NCBI GenBank assembly: GCA_029881795.1 | Contig: JAOULX010000002.1 | Span: 1-64,000 of the forward strand | Reading direction: 5' to 3' | DNA from: Gammaproteobacteria bacterium | GTDB lineage: Bacteria > Pseudomonadota > Gammaproteobacteria > SZUA-229 | DNA length: 64,000 bases | Program-made: the position numbers and the translations under genes | Shown: positions 1 through 64,000 of the stretch, piece by piece | Position numbering within the stretch: the first letter of the stretch is position 1 | Layout of the letters: each line of letters begins with the position of its first letter | The notes under the pieces: model-generated | Told to the model about the DNA's origin: nothing | Databases searched by the model: none | The model's input: the letters and a program-made list of their open reading frames with translations, nothing else

Positions 1-46
1 AAGATGTGGCATCGAGTGATACCTGAGCATAACGAGGACGCGGCAT
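1..46 (-). pseudogene. Second copy of the 5' end of the Y1 transposase, running off the left edge
   Basis: Same MPRPRYAQVSLDATS start as the copy at 381; part of the direct repeat. Confidence 0.75.
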
Positions 47-105
47 GATCATCTCCTTGATCTGATAAATCCTGTTGAATAGGGTAATACTGGAGTGGTT
101 AGTAG

Positions 106-381
106 TCAAATAAAGAGATGGGTGTCCGTAAATACGTGATCTTTATTGATATGAAGCACGACATGGTAGTGATTTGACATCACCGCATAAGCACACAGAT
201 CGATACAAAAAATCTGCGCTAATTCAAGCAGTTTGTCTTCTAGCCACTGCCGGCGGTGCTCGAAACTATTACCGGTGAACGAATCCACGCCGCATAAAAA
301 AGCCCGGCGTACACAGCGCGAAACACAATGATAAAAAGATGTGGCATCGAGTGATACCTGAGCATAACGAGGACGCGGCAT
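106..381 (-). pseudogene. REP-associated / IS200-like Y1 (HUH) transposase, 3'-truncated
   Basis: MPRPRYAQVSLDATSFYHCVSRCVRRAFLCG...CAYAVMSNHYHVVLHINKD; the HYH HUH motif is present; homology stops at about 137 where the duplicated 5' region begins. Confidence 0.85.
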
Positions 382-472
382 GATCATCTCCTTGATCTGA
401 TAAATCCTGTTGAATAGGGTAATACTGGAGTGGTTAGTAGTCAAATAAAGAGATGGGTGTCCGTAAATACGC

Positions 473-949
473 AAAACAGAAATTCAGCTCTGTATTATCC
501 ACCAAATTCGTAACTCAATGAAATACGTTGCATCGAAAAATCAAAAAGCATTTATGGCTGATTTGAAACCCGTTTACCGGGCAAACAGTAAAGAGGCAGC
601 AGAAACAGTCCTTGATGAACTGGAGGCAAAATGGGGCGAACTCTACCCCATTGTAATCAAGTCATGGCGAAGCAAGTGGGATCACTTATCGGCTTACTTT
701 AAATACCCTGAACCCATACGAAAAATCATCTATACAACCAATGCAGTTGAAGCAATCCATCGACAGTTTCGCAAGCTGACAAAAACGAAAGGTGCGTTCC
801 CGAATGAAAACAGCTTGTTAAAATTACTGTACGCTGGCATATTGAATGCAACAGAGAAATGGACAATGCCGATCCAGAATTGGAGCCAGGCATTGTCTCA
901 GTTAGCTATTTATTTTGAAGGTCGCTTGGATGGCGTGCTGGAAATTTAA
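473..949 (+). pseudogene. IS256-family (mutator-type) transposase, 5'-truncated C-terminal half
   Basis: In-frame KTEIQLCIIHQIRNSMKYVASKNQKAFMADLKPVYRA...NAVEAIHRQFRKLTKTKGAFPNENSLLKLLY is typical of the IS256 C-terminus; N-terminal half absent. Confidence 0.85.
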
Positions 950-1096
950 ATTAACCTGACACAGAATTTTGAACGCTCTCTATTGCACATTCACAAAGTA
1001 TTTTAGACTAGTATTATTCCTTAAAGTGCTCGGCATTATAATGCGATCATTCTGATGAAATTACACGCTGATGAGTTTGCAAATCACATTATCTGA

Positions 1097-1137
1097 GCAG
1101 GGTTTTTCGATAAAATAGTGTAAACCCTGCTTTTTTT
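1097..1137 (+). terminator. Rho-independent terminator
   Basis: gcagggttt...aaaccctgc followed by ttttttt. Confidence 0.7.
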
Positions 1138-1226
1138 ATGTAAATGCTATACTGCTTCTATAGTGAAATGACGGTATATAGGAAAGATTCACATTAATCA
1201 CCTATGTATAACAAGGATAATTTTTT

Positions 1227-2951
1227 ATGCAAAATGGAATAAGACAACAAGACATAGCGATGCTTGCGGGGCTGGTTGCCTTATCGTTAGCGGGAAACTA
1301 TTTCCGTATTGAGTTGTTTTACGGGATTGAAGTTATATATGGCTCGATCTTTACCATGATTGCCATTATCCGGCTTGGAACACTGGCCGGTGTGACCGTT
1401 GCGGCAATAGGTAGCTCTGTGCTGTGGTTTGCATGGGGGCATCCATATGCCATTATTATTTTTATAGCAGAAGCACTCTTTGTCGGTTATACGGCTCGGC
1501 GACTGGGTAACCTTATCTGGGCTGATATTTTGTACTGGTGTGTCATTGGAATACCTCTTGTATTCCTGTTTTATATCTTAGTGATGCATATTGATATAAC
1601 ACAGACCTTGCTTATCGCAATGAAACAGCCGTTAAATGGTGTGATTAATGCTCTTCTTGCTATACTCTTCATCTTCTTCTTTGAGCTTTGGCTGCATCGT
1701 AAAAAAACATTTAATATTGGTAATATTATTCAGATGTCTATTTTTGCTGCAGTTATATTGCCGGCTATATTTTTACAGGCAGCAGAAAACAGAATAACCA
1801 AAGATCGTCTTGAAAAAAATATGCAAACTGAGCTGGCGTTGATTGCATCTAATATTGAAGAGCGATTACTGAAACACAGCCATGATACCCAGGCCCAATA
1901 TTTCGATTCGCAATATATTAATAACCATTTCATGGATGGAATGAGTATAAGTTGGCGGTTAAAAAATCAGGCTGGTGTTGTACTAGAGCGCACACAAAAT
2001 AATTCCACTAGTCCTTCAGGTGAAATTCAAAAAGTGAATGATAAGATGCTTATCTGGATACCTGATTTTAAAGACAAGAGCCTGATGGATCGTTGGGGCG
2101 GGGCGAGGTATCGCTATAGTACCCCGGTTTCTATTGATGCAGATAATTACACTCTTGAAGTCGAGCGATCAGCGACATCAATTTTTGATGAGCTATCAGA
2201 CGCAAAGATTCGTACAACCATCATTCTTTTTGTTCTTATTATAATCAGCGGATCTTTATCATTATTAATCAGCAGATTTTTAACTTCGCCGTTAGTTCAA
2301 TTAACTCGCGCGACAAACGGAATGGTCAAAAATATTCGCTCGGGTTCTAATTTGACCATTCCAAAAAGCCGGCTAACTGAGGTAAATACCCTGGCAGAGG
2401 AGTTTGAGGAAATGTCGGCCTCCCTGTTATCTGCTTTTACAGACCTTTCAAATCTGGCAAGTAAAGATGAGTTGACGGGGATCTATAACAGACGAAAACT
2501 TAGCAGTTGTCTACAAGATGAATGGCATCGCGCAGTTCGTTATAAGAAGTCTTTTTGTATTGTTTTTTATGATATTGACTTCTTTAAGCATATTAATGAT
2601 GAATATGGACATGCTGTAGGCGATGAAGTGCTTGTTGAGATGTCTAATTTAGTGAAAAAAAGTCTCAGAAGAAATGACATCATCGGTCGCTGGGGTGGTG
2701 AGGAGTTTTTAGTTATCCTGCCACAAACCGATATTAATACAGCAAATACCGTAGCAGAGAAAATAAAGAATAAAATTAGCGAGTTCGAGTTTTCGTCTAT
2801 TAAATCTAGCGTAACCGTTAGTATCGGAGTGGCTGAGCTGGCTAAGGCTGAATCAGCCGAAGAGTTGGTAAATAAGGCGGATGATGCGCTTTATCAGGCC
2901 AAAGAAGCGGGTCGTAATCAGGTTTGTATTTATAAAAATCCCGATCACTAG
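1227..2951 (+). CDS. Membrane-bound diguanylate cyclase (TM region, HAMP-like, GGEEF)
   Basis: Several TM segments, then HAMP-like FLTSPLVQLTRATNGM, then DELTGIYNRRKL...GRWGGEEFLVILP; RRND is an RxxD I-site. Confidence 0.92.
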   Translation: MQNGIRQQDIAMLAGLVALSLAGNYFRIELFYGIEVIYGSIFTMIAIIRLGTLAGVTVAAIGSSVLWFAWGHPYAIIIFIAEALFVGYTARRLGNLIWADILYWCVIGIPLVFLFYILVMHIDITQTLLIAMKQPLNGVINALLAILFIFFFELWLHRKKTFNIGNIIQMSIFAAVILPAIFLQAAENRITKDRLEKNMQTELALIASNIEERLLKHSHDTQAQYFDSQYINNHFMDGMSISWRLKNQAGVVLERTQNNSTSPSGEIQKVNDKMLIWIPDFKDKSLMDRWGGARYRYSTPVSIDADNYTLEVERSATSIFDELSDAKIRTTIILFVLIIISGSLSLLISRFLTSPLVQLTRATNGMVKNIRSGSNLTIPKSRLTEVNTLAEEFEEMSASLLSAFTDLSNLASKDELTGIYNRRKLSSCLQDEWHRAVRYKKSFCIVFYDIDFFKHINDEYGHAVGDEVLVEMSNLVKKSLRRNDIIGRWGGEEFLVILPQTDINTANTVAEKIKNKISEFEFSSIKSSVTVSIGVAELAKAESAEELVNKADDALYQAKEAGRNQVCIYKNPDH

Positions 2952-3178
2952 GACTGTTGTGGTAAATGCTGCATTCAGCAATCAAATAAACAGGACTCAT
3001 CACGCTCAATACGGCACCCACCTTAATAAATACATAAGATTTTTGTGCGGAGTTTAAGCTGATTGCTGATCTTAATAAAGGGCAGGCGCTAATAAAAGCG
3101 GACTGGCTGTTATCTGCTTTATAATTTAATAATATTACCAATTACTATTGCAATGCGCAAAAATGGTGCGTAGAATTC

Positions 3179-3265
3179 GGTCGTGAAAATGGCATACCTG
3201 TCGAAAGTCAGGGACGCAAAGCCTCCGGTCTAAGGGTTTTCCTATGATAGCGGGGTTACCGGTAG
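3179..3265 (+). ncRNA. c-di-GMP-I (GEMM-I) riboswitch
   Basis: GAAAATGGCATACCTGTCGAAAGTCAGGGACGCAAAGCCTCCGGTCTAAGGG...TAGCGGGGTTACCG matches the conserved GEMM-I core (GAAA tetraloop, GGGACGCAAAGCCUCCGG, UAGCGGGGUUACCG). Confidence 0.93.
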
Positions 3266-3430
3266 AGTTGTATAGGGTGTATCGTCGTGTGCGCCTGTCG
3301 TATTGATGCGTGACTGTGTGTCATCATCAAGTCGTGTATTCACTTTTCCCTTTTTTGTTTGTCATTTTCTGATAGTGCGTGTTTGTGCTAAGCGAGCATG
3401 TGATTAAGGTATCAGAATGAGAGATGTCAG

Positions 3431-5227
3431 ATGAGTACATGGTTAAATAACCTTTCTATTAAAGGCAAGATCAGCGCGGGTTTTATTCTGGTATTGCTGC
3501 TTGCTATTTCTTTGGTCGCTATTTCGGTATTGCGCGAGACCAGTGCTGTTATTGAAGAGGCTGAGAGTCGTGAACTAAATCGATTATATCAGAATGCGGT
3601 ATCAATTCTTGATAGTCGGGCAGAGATGGCTAGCAGCTTGGCTAATATGGTTGCGTCTCTGGATTCGGTGCAAGGTCTGGCTGCCCGGCAAGATCGTAAA
3701 GCTTTGTTTGAAGAGTTACAGCCAGTCTATACAAGACTGAAAAGCCGCTATCAGGTTAAGCAGTTTCATTTCCATACGCATGATAATCATTCTATGTTGC
3801 GCGTTCACAAGTCTCCAAAATTTGGAGATGATCTGTCCGGTTTTCGATCTATGGTGGTGGATGCTAATCGTCAAAAAACCGAGTTTAGTGGATTGGAAAA
3901 GGGTATAGCCGGGATTGGTATTCGCGGTATTGTGCCAGTGCAGCACCTTGGGCGTCACATAGGTACAGTCGAGGTCGGGATGGCATTGGGCCAGGATTTT
4001 GTTGACGATTTTAAGAAGCAATACGATACCGATATTACGATCTATGTTAAAAATGGGGCAGGCTATAAGGTCAGCGCAAGTACCCATGAAATGAAACGTA
4101 TTACTGATGGTAGTTTTAATACGGTGTTTGGCGGCAAGGTGATGATGAGTGATATGGAGTTGCTTGGACGCCCGATGACAATGTTGTCTAAAAGTATTAA
4201 TGATTATTCTGGTCGCCCTATTGCTGTAGTGGAGCTGGCGATGGATGCCAGTCACTATAAGCAACAACTATTTGATGTGCAGAAAATGGTTTTGTTAATC
4301 GGCGTTATTACTTTGGTTATCGGTATTGTTGTCTCAGGAGTTATCAGTGGTTTGATCACTCGGCCTATCAAACAGGCAATGGATATATTTTCACAAGTTG
4401 CCAGTGGTAACTTCTCCGTCAACATTATTTCCCGCTCCAAAGATGAAATGGGACAGATGATGCAGGTTTTGGACAATATGGTAAATAACCTGTCGGCACT
4501 GATTGGTAAAACAAGAGACTCCAGTGCTTCATTGGTAAGCGCATCTCAGCAAGTTAGTGCGGCGGCGAATTCTCTTAGTCAGGGGGCCAGCGAACAAGCA
4601 GCGAGTATGGAGCAAACTAATGCATCTTTGGAAAATATGCAGCATACCATTGAGAAAAACAGTGAAAATGCAAAAGCTACTGAGTCACTGGCACTAAAAT
4701 CAGCGGTATCGAGTAAGGAAGGTGGAGTGGCAGTGAAAGATACGGTTGAGGCCATGCATAAAATTCAGAAGCATATCAGTTTTATTGAAGATATTGCCTA
4801 CAAGACCAACTTGTTGGCTTTAAATGCTTCGATTGAAGCAGCGCGAGCAGGTATTCATGGTCGTGGTTTTGCTGTTGTGGCCAATGAAGTTCGTATCTTG
4901 GCTGAGAGTAGTCAGGAGTCTGCACAGGAGATACGTGTTCTCACCGATGGTAGTGTTGCGGTCGCTGAAGAAGCTGGAGCCCTTATCGATGATGTTGTTA
5001 ATAGCGTACAAAACACAAGTGCTTTGGTGCAAGAGATTAGTATTGCTTCTGAGACACAAGCAAATGGTGTTCGAGAGGTTTCAACTGCTATTTCTCAATT
5101 AGATAAAGTGGCTCAGGAAACGGCGGGTTCATCCGAAGAATTATCAGCAACAGCAGCTGAGTTGAATCGCTATGCTGAAAGTATTCAGGCTGATTTGAGT
5201 CAGTTCCGTTTGAAAGATGTGGCTTAA
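3431..5227 (+). CDS. Methyl-accepting chemotaxis protein with Cache-like periplasmic sensor and HAMP
   Basis: TM, periplasmic domain, TM, HAMP, then MCP signalling hairpin tip [50 protein letters not shown]. Confidence 0.95.
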
Positions 5228-5262
5228 ACGACCGTTTTACTGGTGATGTGAAAAGTCTTATC

Positions 5263-5302
5263 AGAGAACGGTTGCCTCTAATGTTAGAGGTGACTGTTCT
5301 CT
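5263..5302 (+). terminator. Long hairpin after the MCP gene, probable terminator
   Basis: AGAGAACgGTtgCCTCTAA-tg-TTAGAGGtgACtGTTCTCT, then a weakly U-rich stretch. Confidence 0.55.
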
Positions 5303-5374
5303 GTCTTTAACTTTTAATTACAGCAAACGCTAAACCGTGTTCATGTGTTTTCTGGGTTGGTTGTTAAGCCAGCA

Positions 5375-6514
5375 TTAACGCCGATAAAGTATCACCGCTG
5401 CGCGTAAACCAGACTGACCAAAACGAAAACTGCGATTAAAAGCATCGCGGGCTACCGGCAGGTAAATGTTATCTGTTTCGGAACGATAGGTTTCTTCATC
5501 GACTTCCGGGTCATGGATGTAGACGAAGGTGTCGTCTATGCCGCTGACCACAACCCAGTGCGGTGCTTTGCTGCGTGTAAAGCTGTAGGAGCTGATCAGA
5601 ACCAGTGCTACGCCACCCTCCTTAAGGGCTTGTTCGAGCTGTGCTATACCGATGGTTTCATAGTGCACCTTGATATCAGCTTCTCCGACCTGTTGCATAA
5701 AATCCTCATGCACAAGGCTCATAACTTCTTTTTTTGCTTCGCTGCGTACACCATCAAGAAATAGTGGATCGCGACTGTTTAGCCATAGTTCTACCTGAAA
5801 CTCTCGCCGCCAGGCTGCCAGTGCCAGTCCCGGTGGGCTGCAGCCACCATGACCTGAGGTCATAAAGATTGTGGTGGCCTCGCGCCATAACTGCAATTCC
5901 ATCGTGCGGTTGGGTTTGATGCTATTGTCCAGTGCCTGCATAGCCATGATTAATGATGCTGGGCCGCAGGTAAAATCTGTGGTTTGCTGGTAATAGGGTA
6001 CCGGAATGAAATCGAGCTGATCTTCACGGTATAAAATTCGTTTCTGGTAGCGCAATGCATCGGCATGGTCTTCGTAATAATCTTTTAGTAAACCAAAAGG
6101 GACGTAGTGATTGCGTTGATAGAGACGAATGGCTGAAGTGTTATTGGGGTGCACTTCAAGTCGCATATAAATGCAGTCACGCGAGGCCGCAAGATTTTCC
6201 GCCTGCTGCAATAATAATTCACCCAGACCCTGGCCGCGCGTCTCGGGTAATACTGCCAGCGAGTAAACACGCGCAAGGTGAGTGCCCCGATGATACAGCA
6301 CCAGAATATAGGCCAGGGTGTTATTGTCTTGCCGGGCAAGAATAAAATCACAGTTACCCTTCTGGATCATGTGTTTCAGATTACGGCGCGACATGCGGTC
6401 TATTTTAAAACAGCGTTTTTCAATTCTGTCCAAATCGTCCAGATCTTTAATCGTTGCGCTGATGAACTCGATCGATTTGCCGGATGTTGTATCTTTATTT
6501 TGCATGCTATGCAC
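5375..6514 (-). CDS. GNAT N-acetyltransferase fused to a C39-like peptidase domain
   Basis: N-terminal GNAT (LAVLPETRGQGLGELLLQQAE...EVHPNNTSAIRLYQRNHY); C-terminal C39-like YQQTTDFTCGPASLIMAMQAL...HWVVVSGIDDTFVYIHDP. Confidence 0.88.
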   Translation of the reverse strand: MHSMQNKDTTSGKSIEFISATIKDLDDLDRIEKRCFKIDRMSRRNLKHMIQKGNCDFILARQDNNTLAYILVLYHRGTHLARVYSLAVLPETRGQGLGELLLQQAENLAASRDCIYMRLEVHPNNTSAIRLYQRNHYVPFGLLKDYYEDHADALRYQKRILYREDQLDFIPVPYYQQTTDFTCGPASLIMAMQALDNSIKPNRTMELQLWREATTIFMTSGHGGCSPPGLALAAWRREFQVELWLNSRDPLFLDGVRSEAKKEVMSLVHEDFMQQVGEADIKVHYETIGIAQLEQALKEGGVALVLISSYSFTRSKAPHWVVVSGIDDTFVYIHDPEVDEETYRSETDNIYLPVARDAFNRSFRFGQSGLRAAVILYRR

Positions 6515-7613
6515 TTAGCCCTTGTAATGCTTGCCGAATGATCTGGCGACCGCGCAATAATACCATCTCCTGCCAGTCTGCTGTAGCGGGATAAAAATGC
6601 TGACGTAATTGCCGTTTTATTTTTTGCACGTGGCTATCTCGCCAGTTGACTGTGTGACGATGTAGCATATGATCCAGACGTAAGATGTCAAACATCTGCT
6701 CGACTGGGTAAGTACCAAACTCAAGGGTAATAAAACACAGTTTGTCTGCCAGACAGTTTTGCCAGTAATAATCCACTAGCCCGTCCTTGGGTACAGAGCT
6801 GGAGCTGCCCAGAGCCGGCTCGGTGACGCTCTGGCCATAGACTTGTTTTGCCCATTGCACGCCCTTCGATTCTGGCGGGTGATCACAAATCAATTCGCCA
6901 TAGCCAAACGGGCCCAGTCCGGTGTGAATATCAACGACGGCGACGTACTCGCGTTTTAACAGTTCAAAATCGGTGATGATTTGTTGCAGATATAGTTGTG
7001 ACTGACTGGCTGCCTGGCCGCCATAAAACAGGCCGTCGGCGAAAGCATACTGGCCACCACTGACCGCCTGTTCAAAGGCGACTTGTCCCAGTTGCTGTCG
7101 GGCTAATTGTAATTTCCTGTCGGCCTCGTTGATGTTTTTCTCGCTGCCAGGTAATAGTAGTTCAGCCAGTTCTGCATACGCGGTGTTGTCCGGTAAGGGT
7201 GCATTAAAATCAACAAAGTTTCGATTTAAGTCAATGCCGTTTTCGTTTACCCGACGTAGCCAGGCAAAACCATATGGATTAAGAGCATGAATAAAAAGGA
7301 TGGCCAGATCATCGTCAAGTTTAGATTCAAGGAAGTCATCAAGGCAGTCTATTTGAATAGCCGAACCGGCAAAACCTTCGACGCCATGGGTGGCACTTTG
7401 CAGTACCAGAACACGTTTTGCATTGGGGTTTCCTAACCAGTAAACAGAGCTGAATAATTTTTCATTGGTCGGGCCCTTTTCCCTATAGACAAACTCACGG
7501 TATGCGCTATGATCATGTCGATCACAGGCATGTCTGAACTTGATATGTGCCTCGGTGTAGTCAGCGGCAAAGCATGCTTTAAGACGATCAGGGGAGAGCA
7601 GGGTTGGAATCAT
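6507..7613 (-). CDS. DUF2817 / M14-like metallopeptidase
   Basis: LVLQSATHGVEGFAGSAIQ (Zn-ligand region), HALNPYGFAWLRRVNENGIDLNRNFVDF, VVDIHTGLGPFGYGE; overlaps the start of the GNAT-C39 gene. Confidence 0.85.
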   Translation of the reverse strand: MIPTLLSPDRLKACFAADYTEAHIKFRHACDRHDHSAYREFVYREKGPTNEKLFSSVYWLGNPNAKRVLVLQSATHGVEGFAGSAIQIDCLDDFLESKLDDDLAILFIHALNPYGFAWLRRVNENGIDLNRNFVDFNAPLPDNTAYAELAELLLPGSEKNINEADRKLQLARQQLGQVAFEQAVSGGQYAFADGLFYGGQAASQSQLYLQQIITDFELLKREYVAVVDIHTGLGPFGYGELICDHPPESKGVQWAKQVYGQSVTEPALGSSSSVPKDGLVDYYWQNCLADKLCFITLEFGTYPVEQMFDILRLDHMLHRHTVNWRDSHVQKIKRQLRQHFYPATADWQEMVLLRGRQIIRQALQGLSA

Positions 7614-7766
7614 GTTAACCTGTGAGAAACAACGGTAAGCTGTAAGAGGTATAGTTGAGCAAATGCAATTTTACATCGTTATGATGAAAAATGCTTTTTT
7701 TTTAACTCCTCAACCCTTCCCACCCGGCCGAGACGTCTTTTTTACCTTTCATTTTAGTGATGCCAT

Positions 7767-9248
7767 ATGCACTCAGTAATTATTGTTGTTGATGATCCAC
7801 AGGACTGGACCGCCTTTTATCCGTCCGATAATGTCATAGGTGTGCAGGATTATCTGCGCCAAAATGGCGAGCTTAATACAGCTGCAACTCAGGTCATTAA
7901 CCTGTGTCGCAGTTACAAGTACCTAACTAATGGTTATTATTGTTCACTGCTGGCCGAGGCGCGTAATCACAAGGTTATTCCTTCTGTGCGCAGTATCAAT
8001 GACCTGAGTAATAAATCCCTCTATAGTCTGGATATTGGTAATCAGAATCAGCTGCTGGAAAAAGCTCTGCGAGAGCGGTCGCTTGAAGATGGCAGCCTTA
8101 GCATCAAACTTTTTTTCGGTATCACCGATATACCGGAACTGGAAAATCTTGGGCGTCAGATTTTTGAGCTGTTTCCCTGCCCCATCCTGGTATTGACGAT
8201 CTGTCATCGCGAGCGCTGGTTTATTGAATCCATCAAACCTGGCGGCATTAATGATCTGAGCAGTCACGACGAAGATGTTTTTGCTGTGGCGCTGGAAAAA
8301 TTTAACAAGTCAGTATGGAGGAAACCGCGTTCGAAAAAACGAGCCCGTTATGACCTGGCTATTCTGGTGGACCCGCAAGAAAAACTACCACCAAGTGACA
8401 AAACCGCTCTTAAAAAATTTATCTCGATCGGTAAGCAACTGGGTGTTTCGGTAGAGCTGATTGGCAAACAGGATTACATCCGGCTGGCCGAATACGATGC
8501 ACTTTTTATTCGTGAAACCACCGCTATCGATAATCATACATACCGTTTTGCCAAGCGTGCCGAGAGCGAGGGTATGGTGGTGCTCGACGATCCGCAGTCT
8601 ATCTTGCGTTGTACCAATAAAATTTATCTGGCAGATATGCTGAGCAACCATGGCATACCGACACCGACCACGCTGATACTTAGCAAGGACCGGCAAAAAG
8701 AGGATATGCAAACGGCAATCGATTCGCTGGGGTTCCCGATGGTTTTGAAAATTCCGGACGGTTCTTTCTCTCGCGGCATTGTTAAAGTGGAAAGCTTGGC
8801 TTCTCTTAAAAAACATCTCGGCGAGCTGTTTAAACAGTCTGCCCTGGTACTGGCGCAGGCCTTTACTTATACCGAATATGATTGGCGCATTGGTATTCTG
8901 AATAAAAAACCGATCTTTGCCTGTAAATACTTTATGTCGCGTGGTCACTGGCAAATCTATAAACACAGTGCCAGTGGGCAGGTTGAGTCCGGTGATTTTC
9001 AAACCATTCCTGTTTATGAAACCCCTAAAAAGATACTGGACGTGGCAACTCGTGCGGCTAATTTGATCGGTGATGGTCTATACGGTGTCGATATAAAACA
9101 GATTGGTGATAGTGGCGTCGTAATCGAAGTAAACGATAATCCCAACATCGATGCCAGTGTAGAGGCAAAATTTCTTGGCGATGATCTGTACCGCATTATC
9201 CTCGAAGAGTTTATTCGCCGGCTGGAGCGTAAACGCATCGGGATTTAA
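7767..9248 (+). CDS. RimK-family ATP-grasp ligase with N-terminal RLAN-type domain
   Basis: C-terminal ATP-grasp (GFPMVLKIPDGSFSRGIVKV...GLYGVDIKQIGDSGVVIEVNDNPNIDA) with a ~200-aa N-terminal extension. Confidence 0.9.
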   Translation: MHSVIIVVDDPQDWTAFYPSDNVIGVQDYLRQNGELNTAATQVINLCRSYKYLTNGYYCSLLAEARNHKVIPSVRSINDLSNKSLYSLDIGNQNQLLEKALRERSLEDGSLSIKLFFGITDIPELENLGRQIFELFPCPILVLTICHRERWFIESIKPGGINDLSSHDEDVFAVALEKFNKSVWRKPRSKKRARYDLAILVDPQEKLPPSDKTALKKFISIGKQLGVSVELIGKQDYIRLAEYDALFIRETTAIDNHTYRFAKRAESEGMVVLDDPQSILRCTNKIYLADMLSNHGIPTPTTLILSKDRQKEDMQTAIDSLGFPMVLKIPDGSFSRGIVKVESLASLKKHLGELFKQSALVLAQAFTYTEYDWRIGILNKKPIFACKYFMSRGHWQIYKHSASGQVESGDFQTIPVYETPKKILDVATRAANLIGDGLYGVDIKQIGDSGVVIEVNDNPNIDASVEAKFLGDDLYRIILEEFIRRLERKRIGI

Positions 9249-9395
9249 TTTAAACTAGTAAAGCACAGTGTGTTGGTGAACCGACTGCACGATTGGCAGC
9301 TAAACATAGCGAATCTTGATAAAACTATTCGCTGTTCAAGATCGCAGGCTGTGCTGCTAGCTATTGTTAAATCCAAGTTGTGAGAGAAAGACTAG

Positions 9396-9429
9396 AAAAA
9401 AAGCCCGCTACAAGAGCTGGCTTTTTTTT
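9396..9429 (+). terminator. Rho-independent terminator
   Basis: aaaaaaagcccgct-acaag-agctggctttttttt. Confidence 0.65.
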
Positions 9430-9537
9430 AAACTAATAAGCAGTATTAAATTAAATTTGCCGTTGTTTAACCAGTTTGGAGATGAGTCGGCTAGTTCGCT
9501 AATCCTGATACAGCAAACATCAAACAGGTGGCTGCTG

Positions 9538-10673
9538 TTAACTAGACAGAGCTGCGGTTATTTTTGTCAATAGTTTATCGAAGTTAAATGGGCGTGATAC
9601 GACGCTGGTGGCACCCTGGTTCATAATGTCTGCCAGGTTCTGCCGAGTTGCCTTGCTGGTGAAGACGATAGTGGGGGGCATTTTGTCTTTGTGTAAGATG
9701 TTCCCCATTTTTACAATTGCGTTGGATTGCATTCCGGAAATTTCATTGTTAATAAAAATCAGTGATGGCATGTTTTCCAGCATTTTTGAAAGAGCAGCTT
9801 TACCGTTTGTTGAATAATAGGTGGTGAATTGCTGTTCATTGAAAAAATGATTTAGTTCGGCACTTGAGACAGGGTTGTCGTCAATAACCATAATATATTT
9901 TTCGTTTCCGAGAAGGGAAAGTGCTGGTTTTCTCAACTCCTGATTTTTTAAATATTCATTAAAAAATATCCGTTTGTCGTTTGTCATCTCAGTTTCTGTG
10001 GTTGAGATGCGGTTGTGAATAATTTCCTGAAGTCTGCTGTTGAATGTCGGTGTAAAACTTTTAGCATCTTTGATGCTTAGCATTTTTTCGTATTTGCTGG
10101 TTTTTAGTTCTTCTGAATAATGTTTGATGTCGCTGTTCAGGTTGTTCTCTAGCTGATTGAGTCGTGTGCTGAGCGGATTTTGTGATGGTGTGGTTTGCTC
10201 AGTTTCGTCATTAGCGAACAGGTTGCTCTCATTGTCGTTGAGCCAGCTTGTTGACAGTTCTGCGGTTTCTTTTACTTTTTCTTCAATGCTGAGCAACCTG
10301 ATAGCCTGTGAGACGCAGAAGCGCAGTCTGAATTCGTCATGTAGCGGGCTGGCCACAAGGTAGTCATCAAAAATAAATTCACGACACATTGCATAGGCGT
10401 GCTCGCTTTCATGCTGTTTGCATAACAGAATGGTTTTCTGCGCGTTTTAATCATACCGTTGGTTTGCTGGTAAAGCTGGAGGTATTGTTTTTCGGCAGTA
10501 TCTGCATCTTTGAAGCAGAGTAAAAGAACGCAACTTGAGTTTTGCGGGATATGAGTGGCGGCATGCGGGATATCTGTGGCTATTGTGGTATTCGGAAAAG
10601 ATTCACTAATCATTGTGTTGATGACTTTGAGCAGAGGTATGTTGTCGCCAAAAATGATGATTGGAGTATCCAC
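9538..10673 (-). pseudogene. Two-receiver (REC...REC) response regulator, interrupted by an apparent 1-nt frameshift
   Basis: ORFs 10272-10673 and 9538-10389 overlap in different frames; joined reading gives ...QQTNGMIK(N)AQKTILLCKQHESEHAYAMCREFIFDDYLVASP; C-terminal REC KYIMVIDDNPVSSAELN...VVSRPFNFDKLLTKI. Confidence 0.7.
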
Positions 10674-11198
10674 AATTTATCTCTTGTATATATTAAACAG
10701 GATTTAGCTATATCGTTCGAGTCTAGTTCAGTAGAGCCAGAAGTCAAAAAATCAGTTGTTAGCCAATAAACTTGTTTTAGTTTGTCTGTATATTGCAGCA
10801 AAAGAAAACAGATTGGTGCAATAAAACGCTTTAATAATTAGGGGAATAAGACAGAGGTTATTGACCGCTGTATTTGCCTGCACAATATGCAGATGTCGTT
10901 AATCTATATCATTTGATGTTGGTTATGGCGTGACTCAATAGCGTAATCTTCTGGCAACAGCAATTCATCTAAACGGGATCTTGTATTCAATCAAGCACTC
11001 ACAGACGTGTCTGTTGCATGTAAGCCACTATATTAAGCTTGTGCATAATTGTCGTAAGCCGTTACGTTGTCAGCAAGACCATATTATAGTGAGCTAGCGG
11101 TTAGCCGCAGGCATGGCCTGAATAAGGCTGCCCTAAAGCCGGTAAATCCGTTAAAATAGCGACATTACTATCGATAACTCTATATTAAAGGGTGTTTC

Positions 11199-12566
11199 AT
11201 GTTTGATAATTTAAGTGATCGTCTGCTAACCACAGTAAAGCGTGTTCGTGGTCAGGGGCGTTTAACTGAAGACAATATTAAAGAAACCTTGCGCGATGTC
11301 CGTATGGCGCTGCTGGAAGCTGACGTTGCCCTGCCGGTAGTCAAAGAATTTATAGAGCGTGTTAAAACAGCGGCGATTGGGCAGGATGTGTTAAACAGTC
11401 TGTCGCCGGGTGATGTGTTTGTAAAAGTTGTTAATGATGAACTGGTCGACCTGATGGGTGCGGCTAATGAAAGCCTAAATCTGGCTGCTCAGCCACCGGC
11501 TGTGATCATGATGGCGGGTTTGCAGGGGGCGGGTAAAACCACTACGGTGGCGAAACTGGCCAAGCTTTTAAAAGAGCGTGAAAACAAAAAAGTCATGGTG
11601 GTTTCCTGCGATGTTTATCGCCCGGCGGCGATTGATCAGCTGCAGACATTGGCGGATCAGGTGGGTGTCACGTTTTTTCCGAGTAGCTCGGATCAGAAGC
11701 CGGTGAAGATTGCTAACAACGCATTATCGGCTGCAAAAAAACAATTTATGGATGTGCTGATCGTTGATACTGCCGGTCGTTTGCATATCGATGATGACAT
11801 GATGGACGAGATCAGGCAGTTAAATAAAGCCATTAACCCGGTGGAAACGCTGTTTGTTGTTGACAGCATGACCGGTCAGGATGCTGCCAATACCGCTAAA
11901 GCATTTGATCAGGCGCTGCCGCTAACCGGTGTGGTGTTAACCAAAACCGATGGTGATGCGCGTGGTGGTGCGGCGCTATCAATTCGCCAGATTACTGGCA
12001 AACCGATCAAATTTCTTGGTGCCGGCGAAAAAGTTGATGCGCTTGAACCATTTCATCCCGATCGTGTGGTTTCACGTATTCTGGGTATGGGTGACATCCT
12101 TAGCCTGGTGGAAGATGCGCAGCGCAATGTTGATGTCAAAAAAGCCGAAAAAATGGCGAAGAAGTTCAAAAAGGGTAAGGGCTTCGACTTCAATGATCTC
12201 AAAGATCAGCTGGAACAAATGGAAAATATGGGCGGACTGGGCGGTTTAATGGGTAAGTTGCCGGGTATGCCGAATATGGAGCAGATGAAAGCACAGGTTG
12301 ATGAAAAGCAATTTTCGCGCACGGTCGCCATTATCAATTCGATGACGCCGAAAGAGCGCAGCTTTCCGGCTCTTATTAAAGGCTCGCGTCGTAAACGCAT
12401 TGCTAACGGTGCCGGCGTGCAGGTGCAGGATGTTAATAAGGTGTTAAAACAACAGCTGCAAATGAGTAAAATGATGAAAAAAATGGCCAAGGGTGGCATG
12501 GCCAAAATGATGCGTGCGATGGGCGGTAAAATGCCAATGGGTGGCGGCCCGATGGGCGGTATGTAA
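11199..12566 (+). CDS. ffh: Signal recognition particle protein Ffh
   Basis: MFDNLSDRLLTTVKRVRGQGRLTEDNIKETLRDVRMALLEADVALPVVKEF; GLQGAGKTTTVAKLA; Met-rich M domain. Confidence 0.98.
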   Translation: MFDNLSDRLLTTVKRVRGQGRLTEDNIKETLRDVRMALLEADVALPVVKEFIERVKTAAIGQDVLNSLSPGDVFVKVVNDELVDLMGAANESLNLAAQPPAVIMMAGLQGAGKTTTVAKLAKLLKERENKKVMVVSCDVYRPAAIDQLQTLADQVGVTFFPSSSDQKPVKIANNALSAAKKQFMDVLIVDTAGRLHIDDDMMDEIRQLNKAINPVETLFVVDSMTGQDAANTAKAFDQALPLTGVVLTKTDGDARGGAALSIRQITGKPIKFLGAGEKVDALEPFHPDRVVSRILGMGDILSLVEDAQRNVDVKKAEKMAKKFKKGKGFDFNDLKDQLEQMENMGGLGGLMGKLPGMPNMEQMKAQVDEKQFSRTVAIINSMTPKERSFPALIKGSRRKRIANGAGVQVQDVNKVLKQQLQMSKMMKKMAKGGMAKMMRAMGGKMPMGGGPMGGM

Positions 12567-12806
12567 CCTCCCCAGGTTTAGTGGTCAGCCTTGCTTTTTC
12601 GGTGCTTCTGTATTGCGAAAAGCCAGATGGCAGATTAGATTAGGCTAATATTTGACCTGAAAATGTAAAAATTAGTCATTAAGAGTGAATTAACGTTTCA
12701 CTTTTGTTCAAAAGCGCGTAAAATGCCGCGTTTACTCGATCCCGGACCTTGTGTCAGCGTTAATCTGCAGGCGGGTTCAATCAATGAATAAGTTGAGAAT
12801 TTACTA

Positions 12807-13061
12807 ATGGTAACGATCCGTTTATCAAGAGGCGGCGCTAAAAAGCGTCCTTTTTATCAAGTAGTTGTAACTGACTCGCGTAATGCACGTGATGCAGGTA
12901 GCTATATTGAGCGTATTGGCTTCTTCAATCCACGTGCGCGTGGTGGTGAAGAGCGTTTGCGTATCGATATGGAGCGTGTTGATCACTGGATTTCTAAAGG
13001 CGCGGCTAAGTCTGACCGCGTTGCTAGTCTGGTTAAAGAAGCTAAGAAAAACGCGGCCTAA
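12807..13061 (+). CDS. rpsP: 30S ribosomal protein S16
   Basis: [41 protein letters not shown]-type sequence. Confidence 0.98.
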
Positions 13062-13084
13062 TTTGCATTACCGGCGTTTTTTTT
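13047..13084 (+). terminator. Hairpin overlapping the rpsP stop; candidate terminator or attenuator before rimM
   Basis: aaaaacgcggcc...ccggcgttttttttt. Confidence 0.5.
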
Positions 13085-13110
13085 GAGACTCTATTCAATC
13101 GCTTGCTGCC

Positions 13111-13632
13111 ATGCAAAATAGCGAACAGCCAGATGCAGAGATGCTGGTGCTGGGAAAGGTCTCAGGGGTGTATGGGGTAAAAGGATGGGTAAAACTGTTC
13201 TCCGACACCGAACCCCGCGATGGCATTCTTGACTACAAGCGCTGCTTTTTAAAAGAAAAAGGTCAGTGGCGCCCGCTTGAGATTACTCAAGGGCGTATGC
13301 AAGGCAAGGGTGTTGTCGCCAAGATTAAAGGTTGTGATGATCGTGATCAGGCAATGCTGCTGATCGGTTCTGAAATAGCCATTACTGATGATCAGCTGGC
13401 TGAACTGGCTGATGATGAGTACTACTGGAAAGACCTGATCGGACTGTCTGTGATTAACCAGGATAATGTGAATCTGGGCACAGTGGGCGAGATGATGGAA
13501 ACCGGTGCCAATGATGTGATGATAGTAGAGGGTGATCGGCAGCGATTGATTCCGTTTACTCAGGGGCATACGGTACAGCAAGTGAACCTTGATGAGAAAA
13601 TAATCAGGGTTGACTGGGACCCTGAGTTTTAA
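13111..13632 (+). CDS. rimM: Ribosome maturation factor RimM
   Basis: LGKVSGVYGVKGWVKLFSDTEP...DEYYWKDLIGL; synteny rpsP-rimM-trmD-rplS. Confidence 0.97.
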   Translation: MQNSEQPDAEMLVLGKVSGVYGVKGWVKLFSDTEPRDGILDYKRCFLKEKGQWRPLEITQGRMQGKGVVAKIKGCDDRDQAMLLIGSEIAITDDQLAELADDEYYWKDLIGLSVINQDNVNLGTVGEMMETGANDVMIVEGDRQRLIPFTQGHTVQQVNLDEKIIRVDWDPEF

Positions 13633-13661
13633 TCATTGTTGATTAACGGGTTCGCTAGCAG

Positions 13662-14447
13662 ATGAGTAAAGCAGAAAACAAGTCAGCGAACATTCGATTT
13701 GATGTCGTGACGTTGTTTCCGGAGCTGGTTAATAGCTTAACCGCTTCAGGGGTGGTCGGTAGAGCCGCCGGTCAGGATTTAATTAACCTGACTTGTTGGA
13801 ACCCGAGAGATTACACCCATGACCGTCATCAAACGGTCGATGATCGTTCCTATGGCGGCGGCCCTGGAATGGTGATGAAAGTGCAACCATTAAGAGATAC
13901 GGTTCACGACATCAAACAACAAACAGCGATGAACGCTGCCAGTAGAAGGGTTATATATTTAAGCCCACAGGGTAAACAGTTTAATCAAGCTGCTGCTCAG
14001 GAACTGGCAAAATGTTCGCAGTTAATTTTTATTGCAGGTCGATACGAAGGTGTCGATGAGCGTTTCATCGAAACAGAAGTCGATGAAGAATGGTCGCTAG
14101 GCGATTATGTGTTAAGTGGTGGTGAGCTGCCGGCAATGGTGATGATAGATAGCATTGCCAGAATGATTCCCGGTGTACTGGGTGATCAGGAGTCAGCGGA
14201 GCAGGATTCATTTATGAATCGTTTACTGGATCACCCGCATTACACGCGGCCTGAGTTGCTGGATGATTTGAAAGTACCCGCAGTTTTAACCGGCGGTGAC
14301 CATAAAAAAATCGAGCAATGGCGGCGACAGCAGGCATTAGGCCGCACCTGGTTACGCAGGCCGGATTTGCTGAAAGAATTAGAGCTAGGCGAAGTCGATC
14401 AGGTATTACTTGATCAGTTTATTGCAGAGCATAATGGGAAACGTTGA
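13662..14447 (+). CDS. trmD: tRNA (guanine-N1)-methyltransferase
   Basis: [12 protein letters not shown]...[14 protein letters not shown]...[10 protein letters not shown]...[17 protein letters not shown]. Confidence 0.98.
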
Positions 14448-14516
14448 AAGACTTTCCTGAGAATTTAAATTTAAATTTAACAGGCTGATGAAGCCACGTT
14501 ATTCGGAGTTAAGGCA

Positions 14517-14864
14517 ATGGCCAATATTATCGATCAACTCGATGCAGAGCAAATGAACAAAGAGATCCCTGCGTTTGCACCAGGTGATACTATTGTTGTT
14601 AAGGTTCGTATTAAAGAAGGCGAACGTGAGCGTATTCAGGCATTTGAAGGTGTTTGTATCGGAATCCGTAACCGTGGTTTAAATTCTGCATTTACCGTTC
14701 GCAAAATTTCACACGGTGAAGGTGTAGAGCGTGTATTCCAGACTTACAGCCCTATTATTTCAGAAATTGAAGTAAAACGTCGCGGTAAGGTTCGTCAGGC
14801 TAAACTGTACTACTTACGTGGTCTGACTGGTAAAGCGGCACGTATTAAAGAAAAACTGGGTTAA
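14517..14864 (+). CDS. rplS: 50S ribosomal protein L19
   Basis: [60 protein letters not shown]. Confidence 0.98.
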
Positions 14865-14914
14865 GAGCGTTTCTTCAGATAACTTTTCGAAACATTCGAT
14901 GAGTATCTAGATAC

Positions 14915-16726
14915 GTGTTCTTAGCAACAAAAAAAAACGGATTCCGGCTGCCCAGCTGGCGTCCGTTTTTTTTGTCTGTGTGTTTTTTTGCAGGCGCTTT
15001 TTATAGTCTGGCAGCCAGCGCTGCTGCCGTCGACTCCTCTGCTCTGGAGTTCGCCACACCACAATTATCGGTTCGCTTAATTCACGCTTTGCAGACGGAT
15101 TTAGAAGCCGGCTCAGCCGTCTGGATGGACTGGGAAAAAAAACGCCTGAGCATGTTGTCAGAGCTGGAAAACTGGCAGCAGATTATAGAAAGCATCGACG
15201 CTTACCCGATAAACATTCCTGCTAAGGAAGATCCCTGGTTTGTTTTATTAAAAGCTACGGCACAGTTAAAAATGTCGCATGCGGTGGAAGTCAGAAATAA
15301 TATCCGTCAGTTAATCTGGTCGGATTATGATTTGAACACTGAGCAAACTGCCTCAGCACGTCGGTTGATTATCAGAAGTTATCTGGCGGAAGAGAAATCC
15401 AGCGATGCACAACGCGCCATGCTGCGTTATCAACAGGACTATGGCGACAGTGGCTTGCAGTGGAAGTTGTTGCAGACAAAAGTCTTGCTGGCCACGCAGC
15501 GTTATCAACAGGCGGCGCGCTTAATTGCAAAAGAAAGTGATGCTTCGGTGCAGCCCTTAAAAAATCTCACGCGTTTAAAAGCCGGACTGGATGATGGTCA
15601 GTATGTTTTTAAGCAGGCACTGCAATCTGCTCAGCAAGCTGACACCGCTGTTAGTCAGAATATCAAACGACAAAACTGGATACTGGCAACTATCGCAGCA
15701 GGACTGCAGCAGAATTACAGTGCCGAAATAGAAACGCTGGAACAGGCACTGACGACCGGTGTGGCTGATGCCGATAAGGACTTACGTGCTGTTAATAGTG
15801 CCTTGCTATGGAAAAAATACCGGCGCTATGCCGAACACCTTGGCAATAAATACCATTTGCTAACCGGTGATGATGAGGCCTGGTTCAAGGCGGCATCTGA
15901 TCGTTTCGATAAAGAACCGGTACAAGCCCGGGCTTTATTTGCCTATCTGGGTGAGCTGGCGGCCAGTTCCTCTCATCGCGAACTCGCACTTGAACAATTA
16001 TCGTTGTTAATAAATAAGTCGGTTGAAAAGGGACTTGCATTGGTGGAGATGCTTTTCTCTGAACAAGCTGGCTTTTCCAGTGTTAAAAAAATACCAACAG
16101 CTGTTCGTTATCAGCTAGTGGATTACGCCTTGTCACGCGGCCACATCAAACGTGCTGCCAGTTTATTCGCATTTTTACCACAACCGCCGCAGGCTAAAAA
16201 ACGACTGGCCTGGGATATGAGACGGGCACGGGTGCTGGTGTTAGGGGGGCAATATCAGCAAGGGGCTGTTGTTTTATTGCAACTGCTGAAAGACGAAACG
16301 CTTGATGTGGAAAATTTAAACCGTTTAATGCAAGTGATATTTGATTTACAAAAGATCGAGCAGCATCGGCTTGCAATAGATTTATTTAACGCTGTTGGTG
16401 ATCGCAGTAACAGTGCAGCGTTACAACGGGAATTAAAGTTCTGGACGGCAGAATCTTATCAGGCTCTGCAGCAGTACGAGAAATCGGCGCATTTGTATTT
16501 AATATCTGCCTCGATGATTGCAGAAAAAAAATCTGATCCCTGGTCACAAACCGCTCGCTTCAAGGCTGCTGAGGTTTTATCGCAGGCTGGTTTGATTGAC
16601 GATGCCAGGGCATTGTTGCAGCAGTTATTAAGAAACACCAAAAACGACAACAGAAAAGCTGTTATTAAACAAAAGCTTCAGCAGTTGTGGTTACTGGAAG
16701 GAAAGCAGCTCGGTGATGCCGGCTAA
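14915..16726 (+). CDS. Exported TPR-repeat protein
   Basis: Signal peptide KKNGFRLPSWRPFFLSVCFFAGAFYSLAASAAA followed by helical repeats (AESYQALQQYEKSAHLYLISASM); GTG start. Confidence 0.75.
   Translation: MFLATKKNGFRLPSWRPFFLSVCFFAGAFYSLAASAAAVDSSALEFATPQLSVRLIHALQTDLEAGSAVWMDWEKKRLSMLSELENWQQIIESIDAYPINIPAKEDPWFVLLKATAQLKMSHAVEVRNNIRQLIWSDYDLNTEQTASARRLIIRSYLAEEKSSDAQRAMLRYQQDYGDSGLQWKLLQTKVLLATQRYQQAARLIAKESDASVQPLKNLTRLKAGLDDGQYVFKQALQSAQQADTAVSQNIKRQNWILATIAAGLQQNYSAEIETLEQALTTGVADADKDLRAVNSALLWKKYRRYAEHLGNKYHLLTGDDEAWFKAASDRFDKEPVQARALFAYLGELAASSSHRELALEQLSLLINKSVEKGLALVEMLFSEQAGFSSVKKIPTAVRYQLVDYALSRGHIKRAASLFAFLPQPPQAKKRLAWDMRRARVLVLGGQYQQGAVVLLQLLKDETLDVENLNRLMQVIFDLQKIEQHRLAIDLFNAVGDRSNSAALQRELKFWTAESYQALQQYEKSAHLYLISASMIAEKKSDPWSQTARFKAAEVLSQAGLIDDARALLQQLLRNTKNDNRKAVIKQKLQQLWLLEGKQLGDAG
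14929..14973 (+). terminator. Strong rho-independent terminator after rplS, inside the 5' coding region of the next gene
   Basis: AAAAAAAACGGA(14930-14941) pairs with TCCGTTTTTTTT(14962-14973); inner stem CCGGCT-GCCC-AGCTGG. Confidence 0.85.
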
Positions 16727-17207
16727 TAGCGAAGCTGGGAGTGAGTTCGATGCGGTCATCGCACTGCCTTTTTGTCAGTTGGGGCTTAAATTCGATCACG
16801 ACAGACTGATTGAAACGCGCTATCTGACGCGGCGCAGTGACAATTATCTAGCCAACGCTGATGCGGTTAAAGATGTGGCTGCGCAGTTACAGGCCTATAG
16901 TAGCAACCCGCAATACCGTTTTCAGTTAGATCTGCAGCCCAGTGGCAGCGAGTTTCAGCTGCGGGTATGGGCAATGCTGCAGTCTATACCGTCCGGTTCT
17001 GTTCTGAGCTACGGTGAAATCGCGCAGCGCCTGAGTAGTTCAGCCCGGGCCGTGGGTAATGCCTGTCGGGCCAACCCCCTGCCATTAATTATTCCCTGTC
17101 ACCGGGTGGTTGCAGCCAATGGGCTGGGTGGTTTTGCCGGGGCGAGCAGCGGCTATCTAATCGAAATAAAACGCCAATTATTAAGCCATGAAGGCCTTGA
17201 ATTTTAA
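16713..17207 (+). CDS. ogt: Methylated-DNA--[protein]-cysteine S-methyltransferase
   Basis: SEFQLRVWAMLQSIPSGSVLSYGEIAQRL...ARAVGNACRANPLPLIIPCHRVVAANGLGGFAG; PCHRV active site. Confidence 0.92.
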   Translation: MMPANSEAGSEFDAVIALPFCQLGLKFDHDRLIETRYLTRRSDNYLANADAVKDVAAQLQAYSSNPQYRFQLDLQPSGSEFQLRVWAMLQSIPSGSVLSYGEIAQRLSSSARAVGNACRANPLPLIIPCHRVVAANGLGGFAGASSGYLIEIKRQLLSHEGLEF

Positions 17208-17255
17208 GATTTGGCCCTTATATTTAAGCTAAATATTTTTTTGGAGATGAATTTA

Positions 17256-19154
17256 ATGAGCGTAGAAGCACAAAAAGAAACCATGGAGTTTCAGGCTGAA
17301 GTCCAGCAACTATTGAAACTGATGATTCATTCGATGTATTCGAATAAAGAAATCTTTGTTCGTGAACTGGTTTCTAATGCCTCGGATGCCTGCGATAAAC
17401 TTCGCTTTGAAGCACTTGCAAAAGATGATTTATACGAAGGTGACGGTGATTTAAAAATTCGTGTGGCTTTTGATAAAGAAGCCAATACTGTGACTATTTC
17501 AGATAATGGTATCGGCATGGATCGTGATGAGCTGATAGCTAATATCGGTACTATTGCAAATTCCGGTACTAAAAAATTCATGGAAGCGCTGAGCACAGAG
17601 CAGGTTAAAGATGCCGAGATGATCGGTCAGTTCGGTGTTGGTTTCTACTCCAGTTTTATCGTCGCTGATAAAATTACCGTTGATACTCGCCGTGCCGGTG
17701 CCGCTAAAGATCAGGCTCACCGCTGGGAATCGGATGGTGAAGGTTCTTATTCTATAGAGAATATTGAAAAAGAATCCCGTGGTACGGATATTATTCTGCA
17801 TCTGCGTGATGAAGATAAAGAATTTGCAGACGGTTATCGCCTGCGTAATATCATCCGTAAATATTCCGACCATATATCTTTGCCGATTGTGATGCTAAAA
17901 GAAGTGGCTCCGGCTAAAGAGGGTGAAGAAAAAGAAATTCCTGAAGATGAAACCGTTAACAGTGCTTCGGCTCTTTGGGCGCGCGCCAAGTCAGATATTA
18001 GCGATGATGAGTATAAAGAATTCTACAAGCACATTTCACATGATTTTGAAGAGCCGCTGAAATGGATGCACAATCGCGTTGAAGGCAGTCAGGAATACAC
18101 TTCTTTATTGTATGTTCCAAAAAAAGCACCGTTCGATTTGTGGGATCGCGAACAGCGTAAAGGCATAAAGTTATATGTTAAACGTGTTTTCATTATGGAT
18201 GATTCTGAGCACCTGATGCCGAATTATCTGCGGTTTGTCCGCGGTGTCATTGATTCTGATGATCTGCCATTAAACGTTTCTCGTGAAATTCTTCAGCAAA
18301 ATAAAGTGATCGACAAAATACGCGGCGCGTCTATCAAAAAAGTGCTGGGTATGCTGGAAAAAATGGCCAAGAATGAAGCCGAGGAATACGCCGGTTTCTG
18401 GAGCACGTTTGGTCAGGTGTTAAAAGAAGGTGTGATTGAAGACTTCAGCAATAAAGACAAAATTGCGGCTTTATTGCGATTTAGTTCGACACAAACCGGA
18501 ACTGAAGAGCAGACAGTTTCTCTGACGGATTACATCAGCCGGATGAAAGAAGGTCAGGATAAAATTTATTATATTGTGGCTGAAAGTCACGCGGCTGCAA
18601 AAAACAGCCCGCATCTTGAGCTGTTAAAGAGTAAGGGTCTGGAAGTTTTACTGCTTTCTGATCGGGTCGATGAATGGCTGGTTTCTCACCTGACAGAGTT
18701 TGACGAAAAGCAGATGGTATCTGTGACTCGCGGTGATCTTGATCTGGGTGATACTGACTCCGAAGAAGAGAAAAAAGCCCATGAGAAAGCGCAGGGTGAT
18801 TACAAAGATGTCATCGAAAAAATGAAAGAAGTGCTCGGCGCTGAAGTTAAAGATGTGCGCATGAGTTCACGATTGACGGACTCGCCATCGTGTCTTATCG
18901 TGGATGATCAGGATATGACGGCGCAGATGCAGCAGATACTACAGGCGGCCGGTCAGGCTGTTCCTGCCAGTCAGCCGATTCTGGAATTAAACCCTGATCA
19001 CACACTGGTGAGTCAGTTAAAAGACAAACTTGAAAATCAGGAGTTTGATGAATGGGCACATGTATTGTTTGATCAGGCTGCGCTAACCGGTGGTTCTGCG
19101 ATTAAAGATATAGCGGCTTATGTAAAGCGGGTAAACAGTTTACTGGTTAAATAA
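17256..19154 (+). CDS. htpG: Molecular chaperone HtpG (Hsp90)
   Basis: [50 protein letters not shown] at 17256 has an upstream ggaga RBS. Confidence 0.98.
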
Positions 19155-19175
19155 ATCATCCCGTTAGGTATGACC

Positions 19176-19207
19176 AGAAGCCGCTATCATCAGATAGCGG
19201 CTTTTTT
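19176..19207 (+). terminator. Rho-independent terminator after htpG
   Basis: agccgctatc-atca-gatagcggcttttttat. Confidence 0.85.
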
Positions 19208-19242
19208 ATGGGTGGGAATTTGCCAGCCGTTACGAACGATTG

Positions 19243-20580
19243 TCAGGGCCAGATACCACGAATCAGCGTGGCTTTAGCCACACGTTCAATCGCAATCGAT
19301 AGGGCAATGCTGCGAAAGACCGGTTTATTTAGGTCAATATTTTTGCTGTCAGTGTCGTTAGTGGCAGTTTTTTCGCCGACTACAAAACCTTGCCAGCGTG
19401 AAAAAACCAGATCTAGAACTCTGTGCATGGTTTTTTGCAAGCGCGTATTAACTTCATCCAGATCCCATTGCTGGTTGATCTGATTCTGAACCCATTCAAA
19501 ATAACTGACTGTAACGCCACCGGCGTTGGCGATGATATCCGGCAGCACATAAATACCACGCTCGGATAATATTTTGTCGGCCTCCGGTGTCAGCGGGCTG
19601 TTGGCTGCCTCAACAATAACGCGGGCATTGATGTTGTGCGCATTGTTCTGGTGAATCTGATGACTGGATGCAGCAGGGATCAAAATATCGCAGTCTACCT
19701 GAAGTAAATCGTCATTTGTCAGAGTCAGGCTGTCGGGCATGCCGACGACAGTACCGTGTTCGGCTTTAAAAGCGAGAAGCTCGGCCGGATCAAATCCGCT
19801 TTGTCGATAAATGCCACCCTGACTATCGCTGACCGCAATAATCAGCGCACCGTTTTTATGAAATGTTGTGGCACTGACAGCGCCGACATTACCAAAACCC
19901 TGGATCGCCACACGTGCGCCGGCTACAGTTTGCTGGTCGGCGAGCAGGCCTTTTGAAAGAAAGCGTTCAGTCAGGTGATAGACGCCGTTACCGGTGGCTT
20001 CATGGCGGCCGAAAGAGCCGCCCATTTCTATCGGTTTACCGGTGACAACTGGGCGATTGTTTTTGCCGGGGTGCAGCACGTCGTAGGTATCAAAGATCCA
20101 GGCCATGGTCTGTTCATTGGTGTACATATCGGGTGCTGGTATGTCGATATTGGGACCAATATTAGCCGCCAGTTCGGAGGTAAAGCGGCGCGTGATACGC
20201 CGCAGTTCGCTTTCGCTCAGCAGTTTGGTATCACAGATAACGCCGCCTTTAGCGCCGCCAAAAGGAATATTGACCAGTGCACATTTCCAGGTCATCAATT
20301 TGGCCAGCGAGATGACTTCATCCATCGTCAGATCAGGATGGAAGCGAATACCGCCTTTGCCAGGACCAAATACGGTATTGTGTATGACGCGATAACCCTG
20401 GAAGGATTGCACGCTGCCATCGTCCATTTCAACCGGGAAATTCACAATGCTGATGCGTTTAGGGTGCTTTAGAAAATCAATCAGGCCGGTTCTGAGTTCT
20501 CCGATGTAGCAGCTTGCCAACTCGAACTGCTGTGAGCTCATTTCAATAGGGTCGAAAGTTTGTGCTTGTTTCTCTGTCAT
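19243..20580 (-). CDS. Glu/Leu/Phe/Val dehydrogenase (glutamate dehydrogenase type)
   Basis: GPGKGGIRFHPDLTMDEVISLAKLMTWKCALVNIPFGGAKGGV...RVAIQGFGNVGAV. Confidence 0.93.
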   Translation of the reverse strand: MTEKQAQTFDPIEMSSQQFELASCYIGELRTGLIDFLKHPKRISIVNFPVEMDDGSVQSFQGYRVIHNTVFGPGKGGIRFHPDLTMDEVISLAKLMTWKCALVNIPFGGAKGGVICDTKLLSESELRRITRRFTSELAANIGPNIDIPAPDMYTNEQTMAWIFDTYDVLHPGKNNRPVVTGKPIEMGGSFGRHEATGNGVYHLTERFLSKGLLADQQTVAGARVAIQGFGNVGAVSATTFHKNGALIIAVSDSQGGIYRQSGFDPAELLAFKAEHGTVVGMPDSLTLTNDDLLQVDCDILIPAASSHQIHQNNAHNINARVIVEAANSPLTPEADKILSERGIYVLPDIIANAGGVTVSYFEWVQNQINQQWDLDEVNTRLQKTMHRVLDLVFSRWQGFVVGEKTATNDTDSKNIDLNKPVFRSIALSIAIERVAKATLIRGIWP

Positions 20581-20806
20581 TTGAATACCCGACTAAAACG
20601 GTTAAGGTTGTCAGGGTTTTAACGGCGCAGCTGAATTAGCCCCGATATCCACTGTAATGAATACCCTGTCTGTTTATACTATCAGGAAATTTTCTGCTTA
20701 TCTCTGATTTTAAGCCGCTCGGGGACAAGCCGCTTAGCAGTGGATGATATGGCTTGTAATCTAGGGCGGGTTAGTTAGACTGTGTAGCCGTGATTTTAAT
20801 AATTTA

Positions 20807-21841
20807 TTGAGTCGGAGTTGGCGTTTGTTGAGCATAGATACGATAAAAAAACCTCAGGGTTTGGTCTCAGTTGTGCTGCTGCTGGTTCTGAGTTTTTGGT
20901 CACTGATGGCGCTGGCTAATACTGAAATAAGCATTAAGTCCGGCCAGACAATTATCAAAATTATGCGTCAGGAATATCCTGATCAGCGTAATCGCTGGCC
21001 CTTGCTGATGCGCAAGATGGTCGAATTAAACCCGTCAGCATTTGTTAATGGAGACCCCCGCACGTTAAAATCAGGTGCTTTAATAAAGCTGCCTGAAAAA
21101 GCCACGGTGCAAAAATCAACAGAAAAAAGAGTTCGTGCTGCGACGGTATATAAAATTGTCGGCTCAGTAACTTTGTTTGATGACAGAAAAAAGATACAAC
21201 CGATTAAAGTTGGCAGTATTGTTTATGTTGGTGATCAGTTGCTGACATCTGATAAGGCTGTGCTTCGGTTACAGTTCATCGATGGTGCTACAGTTAAACT
21301 GCGTTGCAACAGTCTGTTGAATATTGATGAGTACAAGATGCGTTCACGTGGCAGCGTCAGTGAACTGTCTTTATTAAAGGGAAGTTTGCGAACGAAAAGC
21401 GGGCGTATCGGCAGGCGTGACAATGATCGTTATCTGCTAAAAACCCCGCTTGGAAATATAACTACTGGTAAGGCGGAATACGGTGTCAGGGTGTTGCAGT
21501 CGCAGGGCTGTGAGCAGCAGGCGGATGTGGATACGGACGGGCTTTATCTTGATGTGTTAAATGGTAAAGTCAGTCTGGCTAACGCCGGTAAAAAACACCA
21601 TGTTGCATCCGGCGATGCTGCGCTGATAAGCGATAAAACGTCGACGCCTGTCGCTGTAAATGCATTTTCAGGTATGGTATTTGGTGAAAAACTTATTGAA
21701 AAACCGCGCCTGAATAATCTGACTACTGAGCCACAAATGACAGCTGCAGCAGCGGCAGAGGATGACGCCACAAAACCTGATGATGGTGTGCCTGTCTGGT
21801 GGATGCTGGCGTCGCTGCTTATTCTTGGTGTAGCCTTTTAA
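20807..21841 (+). CDS. FecR-domain protein with LysM-like N-terminal region and C-terminal TM
   Basis: SIKSGQTIIKIMRQEYPDQRNRWPLLMRKMVELNPSAF...LKSGALIKLP; FecR-like VGDQLLTSDKAVLRLQFIDGATVKL...LLKGSLRTKSG; start codon uncertain. Confidence 0.75.
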   Translation: MSRSWRLLSIDTIKKPQGLVSVVLLLVLSFWSLMALANTEISIKSGQTIIKIMRQEYPDQRNRWPLLMRKMVELNPSAFVNGDPRTLKSGALIKLPEKATVQKSTEKRVRAATVYKIVGSVTLFDDRKKIQPIKVGSIVYVGDQLLTSDKAVLRLQFIDGATVKLRCNSLLNIDEYKMRSRGSVSELSLLKGSLRTKSGRIGRRDNDRYLLKTPLGNITTGKAEYGVRVLQSQGCEQQADVDTDGLYLDVLNGKVSLANAGKKHHVASGDAALISDKTSTPVAVNAFSGMVFGEKLIEKPRLNNLTTEPQMTAAAAAEDDATKPDDGVPVWWMLASLLILGVAF

Positions 21842-21988
21842 ACAGTTAATGGGTTATTCGGTATGCCAGCTTTTAACGGCTGTCAGATCATAGTCATTTT
21901 AAATCATCTAATATAAACACCGCTATTCTCCGACAAGCGTGGAATAAATCAGCTCACCTGTACAGGTGATTTACGGTAAACGAATCAT

Positions 21989-22384
21989 ATGTCTGAACTG
22001 GAAAAACTTCGAATTGATAAATGGTTATGGGCGGCAAGGTTTTTTAAAACCCGCTCACTGGCATCAGATGCTGTTAATGGTGGCAAGGTGCATCTCAATA
22101 ATGAACGCGTTAAAGCGGCGAAGGCTATCAAGGTTGGCGATAGCTTACGGATACGTCGTGGCGATGAAGTATGGCAGGTATGCGTGCTCTCGTTATTTGA
22201 AAAAAGGCGACAGGCATCGTTGGCTCAAACCATGTATGAAGAGCTGGAGGACAGTCTGAAGCTGCGCGAAAATCTTGCCGCAGACCGAAAAGCATTATCT
22301 GCAAGCCGGGTGGTCAGTCACCGGCCATCCAAGAAAGAGCGACGGCATATCATCAAGTTTAAAAACATTCACCGAGGAGACTGA
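21989..22384 (+). CDS. hslR: Heat shock protein 15-like S4-domain RNA-binding protein
   Basis: LRIDKWLWAARFFKTRSLASDAVNGGKVHLNNERVKAAKAIKVGDSLRIRRGDEVWQVCVLSL. Confidence 0.92.
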   Translation: MSELEKLRIDKWLWAARFFKTRSLASDAVNGGKVHLNNERVKAAKAIKVGDSLRIRRGDEVWQVCVLSLFEKRRQASLAQTMYEELEDSLKLRENLAADRKALSASRVVSHRPSKKERRHIIKFKNIHRGD

Positions 22385-22386
22385 TT

Positions 22387-22824
22387 GTGCCAGTACCTGT
22401 TACGCCCTTGTTAACAGCCGATATTATTATCGAAGTTAAGCAACAGCAGAACACTCAGATTGTTCTGATCGAGCGACTCAATCCGCCATTTGGTTGGGCC
22501 ATCCCCGGTGGTTTTGTCGACTGTGGTGAAACGGTTGAAGCGGCGGCGATCAGAGAAGCTAAAGAAGAAACCGGGCTGGAGATTACGCTTGAGGTTTTAT
22601 TGGGGTGTTATTCCGCTCCTGATCGTGATCCGCGTTTTCATACAGTGAGTCTGGTTTATATCGCCACAGCAGAAGGCGTACCGCAAGCCGGTGATGATGC
22701 AAAAACCGTACGCTTGGTTAATATAAATGCCCTTGATGTAGAGCTGGCTTTTGATCATCAGCGTATTTTAATGGATTATTTGGAGTATAAAAAAACCGCT
22801 AAAACAAAAAGTTTGCACCAATAG
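22387..22824 (+). CDS. NUDIX hydrolase
   Basis: GGFVDCGETVEAAAIREAKEETGLEI (Nudix box). Confidence 0.93.
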   Translation: MPVPVTPLLTADIIIEVKQQQNTQIVLIERLNPPFGWAIPGGFVDCGETVEAAAIREAKEETGLEITLEVLLGCYSAPDRDPRFHTVSLVYIATAEGVPQAGDDAKTVRLVNINALDVELAFDHQRILMDYLEYKKTAKTKSLHQ

Positions 22825-23012
22825 AGTGCGGCTGCCAAAAAAATAAATTCAGATCTGTTTAAACGTCACTCAGATAATGCGAAGAGTACCCTCAGGTGAT
22901 AAGATACGGCGACTTAAAATTTGTTTATCTTCAAAATCGATGACTGAAAAATAGTAAATTATTCAGTCGTATTGGTTTGAATTTTTAATAAGCTTAAATG
23001 TAGGGGGAGGTT

Positions 23013-24200
23013 ATGGGGACATTTCAGGCGGGAGCGGACGTATTATTTATTTTGTTGGGCGCTATTATGGTGCTGGCGATGCATTCAGGCTTTGCGTTTC
23101 TTGAGGTCGGTACGGTTCGCGAAAAAAATCAGGTTAATGCACTGGTTAAAATAATTGTCGACTTTGCTGTTTCAACCATTGCGTATTTCTTTATCGGTTA
23201 TGCGATTGCTTACGGGGTCGATTTTTACGCATCTGCAAACACCTTAACTGAAAAGAATGGTTATGAACTGGTTAAGTTTTTCTTTTTACTGACCTTCGCT
23301 GCAGCTATCCCTGCGATTATTTCTGGTGGTATAGCCGAGCGCTCTAAATTTAATCCGCAACTGGCCGCCAGTTTTATCATTGTCGGTTTTATCTATCCCT
23401 TTTTTGAAGGTGTGGTCTGGAATGGCAACTTCGGTTTTCAGGACTGGCTGAACAATACTTTTGGTGCAGAATTTCATGACTTTGCCGGTTCGGTAGTGGT
23501 GCATGCAATGGGTGGCTGGCTGGCGCTGGGTGCAGTGATAATACTGGGTCATCGTAAAGGTCGTTATGGTAAAAATGGTGAAATGTTTGCGCACCCGCCA
23601 TCCAATATCCCGTTCCTGGCATTAGGTGCCTGGATATTAACCGTTGGCTGGTTTGGCTTTAATGTCATGTCGGCACAGACGGTAGAAGGCATCAGTGGGC
23701 TGGTTGCTGTGAATTCATTAATGGCCATGGTCGGCGGTATTCTGGCTGCGCTATGGTTTGGTAAATATGATCCGGGTTTTGTTCATAATGGCCCGTTGGC
23801 AGGGTTGGTCGCGGTCTGTGCCGGTTCCGATGTGATGCATCCATTGGGTGCGCTGATGACAGGAATCATCGCCGGTGGTTTGTTCGTCTATACCTTCACT
23901 CTGGCACAAAACAAATGGAAGATTGATGATGTATTGGGTGTCTGGCCCTTGCATGGTTTGTGTGGTGCCTGGGGTGGTATTGCTGCCGGTATCTTCGGGC
24001 TGGAAGCGCTGGGTGGAATCGGTGGTGTTAGCTTTGCTGCTCAGCTGGTCGGTACTCTGGCTGGTGTTTTGATCGCCACAGTTGGTGGTTTTGCGGTCTA
24101 TGGCGCACTGAAAAAACTGGTTGGTATTCGACTCGACGAAGAGCAGGAATATGCCGGTGCCGATTTAAGCGTACATAAGATCAGCGCTAGACCGGACTGA
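23013..24200 (+). CDS. amt: Ammonium transporter (Amt family)
   Basis: AIIAGSG-type core: HAMGGWLALGAVIILGHRKGRYGKNG...GAWILTVGWFGFNVMSAQ...WPLHGLCGAWGGIAAGIFG. Confidence 0.95.
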   Translation: MGTFQAGADVLFILLGAIMVLAMHSGFAFLEVGTVREKNQVNALVKIIVDFAVSTIAYFFIGYAIAYGVDFYASANTLTEKNGYELVKFFFLLTFAAAIPAIISGGIAERSKFNPQLAASFIIVGFIYPFFEGVVWNGNFGFQDWLNNTFGAEFHDFAGSVVVHAMGGWLALGAVIILGHRKGRYGKNGEMFAHPPSNIPFLALGAWILTVGWFGFNVMSAQTVEGISGLVAVNSLMAMVGGILAALWFGKYDPGFVHNGPLAGLVAVCAGSDVMHPLGALMTGIIAGGLFVYTFTLAQNKWKIDDVLGVWPLHGLCGAWGGIAAGIFGLEALGGIGGVSFAAQLVGTLAGVLIATVGGFAVYGALKKLVGIRLDEEQEYAGADLSVHKISARPD

Positions 24201-24395
24201 TCAGATGACTTCTTTGCGGTGCGGGCTGAGAGTAGTCGCACCGCAAACTTTAGCAGCTATTCTTGCTGCTATTTCTAACATTCTGTTTTAGCACGTAATA
24301 TTCGCTTTGTTTCGAGAGCTAAACGACTAATATCCAGGCGTATTCATGCTAGAATAGCGCTGATTTTAATCATCAGGGCTGATCGATACTAGAAA

Positions 24396-25646
24396 ATGAC
24401 TGAAGCAAACATTATTTCTCGTGGTGAACATGGGATTTCCCGCGAACAAATCGATGACAATGCGTTAAAGGTTCTTTATCGGCTGCATAACGCGGGCTTT
24501 CAGGCATACCTGGTCGGTGGTGGCGTGCGTGATTTATTACTCGGGCTTGAGCCTAAAGACTTTGATATTGCCACCGACGCCACGCCTGATGAAGTTCGTC
24601 GTTTATTCCGAAATTGCCGTCTGATCGGTCGTCGTTTCCGGCTCGCCCATGTTCATTTTGGCCGCGAGATCATCGAGGTTGCCACTTTCCGCGGCGCACA
24701 TTCATCCGATAAAAATGGGGTGCTGGATGATTCGGGGCGGATCTTACGCGACAATGTTTACGGCACCCTAGAAGAAGATGTCTGGCGGCGTGACTTTAAA
24801 GTGAATGCGCTGTATTACAATATTGCTGATTTTTCTGTTATCGATTACACCGGTGCAATGTCCGATATCGATCAGCGTACTATACGCATGATCGGCGATG
24901 CTGAAACTCGTTATCGCGAAGATCCGGTGCGTATGTTAAGAGCAGTCAGGTTTGCAGCCAAACTTGATTTTAAAATTCATAAAGATTCTGAACAACCGAT
25001 TTATCAGTTGGCATCCATCCTTTCTGAAATACCGGCTGCGCGTCTGTTTGATGAAGCAATAAAACTTTTTCACAGTGGAAATGCGGTTAAAACATTTGAA
25101 TTGCTGCGTCATTATGGGTTGTATGAAGTTTTATTTCCACAGACAGAGGCGGCAATCAGAGAGGATCCTGAGTATGAAGTATTCCTGATTAAAGTTCTGC
25201 AAAATACCGATCTTCGGATTATGGATGCAAAACCGGTTAACCCGGCTTTTGTTTTTGCTGCCATGTTGTGGCAGCCAGTTCTGGCAAATACTCAGCGTTT
25301 GCTGGCAGATACCATGCCCTACAATCTTGCATTGCAAAAAGCCATTGATCGAGTGCTGTCACCACAGTTACGCATTACCTCCATGCCAAAACGATTATCG
25401 ATGATTATGAAAGATATCTGGTTTTTGCAGGAACGGCTGAAAAATCATAGTGGTAAACGTGCCGCGTCTGTTTTTTCTCATCAGCGTTTTCGTGCAGCCT
25501 ATGACTTTTTATGTCTGCGTTCGGCTGCCGGTGAAAACGTAGAAAAAGACTGTCAGTTCTGGACTCAGTTTCAGGAGCTGGGAGAAAAAGAACAGGAAAA
25601 AGCGCTGAGGCCAAAACGGCGACCTCAGTCACGGACTAAAAAATAG
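24396..25646 (+). CDS. pcnB: Poly(A) polymerase I
   Basis: AYLVGGGVRDLLLGLEPKDFDIATDATPDEVRRLFRNCRLIGRRFRLAHVHFGREIIEVATFRG. Confidence 0.96.
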   Translation: MTEANIISRGEHGISREQIDDNALKVLYRLHNAGFQAYLVGGGVRDLLLGLEPKDFDIATDATPDEVRRLFRNCRLIGRRFRLAHVHFGREIIEVATFRGAHSSDKNGVLDDSGRILRDNVYGTLEEDVWRRDFKVNALYYNIADFSVIDYTGAMSDIDQRTIRMIGDAETRYREDPVRMLRAVRFAAKLDFKIHKDSEQPIYQLASILSEIPAARLFDEAIKLFHSGNAVKTFELLRHYGLYEVLFPQTEAAIREDPEYEVFLIKVLQNTDLRIMDAKPVNPAFVFAAMLWQPVLANTQRLLADTMPYNLALQKAIDRVLSPQLRITSMPKRLSMIMKDIWFLQERLKNHSGKRAASVFSHQRFRAAYDFLCLRSAAGENVEKDCQFWTQFQELGEKEQEKALRPKRRPQSRTKK

Positions 25647-25651
25647 CACTG

Positions 25652-26146
25652 ATGAGTGTTCAGGTTTTTATCGGGCTCGGCAGTAATCTGGATAACCCCG
25701 GACAACAGATCAGGCATGCGCTGCGCGAGTTGAGTGAGCTTGAATCAAGTCGTTTGCTGAAAGATTCCGGGCTCTTTAAAAGTCCGCCGCTGGGGCCACA
25801 GGATCAACCTGACTATTTAAATGCCGTGGCACTTCTGCAAACAGAGTTAGAGGCCGAAAGCCTGCTGGATCATCTGCAGGCGATTGAAAACCGGCATGGC
25901 CGGGTCAGGAGCCGGCGCTGGGGTGAAAGAACACTGGATCTTGATATACTGCTGTATGGCGATAAACAGATTCATACAGCACGCTTGACCGTACCGCACA
26001 TAGGGCTGGCTGAACGGGAGTTTGTATTATATCCTCTGGAAAAAATTCAGCCCGATCTGGTAGTGCCGGGTAAAGGTCAATTAAAGGATCTGATTAAGGC
26101 CTGCCCGCGTACTGATATAGCATTTTTAGGAACGATAAATGACTGA
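25652..26146 (+). CDS. folK: 2-amino-4-hydroxy-6-hydroxymethyldihydropteridine pyrophosphokinase
   Basis: FIGLGSNLDNPGQQIRHAL...RRWGERTLDLDILLYGD...VPHIGLAEREFVLYPL. Confidence 0.97.
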   Translation: MSVQVFIGLGSNLDNPGQQIRHALRELSELESSRLLKDSGLFKSPPLGPQDQPDYLNAVALLQTELEAESLLDHLQAIENRHGRVRSRRWGERTLDLDILLYGDKQIHTARLTVPHIGLAEREFVLYPLEKIQPDLVVPGKGQLKDLIKACPRTDIAFLGTIND

Positions 26147-26786
26147 ACGTCCTGACTTTATTGTGATTGAAGGCCCGATAGGTGTCGGTAAAACCACGCT
26201 GGCGACGTGTCTGGCCGAAACCTATGGTTGCGATTTGTTATTAGAGGGCGCCGAAGAAAATCCATTTTTGAGTCAGTTTTACGATAACCCCAAGAGCGCG
26301 GCTTTTCCGACTCAGCTGTTCTTTTTGTTGCAGCGAGCCAAACAGTTACAGGCATTACGCCAGTCTGATATGTTTAATCCGGTGCGTATTTCTGACTTTC
26401 TGATTGAGAAAGACCGGCTGTTTGCCGAGCTGACATTAACGGATGATGAACTGGCTTTATATGAGCAGGTTTTTCAGCAATTAACTTTTGATGTGCCGGA
26501 GCCGGATCTGGTTATTTATCTGCAGGCACCGGTGCATGTGTTGCGTGACCGAATCAGTCAGCGTGGGATTGATTATGAGCAGCAGATTGAGTCGACCTAT
26601 CTGGAAAGACTGAGTGAAACCTATGTCAATTTTTTCCATCACTATACCAGTGCACCGCTGCTGATTATTAACAGTGTTGATTGCGACTTTGTTAATAACC
26701 GAAATGATTATGAAATGTTATTAGATCAAATAAATTCAAAACCAAAAGGCCGGAGTTACTTTAACCCGACCCCGCTGGGATTCTGA
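26139..26786 (+). CDS. Deoxynucleoside kinase
   Basis: IVIEGPIGVGKTTLATCLAE; DFLIEKDRLFAELTLTDDELALYEQVF; overlaps folK. Confidence 0.92.
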   Translation: MTERPDFIVIEGPIGVGKTTLATCLAETYGCDLLLEGAEENPFLSQFYDNPKSAAFPTQLFFLLQRAKQLQALRQSDMFNPVRISDFLIEKDRLFAELTLTDDELALYEQVFQQLTFDVPEPDLVIYLQAPVHVLRDRISQRGIDYEQQIESTYLERLSETYVNFFHHYTSAPLLIINSVDCDFVNNRNDYEMLLDQINSKPKGRSYFNPTPLGF

Positions 26787-26814
26787 GATAACCGCGTGAC
26801 CGGAAGACAACGAT

Positions 26815-27630
26815 ATGAGTAGCCAGCCAAATTCAGCCGCTAAAGTAACCGTCAGAAAACTGCTGCAAATGAAAGCAGACAAAGAAAAAATAGTCTGTCT
26901 GACCGCTTACGATGTCAGCTTTGCAAAACTCCTGGATGCGGCAGGCGTTGATGTGGTGCTGGTGGGTGATTCGCTCGGGATGGTGATGCAAGGTTTGGAT
27001 AATACGCTGGCGGTAACGATGGATGATATGGTCTATCACAGTCGCTGCGTGGCGAAAGGTTTAGAGCGTGCTTTGCTGATGGTGGATATGCCTTTTATGA
27101 GCCATATTACACCGCAGATTGCGCTGCAAAATGCCGGCCGGCTGATGAAAGAGTCCGCCGCGCATATCGTTAAACTGGAAGGCGGGTCAGAACAGCAGGA
27201 GGTAGTTACCGCGTTGACTTCAAACGGCATACCGGTTTGTGCGCACCTGGGGCTGCAACCACAGCGGGTACATAAACTGGGCGGTTACCGGGTGCAGGGG
27301 CGAGAAGCCGACAGGGCCGAGCGCATGCTAAAAGAAGCCAGCATCCTAGAACAGGCCGGTGCTGATGTGTTATTGCTGGAATGTGTACCGGCTGCGCTGG
27401 CGACAAAAATTACCGAAGCGGTCTCGATTCCGGTGATAGGTATCGGTGCCGGTACCGACGTGGATGGACAAATTCTGGTGCTACAGGATATTCTGGGTAT
27501 TACACCGGGACGTGCGCCCAAGTTCAGTAAAGACTTCATGCAGGGAGCAGACAGTATACAAACTGCTATTCAGAATTATGTTGATGCCGTTAAAGCCCGA
27601 ACTTTTCCGCAGCAAGAGCATATCTTTTAA
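26815..27630 (+). CDS. panB: 3-methyl-2-oxobutanoate hydroxymethyltransferase
   Basis: KIVCLTAYDVSFAKLLDAAGVDVVLVGDSLGMVMQGLDNTLAVTMDDMVYHSRCV. Confidence 0.98.
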   Translation: MSSQPNSAAKVTVRKLLQMKADKEKIVCLTAYDVSFAKLLDAAGVDVVLVGDSLGMVMQGLDNTLAVTMDDMVYHSRCVAKGLERALLMVDMPFMSHITPQIALQNAGRLMKESAAHIVKLEGGSEQQEVVTALTSNGIPVCAHLGLQPQRVHKLGGYRVQGREADRAERMLKEASILEQAGADVLLLECVPAALATKITEAVSIPVIGIGAGTDVDGQILVLQDILGITPGRAPKFSKDFMQGADSIQTAIQNYVDAVKARTFPQQEHIF

Positions 27631-27654
27631 ACCACTCAGCCCGGTTATTATTTT

Positions 27655-28515
27655 TTGAAAGTTATCACATCAGTTCAGCAGCTAACAGCGGCTATTCAAC
27701 AGCAGCGCGATGACGGCAAGACAATAGCCTTTGTTCCGACCATGGGTAATTTGCACCAGGGCCATCTGGATTTGCTCGATCGTGCGCGGCAATTAGCCGA
27801 TTGCGTGGTGGTCAGTATTTTTGTCAACCCGTTACAGTTTGAAGCCGGTGGTGATCTGGATAATTATCCAAGAACACTCGAGGCTGATATTGAAAAACTG
27901 CAACAGGGCGGTGCAGATCTGCTTTTTGCGCCAGAGGTCAGCGAGATTTATGGCGAGGATTTGACAACGGCGACACAGGTTGTGGTGCCCGGTCTGTCTG
28001 CTCTATGGTGTGGTGCTTCAAGGCCGGGGCATTTTGAAGGCGTTACCACTATTGTCAATAAACTGTTTAATCTGGTGCAGGCTGATTATGCGGTATTTGG
28101 CGAAAAGGATTTTCAACAGCTGAGCATCATCCGCAAAATGGTGACGGATCTTAATATGCCGGTGAGAATTGTTGGTGTGCCGACACGGCGCGAAAGCGAC
28201 GGTCTGGCGATGAGTTCTCGAAACGGATACTTAACAACTGATCAGCGTAAGATTGCGCCTAAGTTACGCGAAATTGTGCTTAATTTACAGCAACAAGTGG
28301 TTTTCGGGGCTGTTCAGGATTATCGAGCAATGACTCAGCAAGCGCTTTCTGCATTAAATCAAGCGGGCTTTAAAACCGATTATCTGGCCATCTGTCGGCA
28401 GTCTGATTTACAGTTAGCCGCTCCTGAGGATACGCAGCTGGTGATCCTTGTGGCGGCTTATTTGGGCAAGGCGCGGCTGATAGATAACAGCGCTTTTACG
28501 CTAACAGAAGGCTGA
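27655..28515 (+). CDS. panC: Pantothenate synthetase (TTG start)
   Basis: IAFVPTMGNLHQGHLDLLDRARQLADCVVVSIFVNPLQF...YAVFGEKDFQQLSIIRKMV. Confidence 0.97.
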   Translation: MKVITSVQQLTAAIQQQRDDGKTIAFVPTMGNLHQGHLDLLDRARQLADCVVVSIFVNPLQFEAGGDLDNYPRTLEADIEKLQQGGADLLFAPEVSEIYGEDLTTATQVVVPGLSALWCGASRPGHFEGVTTIVNKLFNLVQADYAVFGEKDFQQLSIIRKMVTDLNMPVRIVGVPTRRESDGLAMSSRNGYLTTDQRKIAPKLREIVLNLQQQVVFGAVQDYRAMTQQALSALNQAGFKTDYLAICRQSDLQLAAPEDTQLVILVAAYLGKARLIDNSAFTLTEG

Positions 28516-28595
28516 ATCGGCTTGAATAGCACCCATCAATGCACGATAATTACACATTACATTGAATAATCCCTGAAATGGGCAAGAGGTTATAA

Positions 28596-28976
28596 ATGCA
28601 GCTGACTTTATTAAAAGCCAAGCTACACCACGCTCGAGTGACGCATTCTGAGCTGGAATATGAAGGTTCCTGTGCGATTGACAGCGATTTACTCGATGCC
28701 ACGGGCATTCGTGAATATGAGCAGATACATATCTATAACCTGGCCAACGGTGAGCGTTTTGTCACATATGCAATTCGTGCAGAAGCCGGCAGCGGTGTTA
28801 TTTCAGTAAATGGTGCAGCCGCCCATAAAGCCGCACCAACAGACCGTATTATTATCGCCAGTTATGGCCAGCTAGCAGAGCAGGACGTGGCCAGTTTCGA
28901 GCCTACACTGGTTTATCTGGATGAAAAAAATCAGATCAAGCGCACCGGCCATGCGATTCCGATACAAGCTGCCTGA
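28596..28976 (+). CDS. panD: Aspartate 1-decarboxylase
   Basis: [60 protein letters not shown] self-cleavage site. Confidence 0.97.
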
Positions 28977-29001
28977 TCGCATCAGCTTTAGCTGATCGAA
29001 T

Positions 29002-29040
29002 AAAAAAGCCCCGTCATTGCTCAATGACAGGGCTTTTTTT
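29002..29040. terminator. Bidirectional rho-independent terminator between convergent genes
   Basis: aaaaaagccccgtcattg-ctc-aatgacagggcttttttt. Confidence 0.88.
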
Positions 29041-29062
29041 ATCGTACAGCTTTTTAAAATTT

Positions 29063-31207
29063 TCAGGTCACAATATTTTTAACCGGCAAGCGTATATTAA
29101 CGTGTACGCTGGGTAGACTCTCATCAATAGCTGGTTCACCAGCTGCCGTAGATATCGAGCTTTCCGAAGCATCCAGTGTACCATTCGAATTTGTGCCATA
29201 ACGCTGGATGCTGCCGTTTGCAAAGTCATCATCGTTATTTTGTGTCAGTACTTCCGGGTTAGTGACACCAAACCAGCTATAAATAGTGGAGGCCACGGCC
29301 TGTGGTTCAAATTCATAGCTGGGTATTTGCGGTGCATCTTGATTATAAACAGCATCATCGGTCGGATGGGAAGGTTTGGTAAACCAGCGGTTCTGACCGG
29401 GTGTGCCAAAAATATTAGTGGTGCCGACAATCTTGCCCAGTGCGCCGGGTACTCTTACCGCCGGCACCAGTGTCGCAGCATCACCTTGCGGATAGAATTT
29501 ATCGACTGTGGTCACCGGCGTTTCTGCTGCAACCGGCGAGCTGCCATCTTCCAGGGTGTAATTGCTATCCCGTACATAAGGCCTGCCACCGAAAGTATAA
29601 AAATTCTGGTTATTACCATGGTCCCAACCTTTTGAGTTGTTGAGGTTGGCATTACGACCAAAATCGGTGGTGATATTGAAAATGATGTTATCGGTGCTTT
29701 GACCATTACGGTAGTCTGCTGATAACACGGTGGCATCATCATGCGAGTATTTAACGTGTTTGATAGCGGCACGCACCGCGCTCATTAAGGTTTGCATACG
29801 CGCTTCATACGACATCATGGCCGAGTTGTGGTCATCCCAGCCACCGAGGCCAGGGCTACCAACCATAATAAACTTAGTATCTTTGTTATAAATAGCTAGC
29901 GTCACGGCAGCTTTTAGTAAACTGCCAAAGTTATTATTAGCAGGGTAAACCAGTCGGTTGGCCTGACCGGGTATGCCGTTAATTCTTGGGTCGGTATCCG
30001 GATCGAGTATCGGAGTGAGATCGAAGGCAAGAAACCGCGACTCTTTCACTGTGGTGGTGACATTGTTGACTGTGGTGGTGATATCGACCCAGACATTATC
30101 AAGTCCTGTGCCCTGTGGCGTTAGTGGAGCCGGAGCTACATAAAGCGGATCTTCGGGATAGGTGCTAGAGTGCTCAAAATTTCTGCCAACCCCCAATAAG
30201 GCTTGCTGGTAAGCGTTATATAAAACCGAGTTAAAGTCAGGGTTAGCACCATCAGGGTCTCCTTCTGGTAACAGCGGTAATGCGTTAGGCTTATTGAGAA
30301 TGGTTCGGTAGCTGTCAACCAGTACCGCTAATTTACGGTGATTAAGAAAGCTTTCCGAGACCTTTTTATAACGCTGGCCATAAGCCGGTGTCAGCAGATC
30401 GCTGTCGGCGATATCCGGCTCAGCCTTCATCCGTGAATCAACCAGCGCATTTAATATATCTTTGGTAGGAGCGGGATCGGTTGACGGTGTGCGTTGATAG
30501 GGATTATCGAAATTAGCTGAGAGGCCGACCGATTTCAAGGACAACGGAATCGGTGTTGCTGCATTCGGGTCAGGCGCAAAGATCGTCGATTCACCCTGAA
30601 ATGATACCATGGGCATAATCAGGTCTTCTAAATTTTTTCCAAATACTGCTTCGTAAGCGCTTCTGTTTTCACTAATGACGGCGGCTAAGGTAGAGCCGAT
30701 ACCGGGCGCTGAGTCAATGTCGAGAGTACCTTTCTGGGTTGAGAAAATACTCGGGCGATGGGCCCGGGTATTGTTCTTTTTGCGATAACAGGTGCGGTAA
30801 ATCGACATATCACCATCGAGCAGCATATCCTCCATGATAATGCCACCGGCGTGGGCCCAGAACGCATTCGGTGTGAGTTGCCCGACGCGGCCCTGAGCTA
30901 GTTCGCCAGGTGTTGCGGTGGTTGGGTCGTAAGCGTCCAGAAAGCGGGGGTTTAATTCGGTGTATTTTGACTGTGATTCGCGGTTTAAATCAGAGATATT
31001 GGTCAGATTACCTGCCAGCTCAGAAGCGCCGCCGTAAAGAAAAATATTAATCACCTGCGGTGTAACTGTGGGAACTGAAACCGTGGCAGCAGAAATTGCC
31101 GGCGAGGCGTGGGCACTGCCAATAAAACTGCTGTCGCTGAAAATATCGGGAGCAATCGTCGTGACGCCAAGTGCGCCCAGCGCTTTTAAAAATTCGCGTC
31201 TTATCAT
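29063..31207 (-). CDS. Tat-exported DUF1501-like protein
   Basis: MIRREFLKALGALGVTTIAPDIF twin-Arg signal; INIFLYGGASELAGNL...MVGSPGLGGWDDHNSAMMSYEARMQTLMSAVRAAIKH; start overlaps the upstream stop (ATGA). Confidence 0.7.
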   Translation of the reverse strand: MIRREFLKALGALGVTTIAPDIFSDSSFIGSAHASPAISAATVSVPTVTPQVINIFLYGGASELAGNLTNISDLNRESQSKYTELNPRFLDAYDPTTATPGELAQGRVGQLTPNAFWAHAGGIIMEDMLLDGDMSIYRTCYRKKNNTRAHRPSIFSTQKGTLDIDSAPGIGSTLAAVISENRSAYEAVFGKNLEDLIMPMVSFQGESTIFAPDPNAATPIPLSLKSVGLSANFDNPYQRTPSTDPAPTKDILNALVDSRMKAEPDIADSDLLTPAYGQRYKKVSESFLNHRKLAVLVDSYRTILNKPNALPLLPEGDPDGANPDFNSVLYNAYQQALLGVGRNFEHSSTYPEDPLYVAPAPLTPQGTGLDNVWVDITTTVNNVTTTVKESRFLAFDLTPILDPDTDPRINGIPGQANRLVYPANNNFGSLLKAAVTLAIYNKDTKFIMVGSPGLGGWDDHNSAMMSYEARMQTLMSAVRAAIKHVKYSHDDATVLSADYRNGQSTDNIIFNITTDFGRNANLNNSKGWDHGNNQNFYTFGGRPYVRDSNYTLEDGSSPVAAETPVTTVDKFYPQGDAATLVPAVRVPGALGKIVGTTNIFGTPGQNRWFTKPSHPTDDAVYNQDAPQIPSYEFEPQAVASTIYSWFGVTNPEVLTQNNDDDFANGSIQRYGTNSNGTLDASESSISTAAGEPAIDESLPSVHVNIRLPVKNIVT

Positions 31208-32898
31208 CGTATGCACTCCCCTATTAGTATGCCATCCGGTGGGTTTAATGGATCGGGCTGAATGCCTTTGCTGCAGTTAAAATAATATTGTTCGGGCAGA
31301 CGGCTGATGTAGTCGAGCACGATTCTGGCTGATTGTGACTGGCCTGCCATCAACGGCGTCAGCTGAGCGACTTCGTCGCTTTCCGGCAGCCGTTCGAGCA
31401 TGCTTAAAAATAAATATTTCAGATAGTCAGTGTCATTCATTGAGGTGACTAGACCACTGTCGATGATGCTGTCATTGACGGCTTCAAGGTCGGGTTGTAC
31501 GCTGTCCGGGTTGCTGATCAGGCCGGCGCTGTAATCACTGGTATCGATAATCATGCTCTCTCTGAAACCGCGGTGGTAATGCGCAAAACTCAGTGTGTCC
31601 AGCGGCACACCGGCCAGACGCCCGAGTTTATTCGTCATCGATGGCCAGTTCATATTACCCAGAAAGGTCTGAATATTTGTACAGCCATTGTTCTGGCTGC
31701 AAGCTGCGGTTCTGACAAAATGGTTGGCAGGTAATTTATATTTTAAGCGTGCCGACATATTGTAAAAGTTTTCTTCAAATGATTTGGCACGTTCGGTATA
31801 CAGTAAATATTCTTTCGAGAAAATAACCGCGGAAAATATTTCCTGAAATGTTTGCGGGTTAGCATTGCTGATAGATTCAATCATTAATGCCCGGTCAGCA
31901 CCGGAACGATCCAGCATCAGTGTTTCGACAATGGTGGCAACCATGCGTGGCATGGCTTTGGGATGCTGAGCCACTAGGCTGTAAAAATCATCACAGCTAG
32001 TGATGTAGGTTTGCAGTACCAGTACATCATTGGTGTTGTAGTTACCGTTGGATACCAGCTGATAAATTGGCAGGCCGTCTTCACCATCGGTGAGGTAGAG
32101 GTGCTGGCAGGCAATCGAGGCGTTAACAACATCATTCTCTGCACTGCCGTCCGGTTCCGGCACAAAAACACCGAGATAAATTTCTATCATTTCACGGGTG
32201 TTGTCTTCCGGTGAGCGGAAGCGACGCCAGTTTTGTGGTGATTGTTCATGCGACAAAATCATTGAAGCGATAGAACTGCCGCTGGTTAACTGGTCAACCA
32301 GCCGATTATAGACGGCCTGTGTATCCAGAGCACTGGTGCTGTCGATTTCTTCTGCGGGTGAAAACAGGATGCTATTGGCAAGGATATAGGCGATCCAGTT
32401 ATTAAATGAGTCGGAGCTAAGTGGCAGTTGCGTGGTATGTGCTAAAGCGACTTGTTGAGGTGCGCCGCGAGAAAGTTCACTAATGCTGAATAATGAGTTA
32501 ATCGAACCGAGTCGGCCGATGGTGTTTTTATAGTCATCGATCGAAAGCTGGCCGGGTGAAAGATTGTCATCAACCGTAGGCAGTGCGGTGATCAGTTTAA
32601 CCGCGATGGTGTTGAGAAAATCCGGATCTTTTAAAGTCAGGTTGTCCATACCCTGCGAAAGATCAAAAAAATCATTGACGGATACGCCACGAAACATAGT
32701 ACCTAATAATTTATTGGCGACACGGTATTGTTGTACCGGGGTGAGTGAATTGAATTCGGCCGAGCTTAATGGCGCGGCTGTTCCGCTGACTGAATTCTGG
32801 AACAGGTCATTGACCGGTAAACTGTCGGCCGGGTTATTGGGCTGGCAACCGAAAAGCACAGCCAGTAGTGTCAGAGGTATCAGTCTTAATGTTTTCAT
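31204..32898 (-). CDS. Large lipoprotein, co-transcribed partner of the DUF1501-like gene (DUF1800/DUF1553-like region possible)
   Basis: Lipobox LLAVLFGCQP; ATGA overlap with the downstream gene; C-terminal YLFLSMLERLPESDEVAQLTPLM. Confidence 0.65.
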   Translation of the reverse strand: MKTLRLIPLTLLAVLFGCQPNNPADSLPVNDLFQNSVSGTAAPLSSAEFNSLTPVQQYRVANKLLGTMFRGVSVNDFFDLSQGMDNLTLKDPDFLNTIAVKLITALPTVDDNLSPGQLSIDDYKNTIGRLGSINSLFSISELSRGAPQQVALAHTTQLPLSSDSFNNWIAYILANSILFSPAEEIDSTSALDTQAVYNRLVDQLTSGSSIASMILSHEQSPQNWRRFRSPEDNTREMIEIYLGVFVPEPDGSAENDVVNASIACQHLYLTDGEDGLPIYQLVSNGNYNTNDVLVLQTYITSCDDFYSLVAQHPKAMPRMVATIVETLMLDRSGADRALMIESISNANPQTFQEIFSAVIFSKEYLLYTERAKSFEENFYNMSARLKYKLPANHFVRTAACSQNNGCTNIQTFLGNMNWPSMTNKLGRLAGVPLDTLSFAHYHRGFRESMIIDTSDYSAGLISNPDSVQPDLEAVNDSIIDSGLVTSMNDTDYLKYLFLSMLERLPESDEVAQLTPLMAGQSQSARIVLDYISRLPEQYYFNCSKGIQPDPLNPPDGILIGECIR

Positions 32899-33436
32899 CG
32901 CCTATTCCTGTGCCATCCATCGAAGGTGCTGTAGGTTTCAACTCAGCGTTTATACGGGCTTAGTTGTTCATGGATATGTAGGGGGATTGCAGTTGCCGCC
33001 AAAGTCCATGGCATAGTTCAGAGCCTAAAATCCTCACAGGCATAGTTAAGCGCTGACTGACTGAAATCATATAAGATTTCTGCCTAGTTTGGAATGATTT
33101 GGGCAATTAAGCATGATTAATGGCTGCTTGATGCAGACAAATGGCCGTAGTGCTAAAAACAAAAAATAAACGGATGCTTGGAGCTGATATAATTTTCAAT
33201 TATAACAGTAAGTTATAGGGTCTTTCCGGAAGATTATCATGAGCATCAAACAATGATGAAAATAAAAAATAATGACTGAATGTAAAATAAACGGACACAA
33301 AAGAGCCGGGCAATGGCTGCATAACTATAAAAAAACAGCGCAAATATAAAAATGTTTGGTTTTTTATAAAAATAAATACGTCATGTTATTTAATAACGTT
33401 GAGTCATATTGCCGCTCAGCGCGTGTATGCCACCCG

Positions 33437-34357
33437 CTATTGCTGATATTCGAGTAACAGACTGAGTCCCTGTTTTAAAGACACATCCGCCGACATATTG
33501 AGTTCTTTATTCATCAGTGCCGGAGAAGCCAGTGAGTGCACGATATCGCCTTCACGCGGTGGCTTGAAATTAATTTCGGGTTTAAATTCGGCCAGTTCAG
33601 ATAAGGCTTCAATCAGATCCAGTAGTGATGTTTTGTGGCCGGTCGCAATATTACAGGCGCCCTGATAAGTGGCCTGAAGTGCGGCAACATTGGCTTTAGC
33701 TACGTCCGCGATATAGATAAAGTCACGGGTGTTTTCGCCATCACCAAACACGGTGACCGATTCTTTGGCGGTGATTTTATCGGCAAATAATGCAATCACA
33801 CCAGCATAAGGCGACTTGGGGTCTTGCCTTGGGCCAAACACATTAAAGTAGCGCTGACCCTGAGAAGATAAGCCATAGAGATGGTTAAAAAGTTCGGCAT
33901 ATTGCTCATTAACAGCCTTTTCAAGGCCATAAGGGGAAAGTTGTTTCATGGCGACGTGTTCGGTTAATGGTAATTGCGATGGTTCACCGTAAATAGCCGC
34001 CGATGAGGCATAGACCAGTCGCTGAATATTGTGTTGATGTGCGCTGTGAATAATATTGACGAAGCCGAGAATATTTTGTTGGGCTGAAAACGCCGGGTCT
34101 TCAAGAGAATTAACGACAGAGACCTGAGCCGCCAGATTAAGGCAATGACTGACTCCCTGCATGCATTTGTCGACCATCGTGGGATCGCAAATATCACCTT
34201 CAATAAACTCCAGTAAATCGTGATTTACCGGCAGGTTGTGTCGAAAGCCAGAGGACAGATTATCTAATACACGAACAGGGATGTTTTTTTCTAGCAGCAA
34301 ATCAACCGTGTGCGAGCCGATGAAACCCGCGCCACCTGCAACCAATACCTTTTTCAT
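33437..34357 (-). CDS. NAD-dependent epimerase/dehydratase (UDP-sugar 4-epimerase-like)
   Basis: KVLVAGGAGFIGSHTVDLLLEKNIPVRVLDNLSSG...SSAAIYGEPSQLPLTE...PYGLEKAVNEQYAEL...RYFNVFGPRQDP. Confidence 0.93.
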   Translation of the reverse strand: MKKVLVAGGAGFIGSHTVDLLLEKNIPVRVLDNLSSGFRHNLPVNHDLLEFIEGDICDPTMVDKCMQGVSHCLNLAAQVSVVNSLEDPAFSAQQNILGFVNIIHSAHQHNIQRLVYASSAAIYGEPSQLPLTEHVAMKQLSPYGLEKAVNEQYAELFNHLYGLSSQGQRYFNVFGPRQDPKSPYAGVIALFADKITAKESVTVFGDGENTRDFIYIADVAKANVAALQATYQGACNIATGHKTSLLDLIEALSELAEFKPEINFKPPREGDIVHSLASPALMNKELNMSADVSLKQGLSLLLEYQQ

Positions 34358-34521
34358 AGAGTTTATTCCATTAATAATTTAAGAATAGTCTTATTTAGTT
34401 TAATTATTTTTTATGCGATAGACCAGTCAAACTAGGCTATTATATGTAGGATTAGTCCTACATATCAATTAATATTGCTTGGGCTGTATAAAGACTTTTA
34501 AGGTTTATATTTGATTAATCG

Positions 34522-36852
34522 ATGTTCCATTTAAATACTAAACAAGTACTGGCAATAGGCTTTGGCTCAATTTTCGTGTTGATGCTGATGATCGTAGGTA
34601 TTGCGACTGATCAAATGGCGCTGACCTTTAACAGTATTGATCATGTGGTCAAAAACGATAATGCCAAAATGGGTTTAATTGGTGTGATGCTGGTTTCAGC
34701 TCGTGAAAGAACCATCAGTTTGCAAAAAATGGTGCGCATGGAAGATGCGTTCGAGCGTGATGAAGAATGGATGGCTCTGAATCGTCACGGCGCAAAGTTC
34801 ATGGCTGCACGCCAGCAATATTTCAAGCTGGGTGTCAGTGAAGAGGAAGCAAGGATTTTATCGGTGCAGGGCAAACTGACCGGTCAAGTGGTTCCGTTAC
34901 AGTTAGATATAGCAAGGCTGGCGATAACGGATGAATTAGTAGCGGCCGAAAAACTGCTTTATGAAAATGCAATGCTAGGTCAGGATCTGGTTTTTGTAGA
35001 GCTGTATAATTTACTTAATCTCCTGAAAAAAGAATCCAATGAAACCGTTACAAATGTTTCAGAGCAGCTGGAAAAAACCAAACAAAATTTATGGATAACC
35101 ATTGTTGTTATCGTCCTGGCCTGCGTCATTATTTCCTTTGTTATTTACCGGCGTATTAATACCGCAGAAAAAAAACTGTCACGGGAAAAAGAACGTGCCC
35201 AGGTCACGCTGCATTCAATAGGTGACGCTGTCATCAGTACCGATGCAAACGGGTTTATTATTTTTATGAACTCGGTGGCCGAAGAGTTAACCGGTGTCAT
35301 ACTGGCGCAGGTGATTAATAAAAAAATAACCAAAGCGTTTACTATTTATTCCGATTATCAGGAAAAGCAACTGATTAACCCGGTTGTCGATGTCATTCAA
35401 AACCGAACTACGCGCAGCTCGGATGGTCATGCCCGACTGATAGGGGTTGGCGCAAAAGAATACGCGATTGAATATACCGCTTCGCCGATTTATGACAGCA
35501 TGAAACAGCTGGTTGGTGCGGTTCTGGTGTTCAGGGATGTGACCGAGATGAGGGCGATGGCATTACAGTTAGGCTATCAGGCAAGTCATGATGAATTAAC
35601 CGGGTTAATCAATCGCAGGGAGTTTGAAAACCGAATCGAACTGGCATTAATCAGTGCCAGAGGCGAGCATCTGCAGCATGCGATGTGTTATCTGGATCTG
35701 GATCAATTTAAAGTGGTTAATGATACCTGTGGACATATTGCCGGTGATGAGTTGCTAAGACAACTGTCTGCTTTATTAAAAGCGGAAATTCGTAGCGGTG
35801 ATACGCTATCGCGCTTAGGTGGTGACGAGTTCGGTATTTTATATTTGAACTGTTCGCTGGATAAAGCTAAAGAACTGGCTGAAAGGCTGCGCGCAGTGGT
35901 TAATGACTTTCATTTTTTCTGGGAGAAAAAATCATTTAATGTGGGGGTCAGTATTGGTCTGGTGGCAGTCGATGAGCACAGTAATTTACATGCCTTACTG
36001 AGTACCGCTGATTCGGCCTGTTACCTTGCCAAAGATGAAGGCCGTAACCGGGTGCATTGTTTTAATCACGGTGATGCCGCGCTGGCCGAGCGTGAGGGGC
36101 AGATGCAATGGGTGCATGTTATTACCCGCGCACTCGAAGATGAACGCTTTGAAATATACTGTCAACGAATGAGAACTTTTGATCCGCATCAGCCTGTGCA
36201 TTTTGAGCTGTTAATACGGATGCGTGATGAAGAAGGTAATATCGTACCGCCGCTGGCATTTATTCCGTCTGCAGAGCGATATAATTTGATGGTATGGATT
36301 GATCGATGGATGATCAGAAACGCGTTTATCAGTATCAATAAATTACTTAATAACAGCCGTGAAAGACATCTGCTGTTCGCGATAAATGTCTCGGCGCAAT
36401 CATTATGTGATGATGATTTTCTGCCCTATGTTGAGCAGCAGTTTGAAAAGTGCCGGATAGCGCCGTCGCTGATTTGTTTTGAAGTGACCGAAACCAGTGC
36501 GATTGTCAATCTGACCCGGGCGCAGCATTTCATGAAAACACTGAAAGCACAGGGCTGTTCATTCTCGCTGGATGATTTTGGCAGTGGTTTGAGCTCGTTC
36601 AGTTATCTTAAAAATCTTGACGTAGATTTTCTAAAAATAGACGGCACTTTTGTACGAGATATTGTCGACGACCCGATCGACAAGGCACTGGTTGAATCGA
36701 TTAATCAGGTCGGCCATGTGATGGGTATCAAAACCATTGCCGAGTATGTGGAAACCGATAAAATTCTTCAACAGTGCCGGCAGATTGGTGTTGATATAGT
36801 TCAGGGTTATGAGATTGCCAGACCCATTCCGATTAAAGATATCGAAATCTAA
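34522..36852 (+). CDS. PAS-GGDEF-EAL signalling protein with N-terminal TM sensor
   Basis: PAS-like LHSIGDAVISTDANGFIIFMNSVAEELTG; RLGGDEFGIL; EAL-type FELLIRM, LDDFGSGLSSFSYLKNLDVDFLKIDGTFV. Confidence 0.94.
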   Translation: MFHLNTKQVLAIGFGSIFVLMLMIVGIATDQMALTFNSIDHVVKNDNAKMGLIGVMLVSARERTISLQKMVRMEDAFERDEEWMALNRHGAKFMAARQQYFKLGVSEEEARILSVQGKLTGQVVPLQLDIARLAITDELVAAEKLLYENAMLGQDLVFVELYNLLNLLKKESNETVTNVSEQLEKTKQNLWITIVVIVLACVIISFVIYRRINTAEKKLSREKERAQVTLHSIGDAVISTDANGFIIFMNSVAEELTGVILAQVINKKITKAFTIYSDYQEKQLINPVVDVIQNRTTRSSDGHARLIGVGAKEYAIEYTASPIYDSMKQLVGAVLVFRDVTEMRAMALQLGYQASHDELTGLINRREFENRIELALISARGEHLQHAMCYLDLDQFKVVNDTCGHIAGDELLRQLSALLKAEIRSGDTLSRLGGDEFGILYLNCSLDKAKELAERLRAVVNDFHFFWEKKSFNVGVSIGLVAVDEHSNLHALLSTADSACYLAKDEGRNRVHCFNHGDAALAEREGQMQWVHVITRALEDERFEIYCQRMRTFDPHQPVHFELLIRMRDEEGNIVPPLAFIPSAERYNLMVWIDRWMIRNAFISINKLLNNSRERHLLFAINVSAQSLCDDDFLPYVEQQFEKCRIAPSLICFEVTETSAIVNLTRAQHFMKTLKAQGCSFSLDDFGSGLSSFSYLKNLDVDFLKIDGTFVRDIVDDPIDKALVESINQVGHVMGIKTIAEYVETDKILQQCRQIGVDIVQGYEIARPIPIKDIEI

Positions 36853-37035
36853 CGGCTACTACGCGGTGTCTTTTGCCGTCTGTGAGTCAGGAAAAAACTG
36901 TAAAAAAAGGCGTTTCTGCTGTTAATAAAACAGAAACCGGGGTAAAACCGACAAATTTAAGCAGATTTACTTCATTCTATGGTTTAATTTCAGTAAAATA
37001 GTCGGTTTTTCCGGCGCAAAGCGCAGAGAGACATT

Positions 37036-37539
37036 ATGTCTGTTGAAGAATATGTGAAGGTAGGACTGGTCATGGGTAGTAACAGTGACTGGCCGGTCAT
37101 GCAAAAAGCAGCGGAACAGCTGGAGGCTCTAGGTATTGCTTATGAAGCCAAAGTGGTCTCTGCTCACCGAACCCCCGATTTGTTATTTGAATACGCTGCT
37201 ACTGCGCGTCAACGGGGGCTTGTCTGTATCATCGCGGGTGCCGGCGGGGCTGCTCATCTGCCGGGTATGCTGGCGGCTAAAACAACGTTGCCAGTATTAG
37301 GTGTGCCGGTGCCGTCGCGGCATTTAAAAGGCATGGATTCATTGCTGTCTATTGTGCAGATGCCTAAAGGTATTCCGGTTGCTACCTTTGCCATCGGTGA
37401 AGCAGGCGCGGCCAATGCTGGCTTGTTTGCAGCGGCATTGCTGTCAACTACTGACAGTGCAATTGCCACTAAGCTCGAAATTTTCCGCAAGGAACAGGAG
37501 CAAATGGTTCATGCGATGGAGCTGGAACCGCTGAAATGA
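37036..37539 (+). CDS. purE: 5-(carboxyamino)imidazole ribonucleotide mutase
   Basis: [39 protein letters not shown]...[28 protein letters not shown]. Confidence 0.98.
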
Positions 37540-38651
37540 TTTTACCCGGTGCAACGATAGGTGTTTTAGGTGGTGGTCAGCTAGGCCGGATGTTTGTGAC
37601 TGCTGCTCGTAGCATGGGTTATAAAACCGTGGTGCTGGACCCGGATGTAAACAGTCCTGCTGGCTTAATTGCGGACCAGCATATTTGCGCCGGCTTTGAA
37701 GATGGCAATGCTCTGAGCAAAATGGCTGAGTTGTGCGCCGCTGTGACCACAGAGTTTGAAAATGTCCCCGCAGCCAGTCTGAGAAAACTGGCCGAAACGG
37801 TCTTCGTTGCGCCGTCGGCTGAGGCGGTAGAAATTGCTCAGCACCGCGCCCGTGAAAAATCCTACGCCCGTGAGGCGGGTCTTGAGACAACGGCTTATGG
37901 CAATATTTTGTCAACGGATGACATCGCAGCAGCAGTTGCTGCGGCTGGTTTTCCTTCGATCCTGAAGTTATCAACACTGGGTTATGATGGCAAGGGACAG
38001 GCCATCGTAAACTCGGTTGAAGAAGTGACAGAAAAATTTATCGAGTTCGGTTCGGTCGAGTGCGTACTGGAAAAAATGCTTGATCTGAAACAGGAAGTAT
38101 CAGTGATACTGGGGCGCAATCAAGCAGGTGACGTTGCGGTGTTTCCACTGGCGGAAAATGTTCATATTAACGGTATTTTACATACATCAACTGTACCCGC
38201 TAATGTCAGCGCCGAGATCAGTTCCAGAGCGCAGCAGCAGGCGATGGCGCTGGCAAAATCGATGAATTATGTGGGTGTTCTGGCGGTCGAATTTTTTATC
38301 ACCACTGATAATGATTTAATTTTCAATGAGATGGCGCCGCGACCACATAACAGCAGTCACTACACGCTGGATGCGACCGTTACTTCTCAGTTTGAACAGC
38401 AAGTCAGAACACTTTGTGGCTTAGCAGCGGGTGATGGCAGGCTGGTTTCGCCGGTGGTGATGGTCAATTTATTAGGTGATTTGTGGCCGCTGGACTGGAG
38501 TAAATTGCTGGCAGAGAAAGCTCTAAAGTTGCATCTTTATGGAAAAGAAGAGGCGCGAGCCGGCAGGAAAATGGGCCATTTTAATGTGCTGGCCGAGTCA
38601 GCAGAACAGGCCAAAGAAATCGCGCAGCGTGTTTTCAAAGCAATTAGTTAG
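37536..38651 (+). CDS. purK: 5-(carboxyamino)imidazole ribonucleotide synthase
   Basis: [30 protein letters not shown]...[21 protein letters not shown] overlap with purE. Confidence 0.98.
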
Positions 38652-39015
38652 CCGTTTTACAGTTTTTTAAAAAGCGCCATCACCGCGCATAGCACTCACT
38701 ATCGACAACCGATTTTTCAGTATGCCGCATCAGCTGCGGGCACTATGCTGCTCGCGCTGCATAGATGCTCTCTAAATACATGCATTGTTGAAATGCTGCT
38801 GCCAATTTTGAGCAAGCCGTGTTCAATCCTAAGGCTGTAGTAATAAAGTCAACGTCGAAGTGAACGGCTGTTCGGAAGATGGTGGTCAATCGCTGACGTG
38901 TAGTGATATCTGAATGACCGTGCGAGCTATGGCTCAGGTACTGACTCTGCTGATGGTTGATTGATAAATGCGGAGCCGGAATGACTCCGCATCAACTGCT
39001 TGCTAATCGATAAAA

Positions 39016-39435
39016 TTAAGCGTCCAGGTTGTCCAGCGCTTTCTGGAAACGGTTAGCGTGTGAACGCTCCGCTTTTGCCAGTGTTTCAAACCAGTCAGCA
39101 ATCTCGTCAAAACCTTCTTCACGAGCATCTTTCGCCATACCTGGGTACATATCAGTGTACTCATGCGTTTCACCGGCGATAGAGGCTTTCAGGTTGTTAG
39201 ATGTTGAACCGATTGGCAGACCAGTTGCTGGATCACCAGAGGCTTCTAAATACTCAAGATGACCGTGTGCATGGCCAGTTTCGCCTTCTGCGGTTGAGCG
39301 GAAAACAGTAGATACATCGTTATAACCTTCAACATCTGCTTTTGCTGCAAAGTATAGGTAACGGCGGTTTGCTTGTGATTCACCTGCAAAGGCGTCTTTC
39401 AGGTGCTGTTCGGTTTTACTACCTTTCAGTTCCAT
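39016..39435 (-). CDS. Rubrerythrin-family diiron protein lacking a rubredoxin domain
   Basis: [52 protein letters not shown]...[15 protein letters not shown]; no C-terminal CxxC rubredoxin module. Confidence 0.92.
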
Positions 39436-39846
39436 TGGCTTACTCCGGTTTGTTGTAACGTTTTAAAGTGGCTTAACGATAAAATAAATAACCGGCGATT
39501 CAAATTGTTATTATCTATCGCACTGATAGATTAATACTATCGATCGGTCTTTTACAATAAATATATTGTTTGAGGTTAGTGCTGTGTCTTACAGCGCAGC
39601 CTGTTCAGCAGACAGAATCTTGATGAATTCCCGTTAAAGTTGGCTTTTATGGGTGTGTTTTATTCAAATCTCACCTAAATGGGTGATGCCGCGAAGATGG
39701 CTGAGAATTAGAATTAGCGCTATCAATCGGGTTATTGCCAAGTCAGGAAGACTAAACCAGCTGAGAAGGAGCGTAATGAGTCATTAAATGTTTGAATGAT
39801 AGCTTACGTCAGGCAACGACAATAGCAAAATCAATAGTCGGTTTTA

Positions 39847-40665
39847 TTGGGAGTGTCTTGCATGAAAAAGCTATCTATCTTGTTTATATCAATCGGTTTA
39901 ATCGCCTGTTCAAGCGGTGGCGGTGGCGGCGCTGGTAGTGCCCCACAAAACATCACGTTGCTAGGTGGTGATCTTGTTATCGAAGGTGTTACCCTGTCGT
40001 CAGACCCAATGCCGGCGGCCACACGTATTGATGCCTCCGGTACGGTGACTATTGTGCAGATGCCCGATGGTCGTACCGCGATTGAAGTCTATACCACTGT
40101 TACGACATCACCGGTGATCGAAACCCATCTAGAAATTGATGGGCAGCATTTGATTAATGATAATCAGCCAAGCAATGAGCTGACAATTAATGTGTGTGAT
40201 CAGTTAGCGGCGCAAACCGGCGTTTCTTGTACCGCTGCTTGTGTCGGTGCTGCCAATAACATCAGTAATTGTCAGGGCCCAAATTTCAGTTCAGCACAGC
40301 TGACTTCAACTATTCAGGGGGCGGTGGCAGGTACCTGTTCATTAGCGCAAACATACGGATTATGGCCTGACCCAACCTTCGGCAACACGGCAGATGAGTT
40401 TGTCTTTAATGTCTTCTTTACTGGTGCTGCTGGGTTCCCCGGAATTTTATCTGACGCCAGTTATTCAGGCGTAACCTGCGATACCTCTTGTGATCGCGTG
40501 ACTTACACCTACTGGGAAAACTCGCCGGGTACCGGCCCTATTATCACCGACCCGGGTGTTAACCTTGTTCATGCCGATGGCACGATAACGAATATTCCAG
40601 GCTCAGGTACGTATCAGCTCGATGGTATCTCGCAGGTGACCCGAGACTCTGTTAGCTGTAATTAA
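39847..40665 (+). CDS. Hypothetical Cys-rich lipoprotein
   Basis: MKKLSILFISIGLIACSSGGGGG lipobox; several paired Cys; no family recognised. Confidence 0.7.
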   Translation: MGVSCMKKLSILFISIGLIACSSGGGGGAGSAPQNITLLGGDLVIEGVTLSSDPMPAATRIDASGTVTIVQMPDGRTAIEVYTTVTTSPVIETHLEIDGQHLINDNQPSNELTINVCDQLAAQTGVSCTAACVGAANNISNCQGPNFSSAQLTSTIQGAVAGTCSLAQTYGLWPDPTFGNTADEFVFNVFFTGAAGFPGILSDASYSGVTCDTSCDRVTYTYWENSPGTGPIITDPGVNLVHADGTITNIPGSGTYQLDGISQVTRDSVSCN

Positions 40666-41037
40666 TGCAGGTCTAGAAGACTGGATAATGAAGAGAGGGA
40701 ACTCTTCAGTTTCACAAAGTGTTTTAAGTCATTTAATAATAGAAAATGGAATAGTATTCATAATTGTTATTATTAGTTTGACGCTATCGTTAAGTTAAAA
40801 ACAATATATTTAAAGTTGAAGTATTGATCTGTCTCAAATAAATAATATTAAACTTTTTGTATGTTTAAAATAGATGTCAGGCCTTAACTGGCAGCTTGAA
40901 AAAAAGTCTTAGAAGTTCTCGTTAATAGAACTTTTCTTAATTGTTAAGAAAATCTCAATGGATGGAACGATGTTATTTATTTGTGTTCGCGGATTTCTGT
41001 GGGCGCACTATCTTGTCTATATTTTTTTGGTGAAAAA

Positions 41038-41670
41038 ATGAACGGTCTGAATTTTATAATCAAAAACGCTTTATTGTTGTCTATGATGTTGCTTGCTGCC
41101 TGCGGCAGTGAGGAAACTTATAATATTGTCGACGATGGATATATGCTGGAACTTCCGAATGCAACAGCTGTTTCTGCAACTATTGCTCAGTCAGATTATG
41201 CTTATGATGTGTTTATTAAAAATATTTCATTTTCAAATGCCATAGCAACGCTCAGGCGAAATAATCAGATTGGTGATATTCTGTTGATAACTTTTAGTAA
41301 TACACTAGGCGCTACACATCAGAGTCCGGGTAATAATTCACTGCAAATGGTTATAAATCTGGATACGCCATTAGATACGAGCATTGGAATTATATCGAAT
41401 AGTAATATGGTAGACGCTTACTTAAGTCCTGGCTTCGTGACTCCGCCACCTCCAGTTAACAGGGCTGAAGCCATATATAAAGATGAATTGGGAAATGTCT
41501 TAGCTGTTAATAGTAGCCTTTTTACAATATCAGCATTAAGTGTAGATGAGTCAGTGACGCCAGCGGTATACATCTTTAATGCAACTTTTACTGCAGTAGC
41601 TGCGAATAATGCAGTAGCTGGAAATAATTATATTTTTAGGGGCACTTTTAATGTTTCTGGAACAGAATAA
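41038..41670 (+). CDS. Hypothetical lipoprotein
   Basis: Start moved to ATG 41038: MNGLNFIIKNALLLSMMLLAACGSEE lipobox. Confidence 0.65.
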   Translation: MNGLNFIIKNALLLSMMLLAACGSEETYNIVDDGYMLELPNATAVSATIAQSDYAYDVFIKNISFSNAIATLRRNNQIGDILLITFSNTLGATHQSPGNNSLQMVINLDTPLDTSIGIISNSNMVDAYLSPGFVTPPPPVNRAEAIYKDELGNVLAVNSSLFTISALSVDESVTPAVYIFNATFTAVAANNAVAGNNYIFRGTFNVSGTE

Positions 41671-41880
41671 CGACTGACGGCCGTTTTTTTTGCGTGTTTT
41701 AGACCTAGGTGCAGCCCGGATGGTGTGAACATGGTCCGGGTATGTAGCTTGCTAGCGGTCAGTCCTGATCAGGTCATTTTATCTCGGAATATACGGCCGG
41801 ATACTCCGAGTATATTTTGTAACTTGCTTTAGATAAAAAGTAATCGGGCCAAAGTTTTTGACGGATCATGCTGCAGCATC

Positions 41881-42402
41881 TTAACGGATATCCTCAATCG
41901 CGTGTTTCTTATAGGGCACCTGTGGTGTTATCAACGCATAGCCCTGTAATTGCCAGTGTGCCAGTTCGGTGATGCTGGAAGGTACTACATCAACAAATTC
42001 GTAAAAGTCCTTTAAGTCATAGCCATAATCTTTGGCGGCCATGGCGCAGATTTTGAATTCAACACCAAATTCGGCGTAATAGCGCATGCGTTCGACAACA
42101 GCTTTATACTTTGGGTAGTTTTTCTGAGCCAGAGTGACAATTTCTGTACCGTGAATCACGACTTTAATATCGTTAAAGTCCGGTGTGATGTTATAGGGTT
42201 CATTACTTAATGTGTTGAGTAGTGATCGCAGCCAGTAAAGTGCTGTGGCAATCTTTGAAGGTTCATCAAAATAAAAATCAAACACAACGTTTTGAGCCGT
42301 ATAGGGGGTGTGGACAAATTCAGCGGATTCACTGGCATGGCTGGAAAACGGGCAGAATAGTAGTAGTGATGATAAAAAACTGGCAGCGCATAAGTTTTTC
42401 AT
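41881..42402 (-). CDS. Periplasmic DsrE-like family protein
   Basis: Signal peptide; IKVVIHGTEIVTLAQ...YAEFGVEFKICAMAAKDYGYDLKDFYEFVDVVPSSITELAHWQLQGYALITP. Confidence 0.75.
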   Translation of the reverse strand: MKNLCAASFLSSLLLFCPFSSHASESAEFVHTPYTAQNVVFDFYFDEPSKIATALYWLRSLLNTLSNEPYNITPDFNDIKVVIHGTEIVTLAQKNYPKYKAVVERMRYYAEFGVEFKICAMAAKDYGYDLKDFYEFVDVVPSSITELAHWQLQGYALITPQVPYKKHAIEDIR

Positions 42403-42860
42403 TCGGCGATCCTCTGAAGGCTTTTGAATGAAGCGTAATTTAAGTATAGATGGGCTTTGCTAATAATGAGGAGGTGATGCTTCAAACTTTGCAAAATAAT
42501 GTTTTATCTATAAGTTATTGATTTATAATCATAATTAATTTTGTTATTATCTATGTGTCGAAAATAAGCAGTGAAAACAAGGTGTATTCAAGGCTGCTGT
42601 TAGAAAAAATCATGGCTTGATTAAAGTATTCCGTAAAAAGACCAAAAATGGCTAAAAATTAGGGTTATTAAGTGCCTGTTGGAAAATGAGCTGATTTTAT
42701 TCTGTCTCTGTATCTTATTGATTTTATAGTTGTTAATTTTATACAGTTTTGTTTTTGGGTCAAATAAGTTGACCTTGGAAGTTAAAAGCGACAAGATAGC
42801 CGACACTATTTTTATGTCCATAGTCTCGTTATGGGCTCGTATGAACAAGAGGTTGAAGCT

Positions 42861-45524
42861 ATGTCATTACCAAGCAATCCGGTGGATATTGATAATATAG
42901 AGACGCAAGAGTGGATTGATGCGCTTGAGTCTGTGATTGAAAACGAAGGTGTTGAGCGCGCCCATTATCTGCTGGAGCAGATGATTGATAAAGCACGCCG
43001 CTCCGGTGCAAACCTGCCTTATTCGGCCAACACCGCTTATGTGAATACGATCCCGCAACATCTGGAAGAGAAAATGCCGGGTAATCCGGCGATTGAAGCG
43101 CGCATTCGTGCCTATATTCGCTGGAATGCGGTCGCGATGGTGGTAAAAGCCAATCGCAAAAGTACTGAACTGGGTGGCCATATTGCATCATTTGCTTCTG
43201 CAGCGACACTCTATGACGTGGGCTTTAATCATTTTTGGCGAGCTGCCTCGCATGATCACGGTGGTGATCTGATTTATTCACAGGGGCACGCATCGCCCGG
43301 CACTTACGCCCGCGCTTTTCTGGAAGGTCGCCTGAGCGAGGATCAGCTTAATAAATTTCGTCAGGAAGTCGATGGTGGTGGTTTATCTTCTTATCCTCAT
43401 CCGTGGTTAATGCCGGACTTCTGGCAGTTCCCGACTGTTTCTATGGGCCTTGGTCCTATCATGTCGATTTATCAGGCGCGCTTTATGAAGTATCTGCAGG
43501 ATCGTGGTCTGGCTGATACTAAAAACCGTAACGTCTGGGCGTTTCTGGGTGATGGAGAAACTGACGAGCCGGAGTCTCTGGGTGCGATTTCGTTAGCATC
43601 GCGCGAAAAACTGGGTAACCTGACCTGGGTTGTTAACTGTAATTTACAGCGTCTTGATGGTCCTGTTCGTGGTAACGGCAAGATTGTGCAGGAGCTGGAA
43701 GCAAACTTCCGTGGTAACGGCTGGAACGTGATTAAAATTATGTGGGGCCGCTACTGGGATCCATTATTAGCCATGGATAAAGACGGCTTGCTGCAAAAAC
43801 GCATGATGGAAGCGGTTGATGGTGATTTCCAGAACTACAAATCAAAAGACGGTGCTTATGTTCGTGAACACTTCTTTGGTAAATACCCGGAATTAAAAGC
43901 CATGGTAGCGAGCATGTCAGATGACGATATCTGGCGACTGAACCGCGGTGGGCACGATCCACAAAAAGTTTATGCAGCCTATAAAGTTGCCTCAGAAACT
44001 ACCGATCAGCCTACGGTTATCCTGGCTCACACCGTAAAAGGTTACGGTATGGGACCGGCCGGTGAAGGCCAGATGCGTACACACTCGCAGAAAAAACTGG
44101 CAGAAAACGAAATGATTTATGTGCGTGATCGTTTCAATATTCCTTTGTCGGATGAAGAAGCGGCAGCGGCTACTTATTTCAAACCGGCTGAAGACAGCGA
44201 AGAAATGAAATATATGCACGAACGGCGTAAAGCGCTGGGTGGTTATTTGCCGTCGCGCACAAATCTGGCAGCACCATTAGAAGTGCCAGAGCTGTCAGTT
44301 TTTGAGCCTTTATTAAAGGGCAGTGGCGATAAGGAAATGTCGACCACTATGGGTTATGTGCGTTTGCTGACCTTGTTGTGTCGTGACAAAAAGATGGGTA
44401 AAAATGTGGTACCGATTGTGCCAGATGAAGCACGTACTTTTGGTATGGAAGGTATGTTCCGCCAGCTCGGTATTTATTCATCGGTGGGGCAGTTATACAC
44501 GCCGCAGGATAAAGCAGAAATCATGTTCTACAAGGAAGATAAAACGGGACAGATTTTAGAAGAAGGTATTAATGAAGCCGGATCCATGTCATCGTGGATT
44601 GCAGCGGCAACGGCCTATAGCAACCACGGCGTTAACATGGTGCCGTTCTATATTTATTACTCGATGTTCGGGTTCCAGCGTATTGGTGATCTGGCTTGGG
44701 CTGCTGGCGATATGCAGGCGCGTGGTTTCTTAATCGGTGCCACGGCAGGACGTACCACGCTGGCTGGTGAAGGTCTGCAGCATCAGGATGGTCATGGTCT
44801 GATTATGGCCGGTACCATTCCAAACTGCGTGGCTTATGATCCCACCTTTAACTATGAGCTGGCAGTAATCATTCAGGATGGACTGCGTCGTATGTATGCA
44901 GAACAGGAAAATGTTTTCTACTACGTCACCACCATGAATGAAAATTACACCCATCCTGCAATGCCTGCCGGTGCCGAAGAAGGCATTATTAAAGGCCTGT
45001 ATTTATTCAGAGCGGGTGGCAAGAAAAAGAAAAAAGTACAGCTGATGGGCTCAGGTACTATTCTGCGAGAAGTCATTGCTGCGGCTGAATTACTGGAACA
45101 GGACTGGGGTGTTGATGCAGACATCTGGAGTGCCACCAGTATGAATGAACTGGCGCGTCAGGCACAGGATGCTGACCGCTGGAATCGTTTACATCCGTTA
45201 GAGGATGCCAGGCCAAATTACGTTGAGCAATGCCTGAAAGGGCGTCGTGGACCGGTTATCTGTGCTACCGATTACATCCGTAGTTACGCTGACCAGATTC
45301 GTAATTGGGTACCGGCCAGTTATACGGTATTAGGTACAGATGGCTTTGGTCGCAGTGATACCCGTGCCCAGCTAAGAAAACATTTTGAAGTGAACCGTTA
45401 CTACGTTGCCGTAGCAGCACTTAAAGCGCTGGCTGATGAAGCTCAGTTGCCAGCGGGTAAAGTGGCAGAAGCGATTGAGAAATATGGCATCGATGCAGAA
45501 AAAGTTAATCCATTGCATGCGTAA
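42861..45524 (+). CDS. aceE: Pyruvate dehydrogenase E1 component (homodimeric)
   Basis: ETQEWIDALESVIENEGVERAHYLLEQMIDKAR...GDGETDEPESLGAISLASREKLGNLTWVVNCNLQRLDGPVRGNGKIVQELE; ATG 42861 after gaggttgaag. Confidence 0.97.
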   Translation: MSLPSNPVDIDNIETQEWIDALESVIENEGVERAHYLLEQMIDKARRSGANLPYSANTAYVNTIPQHLEEKMPGNPAIEARIRAYIRWNAVAMVVKANRKSTELGGHIASFASAATLYDVGFNHFWRAASHDHGGDLIYSQGHASPGTYARAFLEGRLSEDQLNKFRQEVDGGGLSSYPHPWLMPDFWQFPTVSMGLGPIMSIYQARFMKYLQDRGLADTKNRNVWAFLGDGETDEPESLGAISLASREKLGNLTWVVNCNLQRLDGPVRGNGKIVQELEANFRGNGWNVIKIMWGRYWDPLLAMDKDGLLQKRMMEAVDGDFQNYKSKDGAYVREHFFGKYPELKAMVASMSDDDIWRLNRGGHDPQKVYAAYKVASETTDQPTVILAHTVKGYGMGPAGEGQMRTHSQKKLAENEMIYVRDRFNIPLSDEEAAAATYFKPAEDSEEMKYMHERRKALGGYLPSRTNLAAPLEVPELSVFEPLLKGSGDKEMSTTMGYVRLLTLLCRDKKMGKNVVPIVPDEARTFGMEGMFRQLGIYSSVGQLYTPQDKAEIMFYKEDKTGQILEEGINEAGSMSSWIAAATAYSNHGVNMVPFYIYYSMFGFQRIGDLAWAAGDMQARGFLIGATAGRTTLAGEGLQHQDGHGLIMAGTIPNCVAYDPTFNYELAVIIQDGLRRMYAEQENVFYYVTTMNENYTHPAMPAGAEEGIIKGLYLFRAGGKKKKKVQLMGSGTILREVIAAAELLEQDWGVDADIWSATSMNELARQAQDADRWNRLHPLEDARPNYVEQCLKGRRGPVICATDYIRSYADQIRNWVPASYTVLGTDGFGRSDTRAQLRKHFEVNRYYVAVAALKALADEAQLPAGKVAEAIEKYGIDAEKVNPLHA

Positions 45525-45542
45525 CTGGACAGGAGAAAAATA

Positions 45543-46847
45543 ATGAGTAAAGAAATTTTAATTCCTGATATTGGTGACTTTGATTCGGTTGAAGTGATTG
45601 AGATATTAGTGGCTGTGGGGGACACGGTGGCGGCAGAAGATTCGATTATCACGGTTGAGTCTGATAAAGCATCCATGGAAATACCGGCACCGGAAGCGGG
45701 TGTGATTAAAGAGCTGAAAGTAAATGTTGGTGACAACGTTTCTGAAGGCAGTTTAATGATGATTATTGAACCTGTAGCCAGCGCTGACTCTGGCGCAGCG
45801 GTATCTGTAGCAGTGGCGGAGCCTGCCGTTGCTGAAAGCCCGACCAAAGCAGTGGCAGAGCCCGCTGCTACTGCAGTTGTTGCGACAGCGGCGGCGCTGC
45901 CTTCACCGACAGCAAAAATAGCCAAAGCGATTGATGAAGCGGGTTTTGTAAAAGCGTATGCCAGCCCTGCTATCCGAAAATTCGCGCGCGAATTAGGTGT
46001 TGATCTGGGCTCGGTGGAAGGTTCTGGTCGTAAAGCCCGCATCACTAAAGACGATGTGAAAGGCTTTGTGAAAAAAGTGATGGCAACAGGTGGCACGGCG
46101 AAAGGCGGCTTGGGTGTTGCAGCAATGCCGGACATTGATTTCAGTCAGTGGGGCGGGATTGAAATGCTGCCTCTGACTAAAATTAACAAGCTCACGGGTG
46201 AGTTTCTTCATCGCAACTGGGTCACTATTCCGCATGTGACTCAGTTTGATGAAGCTGATATTACCGATCTTGAAGCATTCCGTAACTCAATGGTAGCGGA
46301 GTACAAAGATCAGGGCGTGAAAATCACCATGCTGGTGTTCTTGATGAAGGCTGTTGTATCGGCATTAAAAAAATACCCGCGCTTTAACAGTTCACTCGAT
46401 GTAACCGGCGAAAACCTGATCCTGAAAAATTATTACAATATCGGTATTGCTGTCGCAACACCGGATGGTCTAGTGGTTCCTGTTGTTAAGGATGTTGATC
46501 GTAAATCACTTGTTGAACTGGCTGCAGAGCTTGGTGAAATCAGTACAAAAGCGCGGGATAAAAAATTAAAGCCGTCTGATATGCAAGGTGGCTGTTTTAC
46601 TATCTCCAGTTTGGGTGGCATTGGTGGTACTAAATTTACGCCGATTGTTAACGCACCTGAAGTGGCAATTCTTGGTGCTTCACGTTCGAAAATGCAGCCG
46701 GTCTGGAATGGATCAGAATTTGTGCCGCGCTTAGTTTTACCATTATCACTTTCCTATGATCACCGTGTGATTGATGGTGCTGATGGCGCGCGTTTCACTT
46801 CCTTCCTTAGTCGTGTGTTGTCTGATACACGTCGCCTGTTGCTTTAG
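45543..46847 (+). CDS. aceF: Pyruvate dehydrogenase E2 (dihydrolipoyl acetyltransferase), single lipoyl domain
   Basis: Lipoyl [12 protein letters not shown]; peripheral-subunit-binding [33 protein letters not shown]; catalytic [17 protein letters not shown]. Confidence 0.96.
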
Positions 46848-46861
46848 GCCGGAGTTAAATC

Positions 46862-48619
46862 ATGAGTAATATTATTGATGTAAATATTCCTGATATCGGT
46901 GACTTTGATTCGGTAGAAGTGATTGAAGTACTGGTTAGTGTTGGCGATACGGTGGGCGCGGAAGATTCAATTATTACGGTTGAGTCGGACAAGGCATCGA
47001 TGGAAATTCCGTCGCCAGTGGCTGGTGTTATAAAAGAAATTTGTGTGGCCATGGGGGATCATGTCAGCCAAGGCACACTGATGATGAAGCTGGAAGCTGC
47101 TCAGGCAAGCGCAGCGCCTGCTGAAGTGGTGGCTGCTGCTAAAGCAGAGGCAAAAACTGAAGAGAAAACAGCAGAGCCAGCGCCCGTGGCGAGCAGTTTT
47201 GACGGTGTCGCAGATAAGACCGCTGAGCTTGTCGTGCTAGGCTCAGGTCCCGGTGGTTACACCGCTGCTTTTCGCGCTGCTGACTTGGGTTTAAAAGTAA
47301 TTCTGATTGAAAAATTCGACAGCATAGGCGGTGTTTGTCTAAACGTAGGCTGTATCCCGTCAAAAGCATTATTGCATACCGCACACATTATTAATGAAGC
47401 CGAAGAGTTTGCAAAGCATGGCGTGACCTTTGGTAAACCGGATATTGATATTGATGCTATCCGCAAAAATAAAGAAGATGTTATCGGTAAATTAACCGGT
47501 GGCTTAAAAGGTCTGGCGAAACAGCGCAAAGTTGAAATCGTACATGGCTATGGTAAATTTACCTCTGCCAATACGATTGAAGTTGAAAAAGACGGTGAAA
47601 AAACTCTTGTCGGTTTTAATAATGCGATTATCGCAGCCGGTTCACGTGTCACTAAGCTGCCGTTTATTCCGTGGGATGATCCGCGGGTTATGGATTCAAC
47701 CGGTGCGCTGGAATTAGCCGATGTGCCTAAACGTTTACTGGTTGTCGGTGGTGGTATTATTGGTCTGGAAATGGCCATGGTCTATGACGCACTGGGGTCA
47801 GAAATTACCGTTGTTGAATTAGGTTCTGGCTTAATTCCGGGTGCAGATCGCGATATAGTACGGCCGTTAGAGAGGCGTGTGAAAGGGCGATATAAAAATA
47901 TATTCCTGGATACCATGGTAACCGCGATCGAATCAACCGAGGCCGGCATGCTATGCACTTTTGATGGTAAAAAAGCACCGGCAACCGATACCTTTGATAA
48001 AGTATTGGTCGCAATTGGTCGTAGCCCGAACGGTTTACTGATTGATGCGGACAAAGCCGGTGTTGCAGTTGACGAACGCGGCTTTATCAGTGTCGATAAA
48101 CAGCAGCGCACGAATGTAGATCATATTTTTGCGATTGGGGATATTGTCGGTCAGCCAATGCTGGCGCACAAAGCAACTCACGAAGCCAAGGTGGCAGCAG
48201 AAGTCATCTCTGGCATGAAATCATTCTTCGATGCACGCACTATACCGTCTGTTTGTTATACCGACCCGGAAGTTTCCTGGATGGGTAAAACTGAAGATCA
48301 GTGTAAAGCAGAAGGTATTCATTATAGTAAAGGTGTATTCCCCTGGGCTGCCAGTGGTCGTTCGCTGTCGATAGGGCGAGATGATGGCATGACAAAAGTT
48401 CTGCTGGATCAGGATCATCGCATTATCGGTGCCGGTATTGTCGGCCCGAACGCCGGTGAACTGATTGCAGAGGCGACACTGGCGCTGGAAATGGGTGCTG
48501 ATGTTGAGGATATTGCATTGACTGTGCATCCGCATCCGACGCTGTCAGAAACCATTAACTTCGCCGCAGAAGTGGCCGAAGGCACCTGTACTGATATTTA
48601 CATGCCAAAGAAAAAATAG
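46862..48619 (+). CDS. lpdA: Dihydrolipoyl dehydrogenase (E3) with N-terminal lipoyl domain
   Basis: Lipoyl [13 protein letters not shown], linker, then VLGSGPGGYTAAFRAADLGLKVILIEKFDSIGGVCLNVGCIPSKALL. Confidence 0.97.
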   Translation: MSNIIDVNIPDIGDFDSVEVIEVLVSVGDTVGAEDSIITVESDKASMEIPSPVAGVIKEICVAMGDHVSQGTLMMKLEAAQASAAPAEVVAAAKAEAKTEEKTAEPAPVASSFDGVADKTAELVVLGSGPGGYTAAFRAADLGLKVILIEKFDSIGGVCLNVGCIPSKALLHTAHIINEAEEFAKHGVTFGKPDIDIDAIRKNKEDVIGKLTGGLKGLAKQRKVEIVHGYGKFTSANTIEVEKDGEKTLVGFNNAIIAAGSRVTKLPFIPWDDPRVMDSTGALELADVPKRLLVVGGGIIGLEMAMVYDALGSEITVVELGSGLIPGADRDIVRPLERRVKGRYKNIFLDTMVTAIESTEAGMLCTFDGKKAPATDTFDKVLVAIGRSPNGLLIDADKAGVAVDERGFISVDKQQRTNVDHIFAIGDIVGQPMLAHKATHEAKVAAEVISGMKSFFDARTIPSVCYTDPEVSWMGKTEDQCKAEGIHYSKGVFPWAASGRSLSIGRDDGMTKVLLDQDHRIIGAGIVGPNAGELIAEATLALEMGADVEDIALTVHPHPTLSETINFAAEVAEGTCTDIYMPKKK

Positions 48620-48669
48620 TTTAGTAATGCCGCGTATTGCCAGTCATGGTAAAGCGTCTTGCAGACTGT

Positions 48670-48699
48670 AAAAGGCCACTATTGATAGTGGCCTTTTTT
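48670..48699 (+). terminator. Rho-independent terminator after the aceEF-lpd operon
   Basis: aaaaggccactat-tg-atagtggccttttttat. Confidence 0.88.
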
Positions 48700-48734
48700 A
48701 TTGCGGCTGGTTATGATGAGAAGCGATCAATGGG

Positions 48735-49100
48735 GTGGTGTCGATGTCAGAGATTATGATAGAAAATCGCTGTTTGCAGATTGAGCTGACAAAAGCGGCA
48801 AAGAAAGCACTGTCGCAAAGAGAGGGGGTTTTGTTTGTTGAAATGGAGCTTTATTTCAGTTGTCTGATCAGAAAACAGGTGTTGTTTCATGATAAACAGC
48901 GTCAACAAAACAGCGTCAGCGCCAGTGATAAACTGAGCGTGAGTTTTCATCCGGTAATGACCAGTAGTTGTCTGATTAGTGAGGCCACTGCAGAGCCGGC
49001 AAAAAGTGACTTTGAAATGCAGCGTCGAGAATGCTTTGTGCCAAAATGGCTGACGCTGGATTATAAAAAATCTACCTGGATTGGGGAGTTTGGCTATTAA
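48735..49100 (+). CDS. Hypothetical protein
   Basis: 121-codon ORF after the terminator, adjoining the next ORF; alternative ATG at 48744. Confidence 0.5.
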   Translation: MVSMSEIMIENRCLQIELTKAAKKALSQREGVLFVEMELYFSCLIRKQVLFHDKQRQQNSVSASDKLSVSFHPVMTSSCLISEATAEPAKSDFEMQRRECFVPKWLTLDYKKSTWIGEFGY

Positions 49101-49902
49101 TATTAAAAATATGTTTTTTTTGCTGTTCACTGTTCTGTTGCAGGGCTGTTTAGGTGATCAGAATGCAATCAATAAAGACGTTGTTTTTTTACAGACAGTA
49201 CCGGTTTGCGAGACTGATGAAATGTGTAAAAAAATGTGGTTAGCTGCTGAATCATGGGTTGATAAGTACAGTGCGCAGGGTGTCAGAACGGTGACCGATA
49301 AGGTGATTATGTCGGAAGAAAAAGATCCGGGTTCTGATGATATGGATATAGAAATAAAAAAAATAAAACAGGAAAATGGTTCTTATAAAATCATTATTAA
49401 TAATTTCTGTTCGCGTTCATTAAGTTCCTGTGACCGCGAGCGGAAAAATATGATTGCATTTAATAAAAAACTGATCAGTTTTTTGCCGGCTGAGAAACGC
49501 AACAAAAATAAAAAACTGTTTGATGCAAACAAGAGTGTGGATCAATGGGTGGCGCAATATACTGAGGCTATCGGCAGTGCTGATCTGATGAAGATGAAAG
49601 CACTGGTGCATTATCCGCTGACCTATGTCGAAAAAGATAAAATCAGTGTTATTTTTTCTGATGAAGATATGCGGGAATACCTGCAAAGACTGAAAAAACA
49701 GTTTAGCGCACTCAATGGTGTCTATCTCAAAGCCAGCAGTTTTGACGTGTTCGGACGCACCGGTGCTAACCTCTATGTCAATGTGGTATTGAGCCTACAT
49801 GATGCTGAGAGTGTGGCAGTCGGCGCGCAGCAGATCGGCTTTCAGCTGATTAAGGTCGATAAGAAATGGAAAATGATCAGCGCAGGCACGCATATCAATT
49901 AG
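49081..49902 (+). CDS. Hypothetical lipoprotein
   Basis: FFLLFTVLLQGCLGDQ lipobox; ATG at 49111 is a likely alternative start. Confidence 0.6.
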   Translation: MGSLAINIKNMFFLLFTVLLQGCLGDQNAINKDVVFLQTVPVCETDEMCKKMWLAAESWVDKYSAQGVRTVTDKVIMSEEKDPGSDDMDIEIKKIKQENGSYKIIINNFCSRSLSSCDRERKNMIAFNKKLISFLPAEKRNKNKKLFDANKSVDQWVAQYTEAIGSADLMKMKALVHYPLTYVEKDKISVIFSDEDMREYLQRLKKQFSALNGVYLKASSFDVFGRTGANLYVNVVLSLHDAESVAVGAQQIGFQLIKVDKKWKMISAGTHIN

Positions 49903-49934
49903 CCTGGTAAGAACGAGCGCCTAGCATTAAAGAT

Positions 49935-50846
49935 TTGCTCAGAGCTGCCGCTATTGCTTGTATGGGAATGCCTTCAATTATCAATCTGACTACTCTGCAG
50001 CGCTTTGCTGCGTCGTTGTTAGCGGCTGTGTCGTTGCCTGCTTATGCGCAGCAGCATTATGAGGCAGCGATTGAAGAGGTTAAATGGACGATTTCTGCTT
50101 CTGCTGTGCAATGTGAGCTGAAGCAGCAGATTCCGCGCTTCGGCGAGGCCGTCTTTATGCATTCTGCCGGCGGTGAACTGTCGTTTGTGGTCAATGTTGA
50201 TCAGCCTCCGGTGAATGATTCGGAGGCCTTGTTGTATTCCAATCCGCCATACTGGAAACCTGAAGTAGTGCCTCGTGAGCTTTCCAGGTCACCGTTAATG
50301 AAGGGTAACACGCCGGTTTATTTTGCCCGTAAAGTGGCTTTGCGGATGTTGTATGAGCTGGATCAGGGTATGCAGCCAAGCCTGCATTTTCGTGACTGGG
50401 CTGATGAAACGGAAGATGTTACCGTGGCGGTCTCGACTGTGCATTTTCGGGATTTCTGGCCTGAATTTATCGATTGTCAGACTAAATTACTACCGTTTGG
50501 CTATGACGATGTTAAAAATCTTTCGATGCTGTTTGACTCTGGCAGTGCCAGGCTACGAAAATCCAGTAAAGAAATGCTGGATCGTATCGCGCTTTATATT
50601 TCCAAAGATCAATCTGTTTCCAGCGTCAAAATTACCGGCTTTACCGACAGCATCGGGTTTCGCTATCTGAATCAGTTATTATCAAACAGAAGGGCCAGGG
50701 TTGTTAGTAAGTATCTGATTTCTAAAGGTGTTCCAAAAGAAAAGTTGTCAATTAGCGGTCGTGGTGAACGTCGTCCTAAGCTCAGTAATGCGAGTATAAA
50801 GGGTCGTCGCTATAATCGTCGTGTGCAAGTTCAGCTGTTTCGCTAG
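49935..50846 (+). CDS. OmpA-family protein, MotY-like
   Basis: N-terminal YEAAIEEVKWTISASAVQCELKQQIPRFGEAVF resembles MotY; C-terminal OmpA ITGFTDSIGFRYLNQLLSNRRARVVSKYLISKGV. Confidence 0.75.
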   Translation: MLRAAAIACMGMPSIINLTTLQRFAASLLAAVSLPAYAQQHYEAAIEEVKWTISASAVQCELKQQIPRFGEAVFMHSAGGELSFVVNVDQPPVNDSEALLYSNPPYWKPEVVPRELSRSPLMKGNTPVYFARKVALRMLYELDQGMQPSLHFRDWADETEDVTVAVSTVHFRDFWPEFIDCQTKLLPFGYDDVKNLSMLFDSGSARLRKSSKEMLDRIALYISKDQSVSSVKITGFTDSIGFRYLNQLLSNRRARVVSKYLISKGVPKEKLSISGRGERRPKLSNASIKGRRYNRRVQVQLFR

Positions 50847-50910
50847 TTATCCGTTAATCTTAAACCCAATAAATTTGTCCGAGAGCCTAGGTCGCAGCTG
50901 CCGAGTTCGG

Positions 50911-50916
50911 TATAAT
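50911..50916 (+). promoter_or_regulatory. Putative -10 element (TATAAT) for argG
   Basis: ttcggTATAATcccc, 41 bp upstream of the argG ATG; -35 weak. Confidence 0.4.
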
Positions 50917-50956
50917 CCCCAGCACTTAAATATTCGCTATTTTTCAGGAAACATCT

Positions 50957-52171
50957 ATGTCTAAAAAGAAGGTCGTACTTGCCTATTCAGGCGGTCTGGA
51001 TACGTCAGTAATTTTAAAATGGCTGGAACAAACCTACGATTGTGAAGTGGTGACCTTTACCGCGGACATTGGTCAGGGGGAAGAAGTTGAGCCGGCTCGG
51101 GCTAAGGCGCAGGCCATGGGTGTTAAAGAAATTTATATCGAAGACCTGCGTGAAGAGTTTGTGCGTGACTATGTCTATCCGATGTTCCGTGCCAATACTA
51201 TTTACGAAGGTGAATATTTATTAGGTACCTCGATCGCGCGCCCATTAATAGCTAAGCGACTGGTTGAAATAGCAAAAGAAACCGGGGCTTATGCCATCTC
51301 TCATGGTGCAACCGGCAAAGGTAATGATCAGGTACGGTTCGAACTGGGCGCTTATGCGCTGTCTCCGGGTATTGAGGTGATTGCACCGTGGCGGGAGTGG
51401 GATCTTAACTCGCGTGAAAAACTGATGGCGTATTGTGACGAGCATGAAATTCCGGTTGAGCAAAAGCGCGGCAAGAAATCACCTTACTCAATGGATGCTA
51501 ATCTGCTGCACATTTCTTATGAAGGTGGCCCGCTGGAAGATCCGTGGACCGAAGCCGAGGAAGATATGTACCGCTGGAGTGTGTCTCCCGAAAACGCCCC
51601 GGATAAACCGACTTACCTGGTGTTGTCTTTTGTGAAAGGTGATATCACCGCGATTGATGGTGTCGACATGTCACCGGCAACCGTGCTGGAAACACTTAAT
51701 AAGCGTGCCGGTGAAAATGGTGTTGGGCGTTTAGATATCGTAGAAAATCGTTATGTTGGTATGAAGTCACGCGGTTGTTATGAAACACCGGGCGGCACTG
51801 TGATGCTGAAAGCGCATCGCGCGATTGAGTCGCTGACACTGGATCGTGAAGTGGCTCATCTTAAAGACTCGCTGATGCCCAAGTATGCCGAGCTGATTTA
51901 TAACGGTTACTGGTGGAGTCCGGAACGTGAAATGATGCAGAAGATGATCGATGCATCACAGGAAAATGTAAACGGTGACGTGCGCGTTAAACTGTATAAA
52001 GGCAGTGTGACGGCTGTTGGTCGTCGCTCTGAACACGATTCATTATTCGATGAAAGAATAGCGACGTTTGAAGACGATGAAGGCGCTTATGATCAGAAAG
52101 ATGCGGCCGGTTTTATAAAGCTCAATGCATTGCGTTTACGAATAGCGGCCAATAAAAAAATAAATAAATAA
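50957..52171 (+). CDS. argG: Argininosuccinate synthase
   Basis: [40 protein letters not shown]. Confidence 0.98.
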
Positions 52172-52201
52172 ATAAAACATCTGACGTTTTAATGAAGGAA
52201 T

Positions 52202-52230
52202 AAAAGCGTGGCACCTGTCACGCTTTTATT
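52202..52230 (+). terminator. Rho-independent terminator after argG
   Basis: aaaagcgtg-gcacctgt-cacgcttttatt. Confidence 0.75.
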
Positions 52231-52336
52231 ATCAACCGCGGACAATCGCTGCAAAAGCAGCTATCTTGAAAGTGAATGAAAAATCATACGCCTCTGGGTA
52301 TGTTTTGCATGGTCTTGATAGAAACAGGGAATTTAC

Positions 52337-53599
52337 GTGTCAAAAAAACAGCTGAGTCTGGAAAAATTTAAAGTGCTGTTGAATCATTATAATGATGGCG
52401 TCTTTCTGATTGAAGAGGGTTGCTTCGTTTTTGTTAATTCAGTGTTTGCCAGTCTTGTTAATTGCCCTGCTCATGAAATCATCGGGCAGCCCTTTAGTTC
52501 TTTTGTTTATCCGGATGATCTTGATAAAGTCGTTCATTATTATAATGCCCGTCTTGCCGGAGAGGATGTTCCTCAGGAATATGAGTTTCGACTGAAGAAT
52601 AAGCAAGGCGAAGCAGTTGATATCCTGATTAACGTCGGTGTGTATATTGATGAAGATGGTGAAAAAACATCAATAGGTACAATCAAGGATTTAAGCGAAT
52701 CAAAACGCACAATGCGGGATCTTGCGCGCTCGCGCAGTGATATCGAATCCATACTTAACAATATGCCGGATGTGTTTTATCGCACTGATACAGAGGGACT
52801 GATTAGTCTGATGTCACCATCAGTAACCGATGTGCTGGGATATGAACCGGAAGAGATGCTAGGTCAGCCACTGGCTAGCTTTTATTGCACACCTGCAGAT
52901 CGTGAAAAGATCCTTTTAGAATTAAACAAAGATCAGGGTAAGGCATTTCAGGTAGAAGCCTGCTTAAAACATAAAGACGGCTCCAGCCGCTGGATTCTGA
53001 CTAACGCCTATATACGAAAAGATTTTGACGGTAATGCTATCGGTGTTGAAGGGATTGCCAGAGATATCACTGAACGCAAAGCTGTGGAGCAGCGCTTACT
53101 TAAATTTGCTCGGTATGATGACCTGACACAGATTTATAACCGAAGAGTGTTTTATACAGAAGCTGAAAAACAAATCGAAATAGCCCATCGTTACCACCGG
53201 CCTGCTGCCGTGTTAATGCTTGATCTTGATAATTTTAAACAAGTGAATGATCGCTACGGGCATCATAGTGGTGACGAAGTGCTGAAACACTTTATTCGTA
53301 TCTGTAAAGACAGTGTTAGACAAACTGATTTTTTAGGACGTACTGGTGGTGAAGAGTTTGCGGTTTTTTCCCCTGAAACAGACCTTGAAGATGCCTTGTT
53401 GTTAGCTGAAAGAATTAACGAGCATACATCAGCCAGCAGCCTTGTTGTTGACGCCAAGACCATTCAATACACGGTTTCTATTGGTGTTGCAATTTTGGTT
53501 AAAACCACAGATAACATCGATGTGCTGTTATCGAATGCGGATAAAGCGCTATATGAGGCGAAAGCAGCTGGCCGAAACTGTGTCAGGGCTTATCAATAA
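52337..53599 (+). CDS. PAS-PAS-GGDEF diguanylate cyclase
   Basis: Two PAS regions; DDLTQIYNRRVF...RQTDFLGRTGGEEFAVF with I-site RQTD. Confidence 0.94.
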   Translation: MSKKQLSLEKFKVLLNHYNDGVFLIEEGCFVFVNSVFASLVNCPAHEIIGQPFSSFVYPDDLDKVVHYYNARLAGEDVPQEYEFRLKNKQGEAVDILINVGVYIDEDGEKTSIGTIKDLSESKRTMRDLARSRSDIESILNNMPDVFYRTDTEGLISLMSPSVTDVLGYEPEEMLGQPLASFYCTPADREKILLELNKDQGKAFQVEACLKHKDGSSRWILTNAYIRKDFDGNAIGVEGIARDITERKAVEQRLLKFARYDDLTQIYNRRVFYTEAEKQIEIAHRYHRPAAVLMLDLDNFKQVNDRYGHHSGDEVLKHFIRICKDSVRQTDFLGRTGGEEFAVFSPETDLEDALLLAERINEHTSASSLVVDAKTIQYTVSIGVAILVKTTDNIDVLLSNADKALYEAKAAGRNCVRAYQ

Positions 53600-53648
53600 T
53601 AAATTTCAGTCAGTCACAAATGATTGGATTGAGTATTTTTAACTTGTA

Positions 53649-53675
53649 TAAAAAAAGGCGGCCAGTTGGCCGCCT
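53649..53675 (-). terminator. Rho-independent terminator for the minus-strand gene at 53707-55830
   Basis: AGGCGGCC-AGTT-GGCCGCCT; T-run lies 3' on the minus strand. Confidence 0.75.
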
Positions 53676-53706
53676 AAAACTGTACTGGTTTAACCAATAC
53701 TTCTTT

Positions 53707-55830
53707 TTATTTCAGTTTAACACCTAAGCCTAAAGAACGTCCGTCTTGACCATTTACATCCAGACTATCCGGGTCGAAGAAGGTAATGGCTTTTCCGTCA
53801 GCGGATGGAAAAATAGCAACGTGATGTTGCGTTGGTGTAGCCGGATCATAAACCACCATTGCATCAACTACTTTACCGCCATTAGCCACACAGTTTGGAT
53901 CTATTACCTCTAAACGGTTATAGGTTGCAGGAGTGGTTGCAGGAAGAACTTCCGTTACACCAATACAGGCACTTAGAATATCCCAGCCAATCGTGCTTAC
54001 ATCAGTGTTAATACGGTTCAGGTTATCGATATTAGAGATGACAACTGATCCAGTGCCGTCTGCATTAAAGGTGACTTCACCTGAACTGCCGCCAAAGCTT
54101 GAGTTGCCACTACTGAGGTTATCCCAAAGGCCACCAATATAATAGGTACCTGCCAGACTAGTCATTGTGTGAACACCTGTGCCAGCCAGTTGTACCATAA
54201 TATTAAAACTGAAGTTTTTCTGGTAGCGATCAACGCTGAACTCGGTTCTACCTGGGTCACCAACACTTAAATCACTGAAACGATAATCATATTCACCTGC
54301 ACCGGTCATAATAGCGACCTGGCCAGAAGGTGAAACTGCCATCCAGTTATCAAGCTGTGGTCCAACCATGCCAGCGCCATCTGCAAAACCACTGAGAAAT
54401 GCTGAGAAATCACCCGACATAGTTTCATCTGATTGATAAGCCGTACTAGTAGATGTTGTTAAATCAGGATCTTGAACCTCAAGTTTAGCGCCGATGGTCG
54501 CAATCGATGCATTGATGATGTTGGTAGCATCTAACCAACCGATCGAGCCATGGTAATAACTATTTAATTTTTCATCACCATTCTCACCAAGGCCATCGGC
54601 TCCACTTCCGACAGAGTCATCACGACCTACTTCGATCATGTACTGATTCCAGGAGTAGGTATTAGCCGGCATGGTAGAAAGCCCAGCTGCTACCTTCACG
54701 CCCATCGTCAGGTTAATGCCATCAGACGTATCACCAACAACCAGTGTTTGATAATCATCGCTGATAGCGCCTTGTATGGGGGTGCCACCGGTCGGTAATA
54801 TAGTCAGGCGGTTATTTGCATCGACATGATAGCTACCTACAACTGTTGGCGTCGCATCAACACCTGGAGCTGCCATAAAACTTTCATCACTTCCGCCAAA
54901 TACGGCAGAAAAGCGCTGGTAACCTGGTTCGCGCAAAAATGAAATTGTGCCGGCTCCAGCGCTATCAGGTGTACTCATATTAAGTTTCATACCCCAGCGC
55001 ATTTCGCGGGTGGTTTTAGAGCGGATTTGAGCCTGGTATTTTGGACCATCAGTCGCATCATTTAGCAGAACCTCATAAACCGAGGTGCCATTAACAATTT
55101 GAGGGGGAATCATTTGGCCAGTGCTAATGGCTGTTGTGGGCCATGCGCCCGAAAGAAACTGTCCAACTGTATAATTTGACTTCGCTTCAAACCAGGGGCT
55201 ATGCATGCTGGTTCCAACTAACCAGTAATCGCCACCAGTAAATGTAGTCGCTGCAGGAGGCTGTACATAACTGCTAACGGCAAATGTTGGGGCATCGATT
55301 GAAGCTGCACCAGCTACACAGTTTAATGTGCCTGCGGTATTAAACTGCACGGTGACATCTGTAGTACCATTGGCTTCTACAACCACCGGTGCGTTCATGA
55401 AGAATGGATGTGCTGCCGTGCCGTTTGCATACCAGCCGGTTGAGCCTGGTGTGGCTGCATCGCCAGTTGCAAAAGAAATGGTGACTTGGTCAGTCGAAGC
55501 AAGGCTGCTATCAATCAGGCTTTGCTGGTTATTGACAGTACTACAAGGTGCATCAGGCGTGCCTGATACAAGTATTTCATTTTTTAATGTAAAACGAAAA
55601 CGGTTATAGCTGCCAACATTAACATCTGGGTCGTTTCCAAAGGCGCCATCGCCGGATACCAGTTCAGCTGATACACCAGCTGTGTCGTCTAAAATTGTGG
55701 TACAGGCGGTATCGTTACAAACCTCGGTCTTGAATAAAGTGACATTTACAGCGCTCGGGTCAGCTGCTAATGCGCTCCCTAATATGAGGTAACTGGCTGA
55801 TGCTGTCAGCAGAGTATTAAGTTTTTTCAT
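53707..55830 (-). CDS. Large secreted protein of unknown function
   Basis: MKKLNTLLTASASYLILGSALAADPSAV signal peptide; no recognised domain. Confidence 0.7.
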   Translation of the reverse strand: MKKLNTLLTASASYLILGSALAADPSAVNVTLFKTEVCNDTACTTILDDTAGVSAELVSGDGAFGNDPDVNVGSYNRFRFTLKNEILVSGTPDAPCSTVNNQQSLIDSSLASTDQVTISFATGDAATPGSTGWYANGTAAHPFFMNAPVVVEANGTTDVTVQFNTAGTLNCVAGAASIDAPTFAVSSYVQPPAATTFTGGDYWLVGTSMHSPWFEAKSNYTVGQFLSGAWPTTAISTGQMIPPQIVNGTSVYEVLLNDATDGPKYQAQIRSKTTREMRWGMKLNMSTPDSAGAGTISFLREPGYQRFSAVFGGSDESFMAAPGVDATPTVVGSYHVDANNRLTILPTGGTPIQGAISDDYQTLVVGDTSDGINLTMGVKVAAGLSTMPANTYSWNQYMIEVGRDDSVGSGADGLGENGDEKLNSYYHGSIGWLDATNIINASIATIGAKLEVQDPDLTTSTSTAYQSDETMSGDFSAFLSGFADGAGMVGPQLDNWMAVSPSGQVAIMTGAGEYDYRFSDLSVGDPGRTEFSVDRYQKNFSFNIMVQLAGTGVHTMTSLAGTYYIGGLWDNLSSGNSSFGGSSGEVTFNADGTGSVVISNIDNLNRINTDVSTIGWDILSACIGVTEVLPATTPATYNRLEVIDPNCVANGGKVVDAMVVYDPATPTQHHVAIFPSADGKAITFFDPDSLDVNGQDGRSLGLGVKLK

Positions 55831-55877
55831 TATTTAATCCTTAAAATATTTGTTGAGTCGTATTTAGCAACCAAGGC

Positions 55878-56024
55878 TTACTGATTGCTTTTGGCTTTAA
55901 TCGAAACCGTGCCTTTTAAACTGGCATTGTTGTTACCGCCAGATGAACCTGAACTGCAAGCACCGAGTGACATCAGGCCTGCGATAGTCAGAGTGACAAA
56001 AATGATTTTTAGGTTACGTGTCAT
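55878..56024 (-). CDS. Small (~48-aa) lipoprotein
   Basis: MTRNLKIIFVTLTIAGLMSLGACSSGSSGGNNNASLKGTVSIKAKSNQ; lipobox LGAC. Confidence 0.6.
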   Translation of the reverse strand: MTRNLKIIFVTLTIAGLMSLGACSSGSSGGNNNASLKGTVSIKAKSNQ

Positions 56025-56428
56025 GTTAAATTCCCCATGTAGATGTAAAAAAGTTGTGTCCAAAATGTTTCTGTCTAAATTTATAGTTGACGATTCAATC
56101 TTTGTATAGGCCGCCTATCAGAATCTACCTTATAAACACCAGGTCTATTGGAGCGCTTGATATAGCGGGCTTAAAGGCTCAAAACCTTAAGCTGATGGCA
56201 GCTTTTACAAAGCTAGTTGTAGATAGATATAACTAGAGCGGCAGGATGAAGTGTTAAAAGATCAAGATAAATGGCGGTATTTCTTAGCTGTTAAATTGAC
56301 AATATAACGATGCCGAAGTGTGATTTTGTGAAGTGCTTATCATGGTCTGGCGTGTGCTTGAGAAAATAGTTTTCTTCGGCGAAGTGATAAAACACATGAC
56401 TCAGGAGCGGAGGACGTTCGCTTAATGA

Positions 56429-57811
56429 TTAATATAAGCCGTGCATGGCATGATCGACGCTTGTATTTTGTTTAGTCGTTGATAGATTTCGATAACGGAT
56501 GTGTTTGTTATAAGCGACATTGCAGGCACCTTTTTGCATGTAATCGATGGCGCTGGCAATAGAGTTTTCCTGGCTGTCACCTAATGAGTAGTTGAGATTA
56601 TCAGTGGCTTCACAGAAATTTTGTAAGCCGGTAAAGCCAGGACCGATACCGTTGTAATAGCCGCCTTCATTATCGGCATTTCTGATTTCAAAATTAAGTG
56701 CTGATAATGTTTTGCCACAGGCGTTGAGCGGATTGGAACCGGCCGGTTTACCACAGCTGGTGCTGCCAATGACGATGACATCAATATTGTTGCTTGGTAG
56801 TAACGCATTAATAACCAGTTCACTGGCAGAACAGCTGGCGCCGCTGGTAATAAAAAAGACCCGACTAAGTCCTAGTGATTCGGTAACCGACTGAAAATGT
56901 AAGGTGTTGCTGAGGCCGTTATAGCCGAGCGGATTATCATTATAAACAAGTCGTGTAAAGACACTGCCTGCTGTAGCATCACCGCCAATAAGGTTGCCAA
57001 GGTGGTGTGCGGTAGTCACCGAGCCGCCGCCGTTATATCGCAAATCGACAATCAGTTCGTTAACCTGATTAGTTTTAAAGTTTGAAAATTCTGTGTTGAG
57101 ATCTGTTACCGAGTTTGAGCCAAGAAAATTTGTGAAATGAAGATAGCCAATTTTATGACTGCCATTTGTAATAATGTTGGATTGCTGTGTGCTATGTATG
57201 CTGACAAAATCTTTAGTGACTGTATAGCTCTGCTGTGTGGTATCAGGGTGCTGGATCAGTAACGCGACGCTGGTACCGACTTCATCGGCGCCCCAGGCAT
57301 TGTCCCAGTCTTGCCCTGACAGACCATTTGCGCTGATTCCATTAATACTAACAATCTGATCGCCACGCCGAATGCCGGCAGTGTAGGCGGGGGAACCTTC
57401 AAAGGCAAAAGCCACCATCACATCAGCAGACAGCACATCAGTGAGTATACGCAGACCAGTGCCTAGAAAAACGCCATCAGCATAAAGCTGGTTAAATGTG
57501 GCGCTATCACTGATATGGCTGAAGCGGTCTTGGGTATTCGGCAGGTATTTCAGCTGTTCAAGTAACGCATTGGGTGTGGGGTAAGAGGTCAGGTCTCTTG
57601 GATTGATGTTGTTGTTAGGGTCAACCATGTCATACCAAAAATAATAACGTTTCATGGTGTCGTAGACATACTGATTATAATCTTCATCGCTGCAAGAGTT
57701 TGGTGCTGGGAGACTGGGCGTATTGTTATTGTTTGATGAGCTGCAGGCATGCAACAGGGTGAGCATGAGGAAAACTAATAATGTATGTATGATTCTCATT
57801 AACTTCAGCAT
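56429..57811 (-). CDS. S41-family (C-terminal processing-like) peptidase lipoprotein with PDZ
   Basis: PDZ-like SPAYTAGIRRGDQIVSINGISANGLSG; FFITSGASCSASELVINALLP...GSTSCGKPAGS; lipobox LLHACSSSN. Confidence 0.88.
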   Translation of the reverse strand: MLKLMRIIHTLLVFLMLTLLHACSSSNNNNTPSLPAPNSCSDEDYNQYVYDTMKRYYFWYDMVDPNNNINPRDLTSYPTPNALLEQLKYLPNTQDRFSHISDSATFNQLYADGVFLGTGLRILTDVLSADVMVAFAFEGSPAYTAGIRRGDQIVSINGISANGLSGQDWDNAWGADEVGTSVALLIQHPDTTQQSYTVTKDFVSIHSTQQSNIITNGSHKIGYLHFTNFLGSNSVTDLNTEFSNFKTNQVNELIVDLRYNGGGSVTTAHHLGNLIGGDATAGSVFTRLVYNDNPLGYNGLSNTLHFQSVTESLGLSRVFFITSGASCSASELVINALLPSNNIDVIVIGSTSCGKPAGSNPLNACGKTLSALNFEIRNADNEGGYYNGIGPGFTGLQNFCEATDNLNYSLGDSQENSIASAIDYMQKGACNVAYNKHIRYRNLSTTKQNTSVDHAMHGLY

Positions 57812-57951
57812 GGCTCCGTTGTGTTGAAGAGTTACAGTAGCATATTCCAGATGTTTAGAAAAAGGCGTTATAAGTATTTACTGGTTTAGATTGTTTTGTG
57901 CTTGATGTGGATTATAAAGTTATCAGTTGTACGCAACGCATTTAAAAAAAT

Positions 57952-59298
57952 CTACACCAAAAACAATGAAGCCAGTCCAAGAAAAGATAACAAGCCCACA
58001 ATATCGGTTACGGTTGTTAAGATCACTGAGCCTGCAATTGCAGGATCTATTTTCATGCGTCGTAAGATTAACGGAATGGCAACGCCTGAAAATGCTGCAA
58101 AAAATAAATTGATGGTGATTGCTGCGGCTATAATGTAACCAATTTTAATGTTCTGAAACCAGAATCCGGCAATCAGTGCAACAACAAGCGCCCAAAGCAA
58201 ACCGTTAATCAGTCCTACAAATATTTCTTTGGTAAACAGATAATTGATGTTTTTTGCGGTGACTTGTTCCAGTGCCATTCCGCGTATGACTAAGGTCAGC
58301 GTTTGAGTTCCTGCGATACCGCCCATGCTGGCAACAATGTTCATTAACACGGCGACAGTGACGACCTGTGCAATCGTGGCTTCAAACTGATCGACAACCC
58401 ATGAGGCCATGAACGCGGTAAGTAAATTAATGCCTAACCAGATTGCACGTCGCTTTGCACTGGGCAGTGCTTTGGCAAACAGGTCGGTTTCTTCTGTTAA
58501 ACCGGCCATACCCATCATGGAGTGTTCGGCATCTTCACGGATAACGTCGACCACGTCATCGATGGTGATTCGGCCAAGCAGTTTGTTGTTTTCATCAACC
58601 ACCGGTGCGCTGATAAGATCCTGTGTTTCAAATATTTTTGCAACTGCGGTGTCAGTGGTATTGGCGGATATGGCTTCAATTTTTGAGTCCATTACTTCGT
58701 AAACGCTGACATCCGGCAAACTGGTTAGTAAAGTAGTGAGGGGCAATATGCCCAGATAGTTATCGTTGCCATCGACTACGATTAAACTGTCGGTTTGGCT
58801 TGGCAGTTCACCGCGCCGTCGCAGATAACGCAGTACCACATCCAGTGTAACCTGTGAGCGAATGGTGATGGTGTCGATATTCATCAGACCACCGGCGCTG
58901 TCTTCCGGGTAGGCCAGAACTTTATCCAGTCGTTTACGTTGCTGGGCATCAAGTGACTGTATGATCTGATCGGTTAATTTGTTCGGCAGCGATTGCAGAA
59001 AGTCAGCGAGGTCGTCGGTGTCAAGGTTGTCAGTAACGGCAGCCAGATCTTCTGGCTTCATATTGCTCATCAGCCGGTGCTGAACTTCATCACCGACTTC
59101 AACCAGAACCTCACCTTCGCGTTCATGGTCCAGCAGATCCCAAATGATTTGACCTTCTTTGGGTGGCAGTGATTCAATCAGGTGAGCGATTTCACCGGCT
59201 TTCAGGCTGTTGAGAAGTGTCTGTGCATAACGAAGCCCGCCGCTTTCAATCGACTGCAGTAAATCATTATAGGCTTGCTGAGTTGAGCTCTCTGACAT
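57952..59298 (-). CDS. mgtE: Magnesium transporter MgtE
   Basis: MgtE N-domain plus CBS (YPEDSAGGLMNIDTITIRSQ); GMAGLTEETDLFAKALPSAKRRAIWLGINLLTAF; MGGIAGTQTLTLVIRGMALEQ. Confidence 0.96.
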   Translation of the reverse strand: MSESSTQQAYNDLLQSIESGGLRYAQTLLNSLKAGEIAHLIESLPPKEGQIIWDLLDHEREGEVLVEVGDEVQHRLMSNMKPEDLAAVTDNLDTDDLADFLQSLPNKLTDQIIQSLDAQQRKRLDKVLAYPEDSAGGLMNIDTITIRSQVTLDVVLRYLRRRGELPSQTDSLIVVDGNDNYLGILPLTTLLTSLPDVSVYEVMDSKIEAISANTTDTAVAKIFETQDLISAPVVDENNKLLGRITIDDVVDVIREDAEHSMMGMAGLTEETDLFAKALPSAKRRAIWLGINLLTAFMASWVVDQFEATIAQVVTVAVLMNIVASMGGIAGTQTLTLVIRGMALEQVTAKNINYLFTKEIFVGLINGLLWALVVALIAGFWFQNIKIGYIIAAAITINLFFAAFSGVAIPLILRRMKIDPAIAGSVILTTVTDIVGLLSFLGLASLFLV

Positions 59299-59400
59299 AA
59301 TGGTAATAGTATTAATAAGTTACAGAATATTCTTGGTGTAAATAGTTTAGCTGATTTTAAGCGCCAGTTGGGCTGTATTTAAGATTATTTTTACAGGTTG

Positions 59401-61164
59401 TCAGCCATGCAATTTAAGCTGTTCCTGATGCGGGTTATTGTTAAGCTGATTAACCGCTTGGGCAATGTCGAAATGATGGTGCAGATTAAGAATCTCGCAG
59501 ACATCATTTTGCAGTCTTGAAATATCGGCATTGATGATGATGGATTTGATTTCGAGCAAGGCGGTGGCGGGCACACTGAAATATTTCAGCCCCATGCCTA
59601 ATAAAAGACGTGTGTACATTGCATCGCTGGCCATTTCACCACACATTGACACGGGTATGCCGGCATTGTGTCCGGCTTTTAAGATGATATCTATCAAACG
59701 CAGTACTGAAGGGTGTAACGGGTCATACAGATAACTGACCTCATCATCAATACGATCAAGCGCCAGCGTGTACTGAATTAAATCGTTGGTGCCGATAGAA
59801 AGAAAATCAAGCCGTTCAGCAAAGGTATGTGCGGCCAGAGCGGCAGCTGGTACTTCGATCATTGCGCCGACGGGTATATTTTTATCGTAGGCTTGTCGTT
59901 TCAGATCAAGTTCGGCCTTGGCTTGCTTGAGTAAGAGTTGTATCTGATCAATCTCTGCATGATTGGTCAGCATCGGTATCATCATTCTGACCGGGCCGTA
60001 TGCCGAGGCCCGCAGAATCGCTTTGAGTTGCATAATGAAATTTTCAGGGTGTTTCAGACAACGCCGGATAGCACGCAAACCCATCGCGGGATTATGCGCC
60101 AATGGACCGTGTTGCTGAGTATCTTTCATTTCTTTATCAGCGCCGAGATCGAGTGTTCTGATGGTTAGCGGATTGCCTTTCAGGGCTTTAATGGCTTTCC
60201 GGTATTCGTGGTATTGCTGCTCTTCATCGGGTGCGCTGCCCTTGCTGATAAAAAACATTTCGGTACGGTACAGTCCCACACCGGTTTCGTCGATGCGGCG
60301 CAGGGCTTTAATATCTTCCGGCCGGTCGATATTGCCGTGCAGTGAAATCGTGTGATTATCCTGGGTCACCGCCGGCTGATTGGCGAGCCGTTTGAGATCA
60401 GATTTGCGCTGCTGTTCTTGGCGCTTTAAGGCCTTGAAATGTTTCAGTGACTTGATATCAGGGGCAATGATTAACATGCCGCGTTTGCCATCTAATACGA
60501 CCTGTTCATTAGCATTGATCAGCTGGCGTGCTTTATGGACCCCGACCAGAGCAGGAATGCCCAGACTGCGTGCCAGAATAGCGGTATGCGATAAAGGGCC
60601 ACCGTATTCGGTAATAAAGCCGGCGATTTTCTGATGTTTCATCAGTAAGGTATCTGCCGGGGTTAAATCATCGGCGACAATAACCCGGCCCTTAAGTGAG
60701 TCACCTAGTTGCTGTTGCTGCGGATTTTCGTCACCCAGACAAAGCTGAATACTTCTGACAACGTGATAAATATCATCCTGGCGTGTTTTCAGGTAGTCGT
60801 CGTGCATATTGTTAAAGACGGCGATCAGGCGTTCGCATTGAATTTGCAGCGCCCATTCGGCATTTCGTAACTGTTTGATATGCTTGATTACACCGGCATT
60901 GAGTACCGGGTCGTCTATCATCAGCAGGTGAGTGTCGATAAAGGCAATAATCTCAGCCGGTGTTTTGGCATCGATACGCTTTTTGATGGCACCGAGTTCT
61001 CTCAGTGCAGAGTCTTTGGCCCGGATGTAGCGCTGTATTTCGTCCTCGACCTGATCATCAGTAATCAGATATTCCTGTACTTCCGGTTGCTCACGGTAGA
61101 GCACATAGGCGCTACCAATGCCTATGCCGCGTGAAACGCCGATACCGTGAAGCATTATACTCAT
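59401..61164 (-). CDS. ptsI: Phosphoenolpyruvate--protein phosphotransferase (EI)
   Basis: GGPLSHTAILARSLGIPALVG (active His); LSIGTNDLIQYTLALDR; MCGEMASD. Confidence 0.96.
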   Translation of the reverse strand: MSIMLHGIGVSRGIGIGSAYVLYREQPEVQEYLITDDQVEDEIQRYIRAKDSALRELGAIKKRIDAKTPAEIIAFIDTHLLMIDDPVLNAGVIKHIKQLRNAEWALQIQCERLIAVFNNMHDDYLKTRQDDIYHVVRSIQLCLGDENPQQQQLGDSLKGRVIVADDLTPADTLLMKHQKIAGFITEYGGPLSHTAILARSLGIPALVGVHKARQLINANEQVVLDGKRGMLIIAPDIKSLKHFKALKRQEQQRKSDLKRLANQPAVTQDNHTISLHGNIDRPEDIKALRRIDETGVGLYRTEMFFISKGSAPDEEQQYHEYRKAIKALKGNPLTIRTLDLGADKEMKDTQQHGPLAHNPAMGLRAIRRCLKHPENFIMQLKAILRASAYGPVRMMIPMLTNHAEIDQIQLLLKQAKAELDLKRQAYDKNIPVGAMIEVPAAALAAHTFAERLDFLSIGTNDLIQYTLALDRIDDEVSYLYDPLHPSVLRLIDIILKAGHNAGIPVSMCGEMASDAMYTRLLLGMGLKYFSVPATALLEIKSIIINADISRLQNDVCEILNLHHHFDIAQAVNQLNNNPHQEQLKLHG

Positions 61165-61355
61165 ATAAATTCCATTAATAAGGAGACGAATTTTCCATTA
61201 TGCCTGACAAGATTGTTGGGTTAAAGCAGCTTAAAAATATCCGAATATTAAGTGATTGTGATTAGCGGTTTAAGGGTTTTTGCTAATGTGGCTCGAGTTT
61301 AGCAAAATGGTCCTAATACCACATGGATTCATGATAATAAAATGAGTTGGGGGAC

Positions 61356-61628
61356 TTATTGTTCTTCATCAAAATAATTGTTGATGAGCTGTTCGATTTC
61401 ATCGAGACTTTGCTGGGCATCATCGCCGTCTGCCAGTAGTTTGATACTGGAACCCTGATTCGCGGCTAGCATCATGACACCCATAATGCTTTTGCCATTA
61501 ACGCGCTGTCCGTCTTTCTCTATTTCGATTAGGCTGCTGAATTTCGTTGCGACATTAACCAGTTTAGCGGCGGCACGGGCGTGCAGGCCGAGTTTGTTAA
61601 TAATAGTGACTTCTTTTTCCTGCATCAT
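61356..61628 (-). CDS. ptsH: Phosphocarrier protein HPr
   Basis: NKLGLHARAAAKLVNVA; NGKSIMGVMMLAA (HprK-type Ser site). Confidence 0.96.
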   Translation of the reverse strand: MMQEKEVTIINKLGLHARAAAKLVNVATKFSSLIEIEKDGQRVNGKSIMGVMMLAANQGSSIKLLADGDDAQQSLDEIEQLINNYFDEEQ

Positions 61629-61637
61629 GCTTAAACC

Positions 61638-62024
61638 TTATTGATCAATACGAATGCCTTCGGTAGCACCGGTGGCCGCTTTCTTTGCTAATGTTTCAAG
61701 ATCATCCTGATAGTAGTTCATGGCCCTTATCAGCATGGATAAGTTAAGCCCGGAGACTATGCGAATGTGTTGTTTGTCTTTAAAACGGTAAACCAGATTA
61801 CAGGGGCTGCTGCCGTATAAGTCGGCAAGAATTAAAACGCCATCGCCCTGATCCAGATTGTTAATCATCTTTTCTGTTTCGATCGCCAGCTTATCCAGGT
61901 CGGTATCCATCGCCACTTCAAGAATACTGGTTTTGATTGGATTTGAACCGAGTATGCGAAACGCATTATTCAGTAAAGCCGGTGCGATGCCGGGGTGACT
62001 GACGAGTAATAAGCCGACTTTCAT
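61638..62024 (-). CDS. PTS EIIA component, mannose/fructose type
   Basis: MKVGLLLVSHPGIAPALLNNAF; GDGVLILADLYGSSPCNL. Confidence 0.93.
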   Translation of the reverse strand: MKVGLLLVSHPGIAPALLNNAFRILGSNPIKTSILEVAMDTDLDKLAIETEKMINNLDQGDGVLILADLYGSSPCNLVYRFKDKQHIRIVSGLNLSMLIRAMNYYQDDLETLAKKAATGATEGIRIDQ

Positions 62025-62038
62025 TTTACAAACTCCGC

Positions 62039-62917
62039 TTATTCAAGTTCACGGTGGCGCAAGGACACATTGTCACGTTTATCGCTGAAATAATTACACA
62101 GCGTTTCGGCCAGATAAACCGAACGGTGCTGGCCGCCAGTGCAGCCGATAGAAACGGTTAGATAATAACGGTTTTGTGCTTCAAATTCAGGAATCCAGCT
62201 TTCAATAAAGTCAGCAATTTGTTGAAACATCCTGTCGACCACTTGATACGACTGTAAAAAACGAATAACCCCGGGATCCTGTCCGGTTAAGGGGCGTAAA
62301 TTGGTTTCCCAGTGTGGGTTGGGTAGGCAGCGCACATCGAATACAAAATCGGAATCGGTTGGACTGCCGTGTTTAAAACCAAATGACTGAAACAGTATAG
62401 AAAGGTCAGTTTCGCTTTTTTTATCAAGTAGGCGTTCTTTAATAACGCTGCGAAACTGATGAATATTGGACTGTGTTGTATCCAGAGTCAGGTCGGCATC
62501 ATGAGCGATCGGTGCTAACAGGGAATTTTCTATTTCAATGGCTTCAAACAGCGGAATGCCGCGTCGTGTTAACGGGTGTTTGCGTCGGGTTTCACTAAAT
62601 CGCTTGAACAGGGTGTCGAGTTCTGCTTTTAGAAAAACAATATCAACCTGTATCGGAAACTCTTTAACTTTTGAAATAATGCTTTCAAAATTTTTCAGGT
62701 CTCTGTGGCCACTGCGGGCATCGATGCCGACCGCAATAGACTGATAGATATTGATATGCTGGTTAAGCATGCGCTGGGTAAAGTCGGGTAGCAGGCTTAG
62801 TGGTAAATTATCAACACAATAGAAGCCTTCATCTTCCAGCGTATTTAGAGCGACAGATTTTCCGGAGCCAGACAGGCCGCTAACGATAATCAGGCGAAGG
62901 GTAGTATTGTTAGGCAT
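62039..62917 (-). CDS. rapZ: RNase adapter protein RapZ
   Basis: LIIVSGLSGSGKSVALNTLEDEGFYCVDNLP...IGCTGGQHRSVYLAE; start moved to MPNNTTLRL, overlapping hprK. Confidence 0.96.
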   Translation of the reverse strand: MPNNTTLRLIIVSGLSGSGKSVALNTLEDEGFYCVDNLPLSLLPDFTQRMLNQHINIYQSIAVGIDARSGHRDLKNFESIISKVKEFPIQVDIVFLKAELDTLFKRFSETRRKHPLTRRGIPLFEAIEIENSLLAPIAHDADLTLDTTQSNIHQFRSVIKERLLDKKSETDLSILFQSFGFKHGSPTDSDFVFDVRCLPNPHWETNLRPLTGQDPGVIRFLQSYQVVDRMFQQIADFIESWIPEFEAQNRYYLTVSIGCTGGQHRSVYLAETLCNYFSDKRDNVSLRHRELE

Positions 62918-63854
62918 TGTTGTCCATGAAGTCGCGCTGACGCTGAATGAATTCTTCACTGGCGTCATGTCCGCTTTTTAATAAGATCTGATTTTGTACC
63001 GCAGCCTCAACCATAACCGCAAGGTTACGCCCGGTGGCAACCGGCAGGATAAATTCGGGAATCTTGACATCAAGGATTTTTCGCTGATCACGTGTGCCGT
63101 AAAGCCGGTCTATGCGCTGACGATCTTTCATGTCCATACGCTTGAGGTGGATAATCAGGCGTAAATATTTGTTGGTTTTTAGCGCATTGTCGCCGTACAT
63201 TTCCCGAATGTTGAGTACGCCAAGCCCCCTGACCTCGAGAAAGTCGCTGAGCATCGGGGGGCAGGAACCGAGTAACAGTTCGGGCGCAATGCGGGTAAAT
63301 TCAGGTACGTCATCAGCAATTAAGCGGTGCTGGCGGCTGATCAATTCCAGTGCCAGTTCACTTTTACCAATACCGCTTTCACCGGTAATTAGCACGCCGG
63401 TGCCCATTACTTCCATAAAAACACCGTGCAGGGTGGTTTTATCAGCCAGCATATTTGACAGGTAATAGCGTACCGAGGTGATCAGGTCATTGCTGTTGAG
63501 TGAGCTGATAAATAATGGAATGCCTTTGTGATCGGCACGACTGATAAATTCACTGGATACTTCTATGTCATCACAGATAACAACGGCACCGGTTCGCCAG
63601 TTAAAAATATTATCGAGAATCTGCAGTCGTTCGATATCACTAAGGCGACGCAAATAATGGCATTCAAATTTGCTCAGTACCTGTATACGGTTACGGCGCA
63701 TCAAATTGAGATGGCCGATCAGGGTGGAGCGGTCGCTCCAGGATAAGGCACGCCGGAAACGGCGGTCTGCATTTTGCTTACCGGCAATCCAAGAGATATC
63801 GATCAGCTGATTGAGCCGTTCAAAAATCTGCTTTTGTGAATATAGGTCGGTCAT
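62910..63854 (-). CDS. hprK: HPr kinase/phosphorylase
   Basis: GVLITGESGIGKSELALELISRQHRLIADD; LEVRGLGVLNIREMYG. Confidence 0.97.
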   Translation of the reverse strand: MTDLYSQKQIFERLNQLIDISWIAGKQNADRRFRRALSWSDRSTLIGHLNLMRRNRIQVLSKFECHYLRRLSDIERLQILDNIFNWRTGAVVICDDIEVSSEFISRADHKGIPLFISSLNSNDLITSVRYYLSNMLADKTTLHGVFMEVMGTGVLITGESGIGKSELALELISRQHRLIADDVPEFTRIAPELLLGSCPPMLSDFLEVRGLGVLNIREMYGDNALKTNKYLRLIIHLKRMDMKDRQRIDRLYGTRDQRKILDVKIPEFILPVATGRNLAVMVEAAVQNQILLKSGHDASEEFIQRQRDFMDNNA

Positions 63855-64000
63855 AGGCGAAGCATAACGAATATATCATCAATAAAACAGTCTAGATGAA
63901 TTAAATACGAAGAAATAATATAAATAATATTTAATCGCCTAAATAGCAGTTTGAAGCTGCTTAGAAGCCCCGGGTTTTGTGGTTGTAAATGTAGATGCTT

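Follow-up and report, generated by a model that had tools for sequence, protein, structure and literature searches.

An RLAN–RimK ligase, a GNAT–DUF3335 protein and an optional DUF2817 peptidase form a conserved gammaproteobacterial cassette: a candidate system for peptide synthesis and processing

Gene neighbourhoods in which ATP-grasp, GCS2-type and GNAT ligases stand together with peptidases were described as amidoligase neighbourhoods by Iyer, Abhiman, Burroughs and Aravind in 2009, as related in later papers (PMC10318531, PMC12239564). As far as these accounts go, both the enzyme classes and the general proposal are like those of the cassette considered here. In that work of 2009, Iyer et al. 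are also said to have listed RLAN neighbourhoods. In the RimK/RimABK system of ribosomal protein S6 poly-glutamylation, a ligase and a peptidase are likewise linked, and the catalytic core of the RimK-like ATP-grasp domain can be aligned with that of the cassette ligase. However, the latter has an additional RLAN domain of about 150 residues, is accompanied by other peptidases and obtains a RimK score below the cut-off. The LysX and ArgX ligases share with it the ATP-grasp fold, and LysX also an aligned HW motif, whereas the cassettes have in common neither a LysW-type carrier nor LysZ/LysY-type genes, and their ligase scores under the LysX cut-off. In Pseudomonas aeruginosa, RloABC, whose function is partly known, also bring an ATP-grasp protein and a peptidase together in one operon (PMC12239564), but they include a secreted protease of retropepsin-like type and an inactive transglutaminase that spans the membrane, and neither family occurs in the cassette of the window. 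Finally, the C39 double-glycine leader peptidases of ABC exporters belong to the same papain-like cysteine peptidase superfamily as the cysteine domain of the cassette; unlike them, this domain is a DUF3335 domain, is fused to a GNAT domain and has no transporter.

A literature search found no experimental description of the cassette, its substrate, its product or a phenotype. According to the later accounts of Iyer et al. (2009), where that study is cited for the GNAT–DUF3335 fusion, the general idea is already published, and the domain families are catalogued. What is added here are the statistics of a near-obligate pairing, the recognition of DUF2817 as an optional partner, a monophyletic sister version with FGase and GCS2, and the resemblance of the GNAT part to N-alpha-acetyltransferases.

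The cassette lies in a stretch of 64,000 nucleotides of gammaproteobacterial DNA, the whole of which is called the window here. The three open reading frames that the first-pass annotation had placed at 5375-9248 were found at exactly these positions with strong family matches, which also uphold its domain calls (Table 1). On the minus strand, the GNAT–DUF3335 and DUF2817 genes have 8 bp in common (6507-6514), and the RLAN–RimK gene diverges from this pair across the intergenic gap. A regulatory site was sought in this gap of 153 bp: patchy similarity was seen among close relatives only, no promoter match was listed, and the promoter counts were lower than the shuffled mean. In agreement with the first reading, no ABC transporter is fused to the cassette of the window or recognised beside it.

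Table 1. Genes, domains and intergenic region of the cassette (positions in the window).
Feature	Position	Strand	Remarks
GNAT–DUF3335 (C39-like) fusion gene	5375-6514	-	379 aa, GTG start
GNAT domain, N-alpha-acetyltransferase-like (RimI/Ard1/NatC/Naa60 nearest)	6107..6430	-	residues 29-136; Pfam, Foldseek, PDB sequence search
DUF3335 C39-like cysteine peptidase domain	5387..6001	-	residues 172-376
DUF2817 M14-like zinc peptidase/amidase gene	6507-7613	-	368 aa
Divergent intergenic region, 153 bp	7614..7766	.	conserved ORF absent; no listed match to the sigma-70 consensus
RLAN–RimK ATP-grasp ligase gene	7767-9248	+	493 aa
RLAN N-terminal domain	7842..8285	+	residues 26-173
RimK-like ATP-grasp domain	8481..9164	+	residues 239-466

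The linked ligase, acyltransferase and peptidase system that had been suggested for this locus is supported in that the GNAT-C39 and RLAN-RimK genes are nearly always neighbours. In a sample of 274 gammaproteobacterial genomes, RLAN was found in 63, strong DUF3335 members in 44 and strong DUF2817 members in 11. RLAN co-occurs with DUF3335 in 43 of these 44 genomes (Fisher p 1.6e-33) and lies less than 5 kb from it in 40 of the 43, the three exceptions being on different contigs of draft genomes; these linkage statistics presume random placement and ignore shared ancestry, and the tree shows that the loci are divergent. At the level of loci (138 with RLAN), GNAT and C39 together adjoin RLAN in 104, 19 have a GNAT for which no C39 domain was detected, and the remaining 15 have neither of the two; RLAN has no recognised partner at a few of them (L079 and L146, for example). 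The pair is divergent in the clade that holds Pseudomonas and the window, and co-directional in many other cases. Many Pseudomonas species have the RLAN ligase, including a P. aeruginosa strain. The cassette is real and widely conserved, and the association of its genes is far beyond chance.

The fusion protein of the window matches both DUF3335, annotated as 'Peptidase_C39 like' (E 6.6e-92), and GNAT (E 3.9e-16). The first-pass annotation had called its cysteine domain C39-like. It is indeed a papain/C39-like cysteine peptidase, but its family is DUF3335 (PF11814), and against the double-Gly-leader family PF03412 it obtains 21.2 bits, below the curated cut-off of 22. Among 52 aligned GNAT-C39 proteins, Q177, C183 and H319 are invariant and D335 is nearly so; judged from the sequence, the Q177/C183/H319 pattern is that expected of a papain-like enzyme. 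In the GNAT part of the same 52 sequences, R82, Y84, S85, R118, E120, Y137, Y147, D149 and K158 are invariant. The AlphaFold2 model has a mean pLDDT of 91.7. All of the best 50 Foldseek matches listed for it are GNAT proteins, and the protein N-alpha-acetyltransferases Ard1, RimI, NatC and Naa60 stand nearest, among these matches as well as in a PDB sequence search. The C39 part was examined by profile search, in which the DUF3335 domain came closest, among solved structures, to BtrH_N, though the match was weak (E 1.4e-3). Since BtrH is an acyltransferase, the DUF3335 domain may transfer instead of cleaving. In the part of a 2023 survey that deals with this family, DUF3335 domains are described as often fused to GNAT domains, and it is these GNAT domains that are named as possible peptide ligases or acetylating enzymes (PMC10318531, citing Iyer et al., 2009).

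The DUF2817 protein is a strong member of its family (E 2.4e-104). It is weakly matched by MpaA (E 3.8e-4) and by Peptidase_M14 of Pfam (E 0.0045), the latter with 17.1 bits, under the cut-off of 21.6. In eight members from loci that have all three genes (trio loci), H76xxE79, D128-x-N130-R131-N132, H230 and E298 are invariant, and this residue pattern, with roles assigned by motif, is that of an M14-type zinc peptidase, namely the HxxE...H ligands and the catalytic Glu.

In the ligase, an RLAN match (1e-48) is followed by a RimK match (1.5e-8). Alignment of 65 RLAN-RimK proteins shows N45, L46, Y57, Y58, S60, A65, R66, G118 and P139 of the RLAN domain to be invariant, as are K285, K328, Q364, D372, R374, D442, E454 and N456 of the ATP-grasp domain. 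A fold search with the AlphaFold2 model (mean pLDDT 87.2) placed Ddl, ArgX/LysX and RimK nearest to the ATP-grasp fold with about equal scores, and RimK and LysX are the best sequence-profile matches. The protein nevertheless remains below the cut-offs of the curated RimK family (85.7 bits against 143.4) and of the LysX equivalog (72.1 bits against 275.6). Moreover, a separate canonical RimK, which exceeds the RimK cut-off with 282.9 bits, is encoded elsewhere in the genome, so that ribosomal protein S6 is an unlikely target of RLAN–RimK. Over the whole cassette, every enzyme part has kept its predicted catalytic residues unchanged or almost unchanged in the aligned members. A structure search found no solved structures of RLAN, DUF3335 or DUF2817.

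A sister version of the cassette (type B) sheds light on its composition. Ten RLAN loci that lack GNAT group together as a single clade (SH-aLRT 100), in which the gene order is C39_2, RLAN, GCS2, FGase. A GCS2-type carboxylate-amine ligase accompanies RLAN–RimK in all ten, and nine of the ten also have a C39-type peptidase encoded on its own together with FGase, an N-formylglutamate amidohydrolase; DUF3335 is missing from all ten FGase-linked genomes. The cysteine domains of type B and of the GNAT–DUF3335 version (type A) are related (hhalign 96%). Because the type B peptidase is thus a relative of DUF3335 that occurs without GNAT and with GCS2 and FGase, the RLAN ligase and a papain-like enzyme are the common core, and what is added to it varies between GNAT, GCS2 and a metallo-amidase. 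The set is modular.

For the window, we see about an even chance that the enzymes of the three genes form one pathway, in which an amide-linked peptide is made and processed outside the ribosome. The cassette would then probably build, cap and trim either a small peptide or the tail of a protein. By analogy with RimK and LysX/ArgX, it can be proposed that RLAN–RimK uses ATP to activate a carboxylate and then couples an amino acid to this group, glutamate being the most likely one, while the RLAN domain probably picks the acceptor. The GNAT part, built like the protein N-alpha-acetyltransferases, would acetylate the amino end of the peptide, and the fused papain-like domain would cut or transfer the peptide, thereby exposing or removing that amino end. 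DUF2817 would hydrolyse an N-acyl or terminal amino-acid bond and thus serve trimming or recycling. Glutamate as the added residue is argued from the relatives of the ligase and from the GCS2 and FGase of the sister version only. The GCS2 and FGase families mainly act on small glutamate compounds. Because the sister version uses both, a small product of glutamate type is slightly favoured, and we rate a free small peptide or conjugate of this type somewhat above a protein tail in likelihood.

The best of the other accounts is that RLAN–RimK extends a cellular protein, at its C-terminus or on a side chain, the peptidases and GNAT removing or capping the tag. We regard it as possible but, on balance, unlikely. 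By curated family, the nearest characterised relative of the ligase is RimK, which adds residues to S6, and the GNAT part is like protein N-terminal acetyltransferases. Furthermore, in both the RimK/RimB and the RloC/RloA systems of Pseudomonas, a peptidase goes with an ATP-grasp protein (PMC11957791, PMC12239564). Against this, the genome has its canonical RimK separately, none of the peptidases linked here is a retropepsin of the RimB type, and no gene for a target protein is conserved near the ten trio loci; the GCS2 and FGase of the sister cassette also point away from a protein tail. A related and clearly less probable account has one protein edited at both ends. The GNAT-cysteine peptidase would cleave and re-acetylate its N-terminus, and RLAN–RimK would add C-terminal residues that DUF2817 would remove, reversibly and separately from RimK and S6. 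In animals, actin maturation by ACTMAP and NAA80 follows a comparable logic of N-terminal cleavage and re-acetylation.

The proposed pathway includes DUF2817, the distribution of which raises the question of its membership. Conserved co-occurrence, which the first-pass annotation had put forward as a check on the three genes, holds for the GNAT-C39/RLAN-RimK pair; DUF2817 is optional, being found at 10 of the 138 RLAN loci, hence absent from most, and in 11 of the 274 genomes, six of which lack RLAN. Its co-occurrence with RLAN at the genome level alone is not significant (p 0.08). With these figures in view, DUF2817 could be an unrelated passenger beside a functional unit of GNAT-C39 and RLAN-RimK only. 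We consider this improbable in the light of gene order: in all five genomes that have both, DUF2817 and RLAN lie within 2 kb of each other (chance about 5e-13 under random placement), and at most trio loci the DUF2817 gene overlaps or abuts the GNAT-C39 gene. It is also kept while the flanks change, and its association requires at least three changes on the tree. The trio is the only block common to all or nearly all of the ten trio loci. Since adjacency is complete where both genes are present in the sampled genomes and the trio is the sole common block, DUF2817 is a recurrent third member of the cassette, though an optional one.

Other neighbours were also recorded. A DUF155 gene adjoins three of the ten trio loci. 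An M20 peptidase gene lies divergent beside the pair at 10 loci, and an M14 gene at four; at two of the loci, we read the gene next to M20 as argA-like. Because this argA-like gene follows, arginine biosynthesis is probably the role of at least some of the M20 genes, and they were given little weight. A common superfamily of DUF2817, FGase and the M14 neighbours was not supported by profile comparison (hhalign probability 0.2-27%), and homology is not claimed.

These M20 peptidases are ArgE-like, and they bear on the idea of a carrier-protein biosynthesis of the LysW/LysX/ArgX kind, in which the ligase would load an amino acid on a carrier and a metallopeptidase would free the product. Among the structures that match the fold of the ligase best are ArgX-LysW and LysX, and the RLAN family has an HW motif that can be aligned with LysX. 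However, no gene for a carrier protein and no kinase or reductase partner is common to the cassettes, and ordinary arginine biosynthesis may explain the M20 genes at the two loci with argA. Such a route is therefore very improbable.

ATP-grasp and C39-type domains are both known in RiPP systems. A linked small precursor ORF, for which the first-pass annotation had suggested a search, proved not to be conserved in the six trio loci searched; short frames are common to two of them only (L069 and L070) and probably represent a decayed gene. The want of a conserved precursor ORF, together with that of a recognised ABC transporter beside the cassette of the window, argues against a double-Gly RiPP system. 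Graspetide-like maturation, in which C39 would remove the leader of a gene-encoded peptide modified by an ATP-grasp enzyme (graspetide ligases are covered in PMC8939145), is hardly credible for a DUF3335 domain under the PF03412 cut-off and a RimK/LysX-like ligase with an RLAN domain.

The PADLOC anti-phage defence models gave no match for the three proteins, and a reading as a defence system was dropped. A phage reading was likewise set aside, the PHROGs matches being to generic acetyltransferase and RimK-like parts only.

Taken together, the pairing of the genes, their invariant sites and the exchange of GNAT and DUF2817 for GCS2 and FGase make an old prediction specifically testable. The points that lend themselves to experiment are the amino acid used by the ligase, the group capped by GNAT and the sites cut by the peptidases. 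The product of the cassette could be a new metabolite or a new protein modification.

The genome carrying the GNAT-C39/DUF2817/RLAN-RimK cassette also encodes a canonical RimK that scores over the cut-off. The gene for this canonical RimK shares a contig with RLAN-RimK and lies roughly 72 kb away from the cassette. Closer to the cassette, a terminator-like hairpin lies 3' of the chemoreceptor gene (3431-5227) and faces the point at which the GNAT-C39 gene, encoded on the minus strand, ends.

Beyond the end of the ligase gene, a response-regulator gene (9538-10673, minus strand) appears, from its reading frames, to be split by a frameshift; it could be a pseudogene or reflect a sequencing error. 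The receiver-like stretch HESEHAYAMCREFIFDDYLV extends 5' past the listed start of the receiver-domain ORF, in the first frame. Near the window start, positions 106-949, about 4.4 kb from the cassette, are remnants of mobile elements. Within them, the ORF at 106-474 has no Pfam match and, by inspection, looks like a fragment of a REP-associated transposase.

Features around the cassette, in its genome and at a comparison locus
Feature	Location	Strand	Remark
Mutator-family transposase	window 518-949		truncated; neighbour of ORF 106-474
Terminator-like hairpin	window 5262-5303	plus	stem of 19 pairs
Receiver-domain ORF	window 9538-10389	minus	
ORF upstream of receiver-domain ORF	window 10272-10673	minus	overlaps 9538-10389
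Canonical RimK	G000 (cassette genome) C19:80828-81682		282.9 bits
CorA-family transporter gene, example	L090 9549-10499		Pseudomonas locus

Among the RLAN loci compared, a CorA-family transporter gene is close to RLAN-RimK in 47, almost all from the named-genome set (mostly Pseudomonas). Genes of the DUF155 (RMND1/Sif2-Sif3) family repeatedly adjoin RLAN cassettes (loci L143, L161, L173, L177, L180, L192 and L196). DUF155 is absent from the window's genome. At the genome level, DUF155 and RLAN co-occur (20/36 genomes, Fisher p 4.8e-6), and in 6 genomes DUF155 is located at most 5 kb from RLAN.
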